From: Paraburkholderia aromaticivorans
GTDB taxonomy: Bacteria; Pseudomonadota; Gammaproteobacteria; Burkholderiales; Burkholderiaceae
NCBI RefSeq assembly: GCF_012689525.1
Contig: NZ_CP051515.1
Location: 3,286,001-3,350,000, forward strand
DNA: 64,000 bases
Direction of reading: 5' to 3'
The position numbers were made by a program, and so were the translations under genes. Under the pieces are notes generated by a model. It ran no database searches, was not told where the DNA came from, and saw only the letters and a program-made list of their open reading frames with translations. The first letter of the stretch is position 1. Each line of letters starts with the position of its first letter. Below are positions 1-64,000 of this stretch, piece by piece.

Positions 1-980
1 TGTTTGAGAATTTCGTAGAAGGCGAGCGTCAGTTCCTCCACACTATTTGGGAATTGATCCGTGTCCCAGCCGTTTTGCGGATCGCCGCGATTCGCGTCGA
101 CGCTGCCGAAGATACCGAGCGCATAGGCCGTGGCGATCTCGTGATGGAACGAGTGCCCCGCGAGCGTCGCGTGATTGGCCTCGATGTTCACCCGAATCTC
201 TTTGTCGAGCCCGTGTTGCAGCAAAAAGCCATGCACGGTCGCGACGTCGTAATCGTATTGATGCTTGGTCGGTTCCTGCGGTTTGGGTTCGATCAGCAGC
301 GCGCCTTTGAAACCAATCTTGTGCTTATGATCGACGACCATATGCAGAAAACGGGCGAGTTGATCGCGCTCACGCACGAGGTCCGTATTGAGCAAGGTGT
401 CGTAACCTTCGCGTCCACCCCACAGTACATAGTTATCGCCGCCGAGCCGTTGCGTCGCATCGAACGCATGGCGCACCTGCGTTGCCGCAAACGCGAACAC
501 CTCCGGATCGGGACTGGTCGCCGCGCCGGCCGCGTAACGGGGATGCGAGAACAGATTGGCCGTGCCCCACAGCAGTTTGATGCCGGTGCTCTCCTGCTTG
601 CGCGCCAGATAATCGGCGATGCGCAAGAAGTTTTCGCTGTATTCCTTCAGGCTCGCGCCTTCGGGCGAGACGTCGGTATCGTGAAACGTGTAGTACGGCG
701 TGCCGAGCTTCGAGAAGAATTCGAATGCGGAATCCGCTTTTTGCTGCGCCCGCTCCATCGCGTCGCCGGCTTGCTGCCAGGGACGCCGAAACGTTCCTTG
801 CCCGAAAATATCGACACCCGGCCAGACGAACGTATGCCAGTAGCACACGGCAATGCGTAGATGTTCTTCGAGAGTCTTTCCGAGTACTCTTTTGCTTTTA
901 TCGTAGTGGCGGTACGCAAGCGGGTTATCCGATTGAGGGCCTTCGTAGCGGATCTCGGGAATGTGTTCGAAGTAAGACAT
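1..980 (-). CDS. xylA: Xylose isomerase, 3' end outside window
   Basis: Converts D-xylose to D-xylulose in the cytoplasm. The reading frame starts at ATG 978-980, preceded by GGAGA (5' side of the coding strand), and runs off the left edge after about 326 codons, so roughly the last quarter is missing. Family motifs are plain: the N-terminal [22 protein letters not shown] with the catalytic His, [20 protein letters not shown] carrying metal ligands, and [12 protein letters not shown]. It is divergent from xylR, as expected for a regulated xylose gene. The product is assigned from these motifs; the C-terminus cannot be judged. Confidence 0.96.
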
Positions 981-1252
981 CAGCGTCTCCAGTTTATGGT
1001 GCACCGCAACCCGTGCGACGTCGCCGCGCCGGTTGACAAGGTGACCCCATGCTGCCGCTTGCACGGTGCATCGGCAATTGCGAAATTGCGCAGCGCGCTT
1101 GATGTTTCTTACCGCCCTTGATTTTGTTTCGCACCGGCGCGTGATTCGGGGCCTAGAATAACCAGACGCTTAAAACCGGTGCCGCTCGAATCGCGCACCC
1201 AACAGGAGACGAAGGCGCGGCAGGTCCAACGACCCGCGCGCCGCTCACCGCC
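981..1252. promoter_or_regulatory. Divergent xylA/xylR control region
   Basis: This 272-base spacer separates the divergent xylA and xylR starts and must contain both promoters. The xylA ribosome binding site is at about 983-988 (CTCC on this strand). I could not assign a clear XylR half-site or hexamers by eye. Confidence 0.4.
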
Positions 1253-2470
1253 ATGACCCGTCCGCAAACACCACAGACGACCCATCGGATCGCGCTGCTG
1301 TTCAACGCGAACAAGGTCTACGACCGCGAGATCATCACCGGCATCGGTAACTACCTGCTGTCCACGCGCGTGGCGTGGGACCTGTTCCTCGAAGAAGATT
1401 TTCGCTGCCGGCTGACGGGCATCGAACGCTTCGACGGCGACGGCATCATCGCGGATTTCGACGATCCCGCTGTGGGCGAAGCGCTGCGCGATTGTCCGTT
1501 GCCAGTGGTCGCCGTGGGTTCGTCGTTCGAAGATCCGGCGCACTATCCTCCGGATTTACCCTATATCGCGACCGACAACAGCAAGCTCATCTCGCTCGCC
1601 TATACGCACCTGATCGGCGCCGGTCTCGAGCACTTCGCGTTGTATAGCCTCCCGCAGGCGCAGGAGAACCGCTGGGCGCAACAGCGTGAACTCGCGTTCG
1701 CCCACTTGCGCAGCGCGGATGGACATAGCGCGGAGCAGATCGATGGCGAAATGTATCGCGGTCTCTCGACCAGCGCGCCGTCATGGAACCAGGCGACCGA
1801 ACAGCTCACCGCGTGGCTGCGGGATTTGCCGAAGCCGGTCGGCATCATCGCCGTGACTGATGCGCGTGCGCGGCATCTGCTTCAGGCGTGTTTGATCGCC
1901 GGCATTCCTGTGCCCGAAGAGGTCGCGATCATCGGCATCGACAATGATCCGTTGACGCGTACGTTGACCCGTATTCCGCTTTCTTCGGTGATTCAGGGCA
2001 CCGAAGAAATGGGCCGCACCGCGGCTCACCTTTTGCATCAGATGCTGCGTGGTGCGCGCTTTCCAGGGCGACGCATTCTGGTGCCGCCGGTCGGCATCAA
2101 CGTGCTCGAATCGACGAAGCACCAACCGCTGGCGAGTCCGTATGTGATGCGGGCGCGGCACTTCATTCGACAGTACGCGTGCCAGGGTATTCGCACCGAA
2201 CAGGTTGCCGACTATGTGGGCGTATCGCGTTCGTCGCTCGAAGAGTACTTTCGGCGCGAACGGCAGTGCACCGTGCATCAGGAAATCTTGCGTCATAAAC
2301 TCGATGTCGCGAAGGCACTTCTGGCGAAGGGCGATGCGTCGAGCGCGGAAGTGGCGATCCGTTGCGGCTTCACGTCGCTGCAATACATGTACGCGGTGTT
2401 TCGCCGTGAACTCGGTTGTACGCCGCGCGAATACCAGGAGCAGGCGAATTCAACGTCCGCGCCGGGCTGA
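1253..2470 (+). CDS. xylR: XylR-type xylose-responsive activator
   Basis: This is a 405-residue regulator with the E. coli XylR layout. A LacI/periplasmic-binding-protein-like effector domain (about residues 10-285, including AIIGIDNDPLTRT and a PPVGINVLES end) is followed by an AraC-type double helix-turn-helix (about 300-397, with VADYVGVSRSSLEEYFRRE and AIRCGFTSLQYMYAVFRREL). In this family xylose binds the N-terminal domain and the protein activates xyl genes. Its position divergent from xylA supports the same role here. galM follows 33 bases downstream and may be co-transcribed. Confidence 0.93.
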   Translation: MTRPQTPQTTHRIALLFNANKVYDREIITGIGNYLLSTRVAWDLFLEEDFRCRLTGIERFDGDGIIADFDDPAVGEALRDCPLPVVAVGSSFEDPAHYPPDLPYIATDNSKLISLAYTHLIGAGLEHFALYSLPQAQENRWAQQRELAFAHLRSADGHSAEQIDGEMYRGLSTSAPSWNQATEQLTAWLRDLPKPVGIIAVTDARARHLLQACLIAGIPVPEEVAIIGIDNDPLTRTLTRIPLSSVIQGTEEMGRTAAHLLHQMLRGARFPGRRILVPPVGINVLESTKHQPLASPYVMRARHFIRQYACQGIRTEQVADYVGVSRSSLEEYFRRERQCTVHQEILRHKLDVAKALLAKGDASSAEVAIRCGFTSLQYMYAVFRRELGCTPREYQEQANSTSAPG

Positions 2471-2503
2471 GCATGCCTATTCTCTTTTCTTCTCACTGAC
2501 GAC

Positions 2504-3589
2504 ATGATCAGCATCGCACAACTTTCTTCCGAGCCGTGGGGCACATTGCGCGGCGGCGATTCCGTCCGACTCTTCACGCTGCGCAACGCGCACGGCATGA
2601 AAGTCGCTATCAGCGATCTGGGCGCGACGCTGGTCTCGTGGCATGCGCCAGATCGCGCCGGCGTACTCGGCGATATACTGCTCGGCCACGACACGCCCGC
2701 TGAATATGTGGCGGCCACCACTTACATGGGCGGACTGATCGGCCGCTGGGCGAACCGCATTGCCGATGCGCGCTTTACGCTCGATGGCATTGAGTACACG
2801 CTCGACCGCAATGAAGGCGCGAACCTGCTGCATGGCGGCTCGGTGGGTTTCCATCGCGCGCTGTGGGACGTGAGCGAGGATAACGGCGCGTTGCTCATGC
2901 GGCTGGAGTCGCCCGAAGGCGATGCCGGTTTTCCCGGCAACGTGACCACGCAAGTGCGCTATTCGCTCGACGACGACGGCACGCTGACCATCGCCTATGA
3001 AGCGATCACCGATGCCGCTACACCGCTCAATCTGACGAGTCATCCCTACTTCAATCTCACGGGCCGGCCGGGTGCCGACATTCGCGGCCACGTGTTGTCG
3101 ATCGATGCCGACCGCTTCTTTGAAGTCGACGCCGCCATGATTCCGTGCAAGCTGGCTGAAGTGGCAGGCAATGCCTTCGACTTCCGGCAGAGCGCGCCGA
3201 TCGGCGCACGGCTCGACTGGCCGCACGTGCAGTTGGCGACGGCTGGCGGCTTCGACCATTGCTACGTGCTGCACGATGCACGCGACGCCGACAAAAACGG
3301 CGCCACCCCGCCGATGCGCCAGGTTGCCTGCGCCTACGATCCCGGCAGCGGACGCGAATTGACCGTGTCGACCGATCAACGCGGCTTACAGTTTTATAGC
3401 GGCAACTGGTTAAAGGGCGAGACAGGACGCGGCGGCATTGCGTATCAAGCGCATGCCGGTTTGTGTCTCGAAGCGGGCGGTTTTCCGAACCAGGTCAATA
3501 TGGCGGAGCAGGACGAGGTGATCGTGCGCGCCGGCGACACGTATCAGCAAGTGACCGCGTATCGGGTCGATGTACGCCAGGGCGTGTGA
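2504..3589 (+). CDS. galM: Aldose 1-epimerase (galactose mutarotase)
   Basis: This 361-residue protein interconverts alpha and beta anomers of aldoses. Family hallmarks are present: GRWANRI (81-87), LLHGG with His110, HPYFNLTG with His180, and GLCLEAGGFPNQVN with the probable catalytic base Glu323. There is no signal peptide, so it is probably cytoplasmic. It lies 33 bases after xylR, and a mutarotase would supply the correct xylose anomer to xylose isomerase, so co-expression with the xyl genes is sensible but inferred. Confidence 0.92.
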   Translation: MISIAQLSSEPWGTLRGGDSVRLFTLRNAHGMKVAISDLGATLVSWHAPDRAGVLGDILLGHDTPAEYVAATTYMGGLIGRWANRIADARFTLDGIEYTLDRNEGANLLHGGSVGFHRALWDVSEDNGALLMRLESPEGDAGFPGNVTTQVRYSLDDDGTLTIAYEAITDAATPLNLTSHPYFNLTGRPGADIRGHVLSIDADRFFEVDAAMIPCKLAEVAGNAFDFRQSAPIGARLDWPHVQLATAGGFDHCYVLHDARDADKNGATPPMRQVACAYDPGSGRELTVSTDQRGLQFYSGNWLKGETGRGGIAYQAHAGLCLEAGGFPNQVNMAEQDEVIVRAGDTYQQVTAYRVDVRQGV

Positions 3590-3759
3590 CGCGAGTCTTC
3601 ATAGATTACGACCTTCATTACATCCCGCCGACTTATTGTTTGTAGCAATACTGAATTACCGTGTTAGTAGTTTCCCTTAGACCACGCCCTTCATAGAATC
3701 CGAGCATGGTGCCGAAGATTGCTGCGGCGCCCAATAGAATATTCTCGGAGGGAAGCATC

Positions 3760-4062
3760 ATGAAATCGCTAATCAAAGCAGTGGCGCTGGTTGTGGCGTT
3801 CGCAGCGCCAGTCGCGTCGTTCGCACAATCCGAGCAACCGGTAACACGTGCCGAGGTCGAGGCACAATTGAAGCAGATCGAACAGGCCGGCTACAACCCG
3901 GCGGTCGCAACGGACTCCACCTACCCGGCTGACATTCAAGCAGCCGAAGCACGCGTTGCCGCGCAGAACAACGCAGCAACGGGATATGGTCCTTCCACCG
4001 CCGGCTCGTCGGAAACCGGCTCCGACGTTCCCGCTGGCAATCCGAATCTGCAAGGTCAGTAG
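3760..4062 (+). CDS. DUF4148 secreted small protein
   Basis: This 100-residue exported protein is of a type abundant in Burkholderiaceae. I chose ATG 3760 because GGAGGGA lies just upstream and the translation then begins with a clean Sec signal peptide (MKSLIKAVALVV... cleaved near SFAQ). The mature part starts with the DUF4148 pattern VTRAEVEAQLKQIEQAGYNP, followed by a low-complexity Gly/Ser/Pro tail. The function of the family is unknown. Confidence 0.88.
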   Translation: MKSLIKAVALVVAFAAPVASFAQSEQPVTRAEVEAQLKQIEQAGYNPAVATDSTYPADIQAAEARVAAQNNAATGYGPSTAGSSETGSDVPAGNPNLQGQ

Positions 4063-4796
4063 TCCGCAATCTGTTTTGCGACAATTCGGTGCGAGCGCAT
4101 GGTTCAGGCATGCGCTCGTGTTTGTGCGGCGAATGCGTGACCATGACAGCGCAATGTCAGAAAGTCCTTTGACGAAAATAATGGCTCAGCTATCCTAAGG
4201 CGGCAGTTCGATGGTTCTCCGCGTGCATTCATGTGCATCGCGAGAACTTCTACTCAACGTCGCTTCGGGTTCAATCGTGAAAGTCCGTGGTCCATTGGTG
4301 AGATACCAGCGCGGTCGGGAAAGAACGATCCTGTTCGGCTGTCCGATCGCTCATCAGGGGAGCAGCTGCGCTTCGCCGTCCCGTCCCCTGTCTATCGATA
4401 CCGTCTTGTCGCGTCGTTCCGTGCGTCGGCATAACGTCATTGCCGCGCCTTCAGCCATTCCTGTGCGTACCGACGAAATCGCGTCGCTTCTGCCTTAGCC
4501 CCCTTCTCTTTTCGCGAGTCTGTGTTGCATGCGGGAGACCGTTTGTTTAGCGGTCGCGCGTCTGTCATGCATTCGCCTTTTCGTGCTTCGCAAGTTTGCT
4601 TGCTAGCGCGGGGCGGCTTATAGCGCTCGCTTATCCGCATTCCTTTTAGCTCTGCTGTGCGCTTGCGCTGCGGCAGGCGGCGTCACGTCTCTTTTCGTCT
4701 TTCGCATTCTTTGTCGAGTGCGCGGACTGGGAGCGATGGTGTGCGCACGTCTGTGCTGCGGCGAAAACTGAAGCTCGATATCAAGGAGATTGCAGA
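4063..4796. other. 734-base gap, no gene recognised
   Basis: No open frame here shows the codon bias of the neighbours. The second half is pyrimidine-rich and contains a weak hairpin (GACCG 4537-4541 with CGGTC 4551-4555). It presumably carries the promoter of the downstream binding-protein gene; an unannotated small RNA is possible but not demonstrated. Confidence 0.4.
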
Positions 4797-5915
4797 ATGA
4801 AGACTCGTCACGCCACGCTTCTTTCGCTGGCCGGCACGATGCTGTGCTCACTGACCGCTTTGACCGCGATGAACGCCGCGCGCGCCGCGGACACGTCGCT
4901 GAATGTCTACAACTGGTCCGACTACATTGCGAAGGACACGATCGCCAACTTCGAGAAGCAATCCGGCGTCAACGTGAAATACGACAGTTACGACAGCGAC
5001 GATACGTTGCAGGCCAAATTGCTTGCGGGCAGCTCGGGCTATGACATCGTGGTGCCGACGTCGAGCTATATGGCGCGGCAGATCGAAGCCGGTGTGTATC
5101 AGAAGATCGACAAGTCGAAGATGCCGAACCTCGCCAATCTCGATCCCGGTTTGATGAAACTGATTGCGGATGCCGATCCCGGCAATCAATACGGCGTGCC
5201 TTGGGCATGGGGCACCGATGGGATCGGCTACAACGTGCAGGCAGTGAAGAAAGCGCTCGGTGGTGAAGCGCCGGTGGATAGCTGGTCGCTGTTGTTCGAC
5301 CCGGCGAATCTGTCGAAGGTGAAGAGTTGCGGTGTGTCCTTTCTCGATTCGGCCGCCGATGTCTTTCCCGCCGTGCTTCAGTACATGCACAAAGATCCGA
5401 ACAGTACTAATCCTGGCGACTACCAGGCGGCGTATGAAGTGCTGAAGAAGGTTCGGCCGTACATCACGCAGTTCAATTCATCCGGCTATATCAACGATCT
5501 GGCGAACAACGATATCTGCGTGGCGTTCGGTTTTTCCGGCGATGTGGGAATTGCGCGGCGACGTGCTTCGGAAGCGAAGCGTTCGTATGAGGTGCGGTTT
5601 TCTAATATCAAGGACGCTGGTTTGGTTTGGATGGATGTGATGGTGATTCCGAAGGACGCGCCGCATCCGGAAGCGGCGATGAAGTGGATGAACTACATCG
5701 AAGATCCGAAGGTGAGTGCGGAAATTACGAATGAGGTTTTCTATCCGACTGCGAATCGTGCGGCGCGGCAGTTTGTGACGCCGACTATTGAGCAGGATGC
5801 GAATGTTTATCCGCCTGAGGCTGTGCTGAACAAGATGACGTTGATGCGGCCGCAGCCGGCGCCGATCATGCGGTTGGAGAATCGGCTTTGGGCGCAGTTG
5901 AAGTCGGGTAGTTGA
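4797..5915 (+). CDS. Polyamine-type ABC transporter solute-binding protein
   Basis: This 372-residue periplasmic protein of the PotF/PotD (SBP_bac_8) type begins with a signal peptide cleaved near ARA|ADT (about residue 30). It carries YNWSDYI near the mature N-terminus and PWAWGTDGIGYN, both typical of putrescine/spermidine-binding proteins. RBS AAGGAG lies a few bases before ATG. No permease or ATPase gene is adjacent, so it is an orphan binding protein here. From about 5,560 onward the codons shift to G/T-ending ones (gattttt, tttgtgacg), unlike the 5' part of the gene. Substrate is inferred from family only. Confidence 0.88.
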   Translation: MKTRHATLLSLAGTMLCSLTALTAMNAARAADTSLNVYNWSDYIAKDTIANFEKQSGVNVKYDSYDSDDTLQAKLLAGSSGYDIVVPTSSYMARQIEAGVYQKIDKSKMPNLANLDPGLMKLIADADPGNQYGVPWAWGTDGIGYNVQAVKKALGGEAPVDSWSLLFDPANLSKVKSCGVSFLDSAADVFPAVLQYMHKDPNSTNPGDYQAAYEVLKKVRPYITQFNSSGYINDLANNDICVAFGFSGDVGIARRRASEAKRSYEVRFSNIKDAGLVWMDVMVIPKDAPHPEAAMKWMNYIEDPKVSAEITNEVFYPTANRAARQFVTPTIEQDANVYPPEAVLNKMTLMRPQPAPIMRLENRLWAQLKSGS

Positions 5916-6032
5916 GGGGTTTTGTTGTTCTGAGCGTTGGTGGCTTCAGGCGAGTCTTTTGGGCGTGGCGCGGGCAGTGGGTGCATGCGCTGCGCTTCTT
6001 TTTCTATTCTTCTATTTTCTATTCGAGACATT

Positions 6033-6395
6033 ATGGGTATTTTGAGTATTGTGGATTTTTCGGTGGCTGCTAAGGAAAGTGTTGAGTACATGCCTAAGGC
6101 TGAGGCTGTGCTGGCTGGGGAGCCTTTGCAGACTGTTCATACGCATTTTTCCAGCCCTTGTGGGCAGCTTGCGGCGGGGATTTGGGAAGGGGCTTGCGGT
6201 CAGTGGACTGTGAATTTTACGGAGAGCGAGTACTGCGAGATTCTCGAAGGGGTGTCGGTGATTCGAGATGCGGATGGCGTGGCGAAAACTGTGCGGGCTG
6301 GGGATCGGTTTTTGATTCCTGCTGGGTTTACGGGGACTTGGGAAGTTGTTGAGCCGTGTAGGAAAGTGTTTGTTTCGGTGGAGTTTAAAGGGTAG
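6033..6395 (+). CDS. Small cupin-domain protein (DUF861 type)
   Basis: This 120-residue single-domain cupin carries the pattern WTVNFTESEYCEILEGVSVI followed by GDRFLIPAGFTGTWEV, characteristic of the cupin_3/DUF861 family. I chose ATG 6033 because upstream in-frame sequence lacks coding character. It lies 117 bases after the polyamine-binding protein in the same orientation; related cupins often occur beside polyamine and amine catabolic genes. The gene has strikingly T/G-rich third positions and looks compositionally unlike most of the window. No enzymatic activity can be assigned. Confidence 0.8.
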   Translation: MGILSIVDFSVAAKESVEYMPKAEAVLAGEPLQTVHTHFSSPCGQLAAGIWEGACGQWTVNFTESEYCEILEGVSVIRDADGVAKTVRAGDRFLIPAGFTGTWEVVEPCRKVFVSVEFKG

Positions 6396-6494
6396 CTTTT
6401 GGTGGTTGTTTTGGTGATGCAGATGAAGGAGGCACACGCGATTGTGCATGGCGCCTCGCTTCGCTGATGCTATTGGTTGGCCGCTATCTTTTGA

Positions 6495-6700
6495 TCAGTG
6501 ACGCACGGCGACCGATTGCTGCGCTCGCGTTTTTACGATCGACGCGCTTTTGGTGGGCGCTCTTTTTCGCTTTGCGGTGTTGTCGGCGGGTTGCGATCCG
6601 CTCGCGAGCTTGGATACTTCGGCGAGAAGGCGCGTTGCGTGGCTGGCCGTGAGGCGGCTTTGAGAGACGCCCTTTGCATCGAGCGCGATAACCAAAAAAA
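6495..6700 (-). pseudogene. C-terminal remnant of an unknown gene, cut by IS3
   Basis: On the minus strand, an open frame with strong C/G-ending codon bias ends at a stop at 6495. It reads ...LDAKGVSQSRLTASHATRLL and then a Lys/Arg/Ala-rich tail ending SVAVRH. Upstream it runs straight into the IS3 transposase remnant and has no start. I read it as the surviving tail of a chromosomal gene truncated by the insertion. I do not recognise the family. Confidence 0.35.
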
Positions 6701-7250
6701 AGCCTGCTGCCGGGCATTTCCGAGAGCGGCTATTACGCGTGGCGCAAGCGCTCGCCGTCGTTGCGGGAACGGCAGGAGCCGCGACCGGAGGCCGAGGTGC
6801 TCGCTGCGCATCAGCGCACGCGTGAAAGCTTCGGGCCCGAACGCTTGCAGAAACACCTCGATCAACGCGGCGTGCAGCCCGGCGTTCATCGCATAAAAAG
6901 GCTGCGTAAAAAGCTTGGGTTGCGTTGCAGGCAGAAACGCAGGTTCGAAGGCGACGACCAAATCGACGCACGGCCTGCCTGTGGCACCAAACCTGCTGAA
7001 TCAGGATTTCACCGCAACCGCGCCAAATCAGGCCTGGTGTGGCGATATCACGTATATCGCAAACGACGAGGGTTGGCTGTACCTTGCCGGCCGGAAAGAT
7101 CTGTTCAGCGTCGAGCTGGTCGGCTACGCCATGAGCGAGCGCATGACGAACCATCTGGTGATGCAGGCGTCGTTCCGCGCGGTTGCATCGCAGCGCCCGG
7201 CGGCCGGCTTAACCCGTTGGCTTCCACGCGTTCCGACCGACCTTACGAGC
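6692..7250 (+). pseudogene. IS3-family transposase OrfB remnant
   Basis: The N-terminal half of an IS3-group OrfB is present in two frames. The first reads SESGYYAWRKRSPS ... RTRESFGPERLQKHL ... KKLGLRCRQKRRF (about 6704-6950). The second continues with KATTKSTHGLPVAPNLL and APNQAWCGDITYI, up to ASFRAVASQRPAAGL (about 6945-7210). A frameshift therefore lies near 6945, and the gene is lost after the first DDE catalytic Asp region (GDITYI). OrfA and both terminal inverted repeats are not visible. An A8G run (AAAAAAAAG) near 6693-6701 resembles the IS3 frameshift window. Inactive relic. Confidence 0.85.
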
Positions 7251-7264
7251 ACCGAGGTCGAAAG

Positions 7265-8188
7265 CTACACATTGTCCCAGTAAGGGGGCGATCCGATCGC
7301 ATCGACAAGGAAAGCGGATACCTCGCGCACTTTTCGAGACCGCAGCCTGTTCTCAGCCGAGAGAATCTGAATGTATAGCTCTTCAACGGACACGGAGATA
7401 TCCCAGTCTGTCAGCAAGCTCACAAGCTTCCGATCTTTAAAGCTTGCCGGAGCGAACACCCAGCTTGGGAAGAGCACGATTCCGCGTCCTGCCAAAGCAG
7501 CAGCCACCAATACCTCGGCATTGTTGCTTCGCAACGGACCGCTTACGTCCTGCGGCTTGAAGGTCTCCTTGGACGAGCGCCTGAAATACCACCTCTGCGG
7601 TGCTTGCGTACCCTTGAACAAGAGGCAACTGTGCTGTAAGAGATCATCCGGGGTTTGCGGAGTGCCATGCAAAGCCAGGTATTCAGGGCTCGCAGCAAGC
7701 AAGTATCGATGAGCACCCACGACCTTGCCTATTAGCCCCGAATCTATTAGTTGCCCTACACGTATCGTGATATCCACACCTTCCTGCACCGGATCAATGA
7801 CGCTATCCGTGAGAGTGAGTTCTACCGACAGGTCGGGATATTTGGCTTGCAGCTCATTGACCAGATGGGCGATATGGAGCCTGCCAAGCCCCATTGGCGC
7901 ATTGATCTTTACCAGTCCCCGGATGCCGGCGTCTCTATGGGCGAGCTGATCGGCAGCGTTATCCAGCAGTTCTACAGCCTCACGTACTTGCGAATAGTAG
8001 CGCTGCCCCTGCTCGGTGAGCGTGACGGCACGCGTGCTCCTGTAAAAGAGTTGCTGTCCCAGTTCCCTTTCCAGAGACGCAATGAATCGTGACACCGACG
8101 AAGCCGGGACCTCGAAGTGTCGGGCTGTGGCTAGAAAACTCCCAGTCGTCGAGAGCGTCAAAAAGTAACGTAAAGCCTGGACGTTCAT
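7265..8188 (-). CDS. LysR-family transcriptional regulator
   Basis: This 307-residue regulator has an N-terminal winged helix-turn-helix (residues 1-60: LRYFLTLSTTGSFLATARHF and SSVSRFIASLERELGQQLFYRS) and a LysR substrate-binding domain from about 90. It is divergent from the SDR gene at 8618, separated by 429 bases, which suggests it regulates that gene, though this is inferred. Its 3' end abuts the IS3 relic, and the stop lies within the last bases of the disrupted region. Confidence 0.9.
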   Translation of the reverse strand: MNVQALRYFLTLSTTGSFLATARHFEVPASSVSRFIASLERELGQQLFYRSTRAVTLTEQGQRYYSQVREAVELLDNAADQLAHRDAGIRGLVKINAPMGLGRLHIAHLVNELQAKYPDLSVELTLTDSVIDPVQEGVDITIRVGQLIDSGLIGKVVGAHRYLLAASPEYLALHGTPQTPDDLLQHSCLLFKGTQAPQRWYFRRSSKETFKPQDVSGPLRSNNAEVLVAAALAGRGIVLFPSWVFAPASFKDRKLVSLLTDWDISVSVEELYIQILSAENRLRSRKVREVSAFLVDAIGSPPYWDNV

Positions 8189-8617
8189 GGCTGACTCATA
8201 GCGAAGAGGCGCCCCGTACCTCGGAGACGCCTAACGGGCGTAACGGCACCACCGCGTCAGCCTGCCCGAGGGGCCGATCGCTGGACTGTCCCGAACGCAT
8301 CGCAGGCGGACCGCTCGGCAAACCGGACCAAAAATGCTGTTTCGACAAAGATGATTTGCCGCAATGGCCAATTGTTGCAGATATCGCATCCGGCTACCAT
8401 CGATTCCACTGTGATCCTATTCATCCGGTACCGCGTTTGCGATGAGTGGAGCTAAAAATCAGGAATGTCGAGGGCGCGCCCTCTGACGAATTAACTCGTC
8501 GTTCTGGCTCAAGAGCTTGCCTGCGCACGGAGCTTCTCGTTGCCACGTTCAATGGATGCCACGGAGCCATCGGTCCGATTGGCGTCACAGCCAACAACTA
8601 CTTTTTTGGAGTAAAGC
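8189..8617. promoter_or_regulatory. 429-base divergent spacer between LysR and SDR genes
   Basis: No convincing ORF. As the only space between divergent lysR and SDR starts it should hold both promoters and LysR boxes (T-N11-A motifs), but I could not single one out. A plausible weak RBS (TTGGAGTAA) precedes ATG 8618. Confidence 0.35.
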
Positions 8618-9328
8618 ATGAGCACATCACAGAAGGTTGTCGTCGTTACCGGCGCATCGCAAGGCATTGGTGCCGACATCGTGAAGGCATTTCGCAAACT
8701 CGACTACCGCGTTGTTGCAACCTCGCGTTCGATCAAACCGTCAGAAGATTCGAACGTCCTGACGGTTGCCGGCGATATCGGTGATCCGGCGGTCGCCCAA
8801 CGTGTCATTTCCGAAGGCGTCGCCAGGTTCGGCCGGATCGACACGCTGGTGAACAACGCCGGCATTTACATCGGCAAGCCTTTCACCGAAAACACCGCCG
8901 ACGACTACGCCGCTGTGATGAACGTGAATATGGCGGGCTTCTTTTACATCACGCAACTCGCCATTGCCGAAATGGAAAAGCATTCGAGCGGCCACGTGGT
9001 GAGCGTGACGGCCAGCATCGGTGACAATGCGATCAGCGGCATCTATTCGGTCCTGGCAGCCTTGACGAAGGGTGGCGTGAACGCCGCCACGAAGTCGCTG
9101 GCGATTGAGTACGCCAAGAAAGGCATTCGCGTGAATGCCGTCGCGCCAGGCGTCATCAAGACGCCGATGCACGCACCGGAGACCCACGAAATGCTGGGTA
9201 GCTTCCATCCGCTCGGCCGTATCGGCGAGATGAGCGATATCTCCAACGCTGTCCTGTATCTTGATTCGGCATCGTTCGTCACGGGAGAAATCCTGCACAT
9301 CGATGGCGGCCAGAGCGCCGGTCGCTAG
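8618..9328 (+). CDS. SDR-family oxidoreductase
   Basis: This classical short-chain dehydrogenase/reductase has 236 residues. The Rossmann motif TGASQGIG is at about 12-19, NNAG at about 80-83, and the catalytic S-x(n)-Y-x3-K region is altered. Ser is present in SVTASIG, but the usual YxxxK appears as SVLAALTKGG, where the expected catalytic Tyr position holds a Leu/Ala. The C-terminus ends with the GEILHIDGGQSAGR signature. If the missing Tyr is real, activity may be lost or changed. Divergent LysR neighbour suggests inducible expression. Confidence 0.85.
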   Translation: MSTSQKVVVVTGASQGIGADIVKAFRKLDYRVVATSRSIKPSEDSNVLTVAGDIGDPAVAQRVISEGVARFGRIDTLVNNAGIYIGKPFTENTADDYAAVMNVNMAGFFYITQLAIAEMEKHSSGHVVSVTASIGDNAISGIYSVLAALTKGGVNAATKSLAIEYAKKGIRVNAVAPGVIKTPMHAPETHEMLGSFHPLGRIGEMSDISNAVLYLDSASFVTGEILHIDGGQSAGR

Positions 9329-9416
9329 GCACTACGACTCCGGGTGCCGCTAGTCGGCGCCTTTTGCGGCTATCGCAAAGCGCGCCACATGACACTTGAT
9401 GCGAGGACGAGCTGGA

Positions 9417-9935
9417 ATGTCCCAGACTCAGTTCAGTAGTAGCAGAAACTAACTTGTTGAGCGTTTCATCCCGTTTCTGCAAGAGGTCAAGGACATGACC
9501 GCGAGCACCTACGTCAAGCGACAACTGAATGCGAAATGGCGTTGAGAGTGAGTTGTACCAGGAGCTGGCACGACTGATTCGCCTCGGAGTGCAAGACGGC
9601 TGGGCGGCCGAGGCCAAAGTCGCTGCCCGCGTTACTGTCGCTCGCGGATCGGCGTGCCGAACGAGGAAAGGTACTTCTTCAGCAACACGGCGGTCCTGAT
9701 GGACAGAACCGATAACGCCCAGAACAACCCGGAAGGCAGCTTCCGCGGCGGCTATCACTTGTACCCGTACGGCGAGATCAATTGGGCGGTGCCGCTCAAT
9801 GAGGGCGCCGCGCTCGCGGGTCCGAACGGCTGCTGTTATGGCGGCTGGACGCCACCGGCGCCAGTGTTCCATCAGGTAGTTCCACTGCGGCAGCAGGACG
9901 ATGCTCGTGGAATTCAGGCCGGCACTCTTCAGAGT
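9417..9935 (+). pseudogene. Broken DUF4863-family gene
   Basis: Pieces of one DUF4863 protein (family including 4-hydroxylaminobenzoate lyase) occur in successive frames. MSQTQFSSSRN is followed by a TAA stop and then ERFIPFLQEVKDM. After a shift near 9540 comes ELYQELARLIRLGVQDGWAAEA. After another shift near 9630 comes RSRIGVPNEERYFFSNTAVL, then GGYHLYPYGEINWAVPLNEG and AGPNGCCYGGWTPPAP. A final out-of-frame LPAGR-MLVEF-like tail ends near 9930. At least one stop and two or three frameshifts make it non-functional. Family recall is from memory of its HPYGE/NLVVPLN core. Confidence 0.65.
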
Positions 9936-9951
9936 GTCCATAGGAAACGAC

Positions 9952-11358
9952 ATGCATACAACATCAAACCAGGCGGCGCACCAACCGTCACTGGCGGTGC
10001 TGCTGGCAAGCAGCTTCGCCTTCATCATCGTCCAGCTTGACGTTACCATCGTCAACGTGGCGTTGCCCAAGATGGGCCTGGAGCTGGGCGCCGAGGTCAG
10101 CACCCTGCAATGGGTGGTCGACGCCTACACGCTGGGCTTCGCCGCCTTCCTGCTGTCGGCCGGCGTGGTGGGCGAAAAATTCGGCTCCAAGCGCGCGTTC
10201 CTGACCGGTTTCGGCCTGTTCACGCTGGCGTCCGTTGCCTGCGCCGTGGCGCCGTCGGTCATGGCACTCAACATGGCCCGCGCGGTGCAAGGCGTAGGCG
10301 CGGCGCTACTCCTGCCCAGTTCGTTGGCCATCCTCAATTTTACGTATGCCCACGATAAGAAAATGCTGGCGAAGGCCATCGGCTGGTGGACAGCGGCCGG
10401 CGGCGTGTCGATCGCGGCCGGTCCCGTGATCGGCGGCTTGTTATTGTCGACGGCGGGCTGGCGCAGCATCTTCTGGGTCAACATACCGATCTGCGTGGCC
10501 GGCTTCGCGCTGACGTATTACGTCGTGCCGCGCATGCCGAGCAAGGAACCGTCCCGCCACATCGACCTGCCGGGCCAACTGCTGTCGGTGCTCGCGCTGA
10601 TTGGCTTCATTGGCGCGGTAATCGAGGTGCAGGCACGGGGCCTTTCCAGCCTGGTGGTGCAAGGCGGCTTTGTGCTGGCCTTCGTCGCCGGCGCCGCCTT
10701 CCTGATAGTCGAGAGCCGCGTGCGGACGCCGATGCTGCCGCTGACACTGTTTCATAGCATGCGTTTTTCGGGCGCCGTGGTGTTTGGCGTGCTGGGTAAC
10801 TTCTGCTACTACGGCGTGATCTTCGTGCTCAGCTTCTATCTGCAAAAAGGGCGTGGCTATTCCGTGTTCGAGACCGGCCTGACCTTTTTGCCGCTGACGG
10901 GGACCGCGATCATTTCCAACATCGCCAGTGGGCGCCTGTCGGCGCGTACCGGACTGCGCGTGCCCATGGTGGCGGGCAGCCTGATTGCTTGCACCGGCTA
11001 CGCGCTGCTTGGCACGTTCGGCATCTCGGACCACGCGACTTTCCTCGATATGCTGCCAGGCCTGGCGCTAATCCCCATCGGCATGGGACTGGCGGTGCCG
11101 GCGATGACGACGTCCATTCTGTCGAGCGTGGAACGCCACCAGGCGGGGACCGCCTCGGCCGTGCTGAACACGGCGCGCCAGGTGGGCGGCGCGACCGGCG
11201 TCGCCATTTTCGGCGCCATTATTGCCAGCAGCACCGGCGTAGGCATCATGGGTGGTGTGCGCAGCGCGATGGCGATCTCTGCCGTGCTCATGCTGGCGTC
11301 TTCCGCCATCGCGTTCTGGAGCCGGGCCGGTTTGGCGCCGGCGGTACTGGCGAGCTGA
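9952..11358 (+). CDS. MFS drug exporter, DHA2 (EmrB/QacA) type
   Basis: This 468-residue, probably 14-helix proton-driven exporter starts with the DHA2 signature LDVTIVNVALPKM (about 29-41) and QWVVDAYTLGFAAFLL. Motif A-like GVVGEKFGSKRAF and motif C-like AAGPVIGG follow. ATG 9952 is preferred over an upstream in-frame ATG at 9901 because the latter lies in the DUF4863 remnant and GGAAACG precedes 9952. Substrates cannot be read from sequence. The convergent LysR at 11578 points away from it. Confidence 0.88.
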   Translation: MHTTSNQAAHQPSLAVLLASSFAFIIVQLDVTIVNVALPKMGLELGAEVSTLQWVVDAYTLGFAAFLLSAGVVGEKFGSKRAFLTGFGLFTLASVACAVAPSVMALNMARAVQGVGAALLLPSSLAILNFTYAHDKKMLAKAIGWWTAAGGVSIAAGPVIGGLLLSTAGWRSIFWVNIPICVAGFALTYYVVPRMPSKEPSRHIDLPGQLLSVLALIGFIGAVIEVQARGLSSLVVQGGFVLAFVAGAAFLIVESRVRTPMLPLTLFHSMRFSGAVVFGVLGNFCYYGVIFVLSFYLQKGRGYSVFETGLTFLPLTGTAIISNIASGRLSARTGLRVPMVAGSLIACTGYALLGTFGISDHATFLDMLPGLALIPIGMGLAVPAMTTSILSSVERHQAGTASAVLNTARQVGGATGVAIFGAIIASSTGVGIMGGVRSAMAISAVLMLASSAIAFWSRAGLAPAVLAS

Positions 11359-11577
11359 ACCGACATTGCCGCCACCGGCCGGCCGGGGCCTTATTCGCCC
11401 AAGGCCAGCGATTCCCACCACGCATCTTGCCATTCCGACAACGCCGGCCAGAGTAGACCGGCGTATTAGTGTCGCGTGGACGTTGTGCTATTCAGCATGA
11501 ACGCGCGATACAGAGCTAGAGCGAGAGCTTGCGCGCTCCATCACCACTACAAAGCGATCGCGAAATGGCGGACCCAA

Positions 11578-12471
11578 CTATTTTATCTGTGCGTTGCCGA
11601 AGCATTGGTCTATCACGCCGAGTAGTGCCCGCTTGGCTGGATTGTCGAGGTCGGTATAAGCGAGCCCGATGCCCGCACGGTGATCGCGAAGTTCGAGGGG
11701 TCGGGCGACGACTTTCGGCGGCAAGGCAATAGCCGCCTCGGCCGGAATCATCCCGATTCCCAAGCCTGCAGCGACTAACGCCAGCATAGTTGTAAATTCA
11801 CCCAACTCCTGAGCGATGTTGAGATCCGCGCCCTCGCGTTTCAAGGCGACGAGCAGTTCGTCGTGAAACCCGGGTGCGTACCGCCGCGCAAGCACGAAGG
11901 CGGGGTACTCTCGAAGATCCGCCGGCTGAATTAGCGGTTGCGTGGCTAGCGGATGATCGTCGGGGAGCGCTACGACAAACGGCTCTTCAAGAACGACGCG
12001 AATTTCAAGTCCGGCGCCTGCAACAGGCAGCCGTATCAAGCCAAAATCAAGCTTGTTTTCGTGAAGGGCGGCGACCTGGTCCGGCGTGGGCATGTCTTTC
12101 AACTCGAGCGTGACGCGCGGGTAGCGTGCATGCATGGTGCGAATGAGCATCGGCAAGAGCTTCGGCAGCACCGACGAGACAAAGGCGATCCGCAGCGTAC
12201 CGATTTCCCCGCGAGCCGATAGTCGGGCGGTTTGCTCTGTACGTAGCGCCTGATGCAGCGTAGCGCGAGCCTCGGGCAGAAAGAGCCTTCCGGTTTCGCT
12301 CAACGCGACCTTGTGACGGTCACGCTCCAGCAGCCGCACGTCGAGTTCCTCTTCCAGTGCCTTGATCTGCATGCTCAGCGCGGACTGCACGATGTATAGC
12401 CGCTGCGCGGCCCTTCCGAAATGCAGTTCCTCAGCGAGCACCACGAAGGCTCGCAGATGCTTCAATTCCAT
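11578..12471 (-). CDS. LysR-family transcriptional regulator
   Basis: This 297-residue regulator has an N-terminal HTH, MELKHLRAFVVLAEELHFGR through SALSMQIKALEEELDVRLLER, followed by an effector domain (LRIAFVSSVLPKLLP; FGLIRLPV; LVAAGLGIGMIP). ATG 12471 was chosen because the translation then starts exactly at the conserved LysR N-terminus; longer in-frame starts add non-conserved residues. It belongs to the CbnR/CatR-like group by its MELKHLR and LHFGRAAQRL pattern. It is divergent from the SDR operon starting at 12621 and is its likely regulator. Confidence 0.91.
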   Translation of the reverse strand: MELKHLRAFVVLAEELHFGRAAQRLYIVQSALSMQIKALEEELDVRLLERDRHKVALSETGRLFLPEARATLHQALRTEQTARLSARGEIGTLRIAFVSSVLPKLLPMLIRTMHARYPRVTLELKDMPTPDQVAALHENKLDFGLIRLPVAGAGLEIRVVLEEPFVVALPDDHPLATQPLIQPADLREYPAFVLARRYAPGFHDELLVALKREGADLNIAQELGEFTTMLALVAAGLGIGMIPAEAAIALPPKVVARPLELRDHRAGIGLAYTDLDNPAKRALLGVIDQCFGNAQIK

Positions 12472-12620
12472 GATCACTCCGGTTGCCGGGGCGGGTCGCC
12501 CCCCGTAATCACGGTTCATGATAACAGCGTCACAAACAAACATTGGCGCAACTGCGGCGCTTCGGATGAACTACACCTATTGGAGACACCACAAGCGCGC
12601 TTAGCAGGCGCCAGCAAAAA

Positions 12621-13394
12621 ATGAACGAAATATTGACGTGCTTCAGCCTGAACGGACGGCGTGCCCTGATCACCGGCTCTGGGCGCGGCATCGGGCTCGC
12701 GCTGGCGCGCGGACTGGCAAGCGCCGGCGCGGCTGTCGTCATCAACGATCGCAATGAGCAGAAGGCGACAGCGGTCGCGGATCAACTGCGTGACGAAGGC
12801 CTCATCGCGGATATCGCGATTTTTGATGTGACTCAACGCGAGGAGGTTTCCTCCGCGATCGACAGGGCCGAGGAGCGCATCGGCGCGATCGACATTCTCG
12901 TGAACAATGCCGGCATTCAGCGGCGGGCGCCGCTCGAAACCTTCAGGGCCGACGACTGGAACGACCTGATGCGCGTCAATCTCGACGGTGTGTTCCATGT
13001 ATCGCAAGCCGTCGCACGGCATATGTTGCCGCGCGGGCGAGGGAAGATCATCAACCTCTGCTCGGTGCAAGGCGAGCTGGCGCGGCCGGGCATCGCGCCC
13101 TATGCAGCGAGCAAGGGCGCCATCCGGATGCTCACCAAAGGCATGTGCGCGGAATGGGCCAGTCGCGGCATTCAGGCCAATGCGCTCGCGCCGGGCTACT
13201 TTGTGACCGATCTGAACCGCGCACTCGTTGACGATCCCGATTTCTCGGACTGGCTTTGCAAGCGTACGCCGGCGGGGCGCTGGGGCCGGGTCGAAGAGTT
13301 GTGCGGCGCAGCGGTGTTTCTGGCGTCGGCGGCTTCGGACTTCGTGAACGGGCAGACGATCTTCGTGGACGGCGGCTTGACCAGCGTGGTCTGA
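12621..13394 (+). CDS. SDR oxidoreductase, gluconate 5-dehydrogenase-like
   Basis: This 257-residue classical SDR has NAD(P) motif TGSGRGIG (about 18-25), NNAGIQRRAP (about 93), catalytic Ser in NLCSVQGELARPG, YAASKGA (Tyr/Lys) and the QTIFVDGGLTSVV C-terminus. NNAGIQRR, HMLPRGRGKIIN and MLTKGMCAEWA are features of the gluconate 5-dehydrogenase (IdnO/Gno) group, which interconverts gluconate and 5-ketogluconate. It is the first gene of a five-gene co-directional block continuing to 18097 and is divergent from LysR. The exact substrate is uncertain. Confidence 0.88.
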   Translation: MNEILTCFSLNGRRALITGSGRGIGLALARGLASAGAAVVINDRNEQKATAVADQLRDEGLIADIAIFDVTQREEVSSAIDRAEERIGAIDILVNNAGIQRRAPLETFRADDWNDLMRVNLDGVFHVSQAVARHMLPRGRGKIINLCSVQGELARPGIAPYAASKGAIRMLTKGMCAEWASRGIQANALAPGYFVTDLNRALVDDPDFSDWLCKRTPAGRWGRVEELCGAAVFLASAASDFVNGQTIFVDGGLTSVV

Positions 13395-13445
13395 GACCGC
13401 CGCGCACGCGGTATCACAAGAAAGCAAACGAAAGGAGACATCGAA

Positions 13446-14636
13446 ATGCGTTCACCCAATACGAACCGGATCCGCTGCGCGCGAGCGCTCGCCGGTCTGA
13501 CGATTGCAGTCATGGCCTGCACATCCTATGGCGCCGACTGGATCGTCTCAGGCAACGACGGGAAGTATCAACGCGTCGAGGGCCGCGATACGTACCCCGA
13601 CAATCCCAAGCCAGACACACTGACGCTGCTGGACGCGAGCCGCTTCCCGCCGCAGGTGAAGGTGCAGGTGGAAGTCGAGAACGGCATCCAGGGGCCACCG
13701 CAGGCCGTCGCGATCACGCCGGACGCAAGCATCGCCCTGGTCGCCGCGCCGACGCGCTACGACTACGCAGCCAAAAAGCTGCTGATGGACTCGTTCGTAC
13801 AGGTGGTCGATCTGCAGGCGTCGCCGCCAGCCGTCGTACGGCTCGATATCGGCAGCCATCCGCAAGGCATCGCCATCGACCGGGCCGGCCACCTCGCGCT
13901 CGTCACCTGCGTCGACGGCAGCGTGGTAGTGCTCGGCATCGAGGGGAATCGCGTGACGCTTCTGGACACGCTGAAGATCACGCAGAAGCGGCTCGCCGGC
14001 GTGAGCTTCACGCACGACGCCCGCCACGCGCTGGTGGCGTTGCGCGATGAACAGGGCGTAGCCGTCCTGAATGTCGCCGACGGCCGCGTGTCCGACAGCG
14101 GCCTGCGCCTTTCGAGCGGCGTGGCGCCTTACACGATCGACGTGTCGAGCGACGGCAAATGGGCCGTCGTGAGCGATGTCGGACTGGCCGGGCTACCGTC
14201 CTATGCGGGCAAGCTGGCGGGCGACGCCGATAGCGTGACGCTCATCGACGTGTCACGTGAGCCCTTTCGCGCGGTACAGCACGTCACGGTGCCGTCGCTG
14301 CCGGAGGGTGTGGCGATCTCGCCCGACGGCAAATGGATCGGCGTACAGGCCATGGACGGCTCTAACCTGACACCGGACAACCCCGGACGCCACGCGCGCG
14401 GCAAGGTGCTCCTCTTCGCGATTCGCGATGGTCAAGCCGTGAAGGTCGGCGAGGCGCCGGGAGGCGAGGCGGCGCAGGGCATCGTCTTCACCGCGGACAG
14501 CAAGTATCTGATCGTGCAGTTCAACGTCGAAAAGCAGCTTGCGTTCTTCGCCGTCAATGGCGGGCATCTGCGCGATACGGGACACAGGATTGCGCTGACG
14601 GGCGGCCCTTCGTCGCTTCGCACGACCCCGCGCTGA
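13446..14636 (+). CDS. Exported YncE-like beta-propeller protein
   Basis: This 396-residue protein has an N-terminal signal peptide (hydrophobic ALAGLTIAVMA, cleavage near SYGA|DW, about residue 31). It then shows repeated propeller blades of the YVTN/lactonase type, with recurring phrases such as GIAIDRAGHLALVTC, GVAISPDGKWIGVQ and GIVFTADSKYLIVQ. It is predicted periplasmic. Propellers of this kind include lactonase-like and YncE proteins, but no catalytic residues can be assigned. It sits inside the sugar-acid-like operon, 51 bases after the SDR gene, with GGAGA before ATG, suggesting a role linked to substrate handling outside the cytoplasm. Confidence 0.85.
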   Translation: MRSPNTNRIRCARALAGLTIAVMACTSYGADWIVSGNDGKYQRVEGRDTYPDNPKPDTLTLLDASRFPPQVKVQVEVENGIQGPPQAVAITPDASIALVAAPTRYDYAAKKLLMDSFVQVVDLQASPPAVVRLDIGSHPQGIAIDRAGHLALVTCVDGSVVVLGIEGNRVTLLDTLKITQKRLAGVSFTHDARHALVALRDEQGVAVLNVADGRVSDSGLRLSSGVAPYTIDVSSDGKWAVVSDVGLAGLPSYAGKLAGDADSVTLIDVSREPFRAVQHVTVPSLPEGVAISPDGKWIGVQAMDGSNLTPDNPGRHARGKVLLFAIRDGQAVKVGEAPGGEAAQGIVFTADSKYLIVQFNVEKQLAFFAVNGGHLRDTGHRIALTGGPSSLRTTPR

Positions 14637-14668
14637 AGATCGAACCATTCGGAAAGAGGACAACGAGC

Positions 14669-15661
14669 ATGTCATCCACTAGCAAAGCACGCAGGAAGGT
14701 CGTCGTTTTTCGCAAGGTTCCAGATGATCTGCTCGAGCGGATCAGGACGCAGCACGACGTCACCGTTGCCGACCCGAGACGCGCCGAAGAACTGCCGCGT
14801 TTTCGTGAGGCACTGCACGACGCGGACGGCCTGATCGGTTCGAGCTTCAGGCTGGGCGAGGAGGAACTGGCCCAGTCGCCGTGTCTGCGGGTGATTTCGA
14901 GCATTTCGGTGGGGGTCGACAACTACGATCTCGCTTACCTGAAGCAGCGCGGCATCACCCTATGCCACACCCCGGGCGTGCTGACCGAGACCACGGCCGA
15001 CACCGTGTTCGCGCTGATCATCGCGGCGTCGCGGCGTCTGGTCGAGCTGTCCAACCATGTGCGCGACGGCCGATGGACACGCAACATCGGCGAAGACCTG
15101 TTCGGCTGGGACGTGCATGGCAAGACGCTCGGCGTGCTGGGCTTCGGCCGCATCGGGCAGGCGGTGGCCCGGCGCGCTGCGTTAGGGTTTGACATGCCGG
15201 TGGTGTTCCACGATCCGTTCGACGTGCAAGTGCCGGCAACGCTCGCCGGGCACGCAGTGCGCGCGTCGTTCGATGAAGTGCTCGAGCGCGCGGACATCGT
15301 CGCGTTGACGCTGCCGCTTGCCGACGAGACGCGCGGCCTGATGGACGCAAAGGCATTCGCATCGATGAAGGCGGGCGCGATCTTCGTGAACGGCTCGCGT
15401 GGCGCGATCGTGCGCGAAGACGCGCTGCTCGCCGCGCTTGATAGCGGCCACTTGCGAGCCGCCGGCCTCGACGTGTTCGCGGTCGAACCGCTGGCGCAGG
15501 ATTCGCCGCTGCGCACGCATCCGAAGGTCACGCCTTTCCCGCACATCGGATCGGCAACGCACGAGACGCGGCGCGCGATGGCCGAGCTCGCAACCGACAA
15601 CCTGCTGCGCGTGCTCGATGGTGAAGCGGCCATCTCCGCGTTCGATCTCTCGAAGATATAA
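14669..15661 (+). CDS. D-2-hydroxyacid dehydrogenase (GhrB/2-ketogluconate reductase type)
   Basis: This 330-residue NAD(P)-dependent enzyme reduces 2-keto acids to D-2-hydroxyacids. Visible motifs are the entry SSISVGVDNYDL (with the substrate-loop VGVD), TPGVLTETTAD, cofactor motif GVLGFGRIGQ, catalytic Arg in FVNGSRGAIV, Glu in LDVFAVEPL and His in PHIGSATHETR. The order and spacing match the glyoxylate/hydroxypyruvate/2-ketogluconate reductase clade. Together with the gluconate-5-dehydrogenase-like SDR it suggests keto-sugar-acid metabolism, but the true substrate is not determined. Confidence 0.9.
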   Translation: MSSTSKARRKVVVFRKVPDDLLERIRTQHDVTVADPRRAEELPRFREALHDADGLIGSSFRLGEEELAQSPCLRVISSISVGVDNYDLAYLKQRGITLCHTPGVLTETTADTVFALIIAASRRLVELSNHVRDGRWTRNIGEDLFGWDVHGKTLGVLGFGRIGQAVARRAALGFDMPVVFHDPFDVQVPATLAGHAVRASFDEVLERADIVALTLPLADETRGLMDAKAFASMKAGAIFVNGSRGAIVREDALLAALDSGHLRAAGLDVFAVEPLAQDSPLRTHPKVTPFPHIGSATHETRRAMAELATDNLLRVLDGEAAISAFDLSKI

Positions 15662-15668
15662 AGCGACC

Positions 15669-16496
15669 ATGCCCCATTCGATTCCAACGCTTTGCGGCTC
15701 GCTTGCCGGGCAGCCGTTCACATTCAACGTCAAGGTGCACAACGCCGCTTATCGGGTGCTCGGCGTGGACTATACGTTCGTCAGCTTCGGCGTCGACGAC
15801 ATTGCCGGCGCGGTCAAGGCGATGCGTACGCTAGGCATTCGCGGACTGAATGTCACGATGCCGCATAAGCAGACCGTCATGGCGCATCTTGATGCACTCG
15901 ATGAAACCGCGCGCGAAATCGGCGCGGTGAACACGATCGATAACCGCGACGGGTGGCTCACCGGTTACAACACGGACTGCGCGGGCGCCGTGCGCGCGCT
16001 CGAAGAGGCGACGCCGTTGCAAGGCCGCCGGATCGCGCTGCTCGGCGCGGGCGGGGCAGCTCGCGCGATCGCTTGGGGTGTGCAACGAGCGGGCGCCCAG
16101 GTGACCGTGTTCAATCGCACCGCGTCGCGTGGACAGGACTTGGCCCGCGACTTCGGCCTCGCTTTCGGCGGCGATCTGGGCGACTTCGATCCCGCCGCGT
16201 TCGATGGCGTCGTCAATGCGACGGCCGCCGGTTTCCGCGCGCCGGACGTCAATCCCTTGCACGCCGGACAGCTTGCTCCGCATCTGTTCGTGATGGACGC
16301 CGCCTTCATTCCCGTGCGGACGAAGCTGATACGCGAAGCCGCCGCCCTCGGTTGCCGGGTGGTCGACGGGACTCGGATGCTGCTGCATCAGTTCTGCGGA
16401 CAGGTCGAACTGTACACCGGCAAGGAGGCGCCAATCGACGCGATGAGCACGGCCTTGCTCGACGAGATAGAGCGGGTCGGCGAGGAGGGCAAGTAG
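15669..16496 (+). CDS. Shikimate dehydrogenase-like protein with altered substrate site
   Basis: This 275-residue AroE-superfamily protein has a catalytic Lys in GLNVTMPHK, Asp in GYNTDCAGA, an NADP Rossmann motif LLGAGGAARAI and NRTASRG. The N-terminal carboxylate-binding motif, normally HSxSPxxHN with two serines, reads FTFNVKVHN here, so the two Ser positions are Thr18 and Asn20. ATG 15669 is 8 bases after the upstream gene's stop, implying co-translation; an upstream longer frame overlaps the dehydrogenase gene and was rejected. It is probably a catabolic paralogue (quinate/shikimate-like acid) rather than the housekeeping aroE. Confidence 0.86.
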   Translation: MPHSIPTLCGSLAGQPFTFNVKVHNAAYRVLGVDYTFVSFGVDDIAGAVKAMRTLGIRGLNVTMPHKQTVMAHLDALDETAREIGAVNTIDNRDGWLTGYNTDCAGAVRALEEATPLQGRRIALLGAGGAARAIAWGVQRAGAQVTVFNRTASRGQDLARDFGLAFGGDLGDFDPAAFDGVVNATAAGFRAPDVNPLHAGQLAPHLFVMDAAFIPVRTKLIREAAALGCRVVDGTRMLLHQFCGQVELYTGKEAPIDAMSTALLDEIERVGEEGK

Positions 16497-16663
16497 TGAC
16501 GAAACAGTAGAACGGAACCGGAGATCCAGCACCTTGCGACAAGACAAGGGCGGATCTCGCCTTGGCAGATTTGGCCACAGGCGGCGCTCCCGCGCCACGA
16601 TGCGGAATGAGCCGTGCGGATCACGACGTGACCCGAAGCGGCATCCAAACTGGAGGAGACGAA

Positions 16664-18097
16664 ATGAAGCACCACCAAACCGTTGCCGCTGCCCCGAGTG
16701 CCGCTCACAGCGACGCAGTCGTCGGCAAGCACGAGGTCACGACCGCTGACCTGTACCGCGCGGCGTGGGCCGCATCCATCGGCAGTGCGCTCGAATACTA
16801 CGACTTTGCGCTGTATAACCTTGCATCGGCGCTGATTTTCGGACCGCTGTTTTTCCCGTCGAGCGACCCGGGCATCGGGCTGATCGCTAGCTTCGGCGCC
16901 TACTTCCTCGGTTTCGCGATCCGGCCTGTGGGCGGCATTGTCTTCGGTACGCTAGGCGACCGTTATGGACGCAAATTCGTCCTGATGTCGACGATCCTGC
17001 TGATGGGCGTGGCGAGCACGCTGATCGGCCTGCTGCCCACCTACGCGACCGCCGGTGTCTGGGCGCCCATCCTGCTGGTCGGCTGCCGCTTGTTGCAAGG
17101 ACTCGGCGCGGGCGCGGAGCAGGCGGGAGCGGCCGTGCTGATGGCCGAGTATGCACCGGCAAAACGTCGTGGATACTTTGCGGCTTTGCCGTTCATGGGC
17201 GTGCTGCTCGGGACAGTGATGGCGGCCGCGATCTACTTCGCGCTGGTGCGCGTCGAGGACATTTCGCAAAGCTGGCTCTGGCGCGTGCCGTTTCTGCTGA
17301 GCGTCGTCATTGTTGCTGTGGCGATCTGGATCCGGCTGAAGCTCAAGGAGTCGCCGTCGTTCACCAAGCTCGAAGCCCGCCAGCAGGTCAACGACAGTCC
17401 GTTGAAACACCTCATCAAGCATTCGAAGCCGACGCTCCTCAAGGTCATCGGCATGCGGATGGCGGAGAATGGCGGTTCGTCGATCTATCAGTCGCTCGCG
17501 ATCAGCTACATCGTGACAGCGACTGGCCTCAAAGGACCGATCGGGCCGGTCGCGCTGCTGCTCGCCGGCGCGACAGGGGCCGTCGTCATTCCGCTTACCG
17601 GCATGGTGAGCGACCGGTTTGGACGAATTCCCGTCTACCGTGCCTTCGCTTTGTATCAACTCCTGTTGGCCTATCCGACCTGGTGGGTGCTGAGCCAGGG
17701 CAATGCAACCGCAAGCATCGCCATGCTGTGCGTCGCGCTGGCCGGCGTCTGGGGTATGTTTGCCACTCAGGGCGCGCTGCTTCCAGAACTGTTCGGCGCG
17801 CAACACCGCTATGCCGGCGTCGCGGTGGGCCGTGAGGTGTCAGCCGTCGTCGCTGGCGGTGTGGCGCCGCTCATCGGCGCATCGATCATCGCCTGGGCGA
17901 CGACGCACTGGGGCGGCGCGCAAGGCAGGATCCTGGCGTGGATTCCGCTTGCAACCTACGTGGCGATCCTGAGCCTGATCGGCGTGGTGACGACCTACTA
18001 CACGCCGGAGACGCGCGGCCGCGACCTTGATGATCTACGCGACGCCGCAGACGACCCGGCGGTGTTGGACGGAGAACACGCCGCTCGGCGGCTTTAG
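16664..18097 (+). CDS. MFS metabolite:H+ symporter (MHS family)
   Basis: This 477-residue transporter has the MHS hallmark IGSALEYYDFALYN (first helix), FAIRPVGGIVFGTLGDRYGRK (motif A) and GCRLLQGLGAGAEQAGA. It resembles ShiA/ProP/KgtP-type carriers that import organic acids with protons. ATG 16664 follows a strong GGAGGAG at about 16652; the longer in-frame start has no such site. As the last gene of the block it is the likely importer of the acid handled by the upstream dehydrogenases. Only 168 bases separate it from the AroE-like gene. Confidence 0.9.
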   Translation: MKHHQTVAAAPSAAHSDAVVGKHEVTTADLYRAAWAASIGSALEYYDFALYNLASALIFGPLFFPSSDPGIGLIASFGAYFLGFAIRPVGGIVFGTLGDRYGRKFVLMSTILLMGVASTLIGLLPTYATAGVWAPILLVGCRLLQGLGAGAEQAGAAVLMAEYAPAKRRGYFAALPFMGVLLGTVMAAAIYFALVRVEDISQSWLWRVPFLLSVVIVAVAIWIRLKLKESPSFTKLEARQQVNDSPLKHLIKHSKPTLLKVIGMRMAENGGSSIYQSLAISYIVTATGLKGPIGPVALLLAGATGAVVIPLTGMVSDRFGRIPVYRAFALYQLLLAYPTWWVLSQGNATASIAMLCVALAGVWGMFATQGALLPELFGAQHRYAGVAVGREVSAVVAGGVAPLIGASIIAWATTHWGGAQGRILAWIPLATYVAILSLIGVVTTYYTPETRGRDLDDLRDAADDPAVLDGEHAARRL

Positions 18098-18164
18098 TCG
18101 GCACGAACCCCGCCGCAACATCGATTCGTGCGGCCAGCACACACCGGACCAGAGTGCAGTCTGC

Positions 18165-18335
18165 TCCGATCTCAAGCGCGTCATCGTCTTCGATGCCAAG
18201 GTACCTGATTCTGCTTTCAATCTTGCTATGGCCGAGCGGCAACTTGACGGCTCTGAGGTTCTTTGTGCGTTTGTAAATCAAGTTTGCCTTCGTACGGCGC
18301 ATCGAATGTGTGCCGTAGACTGTCGGATCAAGGTC
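18165..18335 (-). pseudogene. Tyrosine recombinase/integrase C-terminal remnant
   Basis: On the minus strand, one frame reads LDPTVYGTHSMRRTKANLIY, then KRTKNLRAVKLPLGHSKIES and RIRYLGIEDDDALEIGA. This is the C-terminal catalytic part of a small tyrosine recombinase family, with HxxR as THSMRR and the box II LGHSKIESRIRYLG holding the catalytic Tyr. An in-frame TGA lies immediately 5' of LDP, and no N-terminal part is found, so it is a fragment. Together with the DUF262 remnant at 19.85 kb it marks past mobile-element activity. Confidence 0.72.
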
Positions 18336-18591
18336 TCACGGGATTGTTCGGTCTTCATGGCACACTCCCACAAGAAAGATGGGCGTTTCATTGTGAAACC
18401 ACGCTCCGGCGAAGGTTCACGATCGCGCCGATTGTTGCCACCGGAGCATTCACAACCGGCGTGACTCGACGGCTGGTCCATGCCGGAACTTGCTGGATGG
18501 GTAACGGAGGCGTCTCGGCCGATGCCGTTGCAAGTGGCTTTCGTTAGAATCTGTTTTCGATCCTTATACTCGTCTATAACCGGAGACAAAC

Positions 18592-19719
18592 GTGCCAGGC
18601 TTACTTCCCGATGTCGACCGCGAGGGACTCCTCGAATATTCAGTCGTTTACACCGACCGATCAATCAATCACATGTCGCAACTCTTTCAAGGAGTCGTAC
18701 GCGATATTTCCGACGCCCTGAAAAAAGTCTACAACGCAAAGTCGGCCGTTGTCGTCCCGGGCAGCGGGACTTTCGGCATGGAAGCCGTCGCCCGGCAGTT
18801 CGCGACGAACAGGAAGTGTTTGGTCATCCGCAATGGCTGGTTCAGTTTTCGCTGGTCGCAGATTTTCGACATGGGCGGCATTCCCTCTGAATCGATCGTG
18901 CTGAAGGCGCGACCGGTCGAACAAGGGAGACAGGCTGCGTATGCACCCCCACCGATCGAAGAAGTGGTCGCTGCGATCAGGGAAAACAAGCCGGATCTGG
19001 TCTTCGCGCCACATGTCGAAACCGCATCCGGGATCATGCTGCCGGACGCCTATTTGCGCGCGGTGGCCGACGCTGTGCACGCCGTCGGCGGCATGTTTGT
19101 ACTGGATTGCATTGCCTCCGGCACGGTCTGGGTCGACATGAAGGCGAGCGGTGTTGACGTCCTGATCAGCGCGCCGCAAAAGGGATGGAGCGCGTCACCG
19201 TGCTGCGGGCTGGTCATGCTTAGTCCGCTTGCCCGCGAAAGAATCGACGAAACTACTAGCACCAGTTTCGCTTGCGATCTCCGCAAATGGTTGCAGATCA
19301 TGGAAGCCTACGAGAACGGCGGGTTCGCGTACCACGCAACGATGCCCACGGACAGTCTCGCGACGCTGCGCGACGTCATGAAGGAAACCGAGGCATACGG
19401 CTTCGACAAAGTGAGAGCGGAGCAGCTTGAACTCGGCGCGCGCGTTCGCTCACTCCTGGGTGCCAGGGGTTTCAAAAGCGTGGCGGCCGAAGGTTTTCAG
19501 GCTCCGGGCGTCGTAGTCAGCTACACGGACGATGACGGCATACGATCCGGCAAGAAATTCGCCGATGCCGGCTTGCAGATCGCGCCTGGCGTTCCCCTTC
19601 AATGCGACGAGCCTGAAGACTTCAAGACCTTCCGCGTCGGATTATTTGGCCTGGACAAACTGCATGACGTCGAAGGCGCGGTCGCCAGGCTTGCCAAGGC
19701 GTTGGACAGTATTCTTTAA
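18592..19719 (+). CDS. Class V aminotransferase (alanine/serine-glyoxylate type)
   Basis: This 375-residue PLP enzyme starts at GTG 18592 with GGAGA upstream. It shows VVPGSGTFGMEAVARQF (phosphate-binding segment), HVETASGIMLPD, VDCIA-like LDCIASGTVWVDM (PLP-ring Asp) and SAPQKGWSASPCCGL with the Schiff-base Lys. The fold is that of serine-pyruvate/alanine-glyoxylate aminotransferases. No clear pathway neighbours: the integrase scar lies upstream and a DUF262 remnant downstream, so it may be a monocistronic gene at the edge of an accessory segment. Confidence 0.88.
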   Translation: MPGLLPDVDREGLLEYSVVYTDRSINHMSQLFQGVVRDISDALKKVYNAKSAVVVPGSGTFGMEAVARQFATNRKCLVIRNGWFSFRWSQIFDMGGIPSESIVLKARPVEQGRQAAYAPPPIEEVVAAIRENKPDLVFAPHVETASGIMLPDAYLRAVADAVHAVGGMFVLDCIASGTVWVDMKASGVDVLISAPQKGWSASPCCGLVMLSPLARERIDETTSTSFACDLRKWLQIMEAYENGGFAYHATMPTDSLATLRDVMKETEAYGFDKVRAEQLELGARVRSLLGARGFKSVAAEGFQAPGVVVSYTDDDGIRSGKKFADAGLQIAPGVPLQCDEPEDFKTFRVGLFGLDKLHDVEGAVARLAKALDSIL

Positions 19720-19849
19720 AGCGGTTGGGGATCGGCCTAAGGCCGCGCCCGGCGCTGTGGAGCGGGCTGATGCTGTGGCGACTGTCGCCGAGGTCAGTCG
19801 GAAAAGAGCGCCGAGGCGTAGGCCGGCGCGGTTTGCCGATTCGGCGTAA

Positions 19850-20336
19850 GGTCTTTTCACAACGGTTGAGCACGAAATCGACGTGCGCCTCAGCAAACTC
19901 CGGGCGACTAACCGCGCGCTCGATCTCGCAGTAGTTGGTCCAGATGTTCTGTTGCGAGGTGTCGCTGGAAAACGACGGCTGAAACATACCTGATCTCAGA
20001 TTCTCCAACTGAGCTCTCAGATGTTTATTTTGAAGCGCTGGCAGCCGGCGCTTGATCAGTGCATGCACGATCAGCAGCAGCGTGATGGTGCGCTGCTGTC
20101 CATCTACGATATTGTTTTTGTTCTCTTTATGATCGTGATGGAGCACCACCGTCCCCAACCAATAGGCTGATTTGGTGATGCTGCGCGATGTCGCAGAATA
20201 ACTGGGTCACGTGCAGCCGAGTCCACTTGTAAGGACGCTGGTACTGCGGAATGGCCAGTGTGCTATCGGCCAGTAAGTCGTGAACCTTCAGTACCTTTTT
20301 TGGAAGAGACTTCACTCCCTGGGTCGTGACGCTCAT
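19850..20336 (-). pseudogene. DUF262 (GmrSD-like) nuclease-family gene, frameshifted and truncated
   Basis: Starting at ATG 20336, the protein reads ...HDLLADSTLAIPQYQRPYKW, a DUF262 hallmark (IPxYQRxYxW). At about 20165 the frame is lost (missing base in ISxYWLG), and the next frame continues WLGTVVLHHDHKENKNNIVDGQQRTITLLL with the second hallmark DGQQR. It then ends abruptly after VDFVLNRCEKT near 19855, where foreign sequence joins. Intact relatives are several hundred residues longer and include type IV restriction and other anti-phage proteins. Non-functional as read, unless the frameshift is a sequencing error. Confidence 0.8.
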
Positions 20337-20444
20337 ACCCGTTACGTCCTCTAAATCAGAATGGAGCGCATCGCCGTCGCATCGCTTGCGGCCCGCCTGC
20401 CCCGCCGGAAAATCGCCAGCTTGTCGAAACGTGCTACTCCTATT

Positions 20445-21218
20445 TCAGCGGTACCGGGCAACCAGAGCACGGTAACGTACATCATCCCTCAAGCCGCTTA
20501 ATTCCGGGGCGCTGTCAAGAAAAGCAAACCCTCGATAACCTGACTTGAACGCATCACCAAGCCGACTGATGGCGGCATCATAGTCGCCGTCGTGTGCTGC
20601 GACTAACGCGAGCTGTGCCTGCGCGGCCCCGCCTCCAGTCGCGACTTTGTCCATGCCCACAGAAGGCGAAACGGTTGACTGACCAACGCGATAACGCGGA
20701 GCACCGGATATAACTTCGGGAGGTTCGGCACTCACGCTTTTCGGTTCGCGCCCTTTTACTTCCACGTCTGCCGACTGCTTACTCAACTCCGAAGCTTGCG
20801 TCGCGGAGGCGGACCCATTTGCCGAAGTCTCTGCAGCGTTAGCCAGCAGCGCCGATGCGTGAACGTCCTCGCCGACGCGACGATAGTAGATGGGTCCAAC
20901 AAGAGGTATCTTCAGATACATCCGGTCAGGGCCATCGAAGTAAAACGTAAGTCCGACGCCGTACGACAAATCGATCGTCACAGCATCCGTCTTTCCCGCA
21001 ATACCTTTGATCGGAAGGCTTGCCCCCGTATCGGGACTGACGATCTGCGTGCTGGACACTACGATATCAAGGCCAACCGGCAACTGCACGCTATCGAAAG
21101 CAACGCGTTCAGCGTGCCAGTGGCCGATGATCGACGGCCCGACGGATTTCGAACATCCGCAGACAATTGCTAACGCCGCGAACAGCGCGGCGCCTCGCCG
21201 ATAACCGGAGATGTTCAC
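20445..21218 (-). CDS. TPR-containing lipoprotein, last gene of caspase/tubulin cluster
   Basis: This 257-residue lipoprotein has a signal peptide with lipobox VCGC (Cys22). The middle part (about 25-115) is a small beta-rich region (IGHWHAER ... YGVGLTFYFDG ... IYYRRVGE). A Ser/Ala/Glu-rich linker follows. The C-terminal helical repeat ends LSGLRDDVRYRALVARYR, which closely parallels the end of the neighbouring zinc-ribbon protein (LDAIRNDPRFTALIKKYR). Its ATG overlaps that gene's TGA by four bases (ATGA), so the two are translationally coupled. Predicted outer-membrane or periplasm-facing. Function unknown. Confidence 0.82.
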   Translation of the reverse strand: MNISGYRRGAALFAALAIVCGCSKSVGPSIIGHWHAERVAFDSVQLPVGLDIVVSSTQIVSPDTGASLPIKGIAGKTDAVTIDLSYGVGLTFYFDGPDRMYLKIPLVGPIYYRRVGEDVHASALLANAAETSANGSASATQASELSKQSADVEVKGREPKSVSAEPPEVISGAPRYRVGQSTVSPSVGMDKVATGGGAAQAQLALVAAHDGDYDAAISRLGDAFKSGYRGFAFLDSAPELSGLRDDVRYRALVARYR

Positions 21219-21958
21219 GTCGTCGTACGATACTTTTTGATCAACGCCGTGAAGCGTGGGTCGTTCCGGATAGCGTCGAGATCGGGGTCCTTCTGCATCT
21301 CGTCGAAGTACGAGAATCCGTTCAGAAAACTGGCTTCCAGTTCCTTGAACGCGTCGTCTGTACGGCCTTGCTTCAGCCTCAGCACTGCCATGTTGTAGTA
21401 GACCAGCGACTGCTTCGGATCGCGAGCGGCAGCATCGCTCAGTTCTTTCTCGGCATCATCAAGCTTCCCCTGAGACATCTGGGCAATGGCGACCTTGACC
21501 ATCTCCTTGGCAGCCACCTGGTTGCTTGCCGACTCGGCGCCCGATGCGTCTCCGTTCGAGAGCTTTGCATCACTATCTTTGCGTTGGGCAGTGATATCCG
21601 CATCAGACGGGGAGATTCCAACGGATGCCGACTGTGGCGGCGCGCTCGCAGGTGCAGCCGCGGCCACGACGGCCGAAGCCGTAGCAGCCTGAGCTGACAC
21701 AACTGCATCGGGACTTGCGGAGTGCGACTTCTTGTAATACAAGCCACCGCTGACAGCGCCGATAATCACAACGACTGCCGCGCCAACACCCGCGGCGACC
21801 AGCTTCTTATTGGGCCCCGTTTTCGTTCCTGCAACCTCCGACACCAGCAAAGTCGAGCATTCGGGGCACTTCAAGTCTTCACCGGGCAAACGAACAAACA
21901 CTTCACGCGCATTCGCTCGGTCGCAGTCACCGACGGTGGGACATTTATAGTTTGGCAT
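21215..21958 (-). CDS. Zinc-ribbon, single-TM, TPR protein
   Basis: This 247-residue protein has four N-terminal cysteines (Cys6, Cys12, Cys31, Cys34; the latter in LKCPECSTLL) forming a probable zinc ribbon. One transmembrane helix (about 52-75, LVAAGVGAAVVVIIGAVSGG) and an Ala/Ser linker follow. The C-terminal TPR region (about 150-247) includes GKLDDAEKELSDAAARDPKQ and VYYNMAVLRLKQGRTDDAFK. With the ribbon in the cytoplasm, the TPR part would face the periplasm. It lies 32 bases after the tubulin-like gene and overlaps the next gene by ATGA. It could physically link the cytoplasmic filament protein to periplasmic partners; this is inference. Confidence 0.84.
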   Translation of the reverse strand: MPNYKCPTVGDCDRANAREVFVRLPGEDLKCPECSTLLVSEVAGTKTGPNKKLVAAGVGAAVVVIIGAVSGGLYYKKSHSASPDAVVSAQAATASAVVAAAAPASAPPQSASVGISPSDADITAQRKDSDAKLSNGDASGAESASNQVAAKEMVKVAIAQMSQGKLDDAEKELSDAAARDPKQSLVYYNMAVLRLKQGRTDDAFKELEASFLNGFSYFDEMQKDPDLDAIRNDPRFTALIKKYRTTT

Positions 21959-21990
21959 GGTTACACCTACGATTCAGTTAATGCAGACGG

Positions 21991-24900
21991 TTACTCAGCG
22001 ACTGCAGGCAGGCCAATGATTTCCCGCACCGGCTTCTGCATCGCGCTAATTGCCAGATATTCGGCGTCCTGGTCGTCCTCGCCCGCTTCGTTGAAGCGCG
22101 CAGTCGCGAAGTCGATGTACTCTTCGAAAAGCTTCTGCTTGTCATCCTTGTGTTTCAACTCAGCGTCGACCTTTCGGCTTACTTCGCGCTCGATCATGCC
22201 CTGCAACTCAGCAGAGTGATCCTCGTCGATAACCGACTGCCAGGTAGAACCACGCAGGACCTTGGACGCGGGAAGTCCATTGGCCTTATAGATGAAAGCC
22301 CACTCCTGCTCGCCTGTTGTCCTGTTCTGACGCTCCTTGATGAGGTTCATCAGACGGGCCACCAGCAGGACGGGTTTGCGCTTCGCTTGCGCGCTGACTT
22401 CGGCCGTCGACCGCGCATAAAGCGGAGGAAGTTTCTTTCCGTCACCCTGGCTGTGCAGAAGATGGGACTCGTTGAAGTCCGCGAGCAAGCCGTCGTAGTG
22501 CCGCTTCATCATAGCCAACGATTCGATGAACCGTACCGGCATCAACGAGGCGATTTTGAGTATCACAATCTCGTTCGACAGCTTTCCTGGCGCCACAACC
22601 GTATCGGACGCCGGATCTTTCTGTTCCTCGAACAGCTTCGTCAACGTCGCGTGGAAGTCTTTCTGGCTTTCGCACTCCGGCAGGAACACGGCAACCGTGT
22701 TCGATGTGCCGCGCGTTCCACCCGCGTTGTTGGCGACCGACCGATCGACCTCCGTCTTGTTGTACTGGATCATCGTCCCCGACTTCTCGTACAACTCGGA
22801 CACGAACGCCTTCAAGGCATTCGGGTTGGCATCGTATTGCTTCTGGAGTCGCTCAACGATATTGACCTGCAACACAGGCGTCAGACTCTTGGAAATTTCT
22901 GCGTGCGCCATTTCCACGATAGTTGCAGATGTCTGCGAAATCGTTGAAATGATCGCACCAAGAGAAATTCCGCGGACCAGCCTGTCGAACGAATCCACCT
23001 CCGTTCCTGCAAGATCGATCACGGACTGACGGACCTTCTGCGTACGTGTGACCTGACTCTGTTCGTCAACGATCACAGCCTTCATGATGCTGGCGATCGC
23101 GCCACGGTCAAAAATCCGCTGCTGATAGGCGGAATCGGCTCCCGCCAACCTTGCCGCCTGCTCGTCGTGCACCTTTTCAGTTGCCGCCGCGAGGGTCTGA
23201 TGCATGCCGTCGATGTGACCGCGCAGCGTCGTCAGTTCGTCCTTGATGAAGGGAATCAGGCTCACAGCGAACTTCTGACCTTCGTAGAGCGTACGGAGCG
23301 TGTAAAGGTCCTGGTGTCTTGCAGCAATGTCGGCGAACAACGCACCGCGTTTGTCCGTCAAGTGTTGACCGAAGAACCCCACCTTGTTGAACTGCGTCAG
23401 CAGTTCCTCAACGTTTTGCTGGACGACTGCCAGCGTTGCAGGCGCTTTCGTGATTTCTTCAGCGAGCACCGAGAGACGCTCATCGAGCAACGCAATGATC
23501 GCGTCAGTGAACTGGCGCAATTGCATCAGCGAATGCGTGCCAATTTTCCACCGTGCGAAAAGGTCTTTCTCGACCTGACGCGCGATGTGGCGGGCCATCT
23601 CAAGGCGAGCGTTACCCTTGATCTCATAGAACTTGCGCACGCCGCCGAGCTTTCGGTAGGTCTCGTCGAATACCTTGGCCAGTCGGGTATTCAATGCAGC
23701 TGCCCAGGTCGTCTGTTCAAGCGTCGGATCGTTGCGCACTTCGGGAGCCACGACGCTCACCACCTGCTTCCAGAATTCCTTCGCGGGTTTCCATCCGGCG
23801 TTCTTCGCATCGTCTTCGAGAATGCCAACCTCAAGCGTCAGGTGCTGGTCGCTGAGTAGCATGCTCTGCAAGGCATCGGGTTTCCTCGCCTCACTATTCC
23901 AGTCCTTCTGAACCGGTTCGTTTGCGTAACCCTCACCCTGACGGAAGTTATTGAACATCAACTGACGAGTTGCCTGTTCGGCGAAACCGTACGCCAGATA
24001 CTCCTTGATCTCCTGCTCCGGAACAACGATCCGCTCGACGCCGAACGACAGAAACAGCTTGGCACGCGCCTTTCCGTCTTCTTCACTTTCGAAGTTCTTG
24101 ATGTCGTTCTCGCCCTTTTCGGCACGCCCAAGACCTTCCCACTCCTTGTTCAGGGTTTTCTGGAAAATGAACTCGCCAACGATACGGGGAAGCTCGCTAT
24201 CGACGTCGAACTGGATGTTGTTCTGATTGAGGTTGCTGACCAGATAGCAACCATTGAAATAGACGTCATGCGCCATAGGCGACCCGTCCAGCAGGTTCGC
24301 CGGATGATATTTGCCTACAGCCATTGCATTCAGCTCGGCCAGGGCCGCGTATCCGTTCGCGTAATACGGCGAGACGCCAGCCACGTCACGCACACGCCGC
24401 GAATCCTTCTCGGGAAGCAGTGCGTACACGAGGATCCGATGCTGCTCGGGATTGGGATACTTGTTGCGGAGCAGAGCGATTGCGTCCACCACCGACCCAC
24501 TTCCCGTCCCGCCAGCGAGGCCGCAGACTACGTGGATGACTGCACCAGCACGTCCAGGACCTTGTTGCAACACGCGCATCCGGTCTTCAACGGCCTTCAC
24601 GAATTGCGGCGCATTCTGTGCAAAGACAACACGACCGAGCTTGCGTCGTTGCGCAGCTCCAGCCGTAGTAGCCTGCAACACGTCGAAAATGCCACGCGGC
24701 TCGATCCAGTCTCGCAGTCCCGGAAATGACGCAGGGTCGTCAAGGGCAGCACGAACGCTGCTCGCCGTGTTGATGATGTATTGGCTGCGGGCGAGGTCGA
24801 TCTCCTTGCCCAAGACCTTCCACTCGTCGTGCTTGTCGATTTCGTCGCTCGACGTATCGACGTACAGGTACTCAAACTGCGCCGCCGACGGGCTGTTCCC

Positions 24901-24996
24901 CTGCGCGTCCTTATTTCGCTCGATCGTCTTACGCAGATGGCGGATGATTTTGCCGCCCGATCCGCCCAGGCCGATAATCAGATGGTTATGTTCCAT
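21991..24996 (-). CDS. Large tubulin/FtsZ-like GTPase (Tubulin_2-type)
   Basis: This 1001-residue cytoplasmic protein has a GTPase domain at its N-terminus. The T1 loop is IGLGGSGGKI (8-17), there is a VDTSSDEID acidic loop (46-54), and the tubulin/FtsZ signature is CGLAGGTGSGSVVDA (158-172), followed by LVYALLPEK and LVSNLNQNN strands. After about 300 residues it continues as a long, largely helical C-terminal extension with no recognised enzyme motif. The length is about 2.5 times FtsZ, so it is not the cell-division protein; it resembles the large tubulin-like family called Tubulin_2. The catalytic T7 loop (NxDxxD) was not located. It is the fourth gene of the minus-strand cluster. Confidence 0.86.
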   Translation of the reverse strand: MEHNHLIIGLGGSGGKIIRHLRKTIERNKDAQGNSPSAAQFEYLYVDTSSDEIDKHDEWKVLGKEIDLARSQYIINTASSVRAALDDPASFPGLRDWIEPRGIFDVLQATTAGAAQRRKLGRVVFAQNAPQFVKAVEDRMRVLQQGPGRAGAVIHVVCGLAGGTGSGSVVDAIALLRNKYPNPEQHRILVYALLPEKDSRRVRDVAGVSPYYANGYAALAELNAMAVGKYHPANLLDGSPMAHDVYFNGCYLVSNLNQNNIQFDVDSELPRIVGEFIFQKTLNKEWEGLGRAEKGENDIKNFESEEDGKARAKLFLSFGVERIVVPEQEIKEYLAYGFAEQATRQLMFNNFRQGEGYANEPVQKDWNSEARKPDALQSMLLSDQHLTLEVGILEDDAKNAGWKPAKEFWKQVVSVVAPEVRNDPTLEQTTWAAALNTRLAKVFDETYRKLGGVRKFYEIKGNARLEMARHIARQVEKDLFARWKIGTHSLMQLRQFTDAIIALLDERLSVLAEEITKAPATLAVVQQNVEELLTQFNKVGFFGQHLTDKRGALFADIAARHQDLYTLRTLYEGQKFAVSLIPFIKDELTTLRGHIDGMHQTLAAATEKVHDEQAARLAGADSAYQQRIFDRGAIASIMKAVIVDEQSQVTRTQKVRQSVIDLAGTEVDSFDRLVRGISLGAIISTISQTSATIVEMAHAEISKSLTPVLQVNIVERLQKQYDANPNALKAFVSELYEKSGTMIQYNKTEVDRSVANNAGGTRGTSNTVAVFLPECESQKDFHATLTKLFEEQKDPASDTVVAPGKLSNEIVILKIASLMPVRFIESLAMMKRHYDGLLADFNESHLLHSQGDGKKLPPLYARSTAEVSAQAKRKPVLLVARLMNLIKERQNRTTGEQEWAFIYKANGLPASKVLRGSTWQSVIDEDHSAELQGMIEREVSRKVDAELKHKDDKQKLFEEYIDFATARFNEAGEDDQDAEYLAISAMQKPVREIIGLPAVAE

Positions 24997-25060
24997 GTCT
25001 TTCGTATCTCAGTATCTCAGTGCAATTCGCGGAGGCATATTCCTCGAGCAAATCCGGGTG

Positions 25061-26047
25061 TTACTGGTGCGCGAGGTTGATTTTCAGAAACAGCGCCGAA
25101 TCAGTCTTGGTGGTGTTCTTCACAACATATGAAGCAACCTGCTGGCCGGGTGCCGGAGACTGGTCATCGCTAAAGACGATTCCCTTCGATGCATAGGCGG
25201 ACGAATCTGCCTGCGCGACTTTCGGAGCACAGCCGGCAGGCGAGTCGGGAGCGAAATTGATACCCTTCGAGGCAAAATCCGACGACACACTGGCCAACTG
25301 CATTGGAGCTGCATCCGAAGCAACGGGTCCGGCTGATGCTGTAAGCGACGTATCCGTAGTAGCCGGTGAGTCCGACGTGGAAGCAGCCGCTACGACCGGA
25401 GCAGCGGGACAAGATCCGGAATCTGCCGTTTTCTGCATTGGGCTCGTCACCAGGTCGGGTGCCACTGTTCGCACGCGACGCGTGATGTCGTCGTGCGCGC
25501 GCTCAGGCGACAGATACACCATCAGCTTTTCCATGCCTGGCTTGTCGTCAAACTGGAACGCGCCTTTCGCAGGGAAGAAGACCACCCCCATGGCATCCAC
25601 GAAGTTATCCTGGGAAGGTTGCGGATAAATTTGCGTAATCGTGCCGTCCGGCGCTTCGTTAAGGATATAGACGTAGGACGGACGGTTCACCTTCACGCCG
25701 AGTTGAAACTTTTCGCCGCTGTGAAAAACGCGGCGGGTCAGGACATCATGCGTCGTCCCATCCTGATCTTTGAGCCTGACGAAGTAGCTGGCGCCCAGTT
25801 GCGAAGACGGGCGCTTCTTCTTTTGCGCCACCTTCACGACCGCCGCTGCCGGGGTCGTCGCTGCGGTCGAGGAGGCGTTAGCCGAGGCCACTGCGGTGTC
25901 AAGCGTGCTATCACCAGCCTTCGCTGTGCTAACCGCGACGACTGAGTCGTTCGCTGAGAAGAAAAGAGACTTGGCGGTGTAGGCTTCCTCGGCAAACGCA
26001 TGCGTGGCCATCGCAGCGACGGTCAGTGCGATCAACGGATATCGCAT
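25061..26047 (-). CDS. Exported DUF4384 protein with repeated SKGI motif
   Basis: This 328-residue protein starts at ATG 26047 with GGAGAG upstream; a much longer in-frame ORF reaches 26863 but overlaps the caspase gene and lacks coding character. The signal peptide is cleaved near AFA|EEA (residue 19/20). The DUF4384 domain spans about 85-190 (YFVRLKDQDG ... GEKFQLGVKVNRPSYVYILN ... GTITQIYPQP). DUF4384 often accompanies C14 caspase domains. Three copies of a motif occur: AYTAKSLFFSAND (22-34), DFASKGINFAPDS (257-269) and AYASKGIVFSDDQ (284-296). A fourth copy is in the adjacent caspase. 43 bases separate the genes. Confidence 0.85.
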   Translation of the reverse strand: MRYPLIALTVAAMATHAFAEEAYTAKSLFFSANDSVVAVSTAKAGDSTLDTAVASANASSTAATTPAAAVVKVAQKKKRPSSQLGASYFVRLKDQDGTTHDVLTRRVFHSGEKFQLGVKVNRPSYVYILNEAPDGTITQIYPQPSQDNFVDAMGVVFFPAKGAFQFDDKPGMEKLMVYLSPERAHDDITRRVRTVAPDLVTSPMQKTADSGSCPAAPVVAAASTSDSPATTDTSLTASAGPVASDAAPMQLASVSSDFASKGINFAPDSPAGCAPKVAQADSSAYASKGIVFSDDQSPAPGQQVASYVVKNTTKTDSALFLKINLAHQ

Positions 26048-26090
26048 GTTTTCTCTCCTGTATCTTGAATTTTGAAACCGGTGTCGCCTA

Positions 26091-27416
26091 TCAGTTGACG
26101 GCGTTCTGGTCATCCGGGATTGTTGAGAACTGGCGAGGATTCTGGCTCTCCGTGCCCTTCGATGCCTCGATTGCCTTGCGAGACGTAAAGTCCTGCGCTT
26201 GACGGAAGGCGGGCCCCAACTTGCCGCCATCTGTTTTGAGGTAGGCAAACAGTGACTGGGTGAAGAAAGAACCGTTAAGAGGCTGCCCGCCGACCGGATT
26301 GACGAACGTGTGACCCGCTGACGGCCCCCATGAGCGTTGGTTTGGGCTCGTTGCAGTAATAATGGTGTAGCCGTTACGATTTCTGTCGATAACAGTTCGT
26401 ACCGGTTTGCTTTGGCTGCCACCGGCTTGCTCGCCGGAGTCACCAGCAAATTGAATTCCTTTGGAAGTGAAAGCCGAGGTTGTCCACGATGCGAGTGAAA
26501 TGCCCGCTTTCTCAGCCGTACCCCCGTTGGTCTTGACGATGTACTCCGTGCTCTCGTCTTTGACATCGTCGAGCATGTCGCCGCTGTAGCAAGTGTCAAT
26601 AACGACACGCGTTGTATGGCTCGGTCGACGCGCGACGTTCTGTACCAGCGTATCGGGCACTGAATGGCTTTGCACGTAGAGTTTGATTTCCGTCGTGTCC
26701 CCCATCGCCATCGTCTTTTGATTGACCGAGTCGTATGCAATGATGGACATCTTGCGCTGGTCTGCACCTCCCGGAGTCGGCACGGGCTCGGTCCCGTGAC
26801 TGGAGATGTAGATGAAAACGTCATCGTTCGGCCCCACTGTGCGGTCGAGCGTGTTGAGCGCATTCTCTATGTTCGCCTTTGTCGCATGCTCGTCTAGCAG
26901 TGTCGTGACGTTATAGCCCGCGCGTTTAAGGTAATCCTGAACGACGATGGCATCGTCTCGCCCCTGAATCTCCGGGATGTAGGGATCGGCAAAACGATTC
27001 AGGCCAACGACGATCGCTCGCTTGACGGGCGCTTGCGAACGCACTCCACCATCGCGCGCAAATGCTTCGAGCGCCTTTCCGGCCGCAGTTTCCCAACGCT
27101 TCTGCTTGATGTTCTGCGGGTAAATAGGCGATGTCGACTTCATGCCAACGATCGACTGCACGATCGTGAATGCCGTGTCGACGTCGTCCTCGTTCTGGTA
27201 GCTTCCGACAAGCTGCATTCTGCCGGTGCTGTCCCGCACAACCGAGGCCTGGTTGAGCCCATGCGCGTGGAACTTGTCTTTGATGCGGTCAACCAGACTC
27301 TGCGGAACGCTATACGAGTGATAGGTGTTCTGATAGCCTGGCAAACTGCTTGCCGCGCATGCGGATAGCAAAGCAGCCCCTACCAGGATCAGAGCGCGCT
27401 GGACGTACATTTTCAT
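26091..27416 (-). CDS. Caspase-like (C14) lipoprotein with BON-like domain
   Basis: This 441-residue protein begins with a lipoprotein signal and lipobox LSAC (Cys20, followed by Ala, so probably not retained in the inner membrane). Residues about 37-100 look like a BON domain (LVDRIKDKFHAHGLNQASVV ... LVGSYQNEDDVDTA). The caspase fold starts at KRAIVVGLNRF (132-142), with catalytic His207 in YISSHG and Cys276 in VIDTCYSGD. Between Cys276 and the next core strand (YTIITATSPNQ, 350-360) lies a linker with AFTSKGIQFAGDS (315-327). Its predicted periplasmic side location is unusual for a caspase homologue. Cleaves after Lys or Arg by family analogy. Confidence 0.9.
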   Translation of the reverse strand: MKMYVQRALILVGAALLSACAASSLPGYQNTYHSYSVPQSLVDRIKDKFHAHGLNQASVVRDSTGRMQLVGSYQNEDDVDTAFTIVQSIVGMKSTSPIYPQNIKQKRWETAAGKALEAFARDGGVRSQAPVKRAIVVGLNRFADPYIPEIQGRDDAIVVQDYLKRAGYNVTTLLDEHATKANIENALNTLDRTVGPNDDVFIYISSHGTEPVPTPGGADQRKMSIIAYDSVNQKTMAMGDTTEIKLYVQSHSVPDTLVQNVARRPSHTTRVVIDTCYSGDMLDDVKDESTEYIVKTNGGTAEKAGISLASWTTSAFTSKGIQFAGDSGEQAGGSQSKPVRTVIDRNRNGYTIITATSPNQRSWGPSAGHTFVNPVGGQPLNGSFFTQSLFAYLKTDGGKLGPAFRQAQDFTSRKAIEASKGTESQNPRQFSTIPDDQNAVN

Positions 27417-27532
27417 CGGTTAGGGACGATTGGTTGACCTGCAGGGTGCTGTGGTCGGAATGAAGACAGAGTTGGCACTGGCGGCCCGTACACTCTTGCC
27501 CGGTGTCCAAAGGACCTCCGGGCTCCACGCCG

Positions 27533-28273
27533 TTATTGTGAGACCTGGAATTTTTCGGATACCACCGAGGCCGGCTTGTTATCGGCGGCAACACTGAATT
27601 CGACGCGATAGAGACTACCGGGCTTCGCATCGTGAGGAATGGGGATGCGGACAGTGTCCACCACCTCACCGGGCTCGAAGGTGTGGTCTTCGGCGGTAGG
27701 GTGGCCAGGGAACAGAACGAGGGTTTCCTTGCCGTCGTCACCAATCACGTACAGCTTGCGGTCGATCGCGACCGACCGCTCTGCGCCGTCCGGCGTCATC
27801 AATGCAAAAGTGCTGTTGACGACAGCTTGTCCGTCTGCCTTCACCGGCCCGTCAATGGTGACCGAGTTGGCACGCACAACGACGCCCTGATTCGCTTTGT
27901 ACTTGAGCTCTTTCTTGACCTTCTCGAACGACTTGGTGTGCTGAATACTGGATTCAGGAACCCAGGAAGGATTCTTCTTGTAGCACGTATCAATCGCCGT
28001 GTAGTACGCAGTGGCGAATCCGGCCATGCCGCCGACCGCGGCGCCGATGACAGCACCCTTCGCTGCGTCGTTCTTCTTGTTCGATACCAGCATCGCTGCG
28101 AAGCCAGTCAATGCTCCGATGCCTGCTCCCTTTGCCGTCGCCACGATCTGTTCTTTTCGAACGCATGAGTTGAGGTCGTCGGTCGCCGATTCCTGAGCAT
28201 TCGCCCCGATAGACAGGATCAGCAGGCTCGTTGATACGGCAGCAACAATTGCCTTTTGCATGTTTTTGGTCAT
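27533..28273 (-). CDS. Exported glycine-zipper protein, first gene of cluster
   Basis: This 246-residue protein has a signal peptide cleaved near GANA|QES (about residue 26). A glycine-zipper hairpin follows (about 45-95: AKGAGIGALTGFAAML ... KGAVIGAAVGGMAGFATAYY), able to insert in or oligomerise at a membrane. The C-terminal half (about 115-246) is beta-rich and resembles an Ig-like domain (VVVRANSVTIDGPVKADG ... GEVVDTVRIPIPHDAKPGSLYRVEF). A second in-frame ATG four codons later is possible. It is separated from the caspase gene by 116 bases and is probably the first gene of the transcript. Function unknown; a pore- or envelope-associated role is only inference. Confidence 0.8.
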   Translation of the reverse strand: MTKNMQKAIVAAVSTSLLILSIGANAQESATDDLNSCVRKEQIVATAKGAGIGALTGFAAMLVSNKKNDAAKGAVIGAAVGGMAGFATAYYTAIDTCYKKNPSWVPESSIQHTKSFEKVKKELKYKANQGVVVRANSVTIDGPVKADGQAVVNSTFALMTPDGAERSVAIDRKLYVIGDDGKETLVLFPGHPTAEDHTFEPGEVVDTVRIPIPHDAKPGSLYRVEFSVAADNKPASVVSEKFQVSQ

Positions 28274-28683
28274 CTATCTGATTGTTCTAGTGTTTTATTG
28301 CAGCAACGTCACGACGCTTCTCTATTTACCGCGCCATCGCTACGCCTGATTTTTTAACTGGCCAGCGCTTCCCTCTCAAGTAGCGCATCCAATCACTTTC
28401 TATTTTCGGCAAAGGGCGCGGGAACTTTAGCACTTCAGTCACTTTTGTAGGCGTCGGCTTAAATTAATATTTTTTGGAGTTGCCTCGCCAACTACTTGAC
28501 AGATGCGAATTCACATTCAGAAATAGCGCGCAAACGTTTGGCGCAGTTTGGGTGCGATACAGCGCATCAATTCGTGCGCCATGGCGCGCTTGCATCCGCC
28601 TGGATAGTAGCGCTCTGTGCTAACGCGAGCGGCAAGGTCGTCGCCCACAAAATTGCGGACAGGTTCGTCCGTCCGCACCTCTT
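28274..28683. promoter_or_regulatory. AT-rich spacer upstream of caspase/tubulin cluster
   Basis: 410 bases without a convincing gene. It contains the most AT-rich sequence of the neighbourhood (around 28455-28480, TTAAATTAATATTTTTT), which is expected to include the promoter of the minus-strand cluster. I could not fix hexamers. Confidence 0.4.
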
Positions 28684-28833
28684 CTAACTTCCCCGCCGCT
28701 CATCTGGCATATGCCGCCGCATAAAAACATCAATACCATCCACACGCGACGAAGCAAACGCCCTAACCACCACCACAACAACGATACCCAAAACCACCAC
28801 CACAGCCGGAATCTCAAACAAGGTCATATCCAC
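28684..28833 (-). CDS. Predicted 49-residue membrane peptide
   Basis: GTG 28833 is preceded at optimal distance by GGAGG, giving a 49-residue protein: a short acidic start (DMTLFEIPAV), one very hydrophobic helix rich in Val (about 9-23), then a basic tail (FASSRVDGIDVFMRRHMPDE). An ATG two codons later (28827) is an alternative start. The gene is convergent with nothing and lies downstream of the APC permease, 166 bases from its stop. Codons are T/G-rich. A real small membrane protein seems likely because of the RBS and positive-inside charge pattern, but no family is recognised. Confidence 0.5.
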   Translation of the reverse strand: MDMTLFEIPAVVVVLGIVVVVVVRAFASSRVDGIDVFMRRHMPDERRGS

Positions 28834-28999
28834 GACAAACCTCCTCATAAACCAGGAGCAGCCACGGCGCACCACAACATCGCCGCGGCCACACCTCACA
28901 CTCCCAGTTTACGAAGCCAGGCCTCACCCACCAAACGAGCATTTTTCATCGATATGTGAGAAATACTCGCAGTAGCGCCAATACCGCGCCACCGCTCTG

Positions 29000-30460
29000 T
29001 TAATGCCGCTCCGGATAGCGCAACTTCGAATGATTCCGGCCATAAGACATATATATAGTCATCCCGATCACGAGCCACACGACAAGCCGCACCCACGTAA
29101 CGAGCGGCAGCCCAGCCATCAGCAACAGGCAAAACAGGATCCCCAGAATCGGCACGATCGGCACCGCAGGAACCCTGAAAGGACGTGAAGCATCGGAGTC
29201 ACTGCGCCGCAAATAAATCACAGCGCCGCACACAAGAATGAACGCGAACAAAGTGCCAATACTGACCATCTCTCCCAGCACGCTGATCGGCGTAAGCGCC
29301 GCCACGATCGCGACGATCGAACCAATCAGAATCTGGCTCAAATGAGGCGTCTGAAGACGCGGATGAACTCGCGCGAAAAGAGGCGGCAGCAAGCCATCCG
29401 TCGACATCGTGAAGAAAATGCGGCTCTGCCCGTACAGCAGCACGAGAATCACCGTGGTCAGTCCTGTCAGCGCACCGATCTTGATCAGAATCGAGAACCA
29501 GTTCATACCGATGGCATCCACACCCTTCGCGATCGGATCAGGAACATTCAGTTCAGCGTAGGGCACGAGCCCAGTGAGTACCCCCGCAACGAGGATGTAC
29601 AAAATCGTGCAGATGATCAGCGACCCCAGAATACCGATCGGCATGTCCCGTTGCGGTTTTTTCGCTTCCTGCGCCGCGGTGGAGACCGCATCGAAGCCGA
29701 TGAACGCAAAGAACACCACGGCCGAGCCACGCAGAATCCCGCTCATGCCAAAGTTACCGAACTCGCCGGTATTCGCGGGAATAAACGGATGCCAGTTCGC
29801 CGGCTTGATGAAGAACACGCCGATCGCGATAAAAGCCACCACCACCACCAGCTTGACCGCCACCATGACGTTGTTGAGCCGCGCGGATTCCTTCGTACCG
29901 AGCACGAGCATGGTGGTAAGAATGGCGATGATCACTACCGCGGGCAGATTGACGATGCCTGTCGCGGTGGTGCCATCGGCTAGCTTGATGACGGTGCCGG
30001 GTGCGGTCGCTAGAACGGGCGGGATATTGATCCCCACGTTATGCAGCAAGCTCACGATATAACCGGACCATCCGACCGCGACCGTGGCGGCGCCCATCGC
30101 GTATTCGAGGATCAAGTCCCAGCCGATGATCCACGCGAATATTTCACCCAGCGTGGCATAGGTGTAGGTGTAACTGCTGCCGCATACCGGCAACATCGCA
30201 GCCAGTTCCGAATAGCAGAGGCCGACGAACGCGCACGCAATGCCGCCGAGTACGAACGACAAGATGATGCTCGGGCCGGCGAATTGCGCTGCGGCGGTGC
30301 CCGTCAGAACGAAGATGCCGGCGCCGATGATGGCGCCGATGCCCATCGCGGTGATGCTGGTGGCGCCGAGTGATTTCGATAGTGCGTGGCCTTCATCCGC
30401 GTCGGCGCTTCCTACAATATCGGCGACGGATTTTCGTGCCATGTAGCTCGTATCAGCCAT
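29000..30460 (-). CDS. APC-family amino acid permease
   Basis: This 486-residue, about 12-helix inner-membrane transporter has the APC signature MGIGAIIGAGIFVLTG (about 39-54) and the segment GFDAVSTAAQEAKKPQRDMP, with the Glu typical of cationic-amino-acid/YfnA-type carriers. It likely imports amino acids by proton symport; the exact substrate is unknown. It is transcribed alone; kup is upstream in the same direction, separated by 210 bases. Confidence 0.91.
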   Translation of the reverse strand: MADTSYMARKSVADIVGSADADEGHALSKSLGATSITAMGIGAIIGAGIFVLTGTAAAQFAGPSIILSFVLGGIACAFVGLCYSELAAMLPVCGSSYTYTYATLGEIFAWIIGWDLILEYAMGAATVAVGWSGYIVSLLHNVGINIPPVLATAPGTVIKLADGTTATGIVNLPAVVIIAILTTMLVLGTKESARLNNVMVAVKLVVVVAFIAIGVFFIKPANWHPFIPANTGEFGNFGMSGILRGSAVVFFAFIGFDAVSTAAQEAKKPQRDMPIGILGSLIICTILYILVAGVLTGLVPYAELNVPDPIAKGVDAIGMNWFSILIKIGALTGLTTVILVLLYGQSRIFFTMSTDGLLPPLFARVHPRLQTPHLSQILIGSIVAIVAALTPISVLGEMVSIGTLFAFILVCGAVIYLRRSDSDASRPFRVPAVPIVPILGILFCLLLMAGLPLVTWVRLVVWLVIGMTIYMSYGRNHSKLRYPERH

Positions 30461-30670
30461 GATGAGTCGTCCCGTTCAAATGGTGTTGGGCACGAGCCGA
30501 CTCAGTTTGCTTCGGCTCGCGGAGCACGACAAAAACATCTGTTACTGAAGACTAGCGGGGTAGGGTAAAGGGAAATAGAAAATTCAGTGTATTCCGAATT
30601 AAAAGCAAAGTGAATATTTGATTCTCTCTCGCCCGCGGACAAAGCTTTTGCTCGCGTTCTTAGGTAATCC

Positions 30671-32596
30671 TCAAATCTCTACCCGTGCCCCCAACTCAAT
30701 TACTCGATTGGCCGGCAGCTTCAGATAAGCCGCGACGTTACCCACGTTATGCAACATGACGGAGAACAAACGCTCTCGCCACATCGCCATGCCGCTATCA
30801 CGCGTGGGCACCAGGGTCGCACGGCTCAGGAAGTAGGAAGTCTCCGCCGGCTCGAATGCCAAACCGTACGCCTTGCAAACTTCAAGTGCACGCGGTAGAT
30901 CGACTTCATCCATGAAACCATACGTGATCGTGACCTGGTAGCACTCCGAATCGAGTGGATGCACGCTCACACGTTCACTGGCAGGCACCCACGGTATCTC
31001 CTCGTTGTTCACCGTCACGAAGACGACGCGTTTGTGCAGCACGCGGTTATGCATCAGATTGTTGATCAACGAATGCGGCACACCGTCAGGATCGGGCGAC
31101 AGAAAGATCGCCGTGCCACCGCATCGCATGGGCGATTCCTTCAGCAGCGTCGCCAGATAAGGCTTGAGCGGCGTCGTCCCGGCTCTCACGCGCGCTTCGG
31201 CACGCATCATCTCCCAGCCTCGTCCCCAGGTCGCCATGATCGTATAGATAATCAGCCCGACCAGAAGCGGGAACCAGCCGCCTTGCATGAGCTTCATCAG
31301 GTTCGCGGAGAAGAACGCCGCGTCGATCACGAAGAAGAAACCGGTCGCAAACACGCATAGCAGCCAGTTGTAGTGCCACGCATAGCGAATGACGAAGAAC
31401 GTCAGGATGGTCGTGATCAGCATCGTGCCGGTAACGGCGATACCGTACGCGGAACCGAGCGCCGTGGATGAACCGAAGCCGAGCACAGCGGCCACGACGG
31501 CGGCCAGTAACGTCCAGTTGATGCCTGGCACGTAGATTTGCCCCATCTCCCTTTCCGACGTGTAGACGACGTTCATGCGCGGCAGAAAGCCGAGTTGCAT
31601 CGCCTGCTTCGTCATCGAATACGTGCCCGAGATAACGGCTTGCGACGCGATCACGGTCGCGACCGTCGAGAGCACGATCATCGGATACAGCGCCCATTGC
31701 GGAAACAGTTTGTAGAACGGATTTTGCAGCGCGCCCGGATCGGCGAGCAGCAACGCGCCCTGCCCCAGATAGTTCAGCGCGAGTGCGGGAAACACGAGGC
31801 CGAACCACGTTAGCCGGATCGGCTTCGCGCCGAAATGTCCCATGTCGGCATACAGCGCTTCCGCGCCGGTCAACGACAAAACGACCGCGCCCAAAGCAAC
31901 GAACGCCAGCCACCGATGATGCAGGCAGAACGCCAGCCCCGTGAGCGGGTTGAGCGCGACGAGAATCGCGGGCGCCCGCATCATGTTGACGACGCCCACC
32001 ACGGCAAGCACGATGAACCAGAGCACCATCACCGGCCCGAACACGATGCCGATGCCGGCCGTGCCACGCTTCTGCACCAGGAACAGCGTGACCAGCGCAA
32101 CCAGCGTCACGGGAATCACGCAGGTCTTGAGAAACGGTGCGGCCACTTCGAGACCTTCGACCGCGCTCAACACCGAGATCGCCGGCGTAATCACACTGTC
32201 GCCGTAAAAGAGCGCGGCGCCCATGATGCCGATGCCCAGCAACGTATGGCGCAAGCGCGGCCGCGCCGCGACCGACGACGCAGCCAGCGCCAGCAGCGCC
32301 ATAATGCCGCCCTCGCCGTGATTGTTCGCGCGGAGAATCAACGTGACGTATTTGAGCGAGACGACGACGATCAGCGACCAGACGATCAGCGACACGATGC
32401 CGACCACATTCAGCGCGTTGAGCGACAGTCCGTTGGCGGGATCGAACACCGTCTGCAGCGTGTACAGCGGGCTGGTGCCGATGTCGCCATACACCACACC
32501 CAATGCTGCAAGCGCGAGTGCAGGCATCGCCGGGCGGTGATGCCCGCGCCCGCCGGAATTGCCCGCATCGGGCGCGGCGGATACTGACTGGCTCAT
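30671..32596 (-). CDS. kup: Potassium uptake protein Kup
   Basis: This 641-residue K+/H+ symporter of the KUP/HAK family carries the N-terminal signature ALGVVYGDIGTSPLYTLQTVF (first helix), GDSVITPAISVLSAVEGLEV, and TGAEALYADMGHFG. About 12 membrane helices are followed by a cytoplasmic C-terminal domain of around 170 residues. ATG 32596 is preferred: TGGAGCGAG precedes it and the upstream 64 residues are not conserved. It is a constitutive low-affinity K+ uptake system in the family; nothing in this sequence shows regulation. Confidence 0.95.
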   Translation of the reverse strand: MSQSVSAAPDAGNSGGRGHHRPAMPALALAALGVVYGDIGTSPLYTLQTVFDPANGLSLNALNVVGIVSLIVWSLIVVVSLKYVTLILRANNHGEGGIMALLALAASSVAARPRLRHTLLGIGIMGAALFYGDSVITPAISVLSAVEGLEVAAPFLKTCVIPVTLVALVTLFLVQKRGTAGIGIVFGPVMVLWFIVLAVVGVVNMMRAPAILVALNPLTGLAFCLHHRWLAFVALGAVVLSLTGAEALYADMGHFGAKPIRLTWFGLVFPALALNYLGQGALLLADPGALQNPFYKLFPQWALYPMIVLSTVATVIASQAVISGTYSMTKQAMQLGFLPRMNVVYTSEREMGQIYVPGINWTLLAAVVAAVLGFGSSTALGSAYGIAVTGTMLITTILTFFVIRYAWHYNWLLCVFATGFFFVIDAAFFSANLMKLMQGGWFPLLVGLIIYTIMATWGRGWEMMRAEARVRAGTTPLKPYLATLLKESPMRCGGTAIFLSPDPDGVPHSLINNLMHNRVLHKRVVFVTVNNEEIPWVPASERVSVHPLDSECYQVTITYGFMDEVDLPRALEVCKAYGLAFEPAETSYFLSRATLVPTRDSGMAMWRERLFSVMLHNVGNVAAYLKLPANRVIELGARVEI

Positions 32597-32994
32597 GTCT
32601 CGCTCCAGTTTCGCGTTCTCGCGGTGCAACATAAGGCCTGGGCCGGTGCACGTGCGGAACCGATTCATGCTTTTATCAGGCCTCGTTTTTTTCGAGGAGT
32701 CGCCTGCGTCCCACGCAACAGTCAGCATCGAGGAAGCAACTTCCGTACGAGGAACGCGCGTCCCATTGCCCTGACGCCTAACGCGCATTCATATTGTTCT
32801 GATGTTTTTTTGCGTACGCTGCCTTCCGCGAACGTGACCTGTCTCTTTTCCTGAAGGACGGTGTGCCACTAATTCAACATATACCATCGGCCGTTTGCCA
32901 CGCTACTCATACGTGAAGTAGCGACAGATTTATTTCGTGGGCACGCATGCACGGCGCAGGCAGCATTACATAAGCCTTTCGTCATGGTATGCTC

Positions 32995-33110
32995 GCACCT
33001 GTCTTTGGGGAGTAGCCGGCTTCTACCCAGAAGCGCCTGCATCAACATGCTCGGTCGCGCAGACCGTGGTGCAGGTAGCCCTTTGGTTGGCAAGACCATC
33101 GACACACTAC
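32995..33110 (+). ncRNA. yybP-ykoY manganese riboswitch
   Basis: The RNA upstream of mntP has both invariant blocks of the yybP-ykoY class: GGGGAGTAGCC (33007-33017) in the L1 region and GGCAAGACC (33089-33097) in the L3 region. They bracket a helical arm with ATCAACATGCTCG. A P1 stem can pair GTCTTTGG (about 33001-33008) with CCATCGAC (about 33096-33103) with an internal mismatch. The family senses Mn2+ and turns on efflux genes such as mntP, which begins 60 bases downstream. Edges are approximate. Confidence 0.9.
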
Positions 33111-33170
33111 GCGACCGGTCGGGCGCGGCGGTGTGTCGCGGTTTTCCGCCCGACCTCGAGCCCTCCTCTC

Positions 33171-33740
33171 ATGAATCCTGTCGCAACGCTGTTCCTTGCT
33201 TTCGCCATGTCCACCGACGCCTTTGCGGCCGCAATCGGCAAAGGCGCCACGCTCAATCGCCCTCATTGGCGCGAGGCTGTCAGGACGGGACTCATCTTCG
33301 GCGTCATCGAAGCGCTGACGCCCCTGGTCGGATGGTTTCTCGGCAAAGCTGCAGCGCAATACGTCTCGGCATGGGATCACTGGATCGCGTTTTCGCTGCT
33401 GTTGGTCCTCGGCGCCCGCATGGTGTTCAACAGCTTTGCCGACAAGGAAATCGAGGAGACGAAACCGTCGACTCATTCATTCTGGTTGCTGGCGCTGACC
33501 GGCTTTGCCACGAGTATCGACGCCATGGCGGTCGGTGCGAGCCTCGCTTTCGTGGACGTCAACATCTATTCCACGGCCGCCGCGATCGGTCTCGCCACCA
33601 TGGCGATGGTCACGATCGGTGTGATGCTCGGCCGCGTCATCGGGCATGTGGCGGGCAGACGTGCGGAGCTGGCGGGTGGCGTCATGCTGATCGGTATTGG
33701 CAGCACGATCCTGGCTGAGCATCTGAAGATCATTGGCTAG
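33171..33740 (+). CDS. mntP: Manganese efflux pump MntP
   Basis: This 189-residue, six-helix inner-membrane protein exports Mn2+. The family motifs [13 protein letters not shown] (about 12-24) and [17 protein letters not shown] (about 112-128) carry the two conserved Asp residues in a pseudo-twofold repeat. ATG 33171 follows a Pro/Leu-rich spacer; a longer in-frame ORF upstream runs through the riboswitch and was rejected. Expression should be turned on by Mn2+ via the yybP-ykoY element immediately upstream. Confidence 0.95.
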
Positions 33741-33887
33741 ACGGTGCTTGACGGCCGCCAGCGGATCTCCGTTTCTTTCGGCGCAATCGACGTCTGACGC
33801 CGCCGACCGCCTGTATGATGGCGGTTCGCGCTCGACCTAAAGTCCACGCAAACGCATCCATTCACGACAACCCAGAGGAAGATTGGC

Positions 33888-34208
33888 ATGACGGCCGCAA
33901 CGCAATTCGATCAGGTTTCCATTGTTAAACGAGCCAACGTCTACTTCGACGGCAAGTGCGTCTCGCACACCGTGCTGTTCGCCGACGGCACGCGCAAAAC
34001 GCTTGGCGTGATCCTGCCGGGCGCGCTCAACTTCGGCACCGACGCGCCGGAACTCATGGAAGTGCAGGCCGGCCAATGCCGCATCCGCCTCGAGGGCAGT
34101 GACGAGTGGAAGACGTATGGTGCGGGCGAGTCGTTCTCGGTACCCGGAAAAAGCCGCTTCGACATCGACGTGATCGAAACGCTCGACTACATCTGCAGCT
34201 ATCTGTAA
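33888..34208 (+). CDS. ppnP: Pyrimidine/purine nucleoside phosphorylase (YaiE family)
   Basis: This 106-residue cupin-fold protein belongs to the DUF1255/PpnP family, which phosphorolyses nucleosides to base and ribose-1-phosphate. Hallmarks are the N-terminal [39 protein letters not shown] and [14 protein letters not shown]. Length matches the family. GAGGAAGATTGGC provides the RBS before ATG. It is a stand-alone gene 147 bases after mntP. Confidence 0.93.
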
Positions 34209-34335
34209 AACGTGTCGCGTCGCACGACGTTGGAAGAACGCGCGTATTCAAGCGCGTCATTGATAATCGCCGGTTGGGCACGAGCCACCACCCAACCGAC
34301 GAAGGGACAAGTACGGATCGAAGATTCCGTTGAGA

Positions 34336-34707
34336 TCAACGGCGTTTCATCTTGATCACGCGCGAAATCTGACCCAGCGTGAATCCACTGTTCTCCACGT
34401 ACTTTGCGTAGTCAACGGGAGCAGTAAACGATTCCTCGGTGACGTACTCGCCCATGTAACGGAATCGGTCAGTTGCCGTTCGGACAAAAACAGGCAGTGG
34501 CTCGGTCTGTCGCGCAAGCGTTCGGCCTGCCGCTCGTGAGGCGGCGCTACCATCGCAGACGATCACATCCGGGGCATACGGGTTGAGATCCTGACGCAAT
34601 CGCGCGGCGACGACCTTTCCGCCCTTCACGGGCAAGAATGCCTGTTTGCATCCTCCCGTCACCCGATGAATATCTTCCCGAGAATACTCTTTGCCAATAT
34701 CAAACAT
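34336..34707 (-). CDS. Conserved hypothetical protein, possibly SRA-like
   Basis: This 123-residue protein is not firmly recognised. It reads as one compact alpha/beta domain: FDIGKEYSREDIHRVTGG, FLPVKGGKVVAARLRQDLNP, DVIVCDG, then PVFVRTATDRFRYMGEYVTEE and a basic end ISRVIKMKRR. The phrase RFRYMGEYxVxES resembles SRA-like or other DNA-modification-associated small domains, so a link to modified-DNA recognition is possible, but evidence is thin. It is transcribed on the minus strand toward ppnP, with 127 bases between. Confidence 0.65.
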   Translation of the reverse strand: MFDIGKEYSREDIHRVTGGCKQAFLPVKGGKVVAARLRQDLNPYAPDVIVCDGSAASRAAGRTLARQTEPLPVFVRTATDRFRYMGEYVTEESFTAPVDYAKYVENSGFTLGQISRVIKMKRR

Positions 34708-35198
34708 GATTTTTCTCCCAAGAATGACGCCTGGCTATAAAGCAGTGGCATCAAGCGGAGCGATGATATCGACCTGTATCTAAATCCCTCGTATAAAGCG
34801 CGAGCTTCTTGATAAAGAAAGCATGCAGATTGCAGCGGGTTGCATCCGGGGCTCGCCGCGCGCTCCGATACGCCGCATTAACGGTACATGCCCTTCGGTT
34901 TTATAAGTTCGTTATACGGTTGGTGAGAGAATCACGAAGTCACAGCGCGAGGTTCTGCATGCTTCGATTGAGATTTCGTCAATACGAGAACAATGCAGTA
35001 GCCGCTATCTCTATCGCCGCAATCGTATCGTTCGCGTTCTTTTCGTAGACGGTTGCCGCAAGCGCTTGTAGGAACACGCCGAGGGATGTTGGGGCGAAAA
35101 CCGCACGAAGTGCATGGATCGCCCATACGCCGAGGATGGGTTTCTACGAGCGCTTGCGTCAGCGTTGCGCTACTGACCACGCGCTACTTATCTCGCGT
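34708..35198. other. 491-base gap, nothing recognised
   Basis: No open frame with neighbouring codon bias, RNA element or repeat was identified. A 79-codon plus-strand frame (34809-35048) has no RBS and poor codon use. The right part should serve as terminator region of the GGDEF/EAL gene, and the left part as promoter of the 34336-34707 gene. Confidence 0.4.
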
Positions 35199-38100
35199 TC
35201 ATTCAGCCACGCACTGACGTGTCTCGACGCTGCTCAACAGCGCTTCAAAATCCTCGATGGGAAGCGGGCGGCAGAAATAATAGCCCTGATACGCGTAGCA
35301 TCCCGCTGCAGCAAGGAAATCCCGCTGAGCCTCCGTTTCGACGCCTTCGGCGATCACGCCCAAACCGAGGCTGCGCGCAAGCGCCACGATAGTTCTGGCA
35401 ATCACAGCGTCGTTGGGATCGACGAGGACGTCGCGCACGAATGAGCGGTCGATTTTCAACTGATCCAAAGGCAGGCGCTTCAAATAGGACAGCGACGAAT
35501 AGCCGATGCCAAAATCGTCGAGTGCAAAGACGATGCCTTTCGCTTTCAGCGCGCTCATCTTCTCGATGATGTCCTGCACGTTGTCGACCAGCACGCTTTC
35601 CGTCAGTTCCAGTTTCAACCTGTCGGGCCGCGCGCCGGTGCGACCGATGATCGTCAATACGTTGGCCACGAAATCGGCTTCGCGGAACTGCTGGACGCTG
35701 ACGTTGACCGCAATCGTGAGATGCGCCATATCAGGCCGCGTTGCCCATTGCGCCAGTTGCGCGCAGGCAGCCTCCAGCACCCAGCTTCCCAGCGCCAGGA
35801 TCAGTCCGGTCTCTTCGGCCAGCGGAATGAACTCAGCAGGCGGCACGATACCGCGCTGCGGATGCTGCCAGCGCACCAGCGCTTCCGCGCCCGTTACGCG
35901 GGTACCGACGACCTGCGCCTGGTAGTGGAGCAGGAACTGATTGTCCTCGATTGCATTGCGCAAGCCTGCTTCCAGCGCGGCTCGCTGCACCACGACGGTC
36001 TGCATGTCCGGGTCGAAGAAACGCACGGCATTGCGTCCTCGCTCCTTGGACTTGTACATCGCGAGGTCGGCCTGCTTGAGGAGTTCGTCGATCGAGGCCT
36101 GATGCCCTCTGAACACGGTGGCGCCGATGCTCGCGCTAGTGCGGTATTCGATCTTGCCAAGCTGATACGGACTGCCCAGCACGGCGAGGATTCGTTCGCC
36201 CACGGCCTCCGTCTGGTTGGCCGCCTCCTGCCGGTTCTTGTGCAGATTGCCGAGCACCACCACGAACTCGTCGCCGCCCACTCGGGCCACGGTGTCGCTT
36301 TCGAGTACGCTGTCTGCCAGACGCTGCGCCACTTGCTGCAGCAGCAGATCGCCTTTGTCGTGACCCAAGGTGTCGTTCAACGTCTTGAAGTGATCCAGGT
36401 CGATGAACAGCAGCGCGCCACACGCTTCGTTCCGGGCGCTGGCCGTGATTGCCTGCCTCAAGCGATCCAGCAGCAGCGTGCGATTGGGCAATCGGGTCAG
36501 CGCATCGAAGAAAGCCAGTTCCTTGATTCGCTCTTCGGCGATCTTGCGTTCGGTAATGTCGTGATGCGTACCGACATAGTGACTGACGATTCCGTCTTCG
36601 CTCATCACAGCGGAGATCGTGAGCCATTTCGGGTACACCTCGCCGTTCTTGCGGCGATCCCAGATTTCTCCTTGCCATCCGCCGGCACCGTGAATCGCTT
36701 CCCACATCTCCTGGAAGAATGCGGCGTCGTGGCGGCCGGACCGAAGCACGCGCGGTGTCTGGCCCACGATTTCCTCGGCCGTATAACCGGTACATTCGGT
36801 GAAAGCCGAGTTCACGCGCAGAATGGTGGCGCTCGCGTCGGTGATCATCATCGGTTCCATCGAGTCGAATGCGACAGCGGCAATGCGCAGTTCAGCCTCG
36901 ACCTGTTTGCGCTCGGTAATGTCGCGGCCGCTCGTGCGAAAGCCGATGAATTCGCCCTTGGAATCGGTAATCGGAACCCAGGACGCCGACAGCCACATGA
37001 GCGAACCGTCCTTGCGAACGCAGCGAAACTCGAGGTCATCGCCGCGCAAACCCTGTAGCGCCTTCTGGAATTCAGGTGCCACGCGGGGAATGTCCTCGGG
37101 ATAAATCACGGTGCCGGCAAAATCCGGTAAGGCCATGCACTCGTCGACGGTATAGCCGATGTACGCCTCCACCGCCGAGTTGATCCAGCGCGGCTTGCCG
37201 TCGGGTCCCCACCAGATTTCCCAGTTGACCGTACAGTCGGCAATCGCGCGGAATTTCTCCTCGTTCTCGCGCAATTCTTTTGTCATTGCCGAGGCAAGCC
37301 GCATCGCGCGGCCGCGGCCGGTCATCATTAGCCAGGTGAGCAGCGCCAGCAGCAGGCTGAGACCCGTGCCGGTGCTGGCGATCGGGAGCGCGGCGTTACG
37401 GCCGAAGCGAGCCTTGAAGTCGTCCTGGGCGCTCATCGACAGTGTCCAGTCATGTCCGCCGACAACCAGATATTCGTTGGCCGACATGTCCGCAGCCCGA
37501 TGATGGCCAGGCGCCTCAGGCGTTCTGTGCAAAAGCGCGGCGGCCGACGTTTCGACGCCATCGTAAATAGCGATGGTGAGGCCGGGCGGCTGCTCGCCGT
37601 ACAGGCTGGCGATGACATCGTGCATGCGGAACGACGCGAACACCCAGCCCACCAGGTGCGCGCGGCGCTGTGCGACGCTGTCTTGCGGCTGGCCTCGTGC
37701 ATAAATCGGCAGATACATGATGAAGCCGGGGCGAGCATTGCCGCCGGCATCCACCGAGAGGCGGACCTTCCCGGAAAGGGTCGCCATGCCGGAGTCGCGC
37801 GCCTTCTCCAAGGCACGCCGCCGCACCGGGTCGGCCCATGCATCGAAACCGGGCGCCGCGCGATTGATGCCGATGAACGGCTCGCGCTGGATGATGGGCG
37901 CGTAGTTTTCGCGCGAGCCTTTGGGCTCGATCGCGTAGTCGGGCACACCCTGCCGGCGGATGGCCGCTATATGCTCGATCTTTTGCGTCGCCGGCACCCA
38001 CGCGACAATGCCGATGGCCTGGATGCCGGAGAAGTTGGCGTCGAGGTTGAGCGTGCCGACGTAGTCACGAAACCGGTCGCGGTCGATCTCGCCTGTCGAG

Positions 38101-38309
38101 GCGAACAGGCTCTGCACGCCACGTAGCAAGAGTTCATACGTGCCCATGCGCTGCTCGATGCGGCTGACCGCATCGCCCAGCGAATAGTTGAACTGGGACA
38201 GCAGTTCATGACGGGCGGCTTGCCGCTCATGGTCCCACAGCATCCACGTCACGCTGAGCGCGGCGGACAGGACCAGAAACGGAAGCAGGACGAGGCGCGC
38301 CCAGTTCAC
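35199..38309 (-). CDS. CHASE-PAS-PAS-GGDEF-EAL signalling protein
   Basis: This 1036-residue inner-membrane c-di-GMP enzyme has the following order: TM helix (about 5-24), periplasmic CHASE domain (about 70-270, VGTLNLDANFSGIQAIGIV), second TM (about 308-330), PAS with PAC (about 345-465), a second PAS (about 470-590, with ASATILRVNSAFTECTGY), GGDEF (about 600-765) and EAL (about 775-1025). The cyclase signature RVGGDEF and the phosphodiesterase EALVRW are both intact, so both activities are possible. Its ATG overlaps the stop of the upstream solute-binding protein gene (ATGA), so the two are translationally coupled, suggesting that the binding protein feeds the sensor. Confidence 0.93.
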   Translation of the reverse strand: MNWARLVLLPFLVLSAALSVTWMLWDHERQAARHELLSQFNYSLGDAVSRIEQRMGTYELLLRGVQSLFASTGEIDRDRFRDYVGTLNLDANFSGIQAIGIVAWVPATQKIEHIAAIRRQGVPDYAIEPKGSRENYAPIIQREPFIGINRAAPGFDAWADPVRRRALEKARDSGMATLSGKVRLSVDAGGNARPGFIMYLPIYARGQPQDSVAQRRAHLVGWVFASFRMHDVIASLYGEQPPGLTIAIYDGVETSAAALLHRTPEAPGHHRAADMSANEYLVVGGHDWTLSMSAQDDFKARFGRNAALPIASTGTGLSLLLALLTWLMMTGRGRAMRLASAMTKELRENEEKFRAIADCTVNWEIWWGPDGKPRWINSAVEAYIGYTVDECMALPDFAGTVIYPEDIPRVAPEFQKALQGLRGDDLEFRCVRKDGSLMWLSASWVPITDSKGEFIGFRTSGRDITERKQVEAELRIAAVAFDSMEPMMITDASATILRVNSAFTECTGYTAEEIVGQTPRVLRSGRHDAAFFQEMWEAIHGAGGWQGEIWDRRKNGEVYPKWLTISAVMSEDGIVSHYVGTHHDITERKIAEERIKELAFFDALTRLPNRTLLLDRLRQAITASARNEACGALLFIDLDHFKTLNDTLGHDKGDLLLQQVAQRLADSVLESDTVARVGGDEFVVVLGNLHKNRQEAANQTEAVGERILAVLGSPYQLGKIEYRTSASIGATVFRGHQASIDELLKQADLAMYKSKERGRNAVRFFDPDMQTVVVQRAALEAGLRNAIEDNQFLLHYQAQVVGTRVTGAEALVRWQHPQRGIVPPAEFIPLAEETGLILALGSWVLEAACAQLAQWATRPDMAHLTIAVNVSVQQFREADFVANVLTIIGRTGARPDRLKLELTESVLVDNVQDIIEKMSALKAKGIVFALDDFGIGYSSLSYLKRLPLDQLKIDRSFVRDVLVDPNDAVIARTIVALARSLGLGVIAEGVETEAQRDFLAAAGCYAYQGYYFCRPLPIEDFEALLSSVETRQCVAE

Positions 38310-39142
38310 GGCTGCGTCTTGAAATCGACCATCGAATCGGCGAGGTCAGGTTTGAAATACTTCTCGAAGATGCGCCGCACGGTGCCGTCCGCGCGCATCT
38401 CATTCACCAGCGCGCGCCACTTTTCCCGCTCGGCTGGCGACAGTGCCTTCTTCGACATGATGAGGCCGTGACGGACGGCGGGATCGTCGAATTCCACGAT
38501 GGTGGTCACGTCGCGGATTTTCTTCTCATCGATTGCAGGGTAATCGAAAGGCTCGATGATCATGCCTTGAATGCGCCGGAGAATCAGCGCCTGATACAGC
38601 GGATCCAGACCGCCGGCCTGGCTGACACGGTTTTCGGCCGACAGCTTGTCGACCAGCCGGTTGGCCGATTCGCTATAGCGGAAGCTGCGGATGACGCCGA
38701 GCTGAAACTGGTCGTTGTGTTCGAAGTCGGCCAGCCGATGAATTCCGGCGTCCTTGCGCACCAACAGATAGTACTTGTTGCTGAAGTACCAGGCGAAATC
38801 CGCGTATTCATTACGCTCGTCGTTGGCAATGCCCGACAGGCTGAAATCCAGTCCGCCCGATTCAATCAGCTTCCAGATCCGGGCTCGCGACATCAGGCTG
38901 ACTCTGATCTGGCAACCGCTGCGGCGGATCAGTTCGTCAGCGAAGTCCTTGTCGATCCCGGTGTCCGTGTCGACGGAATAGAGCAGACCGTGATCATGTA
39001 AAGCGAGCGTAAACGAACGCGAACATTCGGGACCCGCGGCCATGGCGCTGCCCACGCAGCTTAGCGCCAGCAACAAACCCCCGAGGCAATGTCGAATCAC
39101 AGTGTCTCCGTCGTACGAAGATGACTTGAGTACCGCATTCAA
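38306..39142 (-). CDS. Periplasmic solute-binding protein (SBP_bac_3 type)
   Basis: This 278-residue protein has a signal peptide (hydrophobic CLGGLLLALSCVGSAMA, cleavage near AMA|AG) and a type II periplasmic-binding-protein fold: LLYSVDTDTGIDKDFADELIRR, GLDFSLSGIANDERNEYADFAW, and FEKYFKPDLADSM at the C-terminus. A GTG start a few codons later would also retain the signal. Polar amino acid/His-type binding proteins show this pattern. No ABC permease or ATPase is nearby, and the gene overlaps the downstream GGDEF/EAL gene by four bases, which points to a sensory rather than transport role. Confidence 0.88.
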   Translation of the reverse strand: MNAVLKSSSYDGDTVIRHCLGGLLLALSCVGSAMAAGPECSRSFTLALHDHGLLYSVDTDTGIDKDFADELIRRSGCQIRVSLMSRARIWKLIESGGLDFSLSGIANDERNEYADFAWYFSNKYYLLVRKDAGIHRLADFEHNDQFQLGVIRSFRYSESANRLVDKLSAENRVSQAGGLDPLYQALILRRIQGMIIEPFDYPAIDEKKIRDVTTIVEFDDPAVRHGLIMSKKALSPAEREKWRALVNEMRADGTVRRIFEKYFKPDLADSMVDFKTQP

Positions 39143-39370
39143 TTTTCCCGACGATGACGCCGACGAGATCCTGCTATTTGGTCACTTTGAATGCGGCTAA
39201 TGAGATGCCATTTTTTTACGGACTGGCCAGCATACACCTGTCCGGCTGGGCCAGCGGAACATTCAAACCGAAGGCGCTCTTCACGCGATATCGGCAATGG
39301 GCTGCAGTTCTTGAGGCGACGGTTGTTATTTTTTGCGTGGGAGCGGATTCTGTCGATTTGGAGAACTTCC

Positions 39371-39847
39371 ATGATCAGACGCCTGCTTGCGATTGCTGCG
39401 ATGTTAGCGGGCGTTGTCGTGGCGGCTCCGGCTCGCTCTGACGCAGGTTCGGACAAAGCGGCCATTACGGCGCGACTGCAAGGTTGGGCGGAAGCGTTCA
39501 ATGCCCGCAATGCTGCTGGAGTTTGCGATGTGTTCGCGCCGGACCTAGTTTCAACCGTCCCAGAAGTGCTCGATGGTAACCGGGATGCGCTCTGCGCGAA
39601 GCTCGCCGCGCTGCTGGCCAAACCCGAGTTGAGTCTTCATTACGACAGTCCAGACATTCGCGAGATCATCGTTTCCGGCGATATCGCCGTAGTGCGACTG
39701 TTCTGGACACTGACCGCCCGCAAGGGCGGCGAACAGAGCGTAACGCATGAAGCGGGGATGGATATTTTCAAACGGCAAGCGGATGGCAAGTGGTCCATTG
39801 CCCGATTCATGTCGTTTGGCACGACGCCGAATAAGGTTCTTGAGTAA
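39371..39847 (+). CDS. Exported SnoaL/NTF2-like protein
   Basis: This 158-residue protein has a signal peptide (LLAIAAMLAGVVVAAP, cleavage near ARS|DAG). The NTF2-like cone fold typical of the SgcJ/DUF4440 family follows: ITARLQGWAEAFNARNAAGV ... CAKLAALLAKPELSLHYDSP ... GDIAVVRLFWTLTARKGG ... DIFKRQADGKWSIARFMSF. ATG 39371 is chosen because the signal peptide begins there; an earlier in-frame start lacks it. No catalytic residues can be named. It precedes the peroxidase/cytochrome pair by 82 bases in the same direction. Confidence 0.83.
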   Translation: MIRRLLAIAAMLAGVVVAAPARSDAGSDKAAITARLQGWAEAFNARNAAGVCDVFAPDLVSTVPEVLDGNRDALCAKLAALLAKPELSLHYDSPDIREIIVSGDIAVVRLFWTLTARKGGEQSVTHEAGMDIFKRQADGKWSIARFMSFGTTPNKVLE

Positions 39848-39928
39848 GCGCGAGCCGCCAACCAATGGCACTATTCTCCCCACCCTGCTAGATTTCTACT
39901 CAGCCGAATCATTGATCGGGAGAGATCG

Positions 39929-40990
39929 ATGGCCGACAGACCGACTTCTAACGCCTCCGCCGTCCGTTCGCTGGTCCTGATTGCAGTCGTCGTGGCCGCG
40001 CTGGTCGCGGCCTTCGCCTATACGGCCGGCTGGCTGTCGCCGGAGCGACTTACGCCGGCAAAGATCGTCAACGGTCTCGCGCCGCCGGGTGGCGCGGCGC
40101 TCGGCTTCCGGCGCAATCATGCCAAGGGCATCTGCTTTACCGGCACCTTCGAATCGACTGGTGGAGCTGCGGCCCTCTCCAAGGCGCCGATGTTCGCGCC
40201 TGGCTCGTATCCGGTCACAGGACGATTCAACCTCGGTACGCCCGACCCCAAAGCGCCGGACGCCACGGTTAGGGTGCGAGGCCTCAGCCTGCGCATCGTC
40301 GGACCGGATGGAAGCGAATGGCGCACGGCGATGATCGACACGCCCTTCTTCCCGGTCGCCACGCCGCAAGCGTTCTACGCTCTGCTGCAGGCCTCGGCCA
40401 ACATGAGCGATCCGGACGCGATGAAGAATTTTGTCGCCGCGCACCCGGAGTTCGGCACGTTTGTCGGCTGGGCCGGCAGCGCGCCGTGGACGGCCTCGTA
40501 CGCGCAGGAGCGCTACAACAGCCTCAATAGCTTCATCTTCACGAATGCCGAGGGGCAGGAGCAACCCGTGCGCTGGTCCTTCGTACCGGCCGCGCAGCCC
40601 GAGGCTGTCTCCCCCGACCAGTTGAAGGAGAAAGGCGCCGACTTCCTCGCCGCGGATATCACGCAGCGAGTGCAGAGCGCGCCGCAACGCTGGACGCTGG
40701 TCATCACCGCCGCCAATCCCGGTGACCCGACCGCCGACCCCAGCAAAGCCTGGCCGGACGATCGACGCAAGGTGGAAGCGGGGACGCTGGTGGTCAACGC
40801 CATCGAACCCGAGGCCGACGGGCCGTGTCGCGATCTCAACTTCGATCCCACGGTCCTGCCTTCGGGCATGCACGTCTCGGACGACCCGTTTCCCGCCGCG
40901 CGCTCAGCCGCCTATTCCGTCTCGTTCAACCGGCGGACCGCCGAGGATAAGGACTATCCGCGCCATCCGGCAGGAGGAGCCACGCCATGA
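39929..40990 (+). CDS. Membrane-anchored catalase-family peroxidase
   Basis: This 353-residue SrpA-like mini-catalase is much shorter than typical catalases. An N-terminal membrane anchor (about 13-34, VLIAVVVAALVAAFAYTAG) suggests periplasmic placement. Distal-pocket motifs are GFRRNHAKGICFTGTFES (His for heme distal side), FNLGTPDPKAPDATVRVRGL and MIDTPFFPVATPQ; the proximal Tyr region lies toward the C-terminus (DDPFPAARSAAYSVSFNRR). The stop codon overlaps the cytochrome b561 start (ATGA). Such pairs are predicted to reduce peroxides with electrons from the quinone pool. Confidence 0.88.
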   Translation: MADRPTSNASAVRSLVLIAVVVAALVAAFAYTAGWLSPERLTPAKIVNGLAPPGGAALGFRRNHAKGICFTGTFESTGGAAALSKAPMFAPGSYPVTGRFNLGTPDPKAPDATVRVRGLSLRIVGPDGSEWRTAMIDTPFFPVATPQAFYALLQASANMSDPDAMKNFVAAHPEFGTFVGWAGSAPWTASYAQERYNSLNSFIFTNAEGQEQPVRWSFVPAAQPEAVSPDQLKEKGADFLAADITQRVQSAPQRWTLVITAANPGDPTADPSKAWPDDRRKVEAGTLVVNAIEPEADGPCRDLNFDPTVLPSGMHVSDDPFPAARSAAYSVSFNRRTAEDKDYPRHPAGGATP

Positions 40991-41523
40991 CGACCCCGAT
41001 CCACGCTCGCTTCACACCGCTGCAACGCGCGCTTCACTGGCTCATGGCGGTTTGCATTCTGGCGATGCTGTTCATCGGCGTCGGGATGGTGTCCACCGTT
41101 CGGCCGGACTATCTTTCGCTGGTGTCCATCCACAAGCCGCTGGGTATCGTGATTCTCGTGCTCGCGCTGATTCGTCTGGTGGTGAGGTTGACGCGTGGCG
41201 CGCCGCCGCTGCCGGCGTCGATGCCGGAGCCGATGAAACTCGCCGCCCGCCTCTCGCATCTCGCGTTCTACCTACTGATGATCGGGCTGCCGCTGATCGG
41301 CTGGGGCATGCTGTCGGCCGCGGACTATCCCGTCATGGTGTTCGGGATACATTTGCCATCCATCCTGCCGCATAGCAACGGTTTGCACACGTTGCTGTGG
41401 AACGCGCACAGAACACTCGCGCTGTGTTTCTTTGCGCTGATCGTGCTGCACCTGGCGGCGGCGCTTTTGCACGCGCTAGTGAGACGCGACGGCGTGTTTC
41501 AGGCGATGGCGCCCTGGCATTGA
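40987..41523 (+). CDS. Cytochrome b561 family protein
   Basis: This 178-residue, four-helix membrane diheme cytochrome b opens with FTPLQRALHWLMAVCILAML, in which the His after RAL is a heme ligand. It has the second-helix ISIHKPLGI-like VSIHKPLGIVIL, and the last helices WNAHRTLALCFFALIVLHLAAALLHALVRRDG, which supply further histidines. It is translationally coupled to the peroxidase gene by an ATGA overlap and probably delivers electrons to it. The single-subunit length is normal for the family. Confidence 0.92.
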   Translation: MTTPIHARFTPLQRALHWLMAVCILAMLFIGVGMVSTVRPDYLSLVSIHKPLGIVILVLALIRLVVRLTRGAPPLPASMPEPMKLAARLSHLAFYLLMIGLPLIGWGMLSAADYPVMVFGIHLPSILPHSNGLHTLLWNAHRTLALCFFALIVLHLAAALLHALVRRDGVFQAMAPWH

Positions 41524-41792
41524 GAGTGTGAGCGCGTGAACCGGTGAGACGTACCAACACCTCCGGCGATTGAAGCGATGCGGGCGACCTGAACAGGCCG
41601 CCCGCGTCAAACTCTACTGAGTTACCGCATCGACACGCTTACCGCACCTGCCCCTGCTTCCAGGCAATCAGCAGTTGGTCTACTTGACCGTTTCGCCTTG
41701 CGGCTTCTCGTTCGCCAGCTTCTTCCCGCCTCATCAACGAGACGCCGCCGGTTATAGGCTCATGGTCAAATGCGGGTTTTGAGGAGGACTGC

Positions 41793-43691
41793 ATGAGTGC
41801 CGTCAACGATAAAGAAGCCGCTGACCGGACCGTCAAGCTCTATTCGGTACGCGACTTTTTCCGCAGGCCCGAGAAACACCAGTTCACGATTTCGCCGGAT
41901 GGCCGGCATCTCTCGTTTGTGACCCGGCACGCGGGCCGCCAGAACATCTTCGTTCAGGAAGTCGGCCCCGATGGCTCGCCGCTTGGGGACGCGCGGGCGC
42001 TGACCAACGAAACCGAACGCGACGTACCCGGCCACGCCTGGAAAGGAAACGACCGCATTCTGTTCGTCAAGGACTTTGGCGGCGACGAAAACTATCACGT
42101 GTTGTCCGTGCCGATCCATGGCGGCGAACCGGTCGACCTGACCCCGTTCGACGGCGTCAAGGCAAGCATCGTCGACGATCTCAGGGACGATGACCGCCAT
42201 ATCCTGATTCAGATGAACCGGCGCGACCCGCAGGTATTCGACGTGTTTCGCGTCGACGTCGTCACGGGCGCGTTCACCCCGATCGCCGAAAACCCCGGCA
42301 ACATCATGGGTTGGATGACCGATCACGCCGGGAGCCTGCGCGTCGCGACGGCCTCGGACGGCGTCAACACGACCCTGCTCTACCGCGATACCGAGACCGA
42401 ACCGTTCCGCCCGATCCTGACCGCGGACTTTCGCGAAACGGTGTCGCCGCTGTTCTTTACCTTCGACGATCAGCGTTTGTACGTGCTCTCCAATCGAGGC
42501 CGGGACAAGACGGCCATCTTCGAGTTCGACCCGCAGACCGCGCAGGAGGGCGAGCTGCTGTTCGAAACCGAACACGTGGACGTGAGCGGCATGACTTTTT
42601 CGACACATCGGCGCGTATTGACTGCCGCGTGGTATGTCGATGACCGCCTGCATCGGCATTTCTTCGACGAGTGGGCTCGCTCGATCCACGAGGATCTGGC
42701 TCGTCAGTTGCCCGGCCAGGAAATCGCGATCACGAGCATCACACGCGACGAGTCGCGCGCGATCGTGCACGCTTCGAGCGACCTGTCGCCGGGCTCGATC
42801 TGGACATACGATATTGCCAGCCGTCATCTGTCCAGGCTCACTGAGCTCATGCCCTGGCTCGACGCCGGGGACATGGCGCGCATGGAACCGATCCGCTTCG
42901 TCGCGCGCGATGGGTTGCAGATCAACGGCTATTTGACGATGCCCGCGGGCATCGAACTCGGGCAGACGCTGAAGCGCCCGCTTCCATTGATCGTCAATCC
43001 GCACGGAGGACCTTGGGCGCGCGATTCGTGGGGATTCAACTCCGAAGCGCAATTGCTCGCCAATCGCGGCTATGCCGTCTTGCAGTTGAACTTCCGCGGA
43101 TCGACGGGCTATGGACGCGCGTTCTGGGAAGCGAGCTTCGGTCAATGGGGCAAGTCGATGCAAAACGACATCGACGACGGTATCGACTGGCTCGTCGCGC
43201 AAGGTCTGGTCGACCCCGCGCGCGTGGGCATCTACGGCGCAAGTTACGGGGGCTATGCGGTGCTCGCCGGCGTAGCATTCACACCGGCGCGCTATGCGGC
43301 TGCGGTCGACTATGTCGGCGTCTCGAACCTGTTCACGTTGCTCGAATCGTTGCCACCGTATTGGAAGCCGATGCTCGACATGATGTACGAGATGATCGGC
43401 AACCCGCAAACCGAAACGGGCAAGCAGGCGCTGCACGATGCATCGCCGCTATTCTTCGTGGATCGGATCGTGACGCCGTTATTCGTCGCGCAAGGCGCAA
43501 ACGATCCGCGAGTCAAGCAAGCCGAAAGCGACCAGATCGTGAACGCGCTGCGCGAGCGTGGGATCGACGTCAAGTACATGCTCAAAGACAACGAAGGGCA
43601 CGGCTTCCGCAACGAAGAAAATCAGTTCGAGTTCTACGAAGCCATGGAAGCCTTCCTCGCGCAACATCTGGGCGGCCGCTCGGCGGCGTAG
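41793..43691 (+). CDS. S9 prolyl oligopeptidase-family peptidase
   Basis: This 632-residue serine peptidase lacks a signal peptide, so it is probably cytoplasmic. The N-terminal ~370 residues form a beta-propeller (FTISPDGRHLSFVTRH and later blades). The C-terminal alpha/beta-hydrolase has VNPHGGPWARDSWGF, catalytic Ser484 in GASYGGYA, Asp571 in GANDPRV and His603 in NEGHGF. It belongs to the acylaminoacyl-peptidase/dipeptidyl branch. TTGAGGAGGACTGC provides a strong RBS before ATG 41793. The antisense 556-codon frame is a shadow. Confidence 0.93.
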   Translation: MSAVNDKEAADRTVKLYSVRDFFRRPEKHQFTISPDGRHLSFVTRHAGRQNIFVQEVGPDGSPLGDARALTNETERDVPGHAWKGNDRILFVKDFGGDENYHVLSVPIHGGEPVDLTPFDGVKASIVDDLRDDDRHILIQMNRRDPQVFDVFRVDVVTGAFTPIAENPGNIMGWMTDHAGSLRVATASDGVNTTLLYRDTETEPFRPILTADFRETVSPLFFTFDDQRLYVLSNRGRDKTAIFEFDPQTAQEGELLFETEHVDVSGMTFSTHRRVLTAAWYVDDRLHRHFFDEWARSIHEDLARQLPGQEIAITSITRDESRAIVHASSDLSPGSIWTYDIASRHLSRLTELMPWLDAGDMARMEPIRFVARDGLQINGYLTMPAGIELGQTLKRPLPLIVNPHGGPWARDSWGFNSEAQLLANRGYAVLQLNFRGSTGYGRAFWEASFGQWGKSMQNDIDDGIDWLVAQGLVDPARVGIYGASYGGYAVLAGVAFTPARYAAAVDYVGVSNLFTLLESLPPYWKPMLDMMYEMIGNPQTETGKQALHDASPLFFVDRIVTPLFVAQGANDPRVKQAESDQIVNALRERGIDVKYMLKDNEGHGFRNEENQFEFYEAMEAFLAQHLGGRSAA

Positions 43692-43707
43692 CGTCGAAAG
43701 ATCAGCG

Positions 43708-43732
43708 CCGGCCGGTGGTCAACACCGGCCGG
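43708..43732. terminator. Bidirectional intrinsic terminator
   Basis: A perfect 10-bp stem, CCGGCCGGTG / CACCGGCCGG, has a 5-base loop (GTCAA) and sits between the convergent S9 peptidase and marR genes. T-runs on both sides are weak. Confidence 0.75.
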
Positions 43733-43735
43733 GGG

Positions 43736-44272
43736 CTATTCTCCGTGATAGGCCGCGAGAAACTCGTCGGACGCCACTTCGTCCGCGAGCGCCCGCAGCG
43801 TTGTCGCCGAGTCGCGGCCCAACACGTCTTCCACGCGATTGTTCGCTTCAGCCCAAAGCACCAATGCCTCCGACAGGCGCTTCTTGCCAAGGCGTGTAAG
43901 AACGCCGTGTTTTGTCCGCCTATCCTCGGCATCCTGGCGCAATTCCACCAGTCCGTCCCGCACCAGCGGCCTTAGCGCATGCGTCAAAGCCGAAATCTGG
44001 ATGGCGAGCCGAGCCGCCAGGTCCTGCAATGTCGGTCCCTGTTCGCTGCCGCTGGCGGAGAAGCGTTCAATTTCGGCTATCAGGCCGATCTGGGTGGCTT
44101 TGAGGTCGAGCGGCGCCAGCGCCTCGTCATATAACTGGCCCAGTCTGCGCGCGGCGCGCCGTAACGCCGTGTTCGTGCACGCGAGCTCGCCGAGGATATC
44201 CCGCTCATCAGTAGCTGGCCGATCCGGATCGTCCGCGTTCGCCAGTGAAACAATTTTCTTTCCCATACGCAT
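43736..44272 (-). CDS. MarR-family transcriptional regulator
   Basis: This 178-residue winged-helix repressor has the typical MarR layout: N-terminal helices RRAARRLGQLYDEALAPLDLK, LIAEIERFSASG..., HTH LQDLAARLAIQISALTHALR, wing DAEDRRTKHGVLTRLGKKRL and a C-terminal dimer helix. It is divergent from the SDR gene at 44373 and almost certainly binds the TTGAG repeats between them (44279-44353). Ligand unknown. Confidence 0.9.
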   Translation of the reverse strand: MRMGKKIVSLANADDPDRPATDERDILGELACTNTALRRAARRLGQLYDEALAPLDLKATQIGLIAEIERFSASGSEQGPTLQDLAARLAIQISALTHALRPLVRDGLVELRQDAEDRRTKHGVLTRLGKKRLSEALVLWAEANNRVEDVLGRDSATTLRALADEVASDEFLAAYHGE

Positions 44273-44278
44273 AGGATG

Positions 44279-44353
44279 GTTGAGTACTGCACTGTTGACA
44301 AGAGGGCGACGTCTGGTTATATACTTGAGCCCTCAATCATTATAGTTGAGTAC
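44279..44353. promoter_or_regulatory. SDR promoter with MarR operator repeats
   Basis: Near-consensus hexamers TTGACA (44295-44300) and TATACT (44320-44325), with a 19-base spacer, drive the plus-strand SDR gene. Three TTGAG elements flank them: GTTGAGTAC at 44279-44287, palindrome TTGAGCCCTCAA at 44325-44336 overlapping the end of -10, and GTTGAGTAC at 44345-44353. The first also lies just upstream of marR, so one set of sites could control both genes. Confidence 0.75.
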
Positions 44354-44372
44354 CAAACTAACGGAGTCACAT

Positions 44373-45167
44373 ATGACCAGTTCACGGAAAATTGCTGTTG
44401 TCACCGGAGCGTCGTCCGGTATCGGTGCTGTCTACGCGGACCGCCTTGCCGCGCGCGGCTATGATCTCGTCCTTGTCGCACGGCGCGCCGATCGCCTCGA
44501 AGCGCTCGCTGCGAAGGTATCGGCAGCACACGGCGTCAAGGTCGATTCAGTTGTCGCGGACCTGACGAACGACGCTGATCTGGCACGGGTCGAGAAGATT
44601 CTCGCCACTGATCCGGCCGTGCGCGTTCTGGTCAACAACGCAGGTCTCGCGCGACTGCGGCCGGTCGCACAATCCTCCGCCGAGGACACGCGCTCGCAGA
44701 TCGCGCTCAACATCACCGCCCTCACCCGGCTGACGCAGGCCGCCGTGCCGGCGTTCGTGTCGCGAAACGAGGGCGTCATCGTCAATATCTCCTCTGTGCT
44801 GGCGATCCACTCGATTCCCGTCAGCGCCGTCTACAGCGGGACCAAAGCTTTCGTTCTGCAATACACTCGTGGCCTCCAGCAGGAGCTCGCAGAGACTGGC
44901 GTTAAGGTGCAGCTCGTCCTTCCGGCATCGACGTCAACCGAAATCTGGGATGAATCGGGCATCCCACTTTCGGCGCTGCAGAAAGAGTCGGTGATGACGA
45001 CGGAGAACCTCGTCGATGCGGCCTTGTCCGGATTCGATCAGGGCGAAACCGTCACGTGGCCGTCGGTGGCCGACGCGAGCCTGTGGGATACCTACGACAC
45101 TGCCCGCTCGGCGTTGTTTGCCGCAACGCAGGTCGGCAAGCCGGCCCCGCGCTACAAAATCGGTTGA
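44373..45167 (+). CDS. SDR-family oxidoreductase under MarR control
   Basis: This 264-residue classical SDR starts at ATG 44373 with ACGGAGTCAC upstream; an in-frame TTG nine codons earlier lacks an RBS. NAD(P) motif TGASSGIG (about 11-18), NNAGLARL (about 88), catalytic Ser in NISSVLAIHS and YSGTKAFVLQY (Tyr/Lys) are all intact. It resembles the YqjQ/DltE-like group of unknown substrate. Divergent MarR and visible operators suggest it is induced by a small toxic compound. Confidence 0.9.
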   Translation: MTSSRKIAVVTGASSGIGAVYADRLAARGYDLVLVARRADRLEALAAKVSAAHGVKVDSVVADLTNDADLARVEKILATDPAVRVLVNNAGLARLRPVAQSSAEDTRSQIALNITALTRLTQAAVPAFVSRNEGVIVNISSVLAIHSIPVSAVYSGTKAFVLQYTRGLQQELAETGVKVQLVLPASTSTEIWDESGIPLSALQKESVMTTENLVDAALSGFDQGETVTWPSVADASLWDTYDTARSALFAATQVGKPAPRYKIG

Positions 45168-45285
45168 TGATCTTCGGGGGCGCAAAGCGCTTCCGACCAG
45201 CGTCGTTCGCCGCAGTTGCGAGGGCGCTGGCCAAACCGGCAAGCAGACTTCGAACGGTCCCGAACACGGCAGGGACCATGTCGAT

Positions 45286-46257
45286 TTACAGTCCTTTCAA
45301 GAACGCGACTAGCAAGTCGTTCACTTCGGCCGAACGTTCGCGCTGAATCCAATGACCCGCGCCATCGAGAATATGGCAGCCACGCAATCCGGGTAGCACG
45401 CGTGTCAGATTCTCGATACGCGCCTGCGAGCCGGGAAACTTGAGAACGTCGTCTCTCGCGCCCGCCACGAACATCGAAGGCTGCCGGATCACGGCTCCTC
45501 GCCATGCGGCCATCAGTTCCGATGAGCGTCGAATACCGCGGTACCAGTTGAGACCACCTCTAAAACCCGTGCGCGCGAATTCGCCCACCACATAAGCGAT
45601 CTCTTCGTTGGTGAGCCAAGCTGGCAGCGTCTCGGGGTCGACCGTGCTGTCGAGAAAACCTGCGCCGGGCGCCAGTATCCCGGCCACGACGCGTTCGGGT
45701 CCATCGCCCGACATGCTGAAAGTGATGCGTCGAATCGCAGCTTCGGGGTCGGCCTCGAACTCGCGCTCGGCCACACCGGGCGTCTGGAAATACTGCATAT
45801 AGAATGTTCGTATTCCTTGACGATCCAGTGCACTAAGCAAATCCTCCCGCGCAGGCGGATGAAACGGCACGCTCATGCCGACAACGGCACGGAACAGATC
45901 TGGCCGCAACATCGCGGCGTTCCACGCGACCGGCGCGCCCCAATCGTGGCCGACGATCACCGCCTCACTCTCACCGAGCACGTTGACGAGCTCGACCATG
46001 TCGCCCACAAGATGCAGCATCGTGTACGACTCCGCATCCGGCGGCGCATCGGTGCCGCCATAGCCGCGCATATCCGGTGCGATGGCGCGGAAACCCGCGG
46101 CGGCGAGCGCCGCCAACTGGTGTCGCCAGGAGTACCAGGACTCCGGAAAGCCATGACATAGCAGCACTAGCGGGCCGCTGCCCTGGCTGGCCACACGCAT
46201 GCGCAGTGTGCCCACCTGCAGCGTCTCGAGGCGAAGTTCGTGCAAGGTCTGCTCCAT
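45286..46257 (-). CDS. Alpha/beta hydrolase, epoxide hydrolase-like
   Basis: This 323-residue enzyme has HGFPES (oxyanion side, 35-40), DMRGYGGTD and nucleophile Asp105 in GHDWGAPV, diagnostic of epoxide hydrolase/haloalkane dehalogenase-type hydrolases. The catalytic His is in GAGHWIQRE near the end, and the lid contains GIRTFYMQYFQ with a candidate ring-opening Tyr. ATG 46257 is 6 bases past the flavoprotein stop at 46263; a longer frame overlaps that gene. The tight spacing makes it co-transcribed with the flavoprotein and perhaps the GST-like gene. Confidence 0.9.
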   Translation of the reverse strand: MEQTLHELRLETLQVGTLRMRVASQGSGPLVLLCHGFPESWYSWRHQLAALAAAGFRAIAPDMRGYGGTDAPPDAESYTMLHLVGDMVELVNVLGESEAVIVGHDWGAPVAWNAAMLRPDLFRAVVGMSVPFHPPAREDLLSALDRQGIRTFYMQYFQTPGVAEREFEADPEAAIRRITFSMSGDGPERVVAGILAPGAGFLDSTVDPETLPAWLTNEEIAYVVGEFARTGFRGGLNWYRGIRRSSELMAAWRGAVIRQPSMFVAGARDDVLKFPGSQARIENLTRVLPGLRGCHILDGAGHWIQRERSAEVNDLLVAFLKGL

Positions 46258-46262
46258 GAGGT

Positions 46263-47675
46263 TCAGTTTAGCGTGGCAAGCAACGCCGGCAGTCTGGCTG
46301 CGGCCGCCGCGGCCTTGGCCCCGCTCTCCTGCAACAACGCGAGCTTGGCGGAGTCGTCGGGCCGCATGCCACGCATGATCGCATTCTGGCTGTTCAGCCG
46401 GCATTGCGACAGCCACGCGTTCAAGCCCGCGTTCTGCCGCCAGTTCGTCATATTGGCAAGGGTCACAGCCCACATGCGCAGCCAGTCGACGGGATGCTCG
46501 GGACTCGGCACGAGGCGGCACAGTGCGTTCTGCTCAGCCGGATCCGCGACGTGGCTCTCCACATATGCAATCAGCGCGGCGCTGAACACCGGTTGGCACC
46601 AGCGCACCATCAGCAGATTGATCTGGTCGCCGTCGAACATAGGCAACGCGGGCGGCATCTGGATCGCGCTGGCGGAGCAGTCGATGTAGAGCGTATCGGG
46701 GTCGGCGGGTAGCGAGCCTCGATCGAGCGTGATCTGCGTCGGCTGCACCGATTGCAGGTGACCGAGACGCACGATGTCTTCGATACGCCGCAGCTGTTCC
46801 AATTCCGCTTGAGAAATGATGGCGCACCGGTACATGCTCGGTTCGACTGTCTTGTCGATGCGCACGAGCAGGCCGCGCTGCTCCAGCCTGGCGAATAGAT
46901 CGGGTATTGAAGTCGCCTCGGCGATGGCTTCGAACTGGCCGATCGTGCTGCCGATCGTCCGCTCCAGATTCTCCGCGCCAGGCTGCGTGTTGGCGCGATC
47001 CAGCAGCCACGCATCGCGCGGCATGATCCAGCGGATGCGGGACGGCGCCACGCCGTTTTGCAGCAGCCAGAGGCAGGCGTCCATTCCGGTTTTGCCGGAG
47101 CCCACCACCGTATAGCAGGCATGCGGACGCTCAATGTCGGGCAATCGATTCAACGGTATGCAGTTGACGTCCGGCGCAACCGTGTACTTAGGAGGATGCG
47201 TCGACGGCACTGCTGTCCGCGCATGGGTGGCGTTCACGAGTTTCCTGCGCGCAACGACTTGCCGCTCATCGCCATTCATCAACGACTTGAAGCGATGCGT
47301 GCCGTTGACGCTCGCGCTGTATTCGCTCATCGGAAACCATTGAACGCGGCCCGAGGGCAGGAAGCGCTGCCGCATTACCTGGTCGAAATGGCTTAGCACT
47401 TCCGCGCCGCTCGCCAACTCGTACATGCCGGTGTTCAGGCCAGTCTCGTCCTTGGTCCAGCTGCTCAGCTCGCGCGAGTTCACGCCGTAGAAGGCGGACG
47501 GCTGATGCAGAGCGACGAATGGATAGGCGTCGTTCCAGTGACCGCCAGGACGATGGTGTCGGTCGACCATCACCACATGGGCATCGGTCTCGCTGAGCAG
47601 CGTGTCGACGAAAGCCATGGCGGTCGCGCCGGCGCCGATGACGAGGTAGTCGGTTTCGATCGGTTGAGTGTCCAT
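46263..47675 (-). CDS. FAD/NAD(P)-binding monooxygenase-like flavoprotein
   Basis: This 470-residue protein has a dinucleotide motif VIGAGATAMAF (12-22) for FAD and a second glycine motif VVGSGKTGMDACLWL (about 195-209) for NAD(P). HRPGGHWNDAYPFVALHQPS resembles flavin-containing/Baeyer-Villiger-like monooxygenases, and the full BVMO fingerprint FxGxxxHxxxW was not seen. ATG 47675 is preferred because it is followed directly by the FAD motif; the upstream 29 residues are non-conserved. It is six bases from the epoxide hydrolase gene, together suggesting oxidation followed by hydrolysis of one substrate. Confidence 0.82.
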   Translation of the reverse strand: MDTQPIETDYLVIGAGATAMAFVDTLLSETDAHVVMVDRHHRPGGHWNDAYPFVALHQPSAFYGVNSRELSSWTKDETGLNTGMYELASGAEVLSHFDQVMRQRFLPSGRVQWFPMSEYSASVNGTHRFKSLMNGDERQVVARRKLVNATHARTAVPSTHPPKYTVAPDVNCIPLNRLPDIERPHACYTVVGSGKTGMDACLWLLQNGVAPSRIRWIMPRDAWLLDRANTQPGAENLERTIGSTIGQFEAIAEATSIPDLFARLEQRGLLVRIDKTVEPSMYRCAIISQAELEQLRRIEDIVRLGHLQSVQPTQITLDRGSLPADPDTLYIDCSASAIQMPPALPMFDGDQINLLMVRWCQPVFSAALIAYVESHVADPAEQNALCRLVPSPEHPVDWLRMWAVTLANMTNWRQNAGLNAWLSQCRLNSQNAIMRGMRPDDSAKLALLQESGAKAAAAAARLPALLATLN

Positions 47676-47806
47676 TGTCTCTCGCTCCCGATGCGCGTTG
47701 CGGCGGCAACGCATTGCCGATGAAACATGTCGGCGCAGTATGTAAGCGCTCCAGCGAATCAATCAACCCCAATGGACCATTTTGCCGAGTTGCCCATTCG
47801 CCCACC

Positions 47807-48523
47807 TCAAGGGGATACCCGCACGCGTAGCTCGAGGTTGATCCGCTCGTGAATCGCCTCGCAATGGCGAACGAGCGCGGGACGCGAGAGCACGTACTGC
47901 TTCAACGGCGTGTCGATCCGGTAGAAGTAGATGTTAGCGACGAAGCCATAGATCGCCGCGTCGACGGTGGTCGGCTCGGGCCCGAAAACAAATCCGTCGT
48001 TGCCGAGCAGGTCCGCCACGACACGCAGATCGTCGATAGCTCTCGCATAGACCTGCTCCGGCTCATAGCGGCCAATGCCTTGATAGTGATACCGCAACCG
48101 GTTGTATTCGCGCGCGGCTTCGAGATCGCCCGCGCTCACGTCTGCGTGTGTTGCGAGAATGGCGTCGCGGAAAGACGGCCAGAAGCGGTCGTCGCGCCAG
48201 CGTGAAAAGCTCATCGGCCAGTACAGGTCGTCGAGCGTTCTTCGGACCAGGAAGTCGAGATTCAATTGTCCCGGCGAAAGCGCGTGGTCGATGCGTAGAT
48301 CGTACCGACGCTTTAAATGGGCGATGATGCGGTCGCTATCGCCGATCGTTTCTTCGCCATCCACCAGATACGGCAACTGTCCACGCGGCGCGAGGCTCGT
48401 GTCGAGGATGTGCCGATGCTCGAAGTCCATCCCGCACAGACGCATAAACGCGAATACCTTGAGACCGAAGGGATTGTTGTCGGCGACGCCAAACAGGTCG
48501 GGATAGGAATTAAGCGTCAGCAT
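47807..48523 (-). CDS. Glutathione S-transferase-like (metaxin/FAX type) protein
   Basis: This 238-residue protein has a thioredoxin-like N-terminus (LNSYPDLFGVADNNPFGLKV ... GQLPYLVDGEETIGDSDRII) and an all-helical C-terminal GST domain (FLVRRTLDDLYW ... FGPEPTTVDAAIYGFVA). The SDR-like pattern PYLVDGEETIGDS matches the metaxin/failed-axon-connections branch, which differs from cytosolic GSTs. ATG 48523 has GAGGAG upstream. The flavoprotein gene follows after 131 bases in the same direction. Confidence 0.85.
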   Translation of the reverse strand: MLTLNSYPDLFGVADNNPFGLKVFAFMRLCGMDFEHRHILDTSLAPRGQLPYLVDGEETIGDSDRIIAHLKRRYDLRIDHALSPGQLNLDFLVRRTLDDLYWPMSFSRWRDDRFWPSFRDAILATHADVSAGDLEAAREYNRLRYHYQGIGRYEPEQVYARAIDDLRVVADLLGNDGFVFGPEPTTVDAAIYGFVANIYFYRIDTPLKQYVLSRPALVRHCEAIHERINLELRVRVSP

Positions 48524-48727
48524 GAGGCACTCCTCGCCATGGGCCGTCACTCTACGAAGTAGTCGCTACTGCGGAGTGCGGAAGTGAGCGGGTACGATGC
48601 TCCCAAGCTTACTCGACTCGTGGTTGACCGTCATGTCATTGGCGTGCGAACGCATCGCGCGTGCGCGCGATGCCGATATATCGACGTGATCGGTTTTTCG
48701 CACGCGCCGTACGCCATCTCCCCTGCC

Positions 48728-49747
48728 TCAGTGACCCAGACCGCTCTTGGCGAGCTGCTGCTCCACGAACTGCGCGAACAGTGAATGCAGATGCGTCGTC
48801 GGATGAAGGTCGTCGGCGAACATGTATGTCTGGTCCGCGTTGCTGGTCGCGTAGGTTGGCGGCGAGCAGAGCAAGGACGTGTTATCGGGCGTTTTCTTGG
48901 GGTCGCAGGCCTGGCCGGTGTTCGACACGGCAAAGCCATTGGCCTGAAAGTTCGCGATGATCCCGTTCAACCACGTATAGGCATCGACCTGGATGACTTT
49001 CGCTTGCAGACCAGCGGTCTGCAACGCGCTGTTCAGGGTATCGTTGAACAGTTGCGATAACTGGGTCAAGTTAGCCCCGCCATCGGATGAGGCAAGACCG
49101 GTTGGCGAGAGCCCGACGTTCGGAAGATTCACCACCACGACGTGCGCGCCGCCGTTCTGGACAATCTGCCCGATTATCTGAGCCAGGGTGTTAGCCGCTG
49201 TCTGCACGGTCGGTGCAGCAGCCGGCAGTTGCCCGGCGCGAAGCACGTCGTTCGCGCCGGCCCAGACGAGCACCAGCTGATTGGCGTTAAAGCTCCCGTG
49301 CGCGGCCAGGTAGCTCGAAACCTGCTGATTAACCGGCATTTCGACGTTGCCGATCACTGCGGTCAGAAAATCGGACTGGTTTGCCGGCGTGGCCACGGTG
49401 GCGCCGCCTTCCGAATAACCGAGGCCGCCCTGCGCAGTGAGCTTATGTGTGATGTCGATCGTGTAGGCAGCCTTTAGCGTATCGCCGTAGTACTGCGCGA
49501 CATTCTGACTCCACACCTGTCCGGGATTCGTCGTGAAACGCCCGCCGCCAACCGCGCTTGCGAGCGGCGCGTAGGTTCCAACGTCGGAAAGGCTGTCGCC
49601 GAACGAGACGATTTGCAGATTGATGCCGCCTGCCGGTGTGGCTGGGCTACTGTTACTCGAGTCGCCTCCGTGCCCGCCGCAAGCCGTAAGCAGTGAGAGC
49701 GCCACTGCAAAAATTGCAGCGCGTACCGTGTCATTTATTCCTCGCAT
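48728..49747 (-). CDS. SGNH/GDSL hydrolase lipoprotein
   Basis: This 339-residue lipoprotein has lipobox LLTAC (Cys23). SGNH blocks are SFGDSLSDVG with nucleophile Ser52, VWAGANDVL (block III Asn) and catalytic Asp312-xx-His315 in ADDLHPTTHLH near the C-terminus. There is no autotransporter barrel. It probably acts as an envelope esterase or lipase. AGGGAGACG precedes ATG 49747. Monocistronic; the regions on both sides are non-coding or scarred. Confidence 0.9.
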   Translation of the reverse strand: MRGINDTVRAAIFAVALSLLTACGGHGGDSSNSSPATPAGGINLQIVSFGDSLSDVGTYAPLASAVGGGRFTTNPGQVWSQNVAQYYGDTLKAAYTIDITHKLTAQGGLGYSEGGATVATPANQSDFLTAVIGNVEMPVNQQVSSYLAAHGSFNANQLVLVWAGANDVLRAGQLPAAAPTVQTAANTLAQIIGQIVQNGGAHVVVVNLPNVGLSPTGLASSDGGANLTQLSQLFNDTLNSALQTAGLQAKVIQVDAYTWLNGIIANFQANGFAVSNTGQACDPKKTPDNTSLLCSPPTYATSNADQTYMFADDLHPTTHLHSLFAQFVEQQLAKSGLGH

Positions 49748-50078
49748 CGCAACGTCTCCCTAGGTGGCCGGAGAGCCATTGCGACGTTGCGGCTTAACCG
49801 CCGGTCGCTCTCTCCCGCTAAGCCCTCTCCTTAAGCAAAAAGCGTGCGCTATCGTGGCTGGCGCTGCTGTGACGTCGTACAGCCTTCTAGGAACGGCGAG
49901 CGACGCGAAGCAATTAGGGAAACAGAGCCACCGTCAATCGAAGGATTCCGTATCAATCCGCTGTCCGGGTTTCGGCACGCACCTCATGGCGTATCGGACG
50001 CATTTCGCCAGCGTAGAATCACACACTCACTTCGAAACACGCACTCGCTACTACGCACAAAACCGATCCGACACGGAA
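49748..50078. other. 331-base gap before degraded block
   Basis: The 5' part of an open frame beginning at GTG 49764 covers this stretch, but it shows no family resemblance until position 50079. The left end holds the SGNH promoter and RBS. Nothing else recognised. Confidence 0.4.
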
Positions 50079-50273
50079 ATCAAGTGGATCGAGGACTTCA
50101 TCGCACTTTCCCAGTATCAAAGCATCTCGCGCGCGGCGGAGTTCCGGAATGTCGCCCTCGACCCGATCAGGTACGAGCAGTTCACTGTGGGCGTCGATGT
50201 ACTGCTGCCCGTTTGCCGACCCAATCCACGCGGTGCGCCTATCCGGCGAGCATTCGTTTCGTCGCGCCTGCGC
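50079..50273 (+). pseudogene. LysR regulator remnant with internal deletion
   Basis: IKWIEDFIALSQYQSISRAA is the LysR helix-turn-helix start, continuing EFRNV. It then jumps to LDPIRYEQFTVGVDVLLPV and CRPNPRGAP, which matches the C-terminal half of a LysR effector domain. About 150 residues between them are missing, yet the reading frame stays open. This is a deleted relic that cannot encode a functional LysR. Confidence 0.68.
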
Positions 50274-50309
50274 TTGCCTCGACACGCGACACGCGACACG
50301 CTTGGCTTG

Positions 50310-50531
50310 CCGGCGAATGGCCGCTTGCCGCGCGTAGAAATCGTCGACGCGCGCAGCAACATGGACGGAGCGCAGATCGACCACGCGATCGCCGATGGAG
50401 CGAAAGGTATCGTGCTGGCGGGCGAAGGCGATGGAGATGCATCCAGGGAGGCGCTGGCCGCCCTCGATCGGGCCGCCAAGAAGGGCATTGTGGTTGTCCG
50501 CTCGACGCGTGTGATGTCGGGGTTCGTCAAC
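50310..50531 (+). pseudogene. Type II asparaginase C-terminal fragment
   Basis: In the same open frame as the LysR relic, residues LPANGRLPRVEIV, ARSNMDGAQIDHAIADGAK, GIVLAGEGDGDASREALAAL and KKGIVVVRSTRVMSGFVN match the C-terminal domain of bacterial L-asparaginases. The N-terminal domain with the catalytic Thr is absent, and the match breaks off at FVN. Because it is fused in frame to the LysR relic, the whole is a chimeric dead ORF ending at 50612. Confidence 0.7.
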
Positions 50532-50583
50532 GACGGCCCCGCGGCCGTCTTCGGTTGGCGAACTGCGATACCCGATCCGGACG

Positions 50584-51171
50584 TTAGTCTCGCGCCCGGT
50601 CGATCGCGCTGACAGCCAACTCCCGCGCAAGGTCCGCGTACAGTTCGGCCCACTTGCCTATTAAGCTGGGATCATCGGTCAGGAAAAGCGGGTGTTCGGC
50701 CCAGGCGCTGACGTCCGCACCTTTCCAGGCCATTTCGAATATCCGCAACTCCTCATCCTCGCTGACGCCGACGTCGACCAGCTCGCCGAACGAGGCGAGA
50801 TTGGAGAGCGACACATTTTCGGCCGCAATGCCGTGGATAGCGGCCAGCGCGCCGGTCGCCCGTTTTCGCGCATCGTCGCGGCTGCCGGCAAACAGGAACA
50901 CGATGCTTTCGTCGCGTGCGTTGTTGACCACCGCCCGATACAGCGAGGTTTTGCAGCGATGGCTCAGTTGCGTGCCCATGGTTGCCCCCGGTTCCGAAAA
51001 CTGTTCGTCGTTTTGCTCCGCCGCCTGGGTTACGCTGGTTTGCGTCTCCAAGCGCTGCTGCCGGTCGCGGTATCTGTCGCTGCTCCAGTACAGGTAAATA
51101 CCGCACACGACCAGGCAGGCCAGCGCGAGAATCCCGACGCCCCCAAGTATCGCCAGATCCGCATGCGCCAT
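50584..51171 (-). CDS. Hypothetical single-pass membrane protein
   Basis: This 195-residue protein has an N-terminal transmembrane helix (about 7-28, ILGGVGILALACLVVCGIYLYW), a basic then Glu/Gln-rich linker (SSDRYRDRQQRLETQTS), and a soluble C-terminal domain (about 65-195) with SLYRAVVNNARDESIVFLFAG, VSLSNLASFGELVDVGVSED and HPLFLTDDPSLIGKWAELYADL. The fold is not recognised. Its stop lies inside the tail of the chimeric relic on the other strand. The coding bias is normal for the genome, so it appears intact. Confidence 0.7.
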   Translation of the reverse strand: MAHADLAILGGVGILALACLVVCGIYLYWSSDRYRDRQQRLETQTSVTQAAEQNDEQFSEPGATMGTQLSHRCKTSLYRAVVNNARDESIVFLFAGSRDDARKRATGALAAIHGIAAENVSLSNLASFGELVDVGVSEDEELRIFEMAWKGADVSAWAEHPLFLTDDPSLIGKWAELYADLARELAVSAIDRARD

Positions 51172-51529
51172 TTCGGGCCTCCTCTAGTCTCGCGCGTGCC
51201 GCGCCCGCCGTTTGCGGGATCTTGCCGGCACACCATCTATCAGAATACGGCGGCCCCACTCGACTTTTTAAACCGTCCCACGCATGAACCGGGCGTGAGC
51301 GGCGAAGAATCGGTCTGCTCGCATCGCCGGCGTGGCCATGATCTTGCGAGCGCAGGGAGGACGATGCTTCGAGTATCTGATGGGAGTGGCTAATGATCAA
51401 CAGAGCACACCTCTCTATTGACCAATCGATCGCGCTATAGGACGCTATCAGGCTTACGCCAATACGCCGGACGGCAGTCACGCCGCGACCCCCATCTTCC
51501 GAAACTGCCCCGCCGCAGAAACGCCGGAC
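51172..51529. other. 358-base gap, nothing recognised
   Basis: No gene or repeat seen. It carries the promoter of the minus-strand membrane-protein gene on the left and the cut LysR tail on the right. Confidence 0.35.
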
Positions 51530-51660
51530 CTAGATCGCGGCAACCAAGTCCAGCGGTTTCTCTTGCAGTTCGGCCGCGATGAAGTCGACGAATACTCGAC
51601 CAGCCAGACGGGTGGCTCGCGCCATCGGCCGATAGGCCTGCACGGGCTGGCGCGCATGCC
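51530..51660 (-). pseudogene. C-terminal tail of a LysR gene
   Basis: Minus-strand frame ending at stop 51530-51532 reads RPMARATRLAGRVFVDFIAA and then ELQEKPLDLVAAI, the standard LysR C-terminus. The match cannot be followed past about 51650, and the remaining LysR body is absent. This is a second LysR relic within 1.6 kb of the first. Confidence 0.6.
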
Positions 51661-51671
51661 GTCCACCGCAT

Positions 51672-52061
51672 CTACACGCCAGCCAGCGCCGGCAGTTCCA
51701 CGTCGTACGAAACGCGTTCGCGCCAGCTGCTCATCTCTGGCTGATGAGCCACGCGACTCTGACGCGGCGCGCTTTCGACGCGTCTCGGCAGCGGCGCCGG
51801 ATAACGCGCACGCTTCTTCTCAAGAATGGCCTGGCTCAAAAATTCTGCGCTATACGCTTTCAACAAGTGCGCATGATGCGCTTCGATGTACGCGGCGATC
51901 TGCGCCTGTTCACCATCGATCATGGCTAACAACGCCAGCGTCTGCGCATCCCAACGAAAGCGCAGGCCGAGTTCGTCGAAAGCGGCGTTATAGGCGCACA
52001 GTTGCGCCTGGATTTCAGCATGGTGCGCGCTGTCGCCAGCGTCGAATTGCAAGGGGGTCAT
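51672..52061 (-). CDS. Conserved hypothetical 129-residue protein
   Basis: ATG 52061 is chosen because GGAG lies about 10 bases upstream; earlier in-frame starts are less well placed. The sequence is helical and charged: MTPLQFDAGDSAHHAEIQAQ, FRWDAQTLALLAMIDGEQAQ and IAAYIEAHHAHLLKAYSAEF. An Arg/Pro-rich tail (ARYPAPLPRRVESAP) follows. No signal peptide or TM. The family is not recognised. An AT-rich promoter zone lies directly upstream (52080-52320). Confidence 0.65.
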   Translation of the reverse strand: MTPLQFDAGDSAHHAEIQAQLCAYNAAFDELGLRFRWDAQTLALLAMIDGEQAQIAAYIEAHHAHLLKAYSAEFLSQAILEKKRARYPAPLPRRVESAPRQSRVAHQPEMSSWRERVSYDVELPALAGV

Positions 52062-52526
52062 GGTCGTCTCCATCAGGCATGGTGGCACGACCAAAGAGTA
52101 GAAGAGCCTATGAATAAACAATAGTTAAAGTTTTTTCGAAAAACGATAGTGCTTTGTTTATATATTGGTTTACCCCAAGTAGCCACAGCATCGAGATCTG
52201 CGCACCTTGGACAGCGAGTCGTCGCCCGCAATCAAGCCATGGTTAAGGCCGACAGCGCATCCATTAGGAATGCCGAATGCAAACCATAAAATGTTTTAAC
52301 TTTTACTTATTGCTGTTCTCGCGCAGCATCCTCTCAGACGCGCTGCACGACCCATTGCCTCTCACCCGGCGGTTCTGCGCTCAACGGGTAAGGGTTTTCG
52401 TTAGTGCAGCTCCCTCTGGCCGACCATTGGCGCCTCGTTGCCGCAAATAAAACGGCGATGAAGCGGTTCGATCACGTAAGTCCAACGCGCCGCTTGAGCG
52501 CGACGGAATATACAGGAGACGGAGAC
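52062..52526. promoter_or_regulatory. AT-rich divergent control region for oxlT-like gene
   Basis: 465 bases separate the minus-strand hypothetical gene from the oxalate antiporter. It is unusually AT-rich between about 52110 and 52320 and contains the palindrome TTTTTCGAAAAA (52132-52143) and TGTTTATATATTGG (about 52154-52167), likely promoter elements. No protein gene recognised. Confidence 0.45.
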
Positions 52527-53858
52527 ATGGGACATTCCGGTGCATCGGAAAGAGGCCGCACTGCATTCACGCATCACCGCTGGGTGCAACTCGCGATCGG
52601 CATTGTGTGCATGGGACTCGTCGCGAATCTTCAATATGCGTGGACGCTGTTCGTCGTACCGATGGACAACGCGCACCATTGGGGACAAGCGGCGATCCAG
52701 ACCGCGTTCACGATCTTCATCGTCACCGAAACCTGGCTCGTGCCCGTTGAAGGCTGGCTCGTCGACAAGTTCGGGCCGCGCCCGGTCGTAATCGGCGGCT
52801 CGCTGTGTGCGGCGCTCGGCTGGATCATCGACGCCCATGCGAGCAGTCTCGCCGAACTGTACGCCGCGGCAGTCATCGCCGGGATCGGCGCGGGCTGCGT
52901 GTACGGCACCTGTGTGGGCATGGCGCTCAAATGGTTTCCGGACAAGCGCGGTCTCGCCGCCGGTTTGACCGCGGCGGGTTTCGGCGCCGGCGCGGCCGTC
53001 ACCGTGATCCCGATCGCCGACATGATCCAGCGCTCGGGCTACCAGCACACCTTCATGTTCTTCGGCATTTTCCAGGGCGTCTGCATTCTGTTGCTCGCCA
53101 CCATGCTGATTCGGCCGAAGCCGCCCGCAACCGCCGTCGCCGCTAAACGCGTGGTGTCGAGCAAGATCGACTACACACCTGGCGAGATGATCCGTTCGCC
53201 GCTCTTCTGGGTGCTGTATCTGATGTTCGTGTTCGTTGCAGCCGGCGGCATCATCGCGACCGCGCAGCTCGGGCCGATTGCGAAGGAATTCGGCTTCGCC
53301 AAGCTGCCCGTGAGTCTGATGGGCATCACGCTGCCGCTCCTCACGATGACACTGTCTATCGACAACCTGTGCAACGGTTTTACCCGTCCCTTGTGCGGCT
53401 TTCTGTCGGATCGCATCGGCCGGGAAAACACGATGTTCATGATCTTTCTCGGCGAAGGCGTCGCGCTGCTGGGCCTCATGCAGTTCGGCCATAACCCGTA
53501 CGCCTTCATGTTCTTCGCGGCCGCCGTGTTCCTGTGCTGGGGCGAAATCTTCTCGATCTTCCCGGCGACCTGCGCGGACACGTTCGGCAGCAAATACGCC
53601 GCAGCCAACGCGGGAACGCTTTACACCGCGAAGGGCACCGCATCGATGCTGGTGCCGCTTGCATCGGTGCTGTCGGCAAACGGCGGATGGAGCACGGTGT
53701 TCATCTCGGCCGCCGTGGTGTCGATCGCGGCAGCCGTGTCCGCGAAGTTCATCCTCGCCCCCATGAGAAAGCGCTGGATCGAAAACTCAGGCGCGCCGGC
53801 CAGCGTCGTCATCGCCGAAGCACGGCTGCAGCCGTTGCCCGGCGGCTCGCCTGATTGA
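52527..53858 (+). CDS. oxlT: Oxalate/formate antiporter-type MFS transporter
   Basis: This 443-residue, 12-helix MFS carrier of the oxalate:formate antiporter family contains LQYAWTLFVVPMD (helix 1, OFA signature), EGWLVDKFGPRPVVIGG (motif A), GIGAGCVYGTCVGMALKWFPDKRGLAAGL, and the conserved Arg in FTRPLCGFLSDRIG. ATG 52527 follows AGGAGACGGAG; the upstream 41 residues of the frame are not conserved. Followed by oxc and frc, it would exchange oxalate for formate, so the symbol is based on context. Confidence 0.9.
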   Translation: MGHSGASERGRTAFTHHRWVQLAIGIVCMGLVANLQYAWTLFVVPMDNAHHWGQAAIQTAFTIFIVTETWLVPVEGWLVDKFGPRPVVIGGSLCAALGWIIDAHASSLAELYAAAVIAGIGAGCVYGTCVGMALKWFPDKRGLAAGLTAAGFGAGAAVTVIPIADMIQRSGYQHTFMFFGIFQGVCILLLATMLIRPKPPATAVAAKRVVSSKIDYTPGEMIRSPLFWVLYLMFVFVAAGGIIATAQLGPIAKEFGFAKLPVSLMGITLPLLTMTLSIDNLCNGFTRPLCGFLSDRIGRENTMFMIFLGEGVALLGLMQFGHNPYAFMFFAAAVFLCWGEIFSIFPATCADTFGSKYAAANAGTLYTAKGTASMLVPLASVLSANGGWSTVFISAAVVSIAAAVSAKFILAPMRKRWIENSGAPASVVIAEARLQPLPGGSPD

Positions 53859-53922
53859 CTGACCACGTGAGCGCACCGCTCACGACACACCACACAACGC
53901 CCCGCCACCAAGGAGAGATGTC

Positions 53923-55665
53923 ATGGCAGAAGCCGACCAGCCCACAACAGACAACACGTCGACACAACAGGCGACCGAGACGACCGACGGATTCCATCTC
54001 GTCATCGACGCGCTGAAACTGAACGACATCAACACCATCTTTGGCCTGGTCGGCATCCCGATCACCGACCTGGCGCGTCTTGCCCAGGCGGAAGGCATGC
54101 GTTTCATCGGCTTTCGCCATGAACAGCACGCAGGCAACGCAGCGGCCGTGTCCGGTTACATGACGAAGAAGCCGGGCATCTGCCTGACGGTGTCAGCGCC
54201 GGGCTTTCTGAACGGACTGACTGCACTCGCCAACGCGACTACCAACTGCTTCCCGATGATCCTGATCAGCGGTTCGAGCGAGCGCGAAATCGTCGATCTG
54301 CAGCAGGGCGATTACGAAGAGATGGATCAGTTGAATGCAGCCAAGCCGTACGCGAAGGCCGCATATCGCGTGTTGCATGCGGAAGATATCGGCATCGGCG
54401 TAGCGCGCGCGATTCGAGCCGCCGTATCGGGCCGCCCCGGCGGCGTGTATCTGGACTTGCCCGCCAAGCTGCTCGCGCAAACCATGGACGCCGTGAAAGC
54501 ACAGCAATCGCTGGTGCGCGTGATCGACGCCGCGCCGCGTCAGTTGCCCGCACCGGAATCGGTCAAGCGCGCGATTGACGTGCTGAAGAGCGCCAAGCGT
54601 CCGCTGATCCTGCTTGGCAAAGGCGCGGCGTACGCGCAGGCCGACGCGGAGATTCGCGGGTTCGTCGAAGAAAGCGGCATTCCGTATCTGCCGATGTCGA
54701 TGGCCAAGGGCCTGCTGCCCGATACACACGAGCAATCGGCGTCGGCGGCGCGTTCGTTCGTGCTGCAGGAAGCCGACGTCGTCGTGCTGATCGGCGCGCG
54801 TCTGAACTGGCTGCTCTCGCATGGCAAAGGCAAGACGTGGGGCGCCGAGCCGAAGAAGTTCGTCCAGATCGATATCTCGCCGACGGAAATCGACAGCAAC
54901 GTCGCGATTGCCGCGCCGGTGATCGGCGATATCGGTTCGTGCGTGGCGGCGTTACGCGAAGGCCTCGATGCGAGCTACACGAAGCCGGGCGCCGAGTGGA
55001 CCGGCGCGATCGCCGAGCGCAAGAACAAGAACCTCGCCAAGATGGCCGCGACGCTCGACAAGGACCCGTCGCCGATGAATTTCCACAGCGCATTGCGCGC
55101 AATCCGCGATGTGCTGAAGACGCGCCCGGACATCAACGTCGTCAACGAAGGCGCAAACACGCTCGACTACGCGCGCAGCATCATCGACATGGTCGAGCCG
55201 CGCAAACGCTTCGATTCGGGCACGTGGGGAATCATGGGCATCGGCATGGGCTTCGCGATCGGCGCGGCGGTGACGAGCGGCAAACCGGTCGTCGCCATTG
55301 AAGGCGACAGCGCGTTCGGCTTCAGCGGCATGGAACTCGAAACCATCTGCCGCTACGACTTGCCAGTGTGCACGATCGTCTTCAACAACAACGGCGTGTA
55401 TCGCGGCACCGACGTGAATCCGACCGGCGGCAAGGACGTCGCGCCGACCGTGTTCGTGAAGAACGCGCGCTACGACAAGATGATCGAGGCATTCGGCGGC
55501 GTCGGCTACCACGCGACCACGCCGGAAGAACTGACGAAGGCGCTGCTCGAATCGATCGCCTCGGGCAAGCCGAGCCTGATCAATGCCGTGATCGACGAAG
55601 CGGCCGGCACCGAAAGCGGTCGACTGACCAATCTGAATCCGCAAAGCGCGGCAATGAAAAAGTAA
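53923..55665 (+). CDS. oxc: Oxalyl-CoA decarboxylase
   Basis: This 580-residue ThDP-dependent enzyme splits oxalyl-CoA to formyl-CoA and CO2. The N-terminal Pyr domain has the ThDP Glu in [14 protein letters not shown], and the C-terminal PP domain has [17 protein letters not shown] ... FNNNGVYRG, the GDG-NN-like Mg/ThDP motif. Mid domain: [16 protein letters not shown] for nucleotide/CoA binding. Length matches characterised enzymes. GAGGAGAGATGTC precedes ATG, and frc follows after 24 bases. Confidence 0.96.
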
Positions 55666-55689
55666 TCCAGGCAACCACGGAGATTCAAC

Positions 55690-56940
55690 ATGACCAAACC
55701 TCTCGACGGCATCAGGATCATCGACTTCACCCACGTTCAAGCGGGCCCCGCCTGCACGCAGTTGCTCGCCTGGTTCGGCGCGGACGTCATCAAGGTTGAA
55801 CGGCCGGGTTCCGGCGACGTCACGCGCAATCAGTTACGCGATATCCCTGACGCCGACGCGCTGTACTTCACGATGCTCAACAGCAACAAGAAGTCGCTCA
55901 CGCTGGACACGAAAAAACCCGAAGGCAAGGAGGTGCTCGAAAAGCTGATCCGCGAATCGGACGTGCTGGTCGAGAATTTCGGCCCGGGTGCATTGGACCG
56001 GATGGGCTTTTCGTGGGAACGCCTGAACGAACTCAACCCGAAGATGATCGTCGCCTCGGTGAAGGGCTTCAGCGACGGCCACCATTACGACGACCTGAAG
56101 GTCTACGAAAACGTCGCGCAATGCGCGGGCGGCGCGGCCTCCACCACGGGCTTCTGGGACGGCCCGCCGACCATCAGCGCGGCGGCCCTCGGTGACAGCA
56201 ACACCGGCATGCATCTGGCCATCGGCATTCTGACCGCACTGCTGGGACGCGACAAAACCGGCAAGGGCCAGAAGGTCGCGGTGTCGATGCAGGACAGCGT
56301 GCTGAATCTGTGCCGCGTGAAACTGCGCGACCAGCAGCGGCTGGAACGTGTCGGTTACCTGGAAGAATATCCGCAGTATCCGCACGGCGAATTCAGCGAT
56401 GTCGTGCCGCGCGGCGGCAATGCGGGCGGCGGCGGCCAGCCGGGTTGGGTGCTCAAGTGCAAGGGCTGGGAAACGGATCCGAACGCGTACATCTATTTCA
56501 CGATCCAGGGCCATGCGTGGGAACCGATCTGCAAGGCGCTCGGCAAGCCCGAGTGGATCGACGACCCGGCCTACAAGACAGCGGAAGCACGTCAACCGCA
56601 TATCTTCGAGATCTTCAAAACGATTGAAGGCTGGCTGGCCGACAAGACCAAGTTCGAAGCGGTCGATATCTTGCGCAAGTTCGATATTCCGTGCGCGCCG
56701 GTGCTGACAATGAAGGAACTGGCCAACGACCCGTCGTTGCGCGCGAGCGGCACGATTGTCGAAGTGCAGCACAAGAAACGCGGCTCGTATCTGACCGTCG
56801 GCAGCCCGATCAAGTTTTCGGATCTGAAGCCGGAAGTCACCGCCTCGCCGCTGCTGGGCGAACACACCGAAGAAGTGCTCGCGAGCCTCGGTTACAGCAA
56901 GCAGGACATTTTCAACCTGCGCGAAGTGAAAGCGGTTTAA
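55690..56940 (+). CDS. frc: Formyl-CoA:oxalate CoA-transferase
   Basis: This 416-residue class III CoA-transferase exchanges CoA from formyl-CoA to oxalate. Key residues align exactly with characterised Frc numbering: Gln17 in [11 protein letters not shown], catalytic Asp169 in [10 protein letters not shown], and the glycine loop GGGGQPGW (about 259-266). With oxc it forms the oxalate degradation cycle. The gene ends before a strong hairpin (56952-56977). This and the two upstream genes make one operon. Confidence 0.96.
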
Positions 56941-56951
56941 ATGCTGCTACG

Positions 56952-56977
56952 CAAGGCCGGGTATAAGCCCGGCCTTG
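56952..56977 (+). terminator. Intrinsic terminator after frc
   Basis: A perfect 10-bp stem, CAAGGCCGGG / CCCGGCCTTG, has a six-base loop (TATAAG) twelve bases after the frc stop. The T-tract is weak, as is common in this genome. Confidence 0.8.
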
Positions 56978-57046
56978 CCGATGCGGTGCCCCTGGCGGCG
57001 CCGCATCTCATCCAGGCATTCGTGTTGTCACATTCGGGGGAGCGCC

Positions 57047-57478
57047 ATGCAAAACGCCATCGACTTCCAGCAACTTGCCAACGCAATCGGCGACGCGATC
57101 ATCATTTCAGACGCCCAAGGCAGCATCACATTCTGGAACCCCGCGGCTGAACGCATGTTCGGTTTTACGCAGAGCGAGGCGCTCGGCAATTCGCTGGACC
57201 TGATCATCCCGGAACGTCTGCGCGGCCGCCATTGGGACGGCTATCACAAGACCATGGCAACCGGCGAAACCCGCTATGGAAACGACGTGCTGCGTGTACC
57301 CGCCGTGCACAAGGACGGACGGTCGCTGTCGATTGCCTTTTCGGTCGCGTTGCTGCACTCGCCACAAAACGAACTCACCGGCATCGTCGCAGTGATCCGC
57401 GACGAAACCAGCCGCTTCCAGGAGGATCGCCTGCTGCGCAAGCGGCTTGCGGAACTGGAGGCGTCCGCCGGCGCTTGA
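57047..57478 (+). CDS. Single-domain PAS sensor protein
   Basis: This 143-residue soluble protein consists of one PAS domain: AIGDAIIISDAQGSITFWNP, ERMFGFTQSEALGNSLDLII and ...IVAVIRDETSRF (PAC). A short coiled-coil tail (LLRKRLAELEASAG) follows. ATG 57047 has GGGGGAGCG upstream; an earlier in-frame start is weaker. It has no output domain, so it must act on partners. Small PAS proteins of this type recur directly downstream of oxc/frc in oxalotrophic Burkholderiales; a role in oxalate/formate or oxygen sensing is plausible but unproven. Confidence 0.85.
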   Translation: MQNAIDFQQLANAIGDAIIISDAQGSITFWNPAAERMFGFTQSEALGNSLDLIIPERLRGRHWDGYHKTMATGETRYGNDVLRVPAVHKDGRSLSIAFSVALLHSPQNELTGIVAVIRDETSRFQEDRLLRKRLAELEASAGA

Positions 57479-57574
57479 GCGCTTGGCCGCTCGAGCGCCC
57501 CTGCTCCACTCCCTTTCGGTCCATCGCTGTAGACTCTGCCAGATCGCGTTTTCAATCACACCGGATCAGGCAAC

Positions 57575-58501
57575 ATGGATCGCATCGACGCAATGAAGGT
57601 GTTCGTCGCCACGCTCGACGAAGGCAGCCTGGCCGGCGCGAGCCGTCGACTCGGCCGCTCGCCCGCCGCGGTTAGCCGCGCTATTGCGTTCCTCGAAGAG
57701 CATGTCGGCACGGCCTTGCTGCATCGCACGACGCGCACCATCAAACTGAGCGAAGCCGGCGAACGCTATGCCGCCGCCTGCCGCCGCATTCTCACCGATC
57801 TCGAAGAGGCCGATCTGCTGATCGCCGGCGAGCGCTCCGCGCCGCGCGGGCTGCTCACGATCACTGCGCCGGTGGCGGCCGGCCAGGACATGCTGCAGCC
57901 GATCATCGACGAATTCGTCGACCGCTACCCGGCTGTGTCGGTACGCCTGAATATGCTCGATCGCCCGGTGAGCCTCATCGACGAAGGGATGGACCTGGCG
58001 TTGCGCATCGCTCATCTGCCCGATTCGACGCTGGTGGCGATCCCCGTCGGCGAAGTGCGGCGTGTTGTTGCCGCGTCGCCTCATTACCTGGCGAAGCACC
58101 CTCCAATCACCGAACCCGGCGATCTGGCCCAGCATCAGATCATCTCCATGACCCACTTCGGCCTGGATTCGTGGAGCTTTCCGCCGCCGAACGGCTCGAC
58201 GATCCCGCGCGTCGTGCAGTTCACGCCTCGTTTTATCGTCAACAGTATTCAGGCGGCCGTGGCCTCGGCGGTCGCGGGACATGGCGTCACCCGCATGTTT
58301 TCCTACCACATCGCCGAACAGGTCAAGGAAGGCTCGCTCAAGATTGTCCTGAGCGACAACGAGCCCGCCCCGCTGCCGGTCCACCTGCTGACGCCGCACG
58401 GGCGCCTCGCCGTGCCCAAGGTGCGCGCGTTCGTCGATTTCGCGGCGCCGCGTCTGCGCCGGCATTTCACGCAGTCCCAGCGGATTACGACGCGAAATTG
58501 A
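57575..58501 (+). CDS. LysR-family transcriptional regulator
   Basis: This 308-residue regulator has an N-terminal HTH, MDRIDAMKVFVATLDEGSLAG and SPAAVSRAIAFLEEHVGTAL, followed by effector domain GLLTITAPVAAGQDMLQPII ... DLALRIAHLPDSTLVAIPVG ... GHGVTRMFSYHIAEQV. The DRIDAMKVFV start is typical of the CrgA/AphB-like subgroup. It sits 96 bases downstream of the PAS gene in the same direction, and the MFS gene at 58856 follows after 354 bases; its targets are uncertain. Confidence 0.93.
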   Translation: MDRIDAMKVFVATLDEGSLAGASRRLGRSPAAVSRAIAFLEEHVGTALLHRTTRTIKLSEAGERYAAACRRILTDLEEADLLIAGERSAPRGLLTITAPVAAGQDMLQPIIDEFVDRYPAVSVRLNMLDRPVSLIDEGMDLALRIAHLPDSTLVAIPVGEVRRVVAASPHYLAKHPPITEPGDLAQHQIISMTHFGLDSWSFPPPNGSTIPRVVQFTPRFIVNSIQAAVASAVAGHGVTRMFSYHIAEQVKEGSLKIVLSDNEPAPLPVHLLTPHGRLAVPKVRAFVDFAAPRLRRHFTQSQRITTRN

Positions 58502-58855
58502 ACCGTTTCGCGGAAGAATGTCTGCCGAGTCGCGTGGATTCTCTCTTCAATCGGTTCAATCTAGACTTACCTCCATCGAGATCACCTGGCGCAAGCCGTC
58601 GGCCACCCCGGCAACTCACTGACACGACCGACGCCACGCTCGACTCGAATCGGCAATCTTCGTAACGGACAAACACCCCGCACATGGACGGCGGCCATAG
58701 CGTCGGCGCTCCAGGCATCGTTTGTCACATTGCGAGGTATTGCGGATTCAGTTTGCAATCCTCATGAGAGGCATTGCGAGCGGTGACCTTCGTACCTATC
58801 GTGTCGAGCCCGCCAGCAAGATGAGTCGGCGCGTAACCGAACAGTGGAGGCAGTA
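58502..58855. other. 354-base gap upstream of MFS/NMO operon
   Basis: No gene recognised. It should hold the promoter of the following three-gene operon. GGAGG at about 58846-58850 is the MFS RBS. Confidence 0.4.
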
Positions 58856-60073
58856 ATGCAACGTGCAGTCGTCAACGAACCGATCCCGCCGGCATTCAAT
58901 GTCTGGCGCGGCACGCGGGCAGGCGCCAGCGCGAGCCTTGTTGGTATCGGCCTCGCGCGCTTCGCCTATACCCCGTTGTTGCCGGCGATCGTCAGCGCGC
59001 ACTGGTTTCCGGCGTCGACCGCCGCGTATCTCGGCGCGGCCAATCTCGGCGGCTATCTGGCGGGCGCGCTCGCAGGCGGTTGGCTGGCACGGCGCTTCGA
59101 TGCCACATTTGTTTTACGCGCGATGATGCTGCTCGTGACCGTCGCGTTCGTCGCCTGCGCCTTTCCGGTTTCATTTCTCTGGTTCTTCGGCTGGCGCTTC
59201 GCATCCGGCCTGGCGGGCGGCGCGCTGATGGTGCTGGCCGCGCCGACGGTCCTCGCGCACGTGATCCCATCGCGCAGGGGCTTTGCGAGCGGCGCGATCT
59301 TCAGCGGTATTGGTCTTGGCATCGTGGCATCGGGGACGGTCGTGCCGATCCTGCTGCGTCAGGGCCTGATGCAAACGTGGCTGGGACTGGCCGCGATCTC
59401 CCTCGCGCTGACGGCCGTCGCGTGGAACGGATGGCCCGGGCGTGGCGAATCCGCCGCGCAGCACACGACGCATCACGCACAGCATGGCCAGACTTATCCG
59501 GCTGCGTCGCTGCGCGCGCTCTACACCGAGTATGCGTTGAACGCCGTCGGCCTCGTTCCGCACATGATCTTTCTCGTCGATTTCGTGGCGCGCGGCCTCG
59601 GCAAGGGTCTCGATGCCGGCGCGCAATACTGGGTGCTGTTCGGACTCGGGGCGATTGTGGGCCCGCTGCTGACGGGTCATCTGGCTGACCGCACCGGGTT
59701 CGGTCCGGCATTGCGTGTGGCCTATGTCCTGCAGATCGTCGCGGTCGCCTTGCCGGCTGTCGTGCGCGGGCCTGCGGCACTGATCGTGTCGAGCGTCGTA
59801 GTCGGCGCATTCGTGCCGGGCATCGTGGCACTCGTGCTCGGCAGGATCAATGAATTGCTCGCGCATCATCCAACTGCCCAAAAAGGCGCCTGGAGCGCGG
59901 CGACCACCAGTTTCGCCGTCTTGCAGGCCGTCGCGGCGTACGGTTTGTCGTTTCTGTTTGCGCACGACGGCGGCAATTACGCGACGCTGTTCGTGATCGG
60001 CGCGGCGTCTTTAGCACTTGCTCTCGCGGTGGATCTGTTCGCGGCGCTTCGCTTCGGTCCGAAGCAAGCCTAG
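58856..60073 (+). CDS. YbfB/YjiJ-family MFS transporter
   Basis: This 405-residue, 12-helix transporter of the YbfB/YjiJ group has the family start [18 protein letters not shown] with the conserved Arg, [18 protein letters not shown] and [24 protein letters not shown] 58856 is preferred over GTG 58844, because GGAGG sits at proper distance. It is the first of three co-directional genes with nitronate monooxygenase and another MFS; function is unknown, export being typical. Confidence 0.88.
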
Positions 60074-60122
60074 CCACTCCGCTGCAGGCGACTCTACCCA
60101 TTGCTCCAACTGTGAGAAACCC

Positions 60123-61226
60123 ATGACCTCCAATACCCGCTTTCTGCAGGCACTCGGCGTACAGCATCCCATCATTCAGGCGCCGATGGCAGGCATCTCG
60201 ACGCCCGCCCTCGCCGCCGCGGTCTCCAATGCCGGCGCGCTTGGCTCGATCGCCGTGGGTTCGAGCACCGCGCAGCAGGCGCGCGAACTGATCGTCGCGA
60301 CACGCGCGCTCACGAGCCAGCCGTTCAACGTCAACGTGTTCTGCCATCGGCCGGCGTACAGCGATCCGCTTCGCGAAGCGACCTGGTTGGCGCATCTGCA
60401 GCCGCTGTTCGCCGAGTTCGGCGCCAGAACGCCCGTTGCGCTCAAGGAGATTTACACGAGCTTCGTGGTCGACGAGGCGCTGCTGCAGGGTTTGGTCGAA
60501 GAGCGTCCGGCTATCGTCAGTTTCCATTTCGGGCTGCCATCGCGCGAATGGATCAATGAACTGCATCGCGCCGGCATTCTGCTGTTAGGTTGCGCGACCA
60601 CGCCGCACGAAGCCATGCAGATCGAGCAGGCCGGACTCGATGCGATCGTCGCGCAAGGTGCGGAAGCAGGCGGTCATCGTGGCGTCTTCAATCCGGACGA
60701 CGACGCGATGATCGGCACCCTGGCGCTGGTCCGGCTGATCGCCAAACAGTCGACGCTGCCGATCATCGCCGCGGGCGGCATCATGGACGGTCAAAGCATT
60801 GCCAGCGCATTGCTCCTCGGAGCTAGCGCGGTGCAGATGGGCACCGCGTTCGTGCTGTGTCCGGAATCGGGTGCGGATGCCGCCTACCGGCACGCATTGA
60901 CCACCCAACGCGCGTACCGGACGGCCGTGACGGCCGCGATCTCCGGTCGCCCTGCACGTGGTTTGAGCAACCGGTTGTATATCGACGTAGACTCGCCGGA
61001 CGCGCCGCCGCTGCCCGACTATCCGATTGCCTACGACGCCGCCAAGGCGCTGAACGCCGCGGCCCGTGCAAAGGGCAACACCGAATTTGCCGTCCAGTGG
61101 GCCGGCCAGGGCGCGCCGCTCGCGAGAGCATTGCCTGCAGCGGAGTTGGTTGCCACCTTGGTGAACGAACTTGCCGAAGCAGAGGGCCAGTCACGCTCGC
61201 ATGCAATTGCCGGGAAGACGATATGA
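60123..61226 (+). CDS. Nitronate monooxygenase (2-nitropropane dioxygenase family)
   Basis: This 367-residue FMN-dependent TIM-barrel enzyme oxidises alkyl nitronates. Visible: [20 protein letters not shown] (FMN-binding start), [19 protein letters not shown] with the catalytic His, and [29 protein letters not shown] (phosphate-binding). It belongs to the class I bacterial NMO group by these motifs. ATG 60123 is 49 bases after the first MFS stop; its TGA overlaps the next MFS ATG (ATGA), so translation is coupled. Substrates such as propionate-3-nitronate are plausible. Confidence 0.93.
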
Positions 61227-62494
61227 ACACCCCTCCGCAAGTTTCCCTGCCGTCCGGTCAGGCAACGCGCGGCCTCGATTATTCCGCGCGACATGAACGT
61301 TACTGGCGCCGCAATCTGGCTGTGTGCGTATTCGGCTCGTTCACCACGCTCGTCAGCCTGAGCATGCTGCTGCCGTTCTTGCCCATCTACGTCCAGCAAC
61401 TCGGTGTGCAGTCGCAGGCCGCCGTCATCCAGTGGTCGGGCATCGCGTTTGGTGCCACGTTTCTGGGCACTGCCGTCACCGCGCCCGTGTGGGGACGCCT
61501 TGCCGATCGTTATGGCCGTAAGCCGATGCTGGTGCGCGCGGCCGTCGGCATGGCCGTGGTGATGTCGCTGATCGGCATTGCGCACAACGTGCATCAACTC
61601 GTCGCCCTGCGTTTGCTCGCGGGCCTCGTGGGCGGCTACTCGTCGGCGTCGACGGTGATGGTCGGCACACAGGCGCCGAAGGAACGCGCGGGCTGGGCGC
61701 TGGGCGTGCTGTCGACGGGTGCGCTGGCCGGCAACCTGATCGGGCCGCTCGTCGGCGGTTTTTTGCCGGGCTGGCTCGGCATTCGCGGCACGTTCTTGGC
61801 CGGCGGCGCCATGATCGCGGTCGCCGCGCTGCTCACGATTTTCGTCGTCAAGGAAGATTTCGACCCGGCCGCCCATGCCAAACGACGCCCGGCCGAGCGT
61901 GCGCCGGCGAGCACGCATCGCAACAACTATCCGGTCATCGCCGCGTTGCTCGTCACCGCGATGATGGTGCTGCTCGCCAACATGTCGATCGAGCCGGTCA
62001 TCACCGTCTATGTCGGCAGTCTCGGCGTGCCGTCGCTGCATCTGACACGCGTGGCGGGAATCGTGATGGCCTGTTCGGCGCTCGGCAGCGTGCTGACAGC
62101 CGCCCGCCTCGGTGCATTGGCCGATCGGATCGGCAGCTGGAACGTGATCGTCGCTTGCCTGGTGTTGACCGGTCTGGTGATGATTCCGCAAGCGTTCGTT
62201 CACGCGTGGTGGCAACTGGCGGGATTACGCGCGCTGATGGGCATGACGCTGGCCGGTCTCTTGCCTGCGATTGCAAAACTGGCCCGGCATGCAGTGGAAG
62301 AGCACAAGACCGGTCAGATGCTCGGCTACCTGCAGTCGGCGCAATTCAGCGGACAGGTCATCGGTCCGATTATCGGCGGCGTGATTGCTGTCCATCTCGG
62401 GTTGCATTCCGTGTTCTTCGTCACCGGCTCGTTGCTGGTGGCGTGCGCCGCGCTTGCGCAGTGGGCGCGGACTCGTCAGGGCGTGGCTGTTTGA
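61223..62494 (+). CDS. MFS transporter, DHA1-type
   Basis: This 423-residue, 12-helix MFS protein begins [22 protein letters not shown]. Motif A is [13 protein letters not shown], motif B is [14 protein letters not shown], and motif C lies in [14 protein letters not shown], which marks proton antiporters of the MdtG-like group. ATG overlaps the nitronate monooxygenase stop by four bases; a longer in-frame ORF upstream is a shadow of that gene. It probably exports a metabolite related to the monooxygenase reaction. Confidence 0.9.
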
Positions 62495-62512
62495 TCGGAG
62501 ACACTGCCGCCG

Positions 62513-63559
62513 TCATTCGCCCGCGACTGTTTTACCCGACGGATTCTTTACCCTCGCGTGCAACTGCGTGCGAATCTCACTCGCGACCGCCGGCGGCAGC
62601 GGAATATAGTCCAGGTCCTCCGCCGCCCGGTTGCCGTTCGTCAGCGCCCAGTCGAGGAATCTCAGCGTAGCCTCGCCGCGCTCCGGTTTGTCCTGCGCGC
62701 TGTGAAGCAATACGTACGTCGCGCCGACAACGGGCCATGCGTTCGCGCCCGCTTCGTTGGTCAGGATCGGAAAGAGCGATTTGGACCAGTCGGCGCTCGC
62801 GGCGGCGGCCTTGAATGTCTCCGGCCCTGGCTGAACCACGGCACCCGAGGCATTTTCCATGGCCGCGTACGACATATGATTCTGCTTCGTGAAATCCCAT
62901 GCAACGTAGCCGATTGCACCAGGCAAATGTTGTACGAAGGTAGCGATCCCTTCGTTACCTCTTCCGCCTATTCCGCGCGGCCAGCGCACTGAAGTCCCCT
63001 CGCCGACCTTGCTCTTCCACTCCGGGTTAACCTGCGCGAGAAAGTGCGTCCAGATCAGCGTGGTACCTGAACCGTCGAGCCGACGGACCACGGCGATAGG
63101 CGTGTCGGGTAGCTTGATCGTCGGATTGATGGCGGCGATGGCCGGGGCATTCCAGCTGATGATTTTGCCCAGATAGATATCTCCGAGCACGCGTCCGGAG
63201 AGAATCAATTCGCCTGGCTTGATACCAGGTAGATTGATGACCGGCACGACACCGCCGATTACGGTTGGAAACTGAATCAGCCCATTCTTCGCCAACTCGT
63301 CGTCGCTCAGCGGCGCGTCCGACCCGGCGAAATCGACCTGGCTGACCATGATCTCCTTCAAACCTTCCGTCGACCCGACAGCGCGATAGCTCACCGTGCC
63401 GCCACCCGCACGCTGGTAGGCGTTGGCCCATTTCGTATAGATCGGCGCGGCAAAAGTACTGCCTGCGCCGGTGATGTCAGCGCTGTGCGCCGCGACCGCT
63501 AAAAAAGCGCCGGCCACGCTGGCCAACAATGTTTGTGTATAGCTCACGAAAGACCTCAC
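62513..63559 (-). CDS. pstS: Phosphate ABC transporter substrate-binding protein
   Basis: This 348-residue periplasmic protein has a signal peptide (LLASVAGAFLAVAAHSA|D, about residue 27). Classic PstS motifs are GAGSTFAAPIYTKWANAY, QVDFAGSDAPLSDDEL, INLPGIKPGELILSG, RLDGSGTTLIWTHFL and GIATFVQHLPGAIGYV. It is alone in the window, with no pstCAB visible; the rest may lie to the right. It is convergent with the MFS gene, 18 bases between stops. Confidence 0.95.
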   Translation of the reverse strand: MRSFVSYTQTLLASVAGAFLAVAAHSADITGAGSTFAAPIYTKWANAYQRAGGGTVSYRAVGSTEGLKEIMVSQVDFAGSDAPLSDDELAKNGLIQFPTVIGGVVPVINLPGIKPGELILSGRVLGDIYLGKIISWNAPAIAAINPTIKLPDTPIAVVRRLDGSGTTLIWTHFLAQVNPEWKSKVGEGTSVRWPRGIGGRGNEGIATFVQHLPGAIGYVAWDFTKQNHMSYAAMENASGAVVQPGPETFKAAAASADWSKSLFPILTNEAGANAWPVVGATYVLLHSAQDKPERGEATLRFLDWALTNGNRAAEDLDYIPLPPAVASEIRTQLHARVKNPSGKTVAGE

Positions 63560-64000
63560 TCGGAATTGTTGTTGAAGCTCGTGAAGTGAAGCTCGCCGGG
63601 TAACGACGCGTGGCGCGATGAAACTATTGTCTGGCGGGCTCTTTTAGACTTTCTATTTCCACCAGTTTGCCGTCGCGCTGCTGTGTGCCGATTTGAAAGA
63701 GGGCGGGCGCAGCGCTGAAATAACAACTTTTCTTATTACAGGACGATGAAGAGCGGGAGGCAAATTGAATCGCTCTATCACCACGGCATGAAAATGACTG
63801 TGATTCCGATTCGCCGTCCTGAACAGCGCGGCCTCTCCCTTCAAGCGAAAGTTCGTTGGAGGGTCGCGTGGACTCCGCTTCGTGCACAGCGCGGGCATGG
63901 CTCTCGAGATTTTTACGCTGTAGGATGGGTATCGCAGTTTGCTAAACGACCCGCCACGCGTCACCTTACGTTCACCTCACTTCCGTCCGCTTTTGGGACT
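63560..64000. other. Right-edge region upstream of pstS
   Basis: 441 bases with no convincing gene. It holds the pstS promoter. A PhoB-box-like stretch around 63721-63742 (minus strand CTGTAATAAGAAAAGTTG) is too degenerate to claim. The far end may belong to a gene outside the window. Confidence 0.35.

Follow-up and report, generated by a model that had tools for sequence, protein, structure and literature searches.

A lysine motif shared by a predicted periplasmic caspase and its neighbour suggests probable proteolysis in a bacterial gene block with a tubulin-like GTPase

What would a caspase-fold lipoprotein cut when its gene stands in one block with that of a tubulin-like GTPase? To our knowledge, caspase homologs of bacteria seldom have a known natural substrate, and the question is raised by a window of 64,000 nucleotides (the whole stretch of DNA analysed) from Paraburkholderia aromaticivorans, which contains six such adjacent genes, here called A to F (Table 1). 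New here, as read from the sequence, is a lysine motif common to the caspase B and the DUF4384 protein C, the main clue, which a preliminary description of the locus had overlooked. We lean towards the view that in this block, with its tubulin-like GTPase D and membrane zinc-ribbon protein E, the predicted periplasmic caspase B cuts both itself and C after the motif lysine.

All six minus-strand ORFs between positions 20445 and 28273 are intact and open where the preliminary description had placed them, and the gaps it gave are correct, with 116 bases between A and B, 43 between B and C, 64 between C and D and 32 between D and E; the four-base overlap of E and F, reported as ATGA, reads GTGA, since the start codon of F is GTG. 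Pfam matches agree with the proposed C14 caspase, DUF4384 protein and 1001-residue tubulin-like GTPase; His207 and Cys276 of the caspase and the GTP loop of the GTPase are present. The TPR call held for E with both Pfam and NCBIfam, while F has no Pfam match and only a sub-cutoff match to TPR_END_plus (20.3 bits vs 32, NCBIfam), and the glycine zipper of A likewise stays below cut-off. A simple promoter scan found no minus-strand promoter, not even upstream of A, and is thus uninformative, and a terminator scan found no minus-strand terminator-like site in any of the four gaps.

Table 1. Genes and sequence features of the block, in positions of the window.
Feature	Position	Strand	Description	Support or remark
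Gene A	27533-28273	-	exported glycine-zipper protein, 246 aa	only sub-cutoff glycine-zipper matches (Pfam)
Gene B	26091-27416	-	caspase-fold lipoprotein, 441 aa	Pfam Peptidase_C14, E 1e-13
His207 codon of B	26796-26798	-	catalytic dyad	121/121 rows (best 120 of 175 matches + window)
Cys276 codon of B	26589-26591	-	catalytic dyad	121/121 rows (best 120 of 175 matches + window)
Motif in B	26448-26471	-	FTSKGIQF, residues 316-323	candidate self-processing site after Lys319
Gene C	25061-26047	-	exported DUF4384 protein, 328 aa	Pfam DUF4384, E 8.5e-15
C copy 1 (variant)	25958-25981	-	YTAKSLFF, residues 23-30	relaxed pattern match
C copy 2	25253-25276	-	FASKGINF, residues 258-265	strict pattern match
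C copy 3	25172-25195	-	YASKGIVF, residues 285-292	strict pattern match
Gene D	21991-24996	-	tubulin-like GTPase, Tubulin_2/FtsZl1 family, 1001 aa	Pfam Tubulin_2, E 3.4e-54
GTP-binding loop of D	24496-24513	-	GGTGSG, residues 162-167	
Gene E	21215-21958	-	zinc-ribbon/TM/TPR protein, 247 aa	Pfam TPR; NCBIfam TPR_END_plus, E 2.9e-16
Gene F	20445-21218	-	lipoprotein, TPR-like end, 257 aa, GTG start	

The evidence that A to F are one conserved unit is strong. Orthologs of B, C and D occur in an identical set of 6 of 98 relatives, and A to F follow the identical order in 11 of the 12 genomes with a close full-length D; these 11 span five genera, and the exception, in a sixth genus, is a locus cut by a contig end. 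Presence is sporadic, extending to 8 of 398 genomes of the family. Tubulin_2 genes lacking the other block genes are only far more distant ones: those in genomes G1129, G113 and G988 have no neighbour matching the other five profiles, the locus in G1173 has only a weak match to the E profile (0.0063), that in G981 has no match to the block profiles, and a truncated Tubulin_2 gene in G350 stands alone. Co-occurrence and fixed order in relatives thus bear out the earlier proposal of a single system and lead us to reject chance clustering. That the six are accidental neighbours in an accessory region, not acting together, is therefore extremely improbable, and the motif common to B and C also speaks against it; in its favour stands the broken DUF262 gene beside the block. 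This relic, described before, is real, a frame-broken stretch that Pfam matches to GmrSD_N slightly below cut-off (31 vs 33.2 bits). A putative integrase relic in the flank is seen from translation only.

Residue counts for B come from an alignment of the window with the best 120 of 175 B matches (121 rows), in which the lipobox cysteine is kept throughout (121/121). Peptidase_C14 scores 51.9 bits on B against a cut-off of 21.4 (Pfam). Foldseek with the AlphaFold2 model of B (pLDDT 83) returned MALT1 (E 7.4e-11), metacaspases and caspases, and a profile search against solved structures returned GSU0716 and metacaspases (E 1e-5 to 5e-3); a single-sequence search of solved structures gave nothing useful. 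Pfam matched no CHAT or TPR model to B, and the EACC1-associated caspase model NF047832 reached 27.6 bits against a cut-off of 140. Two further residues, S205 and D274, each two residues ahead of His207 and Cys276, are invariant in 90 rows. In the plant metacaspase AtMC4, Ser84 and Asp137, which stand before His86 and Cys139, are described as holding Lys225, in a pocket that also includes Ser350 and Asp352 of the p10 part (PMC7206013); the likeness of B to this pocket was placed for Ser84 and Asp137. Orthocaspases are reported to cleave after Arg or Lys, MaOC1 cutting itself at Arg219 (PMC7475262), and the S205/D274 pocket together with the motif lysine supports the prediction that B, too, cuts after a basic residue.

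The motif, [FY]x[SA]KGIx[FY], occurs once in B and twice in C, which carries one variant copy more at its mature N-terminus, starting just past a signal peptide judged by eye; the relaxed pattern found no motif in A, D, E or F of the window. Lys319 of B is unchanged in all 121 rows (window and best 120 of 175 matches), and Lys26, Lys261 and Lys288 of C are each unchanged in 119 of 119 covering rows of an alignment of the window with the best 120 of 256 C matches, as are Cys213 and Cys273. A DNA search for the strict motif gave 33 matches in the ~90 Mb of 12 genomes, every one within the block (33/33): 3 of 3 matches in the genome itself and 30 of 30 in the 11 others fall in B or C, and the backward-pattern control gave 0 and 1, respectively. 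Under the strict pattern, the organism's own genome holds no further candidate substrate outside the block; the relaxed DNA pattern, counted regardless of reading frame, matched 4 times elsewhere in that genome, and its backward controls matched 6 times across the genome as a whole. A conserved block with an intact dyad and a shared motif around an invariant lysine, confined in its strict form to the block in 12 genomes, is most simply read as encoding a caspase specific for lysine, which likely cuts both itself and C.

The place of the motif in B suits self-processing. In the predicted structure one strand stops short of Cys276, and the loop from there to the following core strand holds the motif, which borders a low-confidence stretch (residues 318-346, pLDDT <50). 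The loop that follows the motif is variable (mean 1.4 bits vs 3.3 for the motif); since residues 296-309 ahead of it are conserved as well (3.2 bits), the motif is no island on its N-terminal side. The unchanged lysine matches the basic P1 preference of orthocaspases and the acidic pocket. The main rival to cleavage is a docking role, in which B and C would bind one periplasmic partner through the motif (for example A, or E or F with their TPR ends), or in which the copies in C would act as a pseudosubstrate blocking B. We regard docking as unlikely. It would account for conservation on both sides of the lysine, where the following residues (I, F, D) are kept beyond the needs of many proteases, and for the divergent locus L023, in which a motif-like FASKDLVA lies outside any linker, at the C-terminus of the caspase after a fused DUF4384 domain. 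It would also fit the finding that no covering row of the B or C alignments has Arg in place of the motif Lys; since a protease accepting either residue at P1 should tolerate some Arg, this leaves strict Lys specificity of the enzyme or another role for the lysine. Against docking, the main-family copy in B lies in the self-processing linker beside a variable, low-confidence stretch, and the lysine is constant in every covering row, in line with a basic P1 preference and an acidic pocket. The residue that follows the lysine was considered for covariation between B and C, and the idea was dropped because genome G668 has KGI in B and KAI in C.

Cleavage by B would resemble known caspase systems in part. 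B has in common with MaOC1 and AtMC4 the caspase fold, the His/Cys dyad, an acid near the catalytic Cys to suit a basic P1 residue and a linker lysine (PMC7206013), but it is a predicted periplasmic lipoprotein with an N-terminal part of its own, encoded in a six-gene block along with a dedicated candidate substrate bearing the same motif. In Craspase (TPR-CHAT and Csx30), too, a caspase-like protease is described as having a protein substrate of its own, Csx30; unlike this type III-E system, B is a C14 protein without a CHAT match, is predicted to act in the envelope and has no RNA-guided partner among the six. DUF4384 is reported together with caspase domains in orthocaspases (PMC6426788, PMC7475262), there in the same polypeptide, as also in L023, whereas C is a separate exported protein with three motif copies.

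Turning to the possible control of B, we find that Tubulin_2 scores 184.9 bits on D against a cut-off of 27 (Pfam). D combines a tubulin fold with a middle part that is long and largely helical; its loop reads AGGTGSG at residues 161-167, with A replacing the first G of the family GGGTG(S/T)G, and G162, G163, T164, G165 and G167 are invariant in 47 rows. E keeps its zinc-ribbon cysteines C6, C12, C31 and C34 in 10 of 10 aligned rows and has a single transmembrane segment, read by eye, and equally constant (10/10 aligned rows in each case) are the lipobox Cys22 of F and Cys37 and Cys97 of A. The topology predicted in the preliminary description, with D cytoplasmic, E spanning the inner membrane, B and F lipoproteins and B periplasmic, fits these features. 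Its further claim, that a cytoplasmic filament controls an envelope protease, is one that we, too, only infer: D may control B via E, best supported by a zinc-ribbon/TM gene after D in three divergent loci (L023, L055 and L056). An E-like gene was not found by profile in three more distant Tubulin_2 loci. Nothing ties the GTP state of D directly to B.

D resembles FtsZl1 in its Tubulin_2 match, GTP loop, length of ~1000 residues and helical middle part, and the FtsZl1 operons in the membrane proteins around it and in the OmpA-domain partners of two divergent relatives, L023 and L056 (Makarova and Koonin 2010, PMC2875224). In contrast to those operons, the six genes include no vWA protein, Ser/Thr kinase, P-loop GTPase or OmpA-family gene (Pfam) and have instead the caspase, the DUF4384 protein, the zinc-ribbon/TM/TPR protein and the lipoprotein; caspases go unmentioned in the Findings section of that paper (PMC2875224). 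As FtsZl1 systems are predicted there to act in membrane remodelling, the block might serve ordinary envelope upkeep, a scaffold within which the caspase matures C once, without signalling or death. The OmpA-domain proteins of the two divergent loci and a small membrane-protein gene that follows F in 8 (one weakly) of the other 11 close loci are in keeping with such a role, which we consider possible though doubtful, and the sporadic presence of the block argues against it.

The same patchy distribution, mostly with different flanks, could suggest anti-phage or cell-death defence, in which D would sense phage or stress and release the caspase, and caspases and tubulin homologs are both among predicted conflict systems (PMC7159879). 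Kaur et al. 2020 likewise tie tubulin homologs and caspase domains to membrane proteins, in separate systems, the former with TRAFAC GTPases, HSP70 and vWA, the latter with MoxR/vWA or EACC1; among 12 of the 31 passages concerned, none pairs a caspase lipoprotein with an exported DUF4384 protein, and DUF4384 has 0 occurrences in the main text (PMC7159879). We judge defence improbable, and the role suggested in the preliminary description is left without positive support. Among the six proteins PADLOC gave one weak, generic caspase match (B, 23.7 bits), which counts against a known defence system, and both B and its partner C carry export signals. Effectors of most known defence systems are cytoplasmic. 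Phage or prophage cargo was rejected: the phage set held no match, and none of 75 peptide-pattern stretches in viral contigs encodes a relative, at the sensitivity of these collections. The flanks have no dominant defence family: Pfam on 81 of 85 listed flanking ORFs matched 101 families (the 25 of 101 listed comprise transporters, LysR, PAS/GGDEF, metabolic and other families), and PADLOC on the 81 ORFs, pooled over loci and not split by locus, matched 22 models at E 1e-8 or better, each in one ORF (16 PDC-S02, one PDC-S62, mad3, mad8, DpdE, PD_DExK and C3a194). A plasmid search gave two matches only, a 1.09-Mb Paraburkholderia replicon (73%; the same contig as G014:C3, judging by length and position) and a weak, partial one in Meiothermus (27%).

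If B does cut itself and C, the following course may be proposed. B would be made as a precursor whose linker Lys319 fills its own active site, like Lys225 in plant metacaspase 4, until a signal frees it and it is cut at Lys319. B would then cut C at Lys26, Lys261 and Lys288; C would lose its N-terminal end, a short middle segment, which a Cys213-Cys273 disulfide might hold, would be freed, and the conserved 40-residue C-terminal piece would be released. The cytoplasmic signal could be the assembly or GTP state of D. E would relay it by way of its zinc ribbon and transmembrane segment, and the TPR ends that E and F have in the periplasm would receive it. The outcome could be an envelope change, remodelling or cell damage, perhaps carried out by the glycine-zipper protein A. 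In its boldest form, which we put forward tentatively and think rather unlikely as a whole, this would be the first bacterial protease cascade to be run across the envelope by a relative of tubulin: assembly of D, driven by GTP, would act through the adaptor E on a strictly Lys-specific B, which would cut its own linker and then C at three motifs, and the 40-residue peptide would act on the envelope.

For this block, carried by some soil bacteria, the sequence by itself is enough to propose a protease, the place where it processes itself, a substrate and the very bonds that would be cut. Confirmation would link a protein of the bacterial skeleton with an envelope protease cascade. If D controls the caspase, the FtsZl1 family, described in 2010 with its role still undecided, would gain a concrete output, and a GTPase of the cytoskeleton would be seen to signal to a protease across a membrane.

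The window sequence contains an uninterrupted run of six minus-strand genes, here called A to F in order of transcription and collectively the block, in which signal peptides, lipoboxes and the membrane segment were assigned by eye (see the table below). The intergenic gaps within the block measure 116, 43, 64 and 32 bases, and E and F overlap by GTGA; the preliminary description of the genes was borne out overall, except that it had given the overlap as ATGA. D belongs to FtsZl1, a Tubulin_2 family. In a structural model of D (m6166492e99f1), an extended region at residues ~345–760, predicted to be mostly helical, separates the GTPase part from a C-terminal part that resembles CetZ; this arrangement may be the reason that FtsZl1 proteins had not been recognised as having a C-terminal tubulin domain.

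Features of the block, its flanks and related loci (G, genomes; L, fetched loci)
Feature	Position	Strand	Description
Block	window 20445-28273	-	filled by six open genes, A to F
A		-	exported protein; glycine-zipper matches, sub-cutoff
B		-	lipoprotein with caspase domain
C		-	exported DUF4384 protein
D		-	Tubulin_2 GTPase
E		-	zinc ribbon, one membrane segment, TPRs
F		-	lipoprotein, TPR-like end
DUF262/GmrSD_N fragment	window 19622-20336	-	frame-broken, directly downstream of F
Putative integrase relic of the preliminary description	window 28430-28700	-	visible as translated fragment only
Close full-length D			G000, G010, G014, G020, G042, G044, G527, G588, G668, G709, G775, G1223
D of G775	G775:C98:6873-9871		split over two overlapping frames
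L023			D 31% identical; order C-D-E-F-B; OmpA-domain protein upstream; no A
L023, second caspase gene	L023:12784-14784	+	666 aa, C14 C-terminal; divergently encoded beside the divergent block
L055			E-like gene is zinc ribbon and TM only
L056	L056:11742-13577	+	zinc ribbon, TM, PBP-like and OmpA in one protein, beside divergent tubulin-like gene

The block is rare and its order is conserved. D is present in 6 of 98 relatives, and separate searches with B and C found orthologs in the same six genomes and in none elsewhere among the 98; apart from these, the B search returned nothing but partial, weak hits (E no better than 2.6e-6), located in five further genomes and at another site in G044. 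Across the order, 3 of 399 genomes have D: that of the window, a second whose protein is 31% identical, and a third in which the gene is truncated. Within the family it was found in 8 of 398 genomes, own genome counted, and a profile search recovered it in 5 of 299 genomes from a different family of this order. Close full-length D proteins come from 12 genomes in six genera; two loci from a scan of genome contigs lie, judging by length and position, on the same contigs as the G527 and G588 loci and were therefore counted once. All six genes are present in a single order in 11 of these 12 genomes (five genera). A is not visible in G527 because that contig starts inside B, and F of the same genome is a fragment only; F of G668 lacks the TPR end, and the split D of G775 may reflect either gene decay or an error in sequencing.

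The surroundings of the block show little ORF similarity from locus to locus in a comparison of the window with 12 others, one 214-residue ORF being common to L018 and L019 (89%). A gene of ~100 residues directly after F, presumably resembling a TM2-domain protein, is clear in seven loci (L018, L019, L020, L021, L026, L027 and L029), and weak in L022, but the window, L025, L028 and L054 showed none. The DUF262 relic reported earlier as a neighbour is present as a frame-broken remnant; at its place, 8 of the 11 other close loci have a small membrane-protein gene. A defence role of the block received no positive support here.

B and C share a lysine-centred motif, [FY]x[SA]KGIx[FY] in its strict form, with copies FASKGINF and YASKGIVF in C and FTSKGIQF in B. 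A relaxed pattern adds YTAKSLFF close to the mature N-terminus of C and has no match in the other four block proteins of the window. Conservation was assessed over the window protein plus the best 120 of 175 B homologs and the best 120 of 256 C homologs. The B lysine is K in 121/121 rows, followed by G in 93, A in 27 and S in 1, and each of the three C lysines is K in all 119 covering rows, with 2 gapped rows per site. Cys213 and Cys273, which flank the second motif copy of C, are likewise kept in 119/119 covering rows. The narrow pattern, with G after the lysine, appears twice in 95, once in 15 and not at all in 10 of the best 120 C homologs, and once in 78 and not at all in 42 of the best 120 B homologs; in rows missing it, the lysine is mostly followed by A, S or D or its neighbours are altered, and two C rows are incomplete. 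Of the orthologs taken from the fetched loci, the L028 C protein has KAI at two sites instead of the narrow form. No arginine stands in place of the motif lysine in any covering row, which is notable and bears alike on reading the motif as a cut site or as a docking site. Strict lysine specificity is known from gingipain K.

The motif belongs to the block. At the DNA level, all three matches to the strict pattern in the own genome (10.84 Mb) lie in B or C, with none in backward controls; 11 further block-carrying genomes gave 30 matches, 30/30 in B or C by position, and one backward control. Nine of these genomes have three matches each, G527 has two (its B reads KGIHLV) and G668 one (its C reads KAI). 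With the relaxed pattern the own genome yields 8 matches, 4 inside the block and 4 outside it, compared with 6 backward controls.

The AlphaFold2 model of B (pLDDT 83, 90 sequences) predicts a strand at 268–273, Cys276, a loop at 318–346 (pLDDT <50) and a strand at 350–354, and its Foldseek neighbours are MALT1, GSU0716, metacaspases and caspases. Caspases cut the corresponding linker on maturation, and the modelled order, together with these neighbours, places motif residues 316–323 in it. Mean conservation is 3.2 bits just before the motif, 3.3 bits within it and 1.4 bits after it. In AtMC4, cleavage begins at Lys225, a linker residue flanked by the catalytic residues and seated in a pocket formed by Ser84 and Asp137 (p20) and Ser350 and Asp352 (p10) (PMC7206013). 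B has invariant S205 and D274, whose spacing to His207 and Cys276 is that of AtMC4 Ser84 and Asp137, a match covering the p20 pair only. Orthocaspases are described as cleaving after Arg or Lys (PMC7475262).

The reading we favour from sequence is that B is a caspase precursor which would first cut its own linker and then cut C. The main rival is that the motif serves for docking, because the caspase of the divergent locus L023 has its motif, FASKDLVA, at the C-terminal end, following a DUF4384 domain fused to it; the C protein of that locus retains LGAKALFY and FAGKDLVF.

A zinc-ribbon/TM gene adjoins D in three divergent loci (L023, L055 and L056) besides the 12 close ones, but profile searches recovered no E-like gene at the more distant Tubulin_2 loci L039, L040 and L041. 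E thus resembles a membrane adaptor for this tubulin-like branch whose periplasmic part can be exchanged. The E linkage is support for, though not proof of, signalling by D through the inner membrane.

We found no description of the six-gene block or the motif in the portions of the open-licence literature available, and place the block as a variant of the FtsZl1 kind. Within that kind, what is new is the proposal that B and C may be enzyme and substrate.
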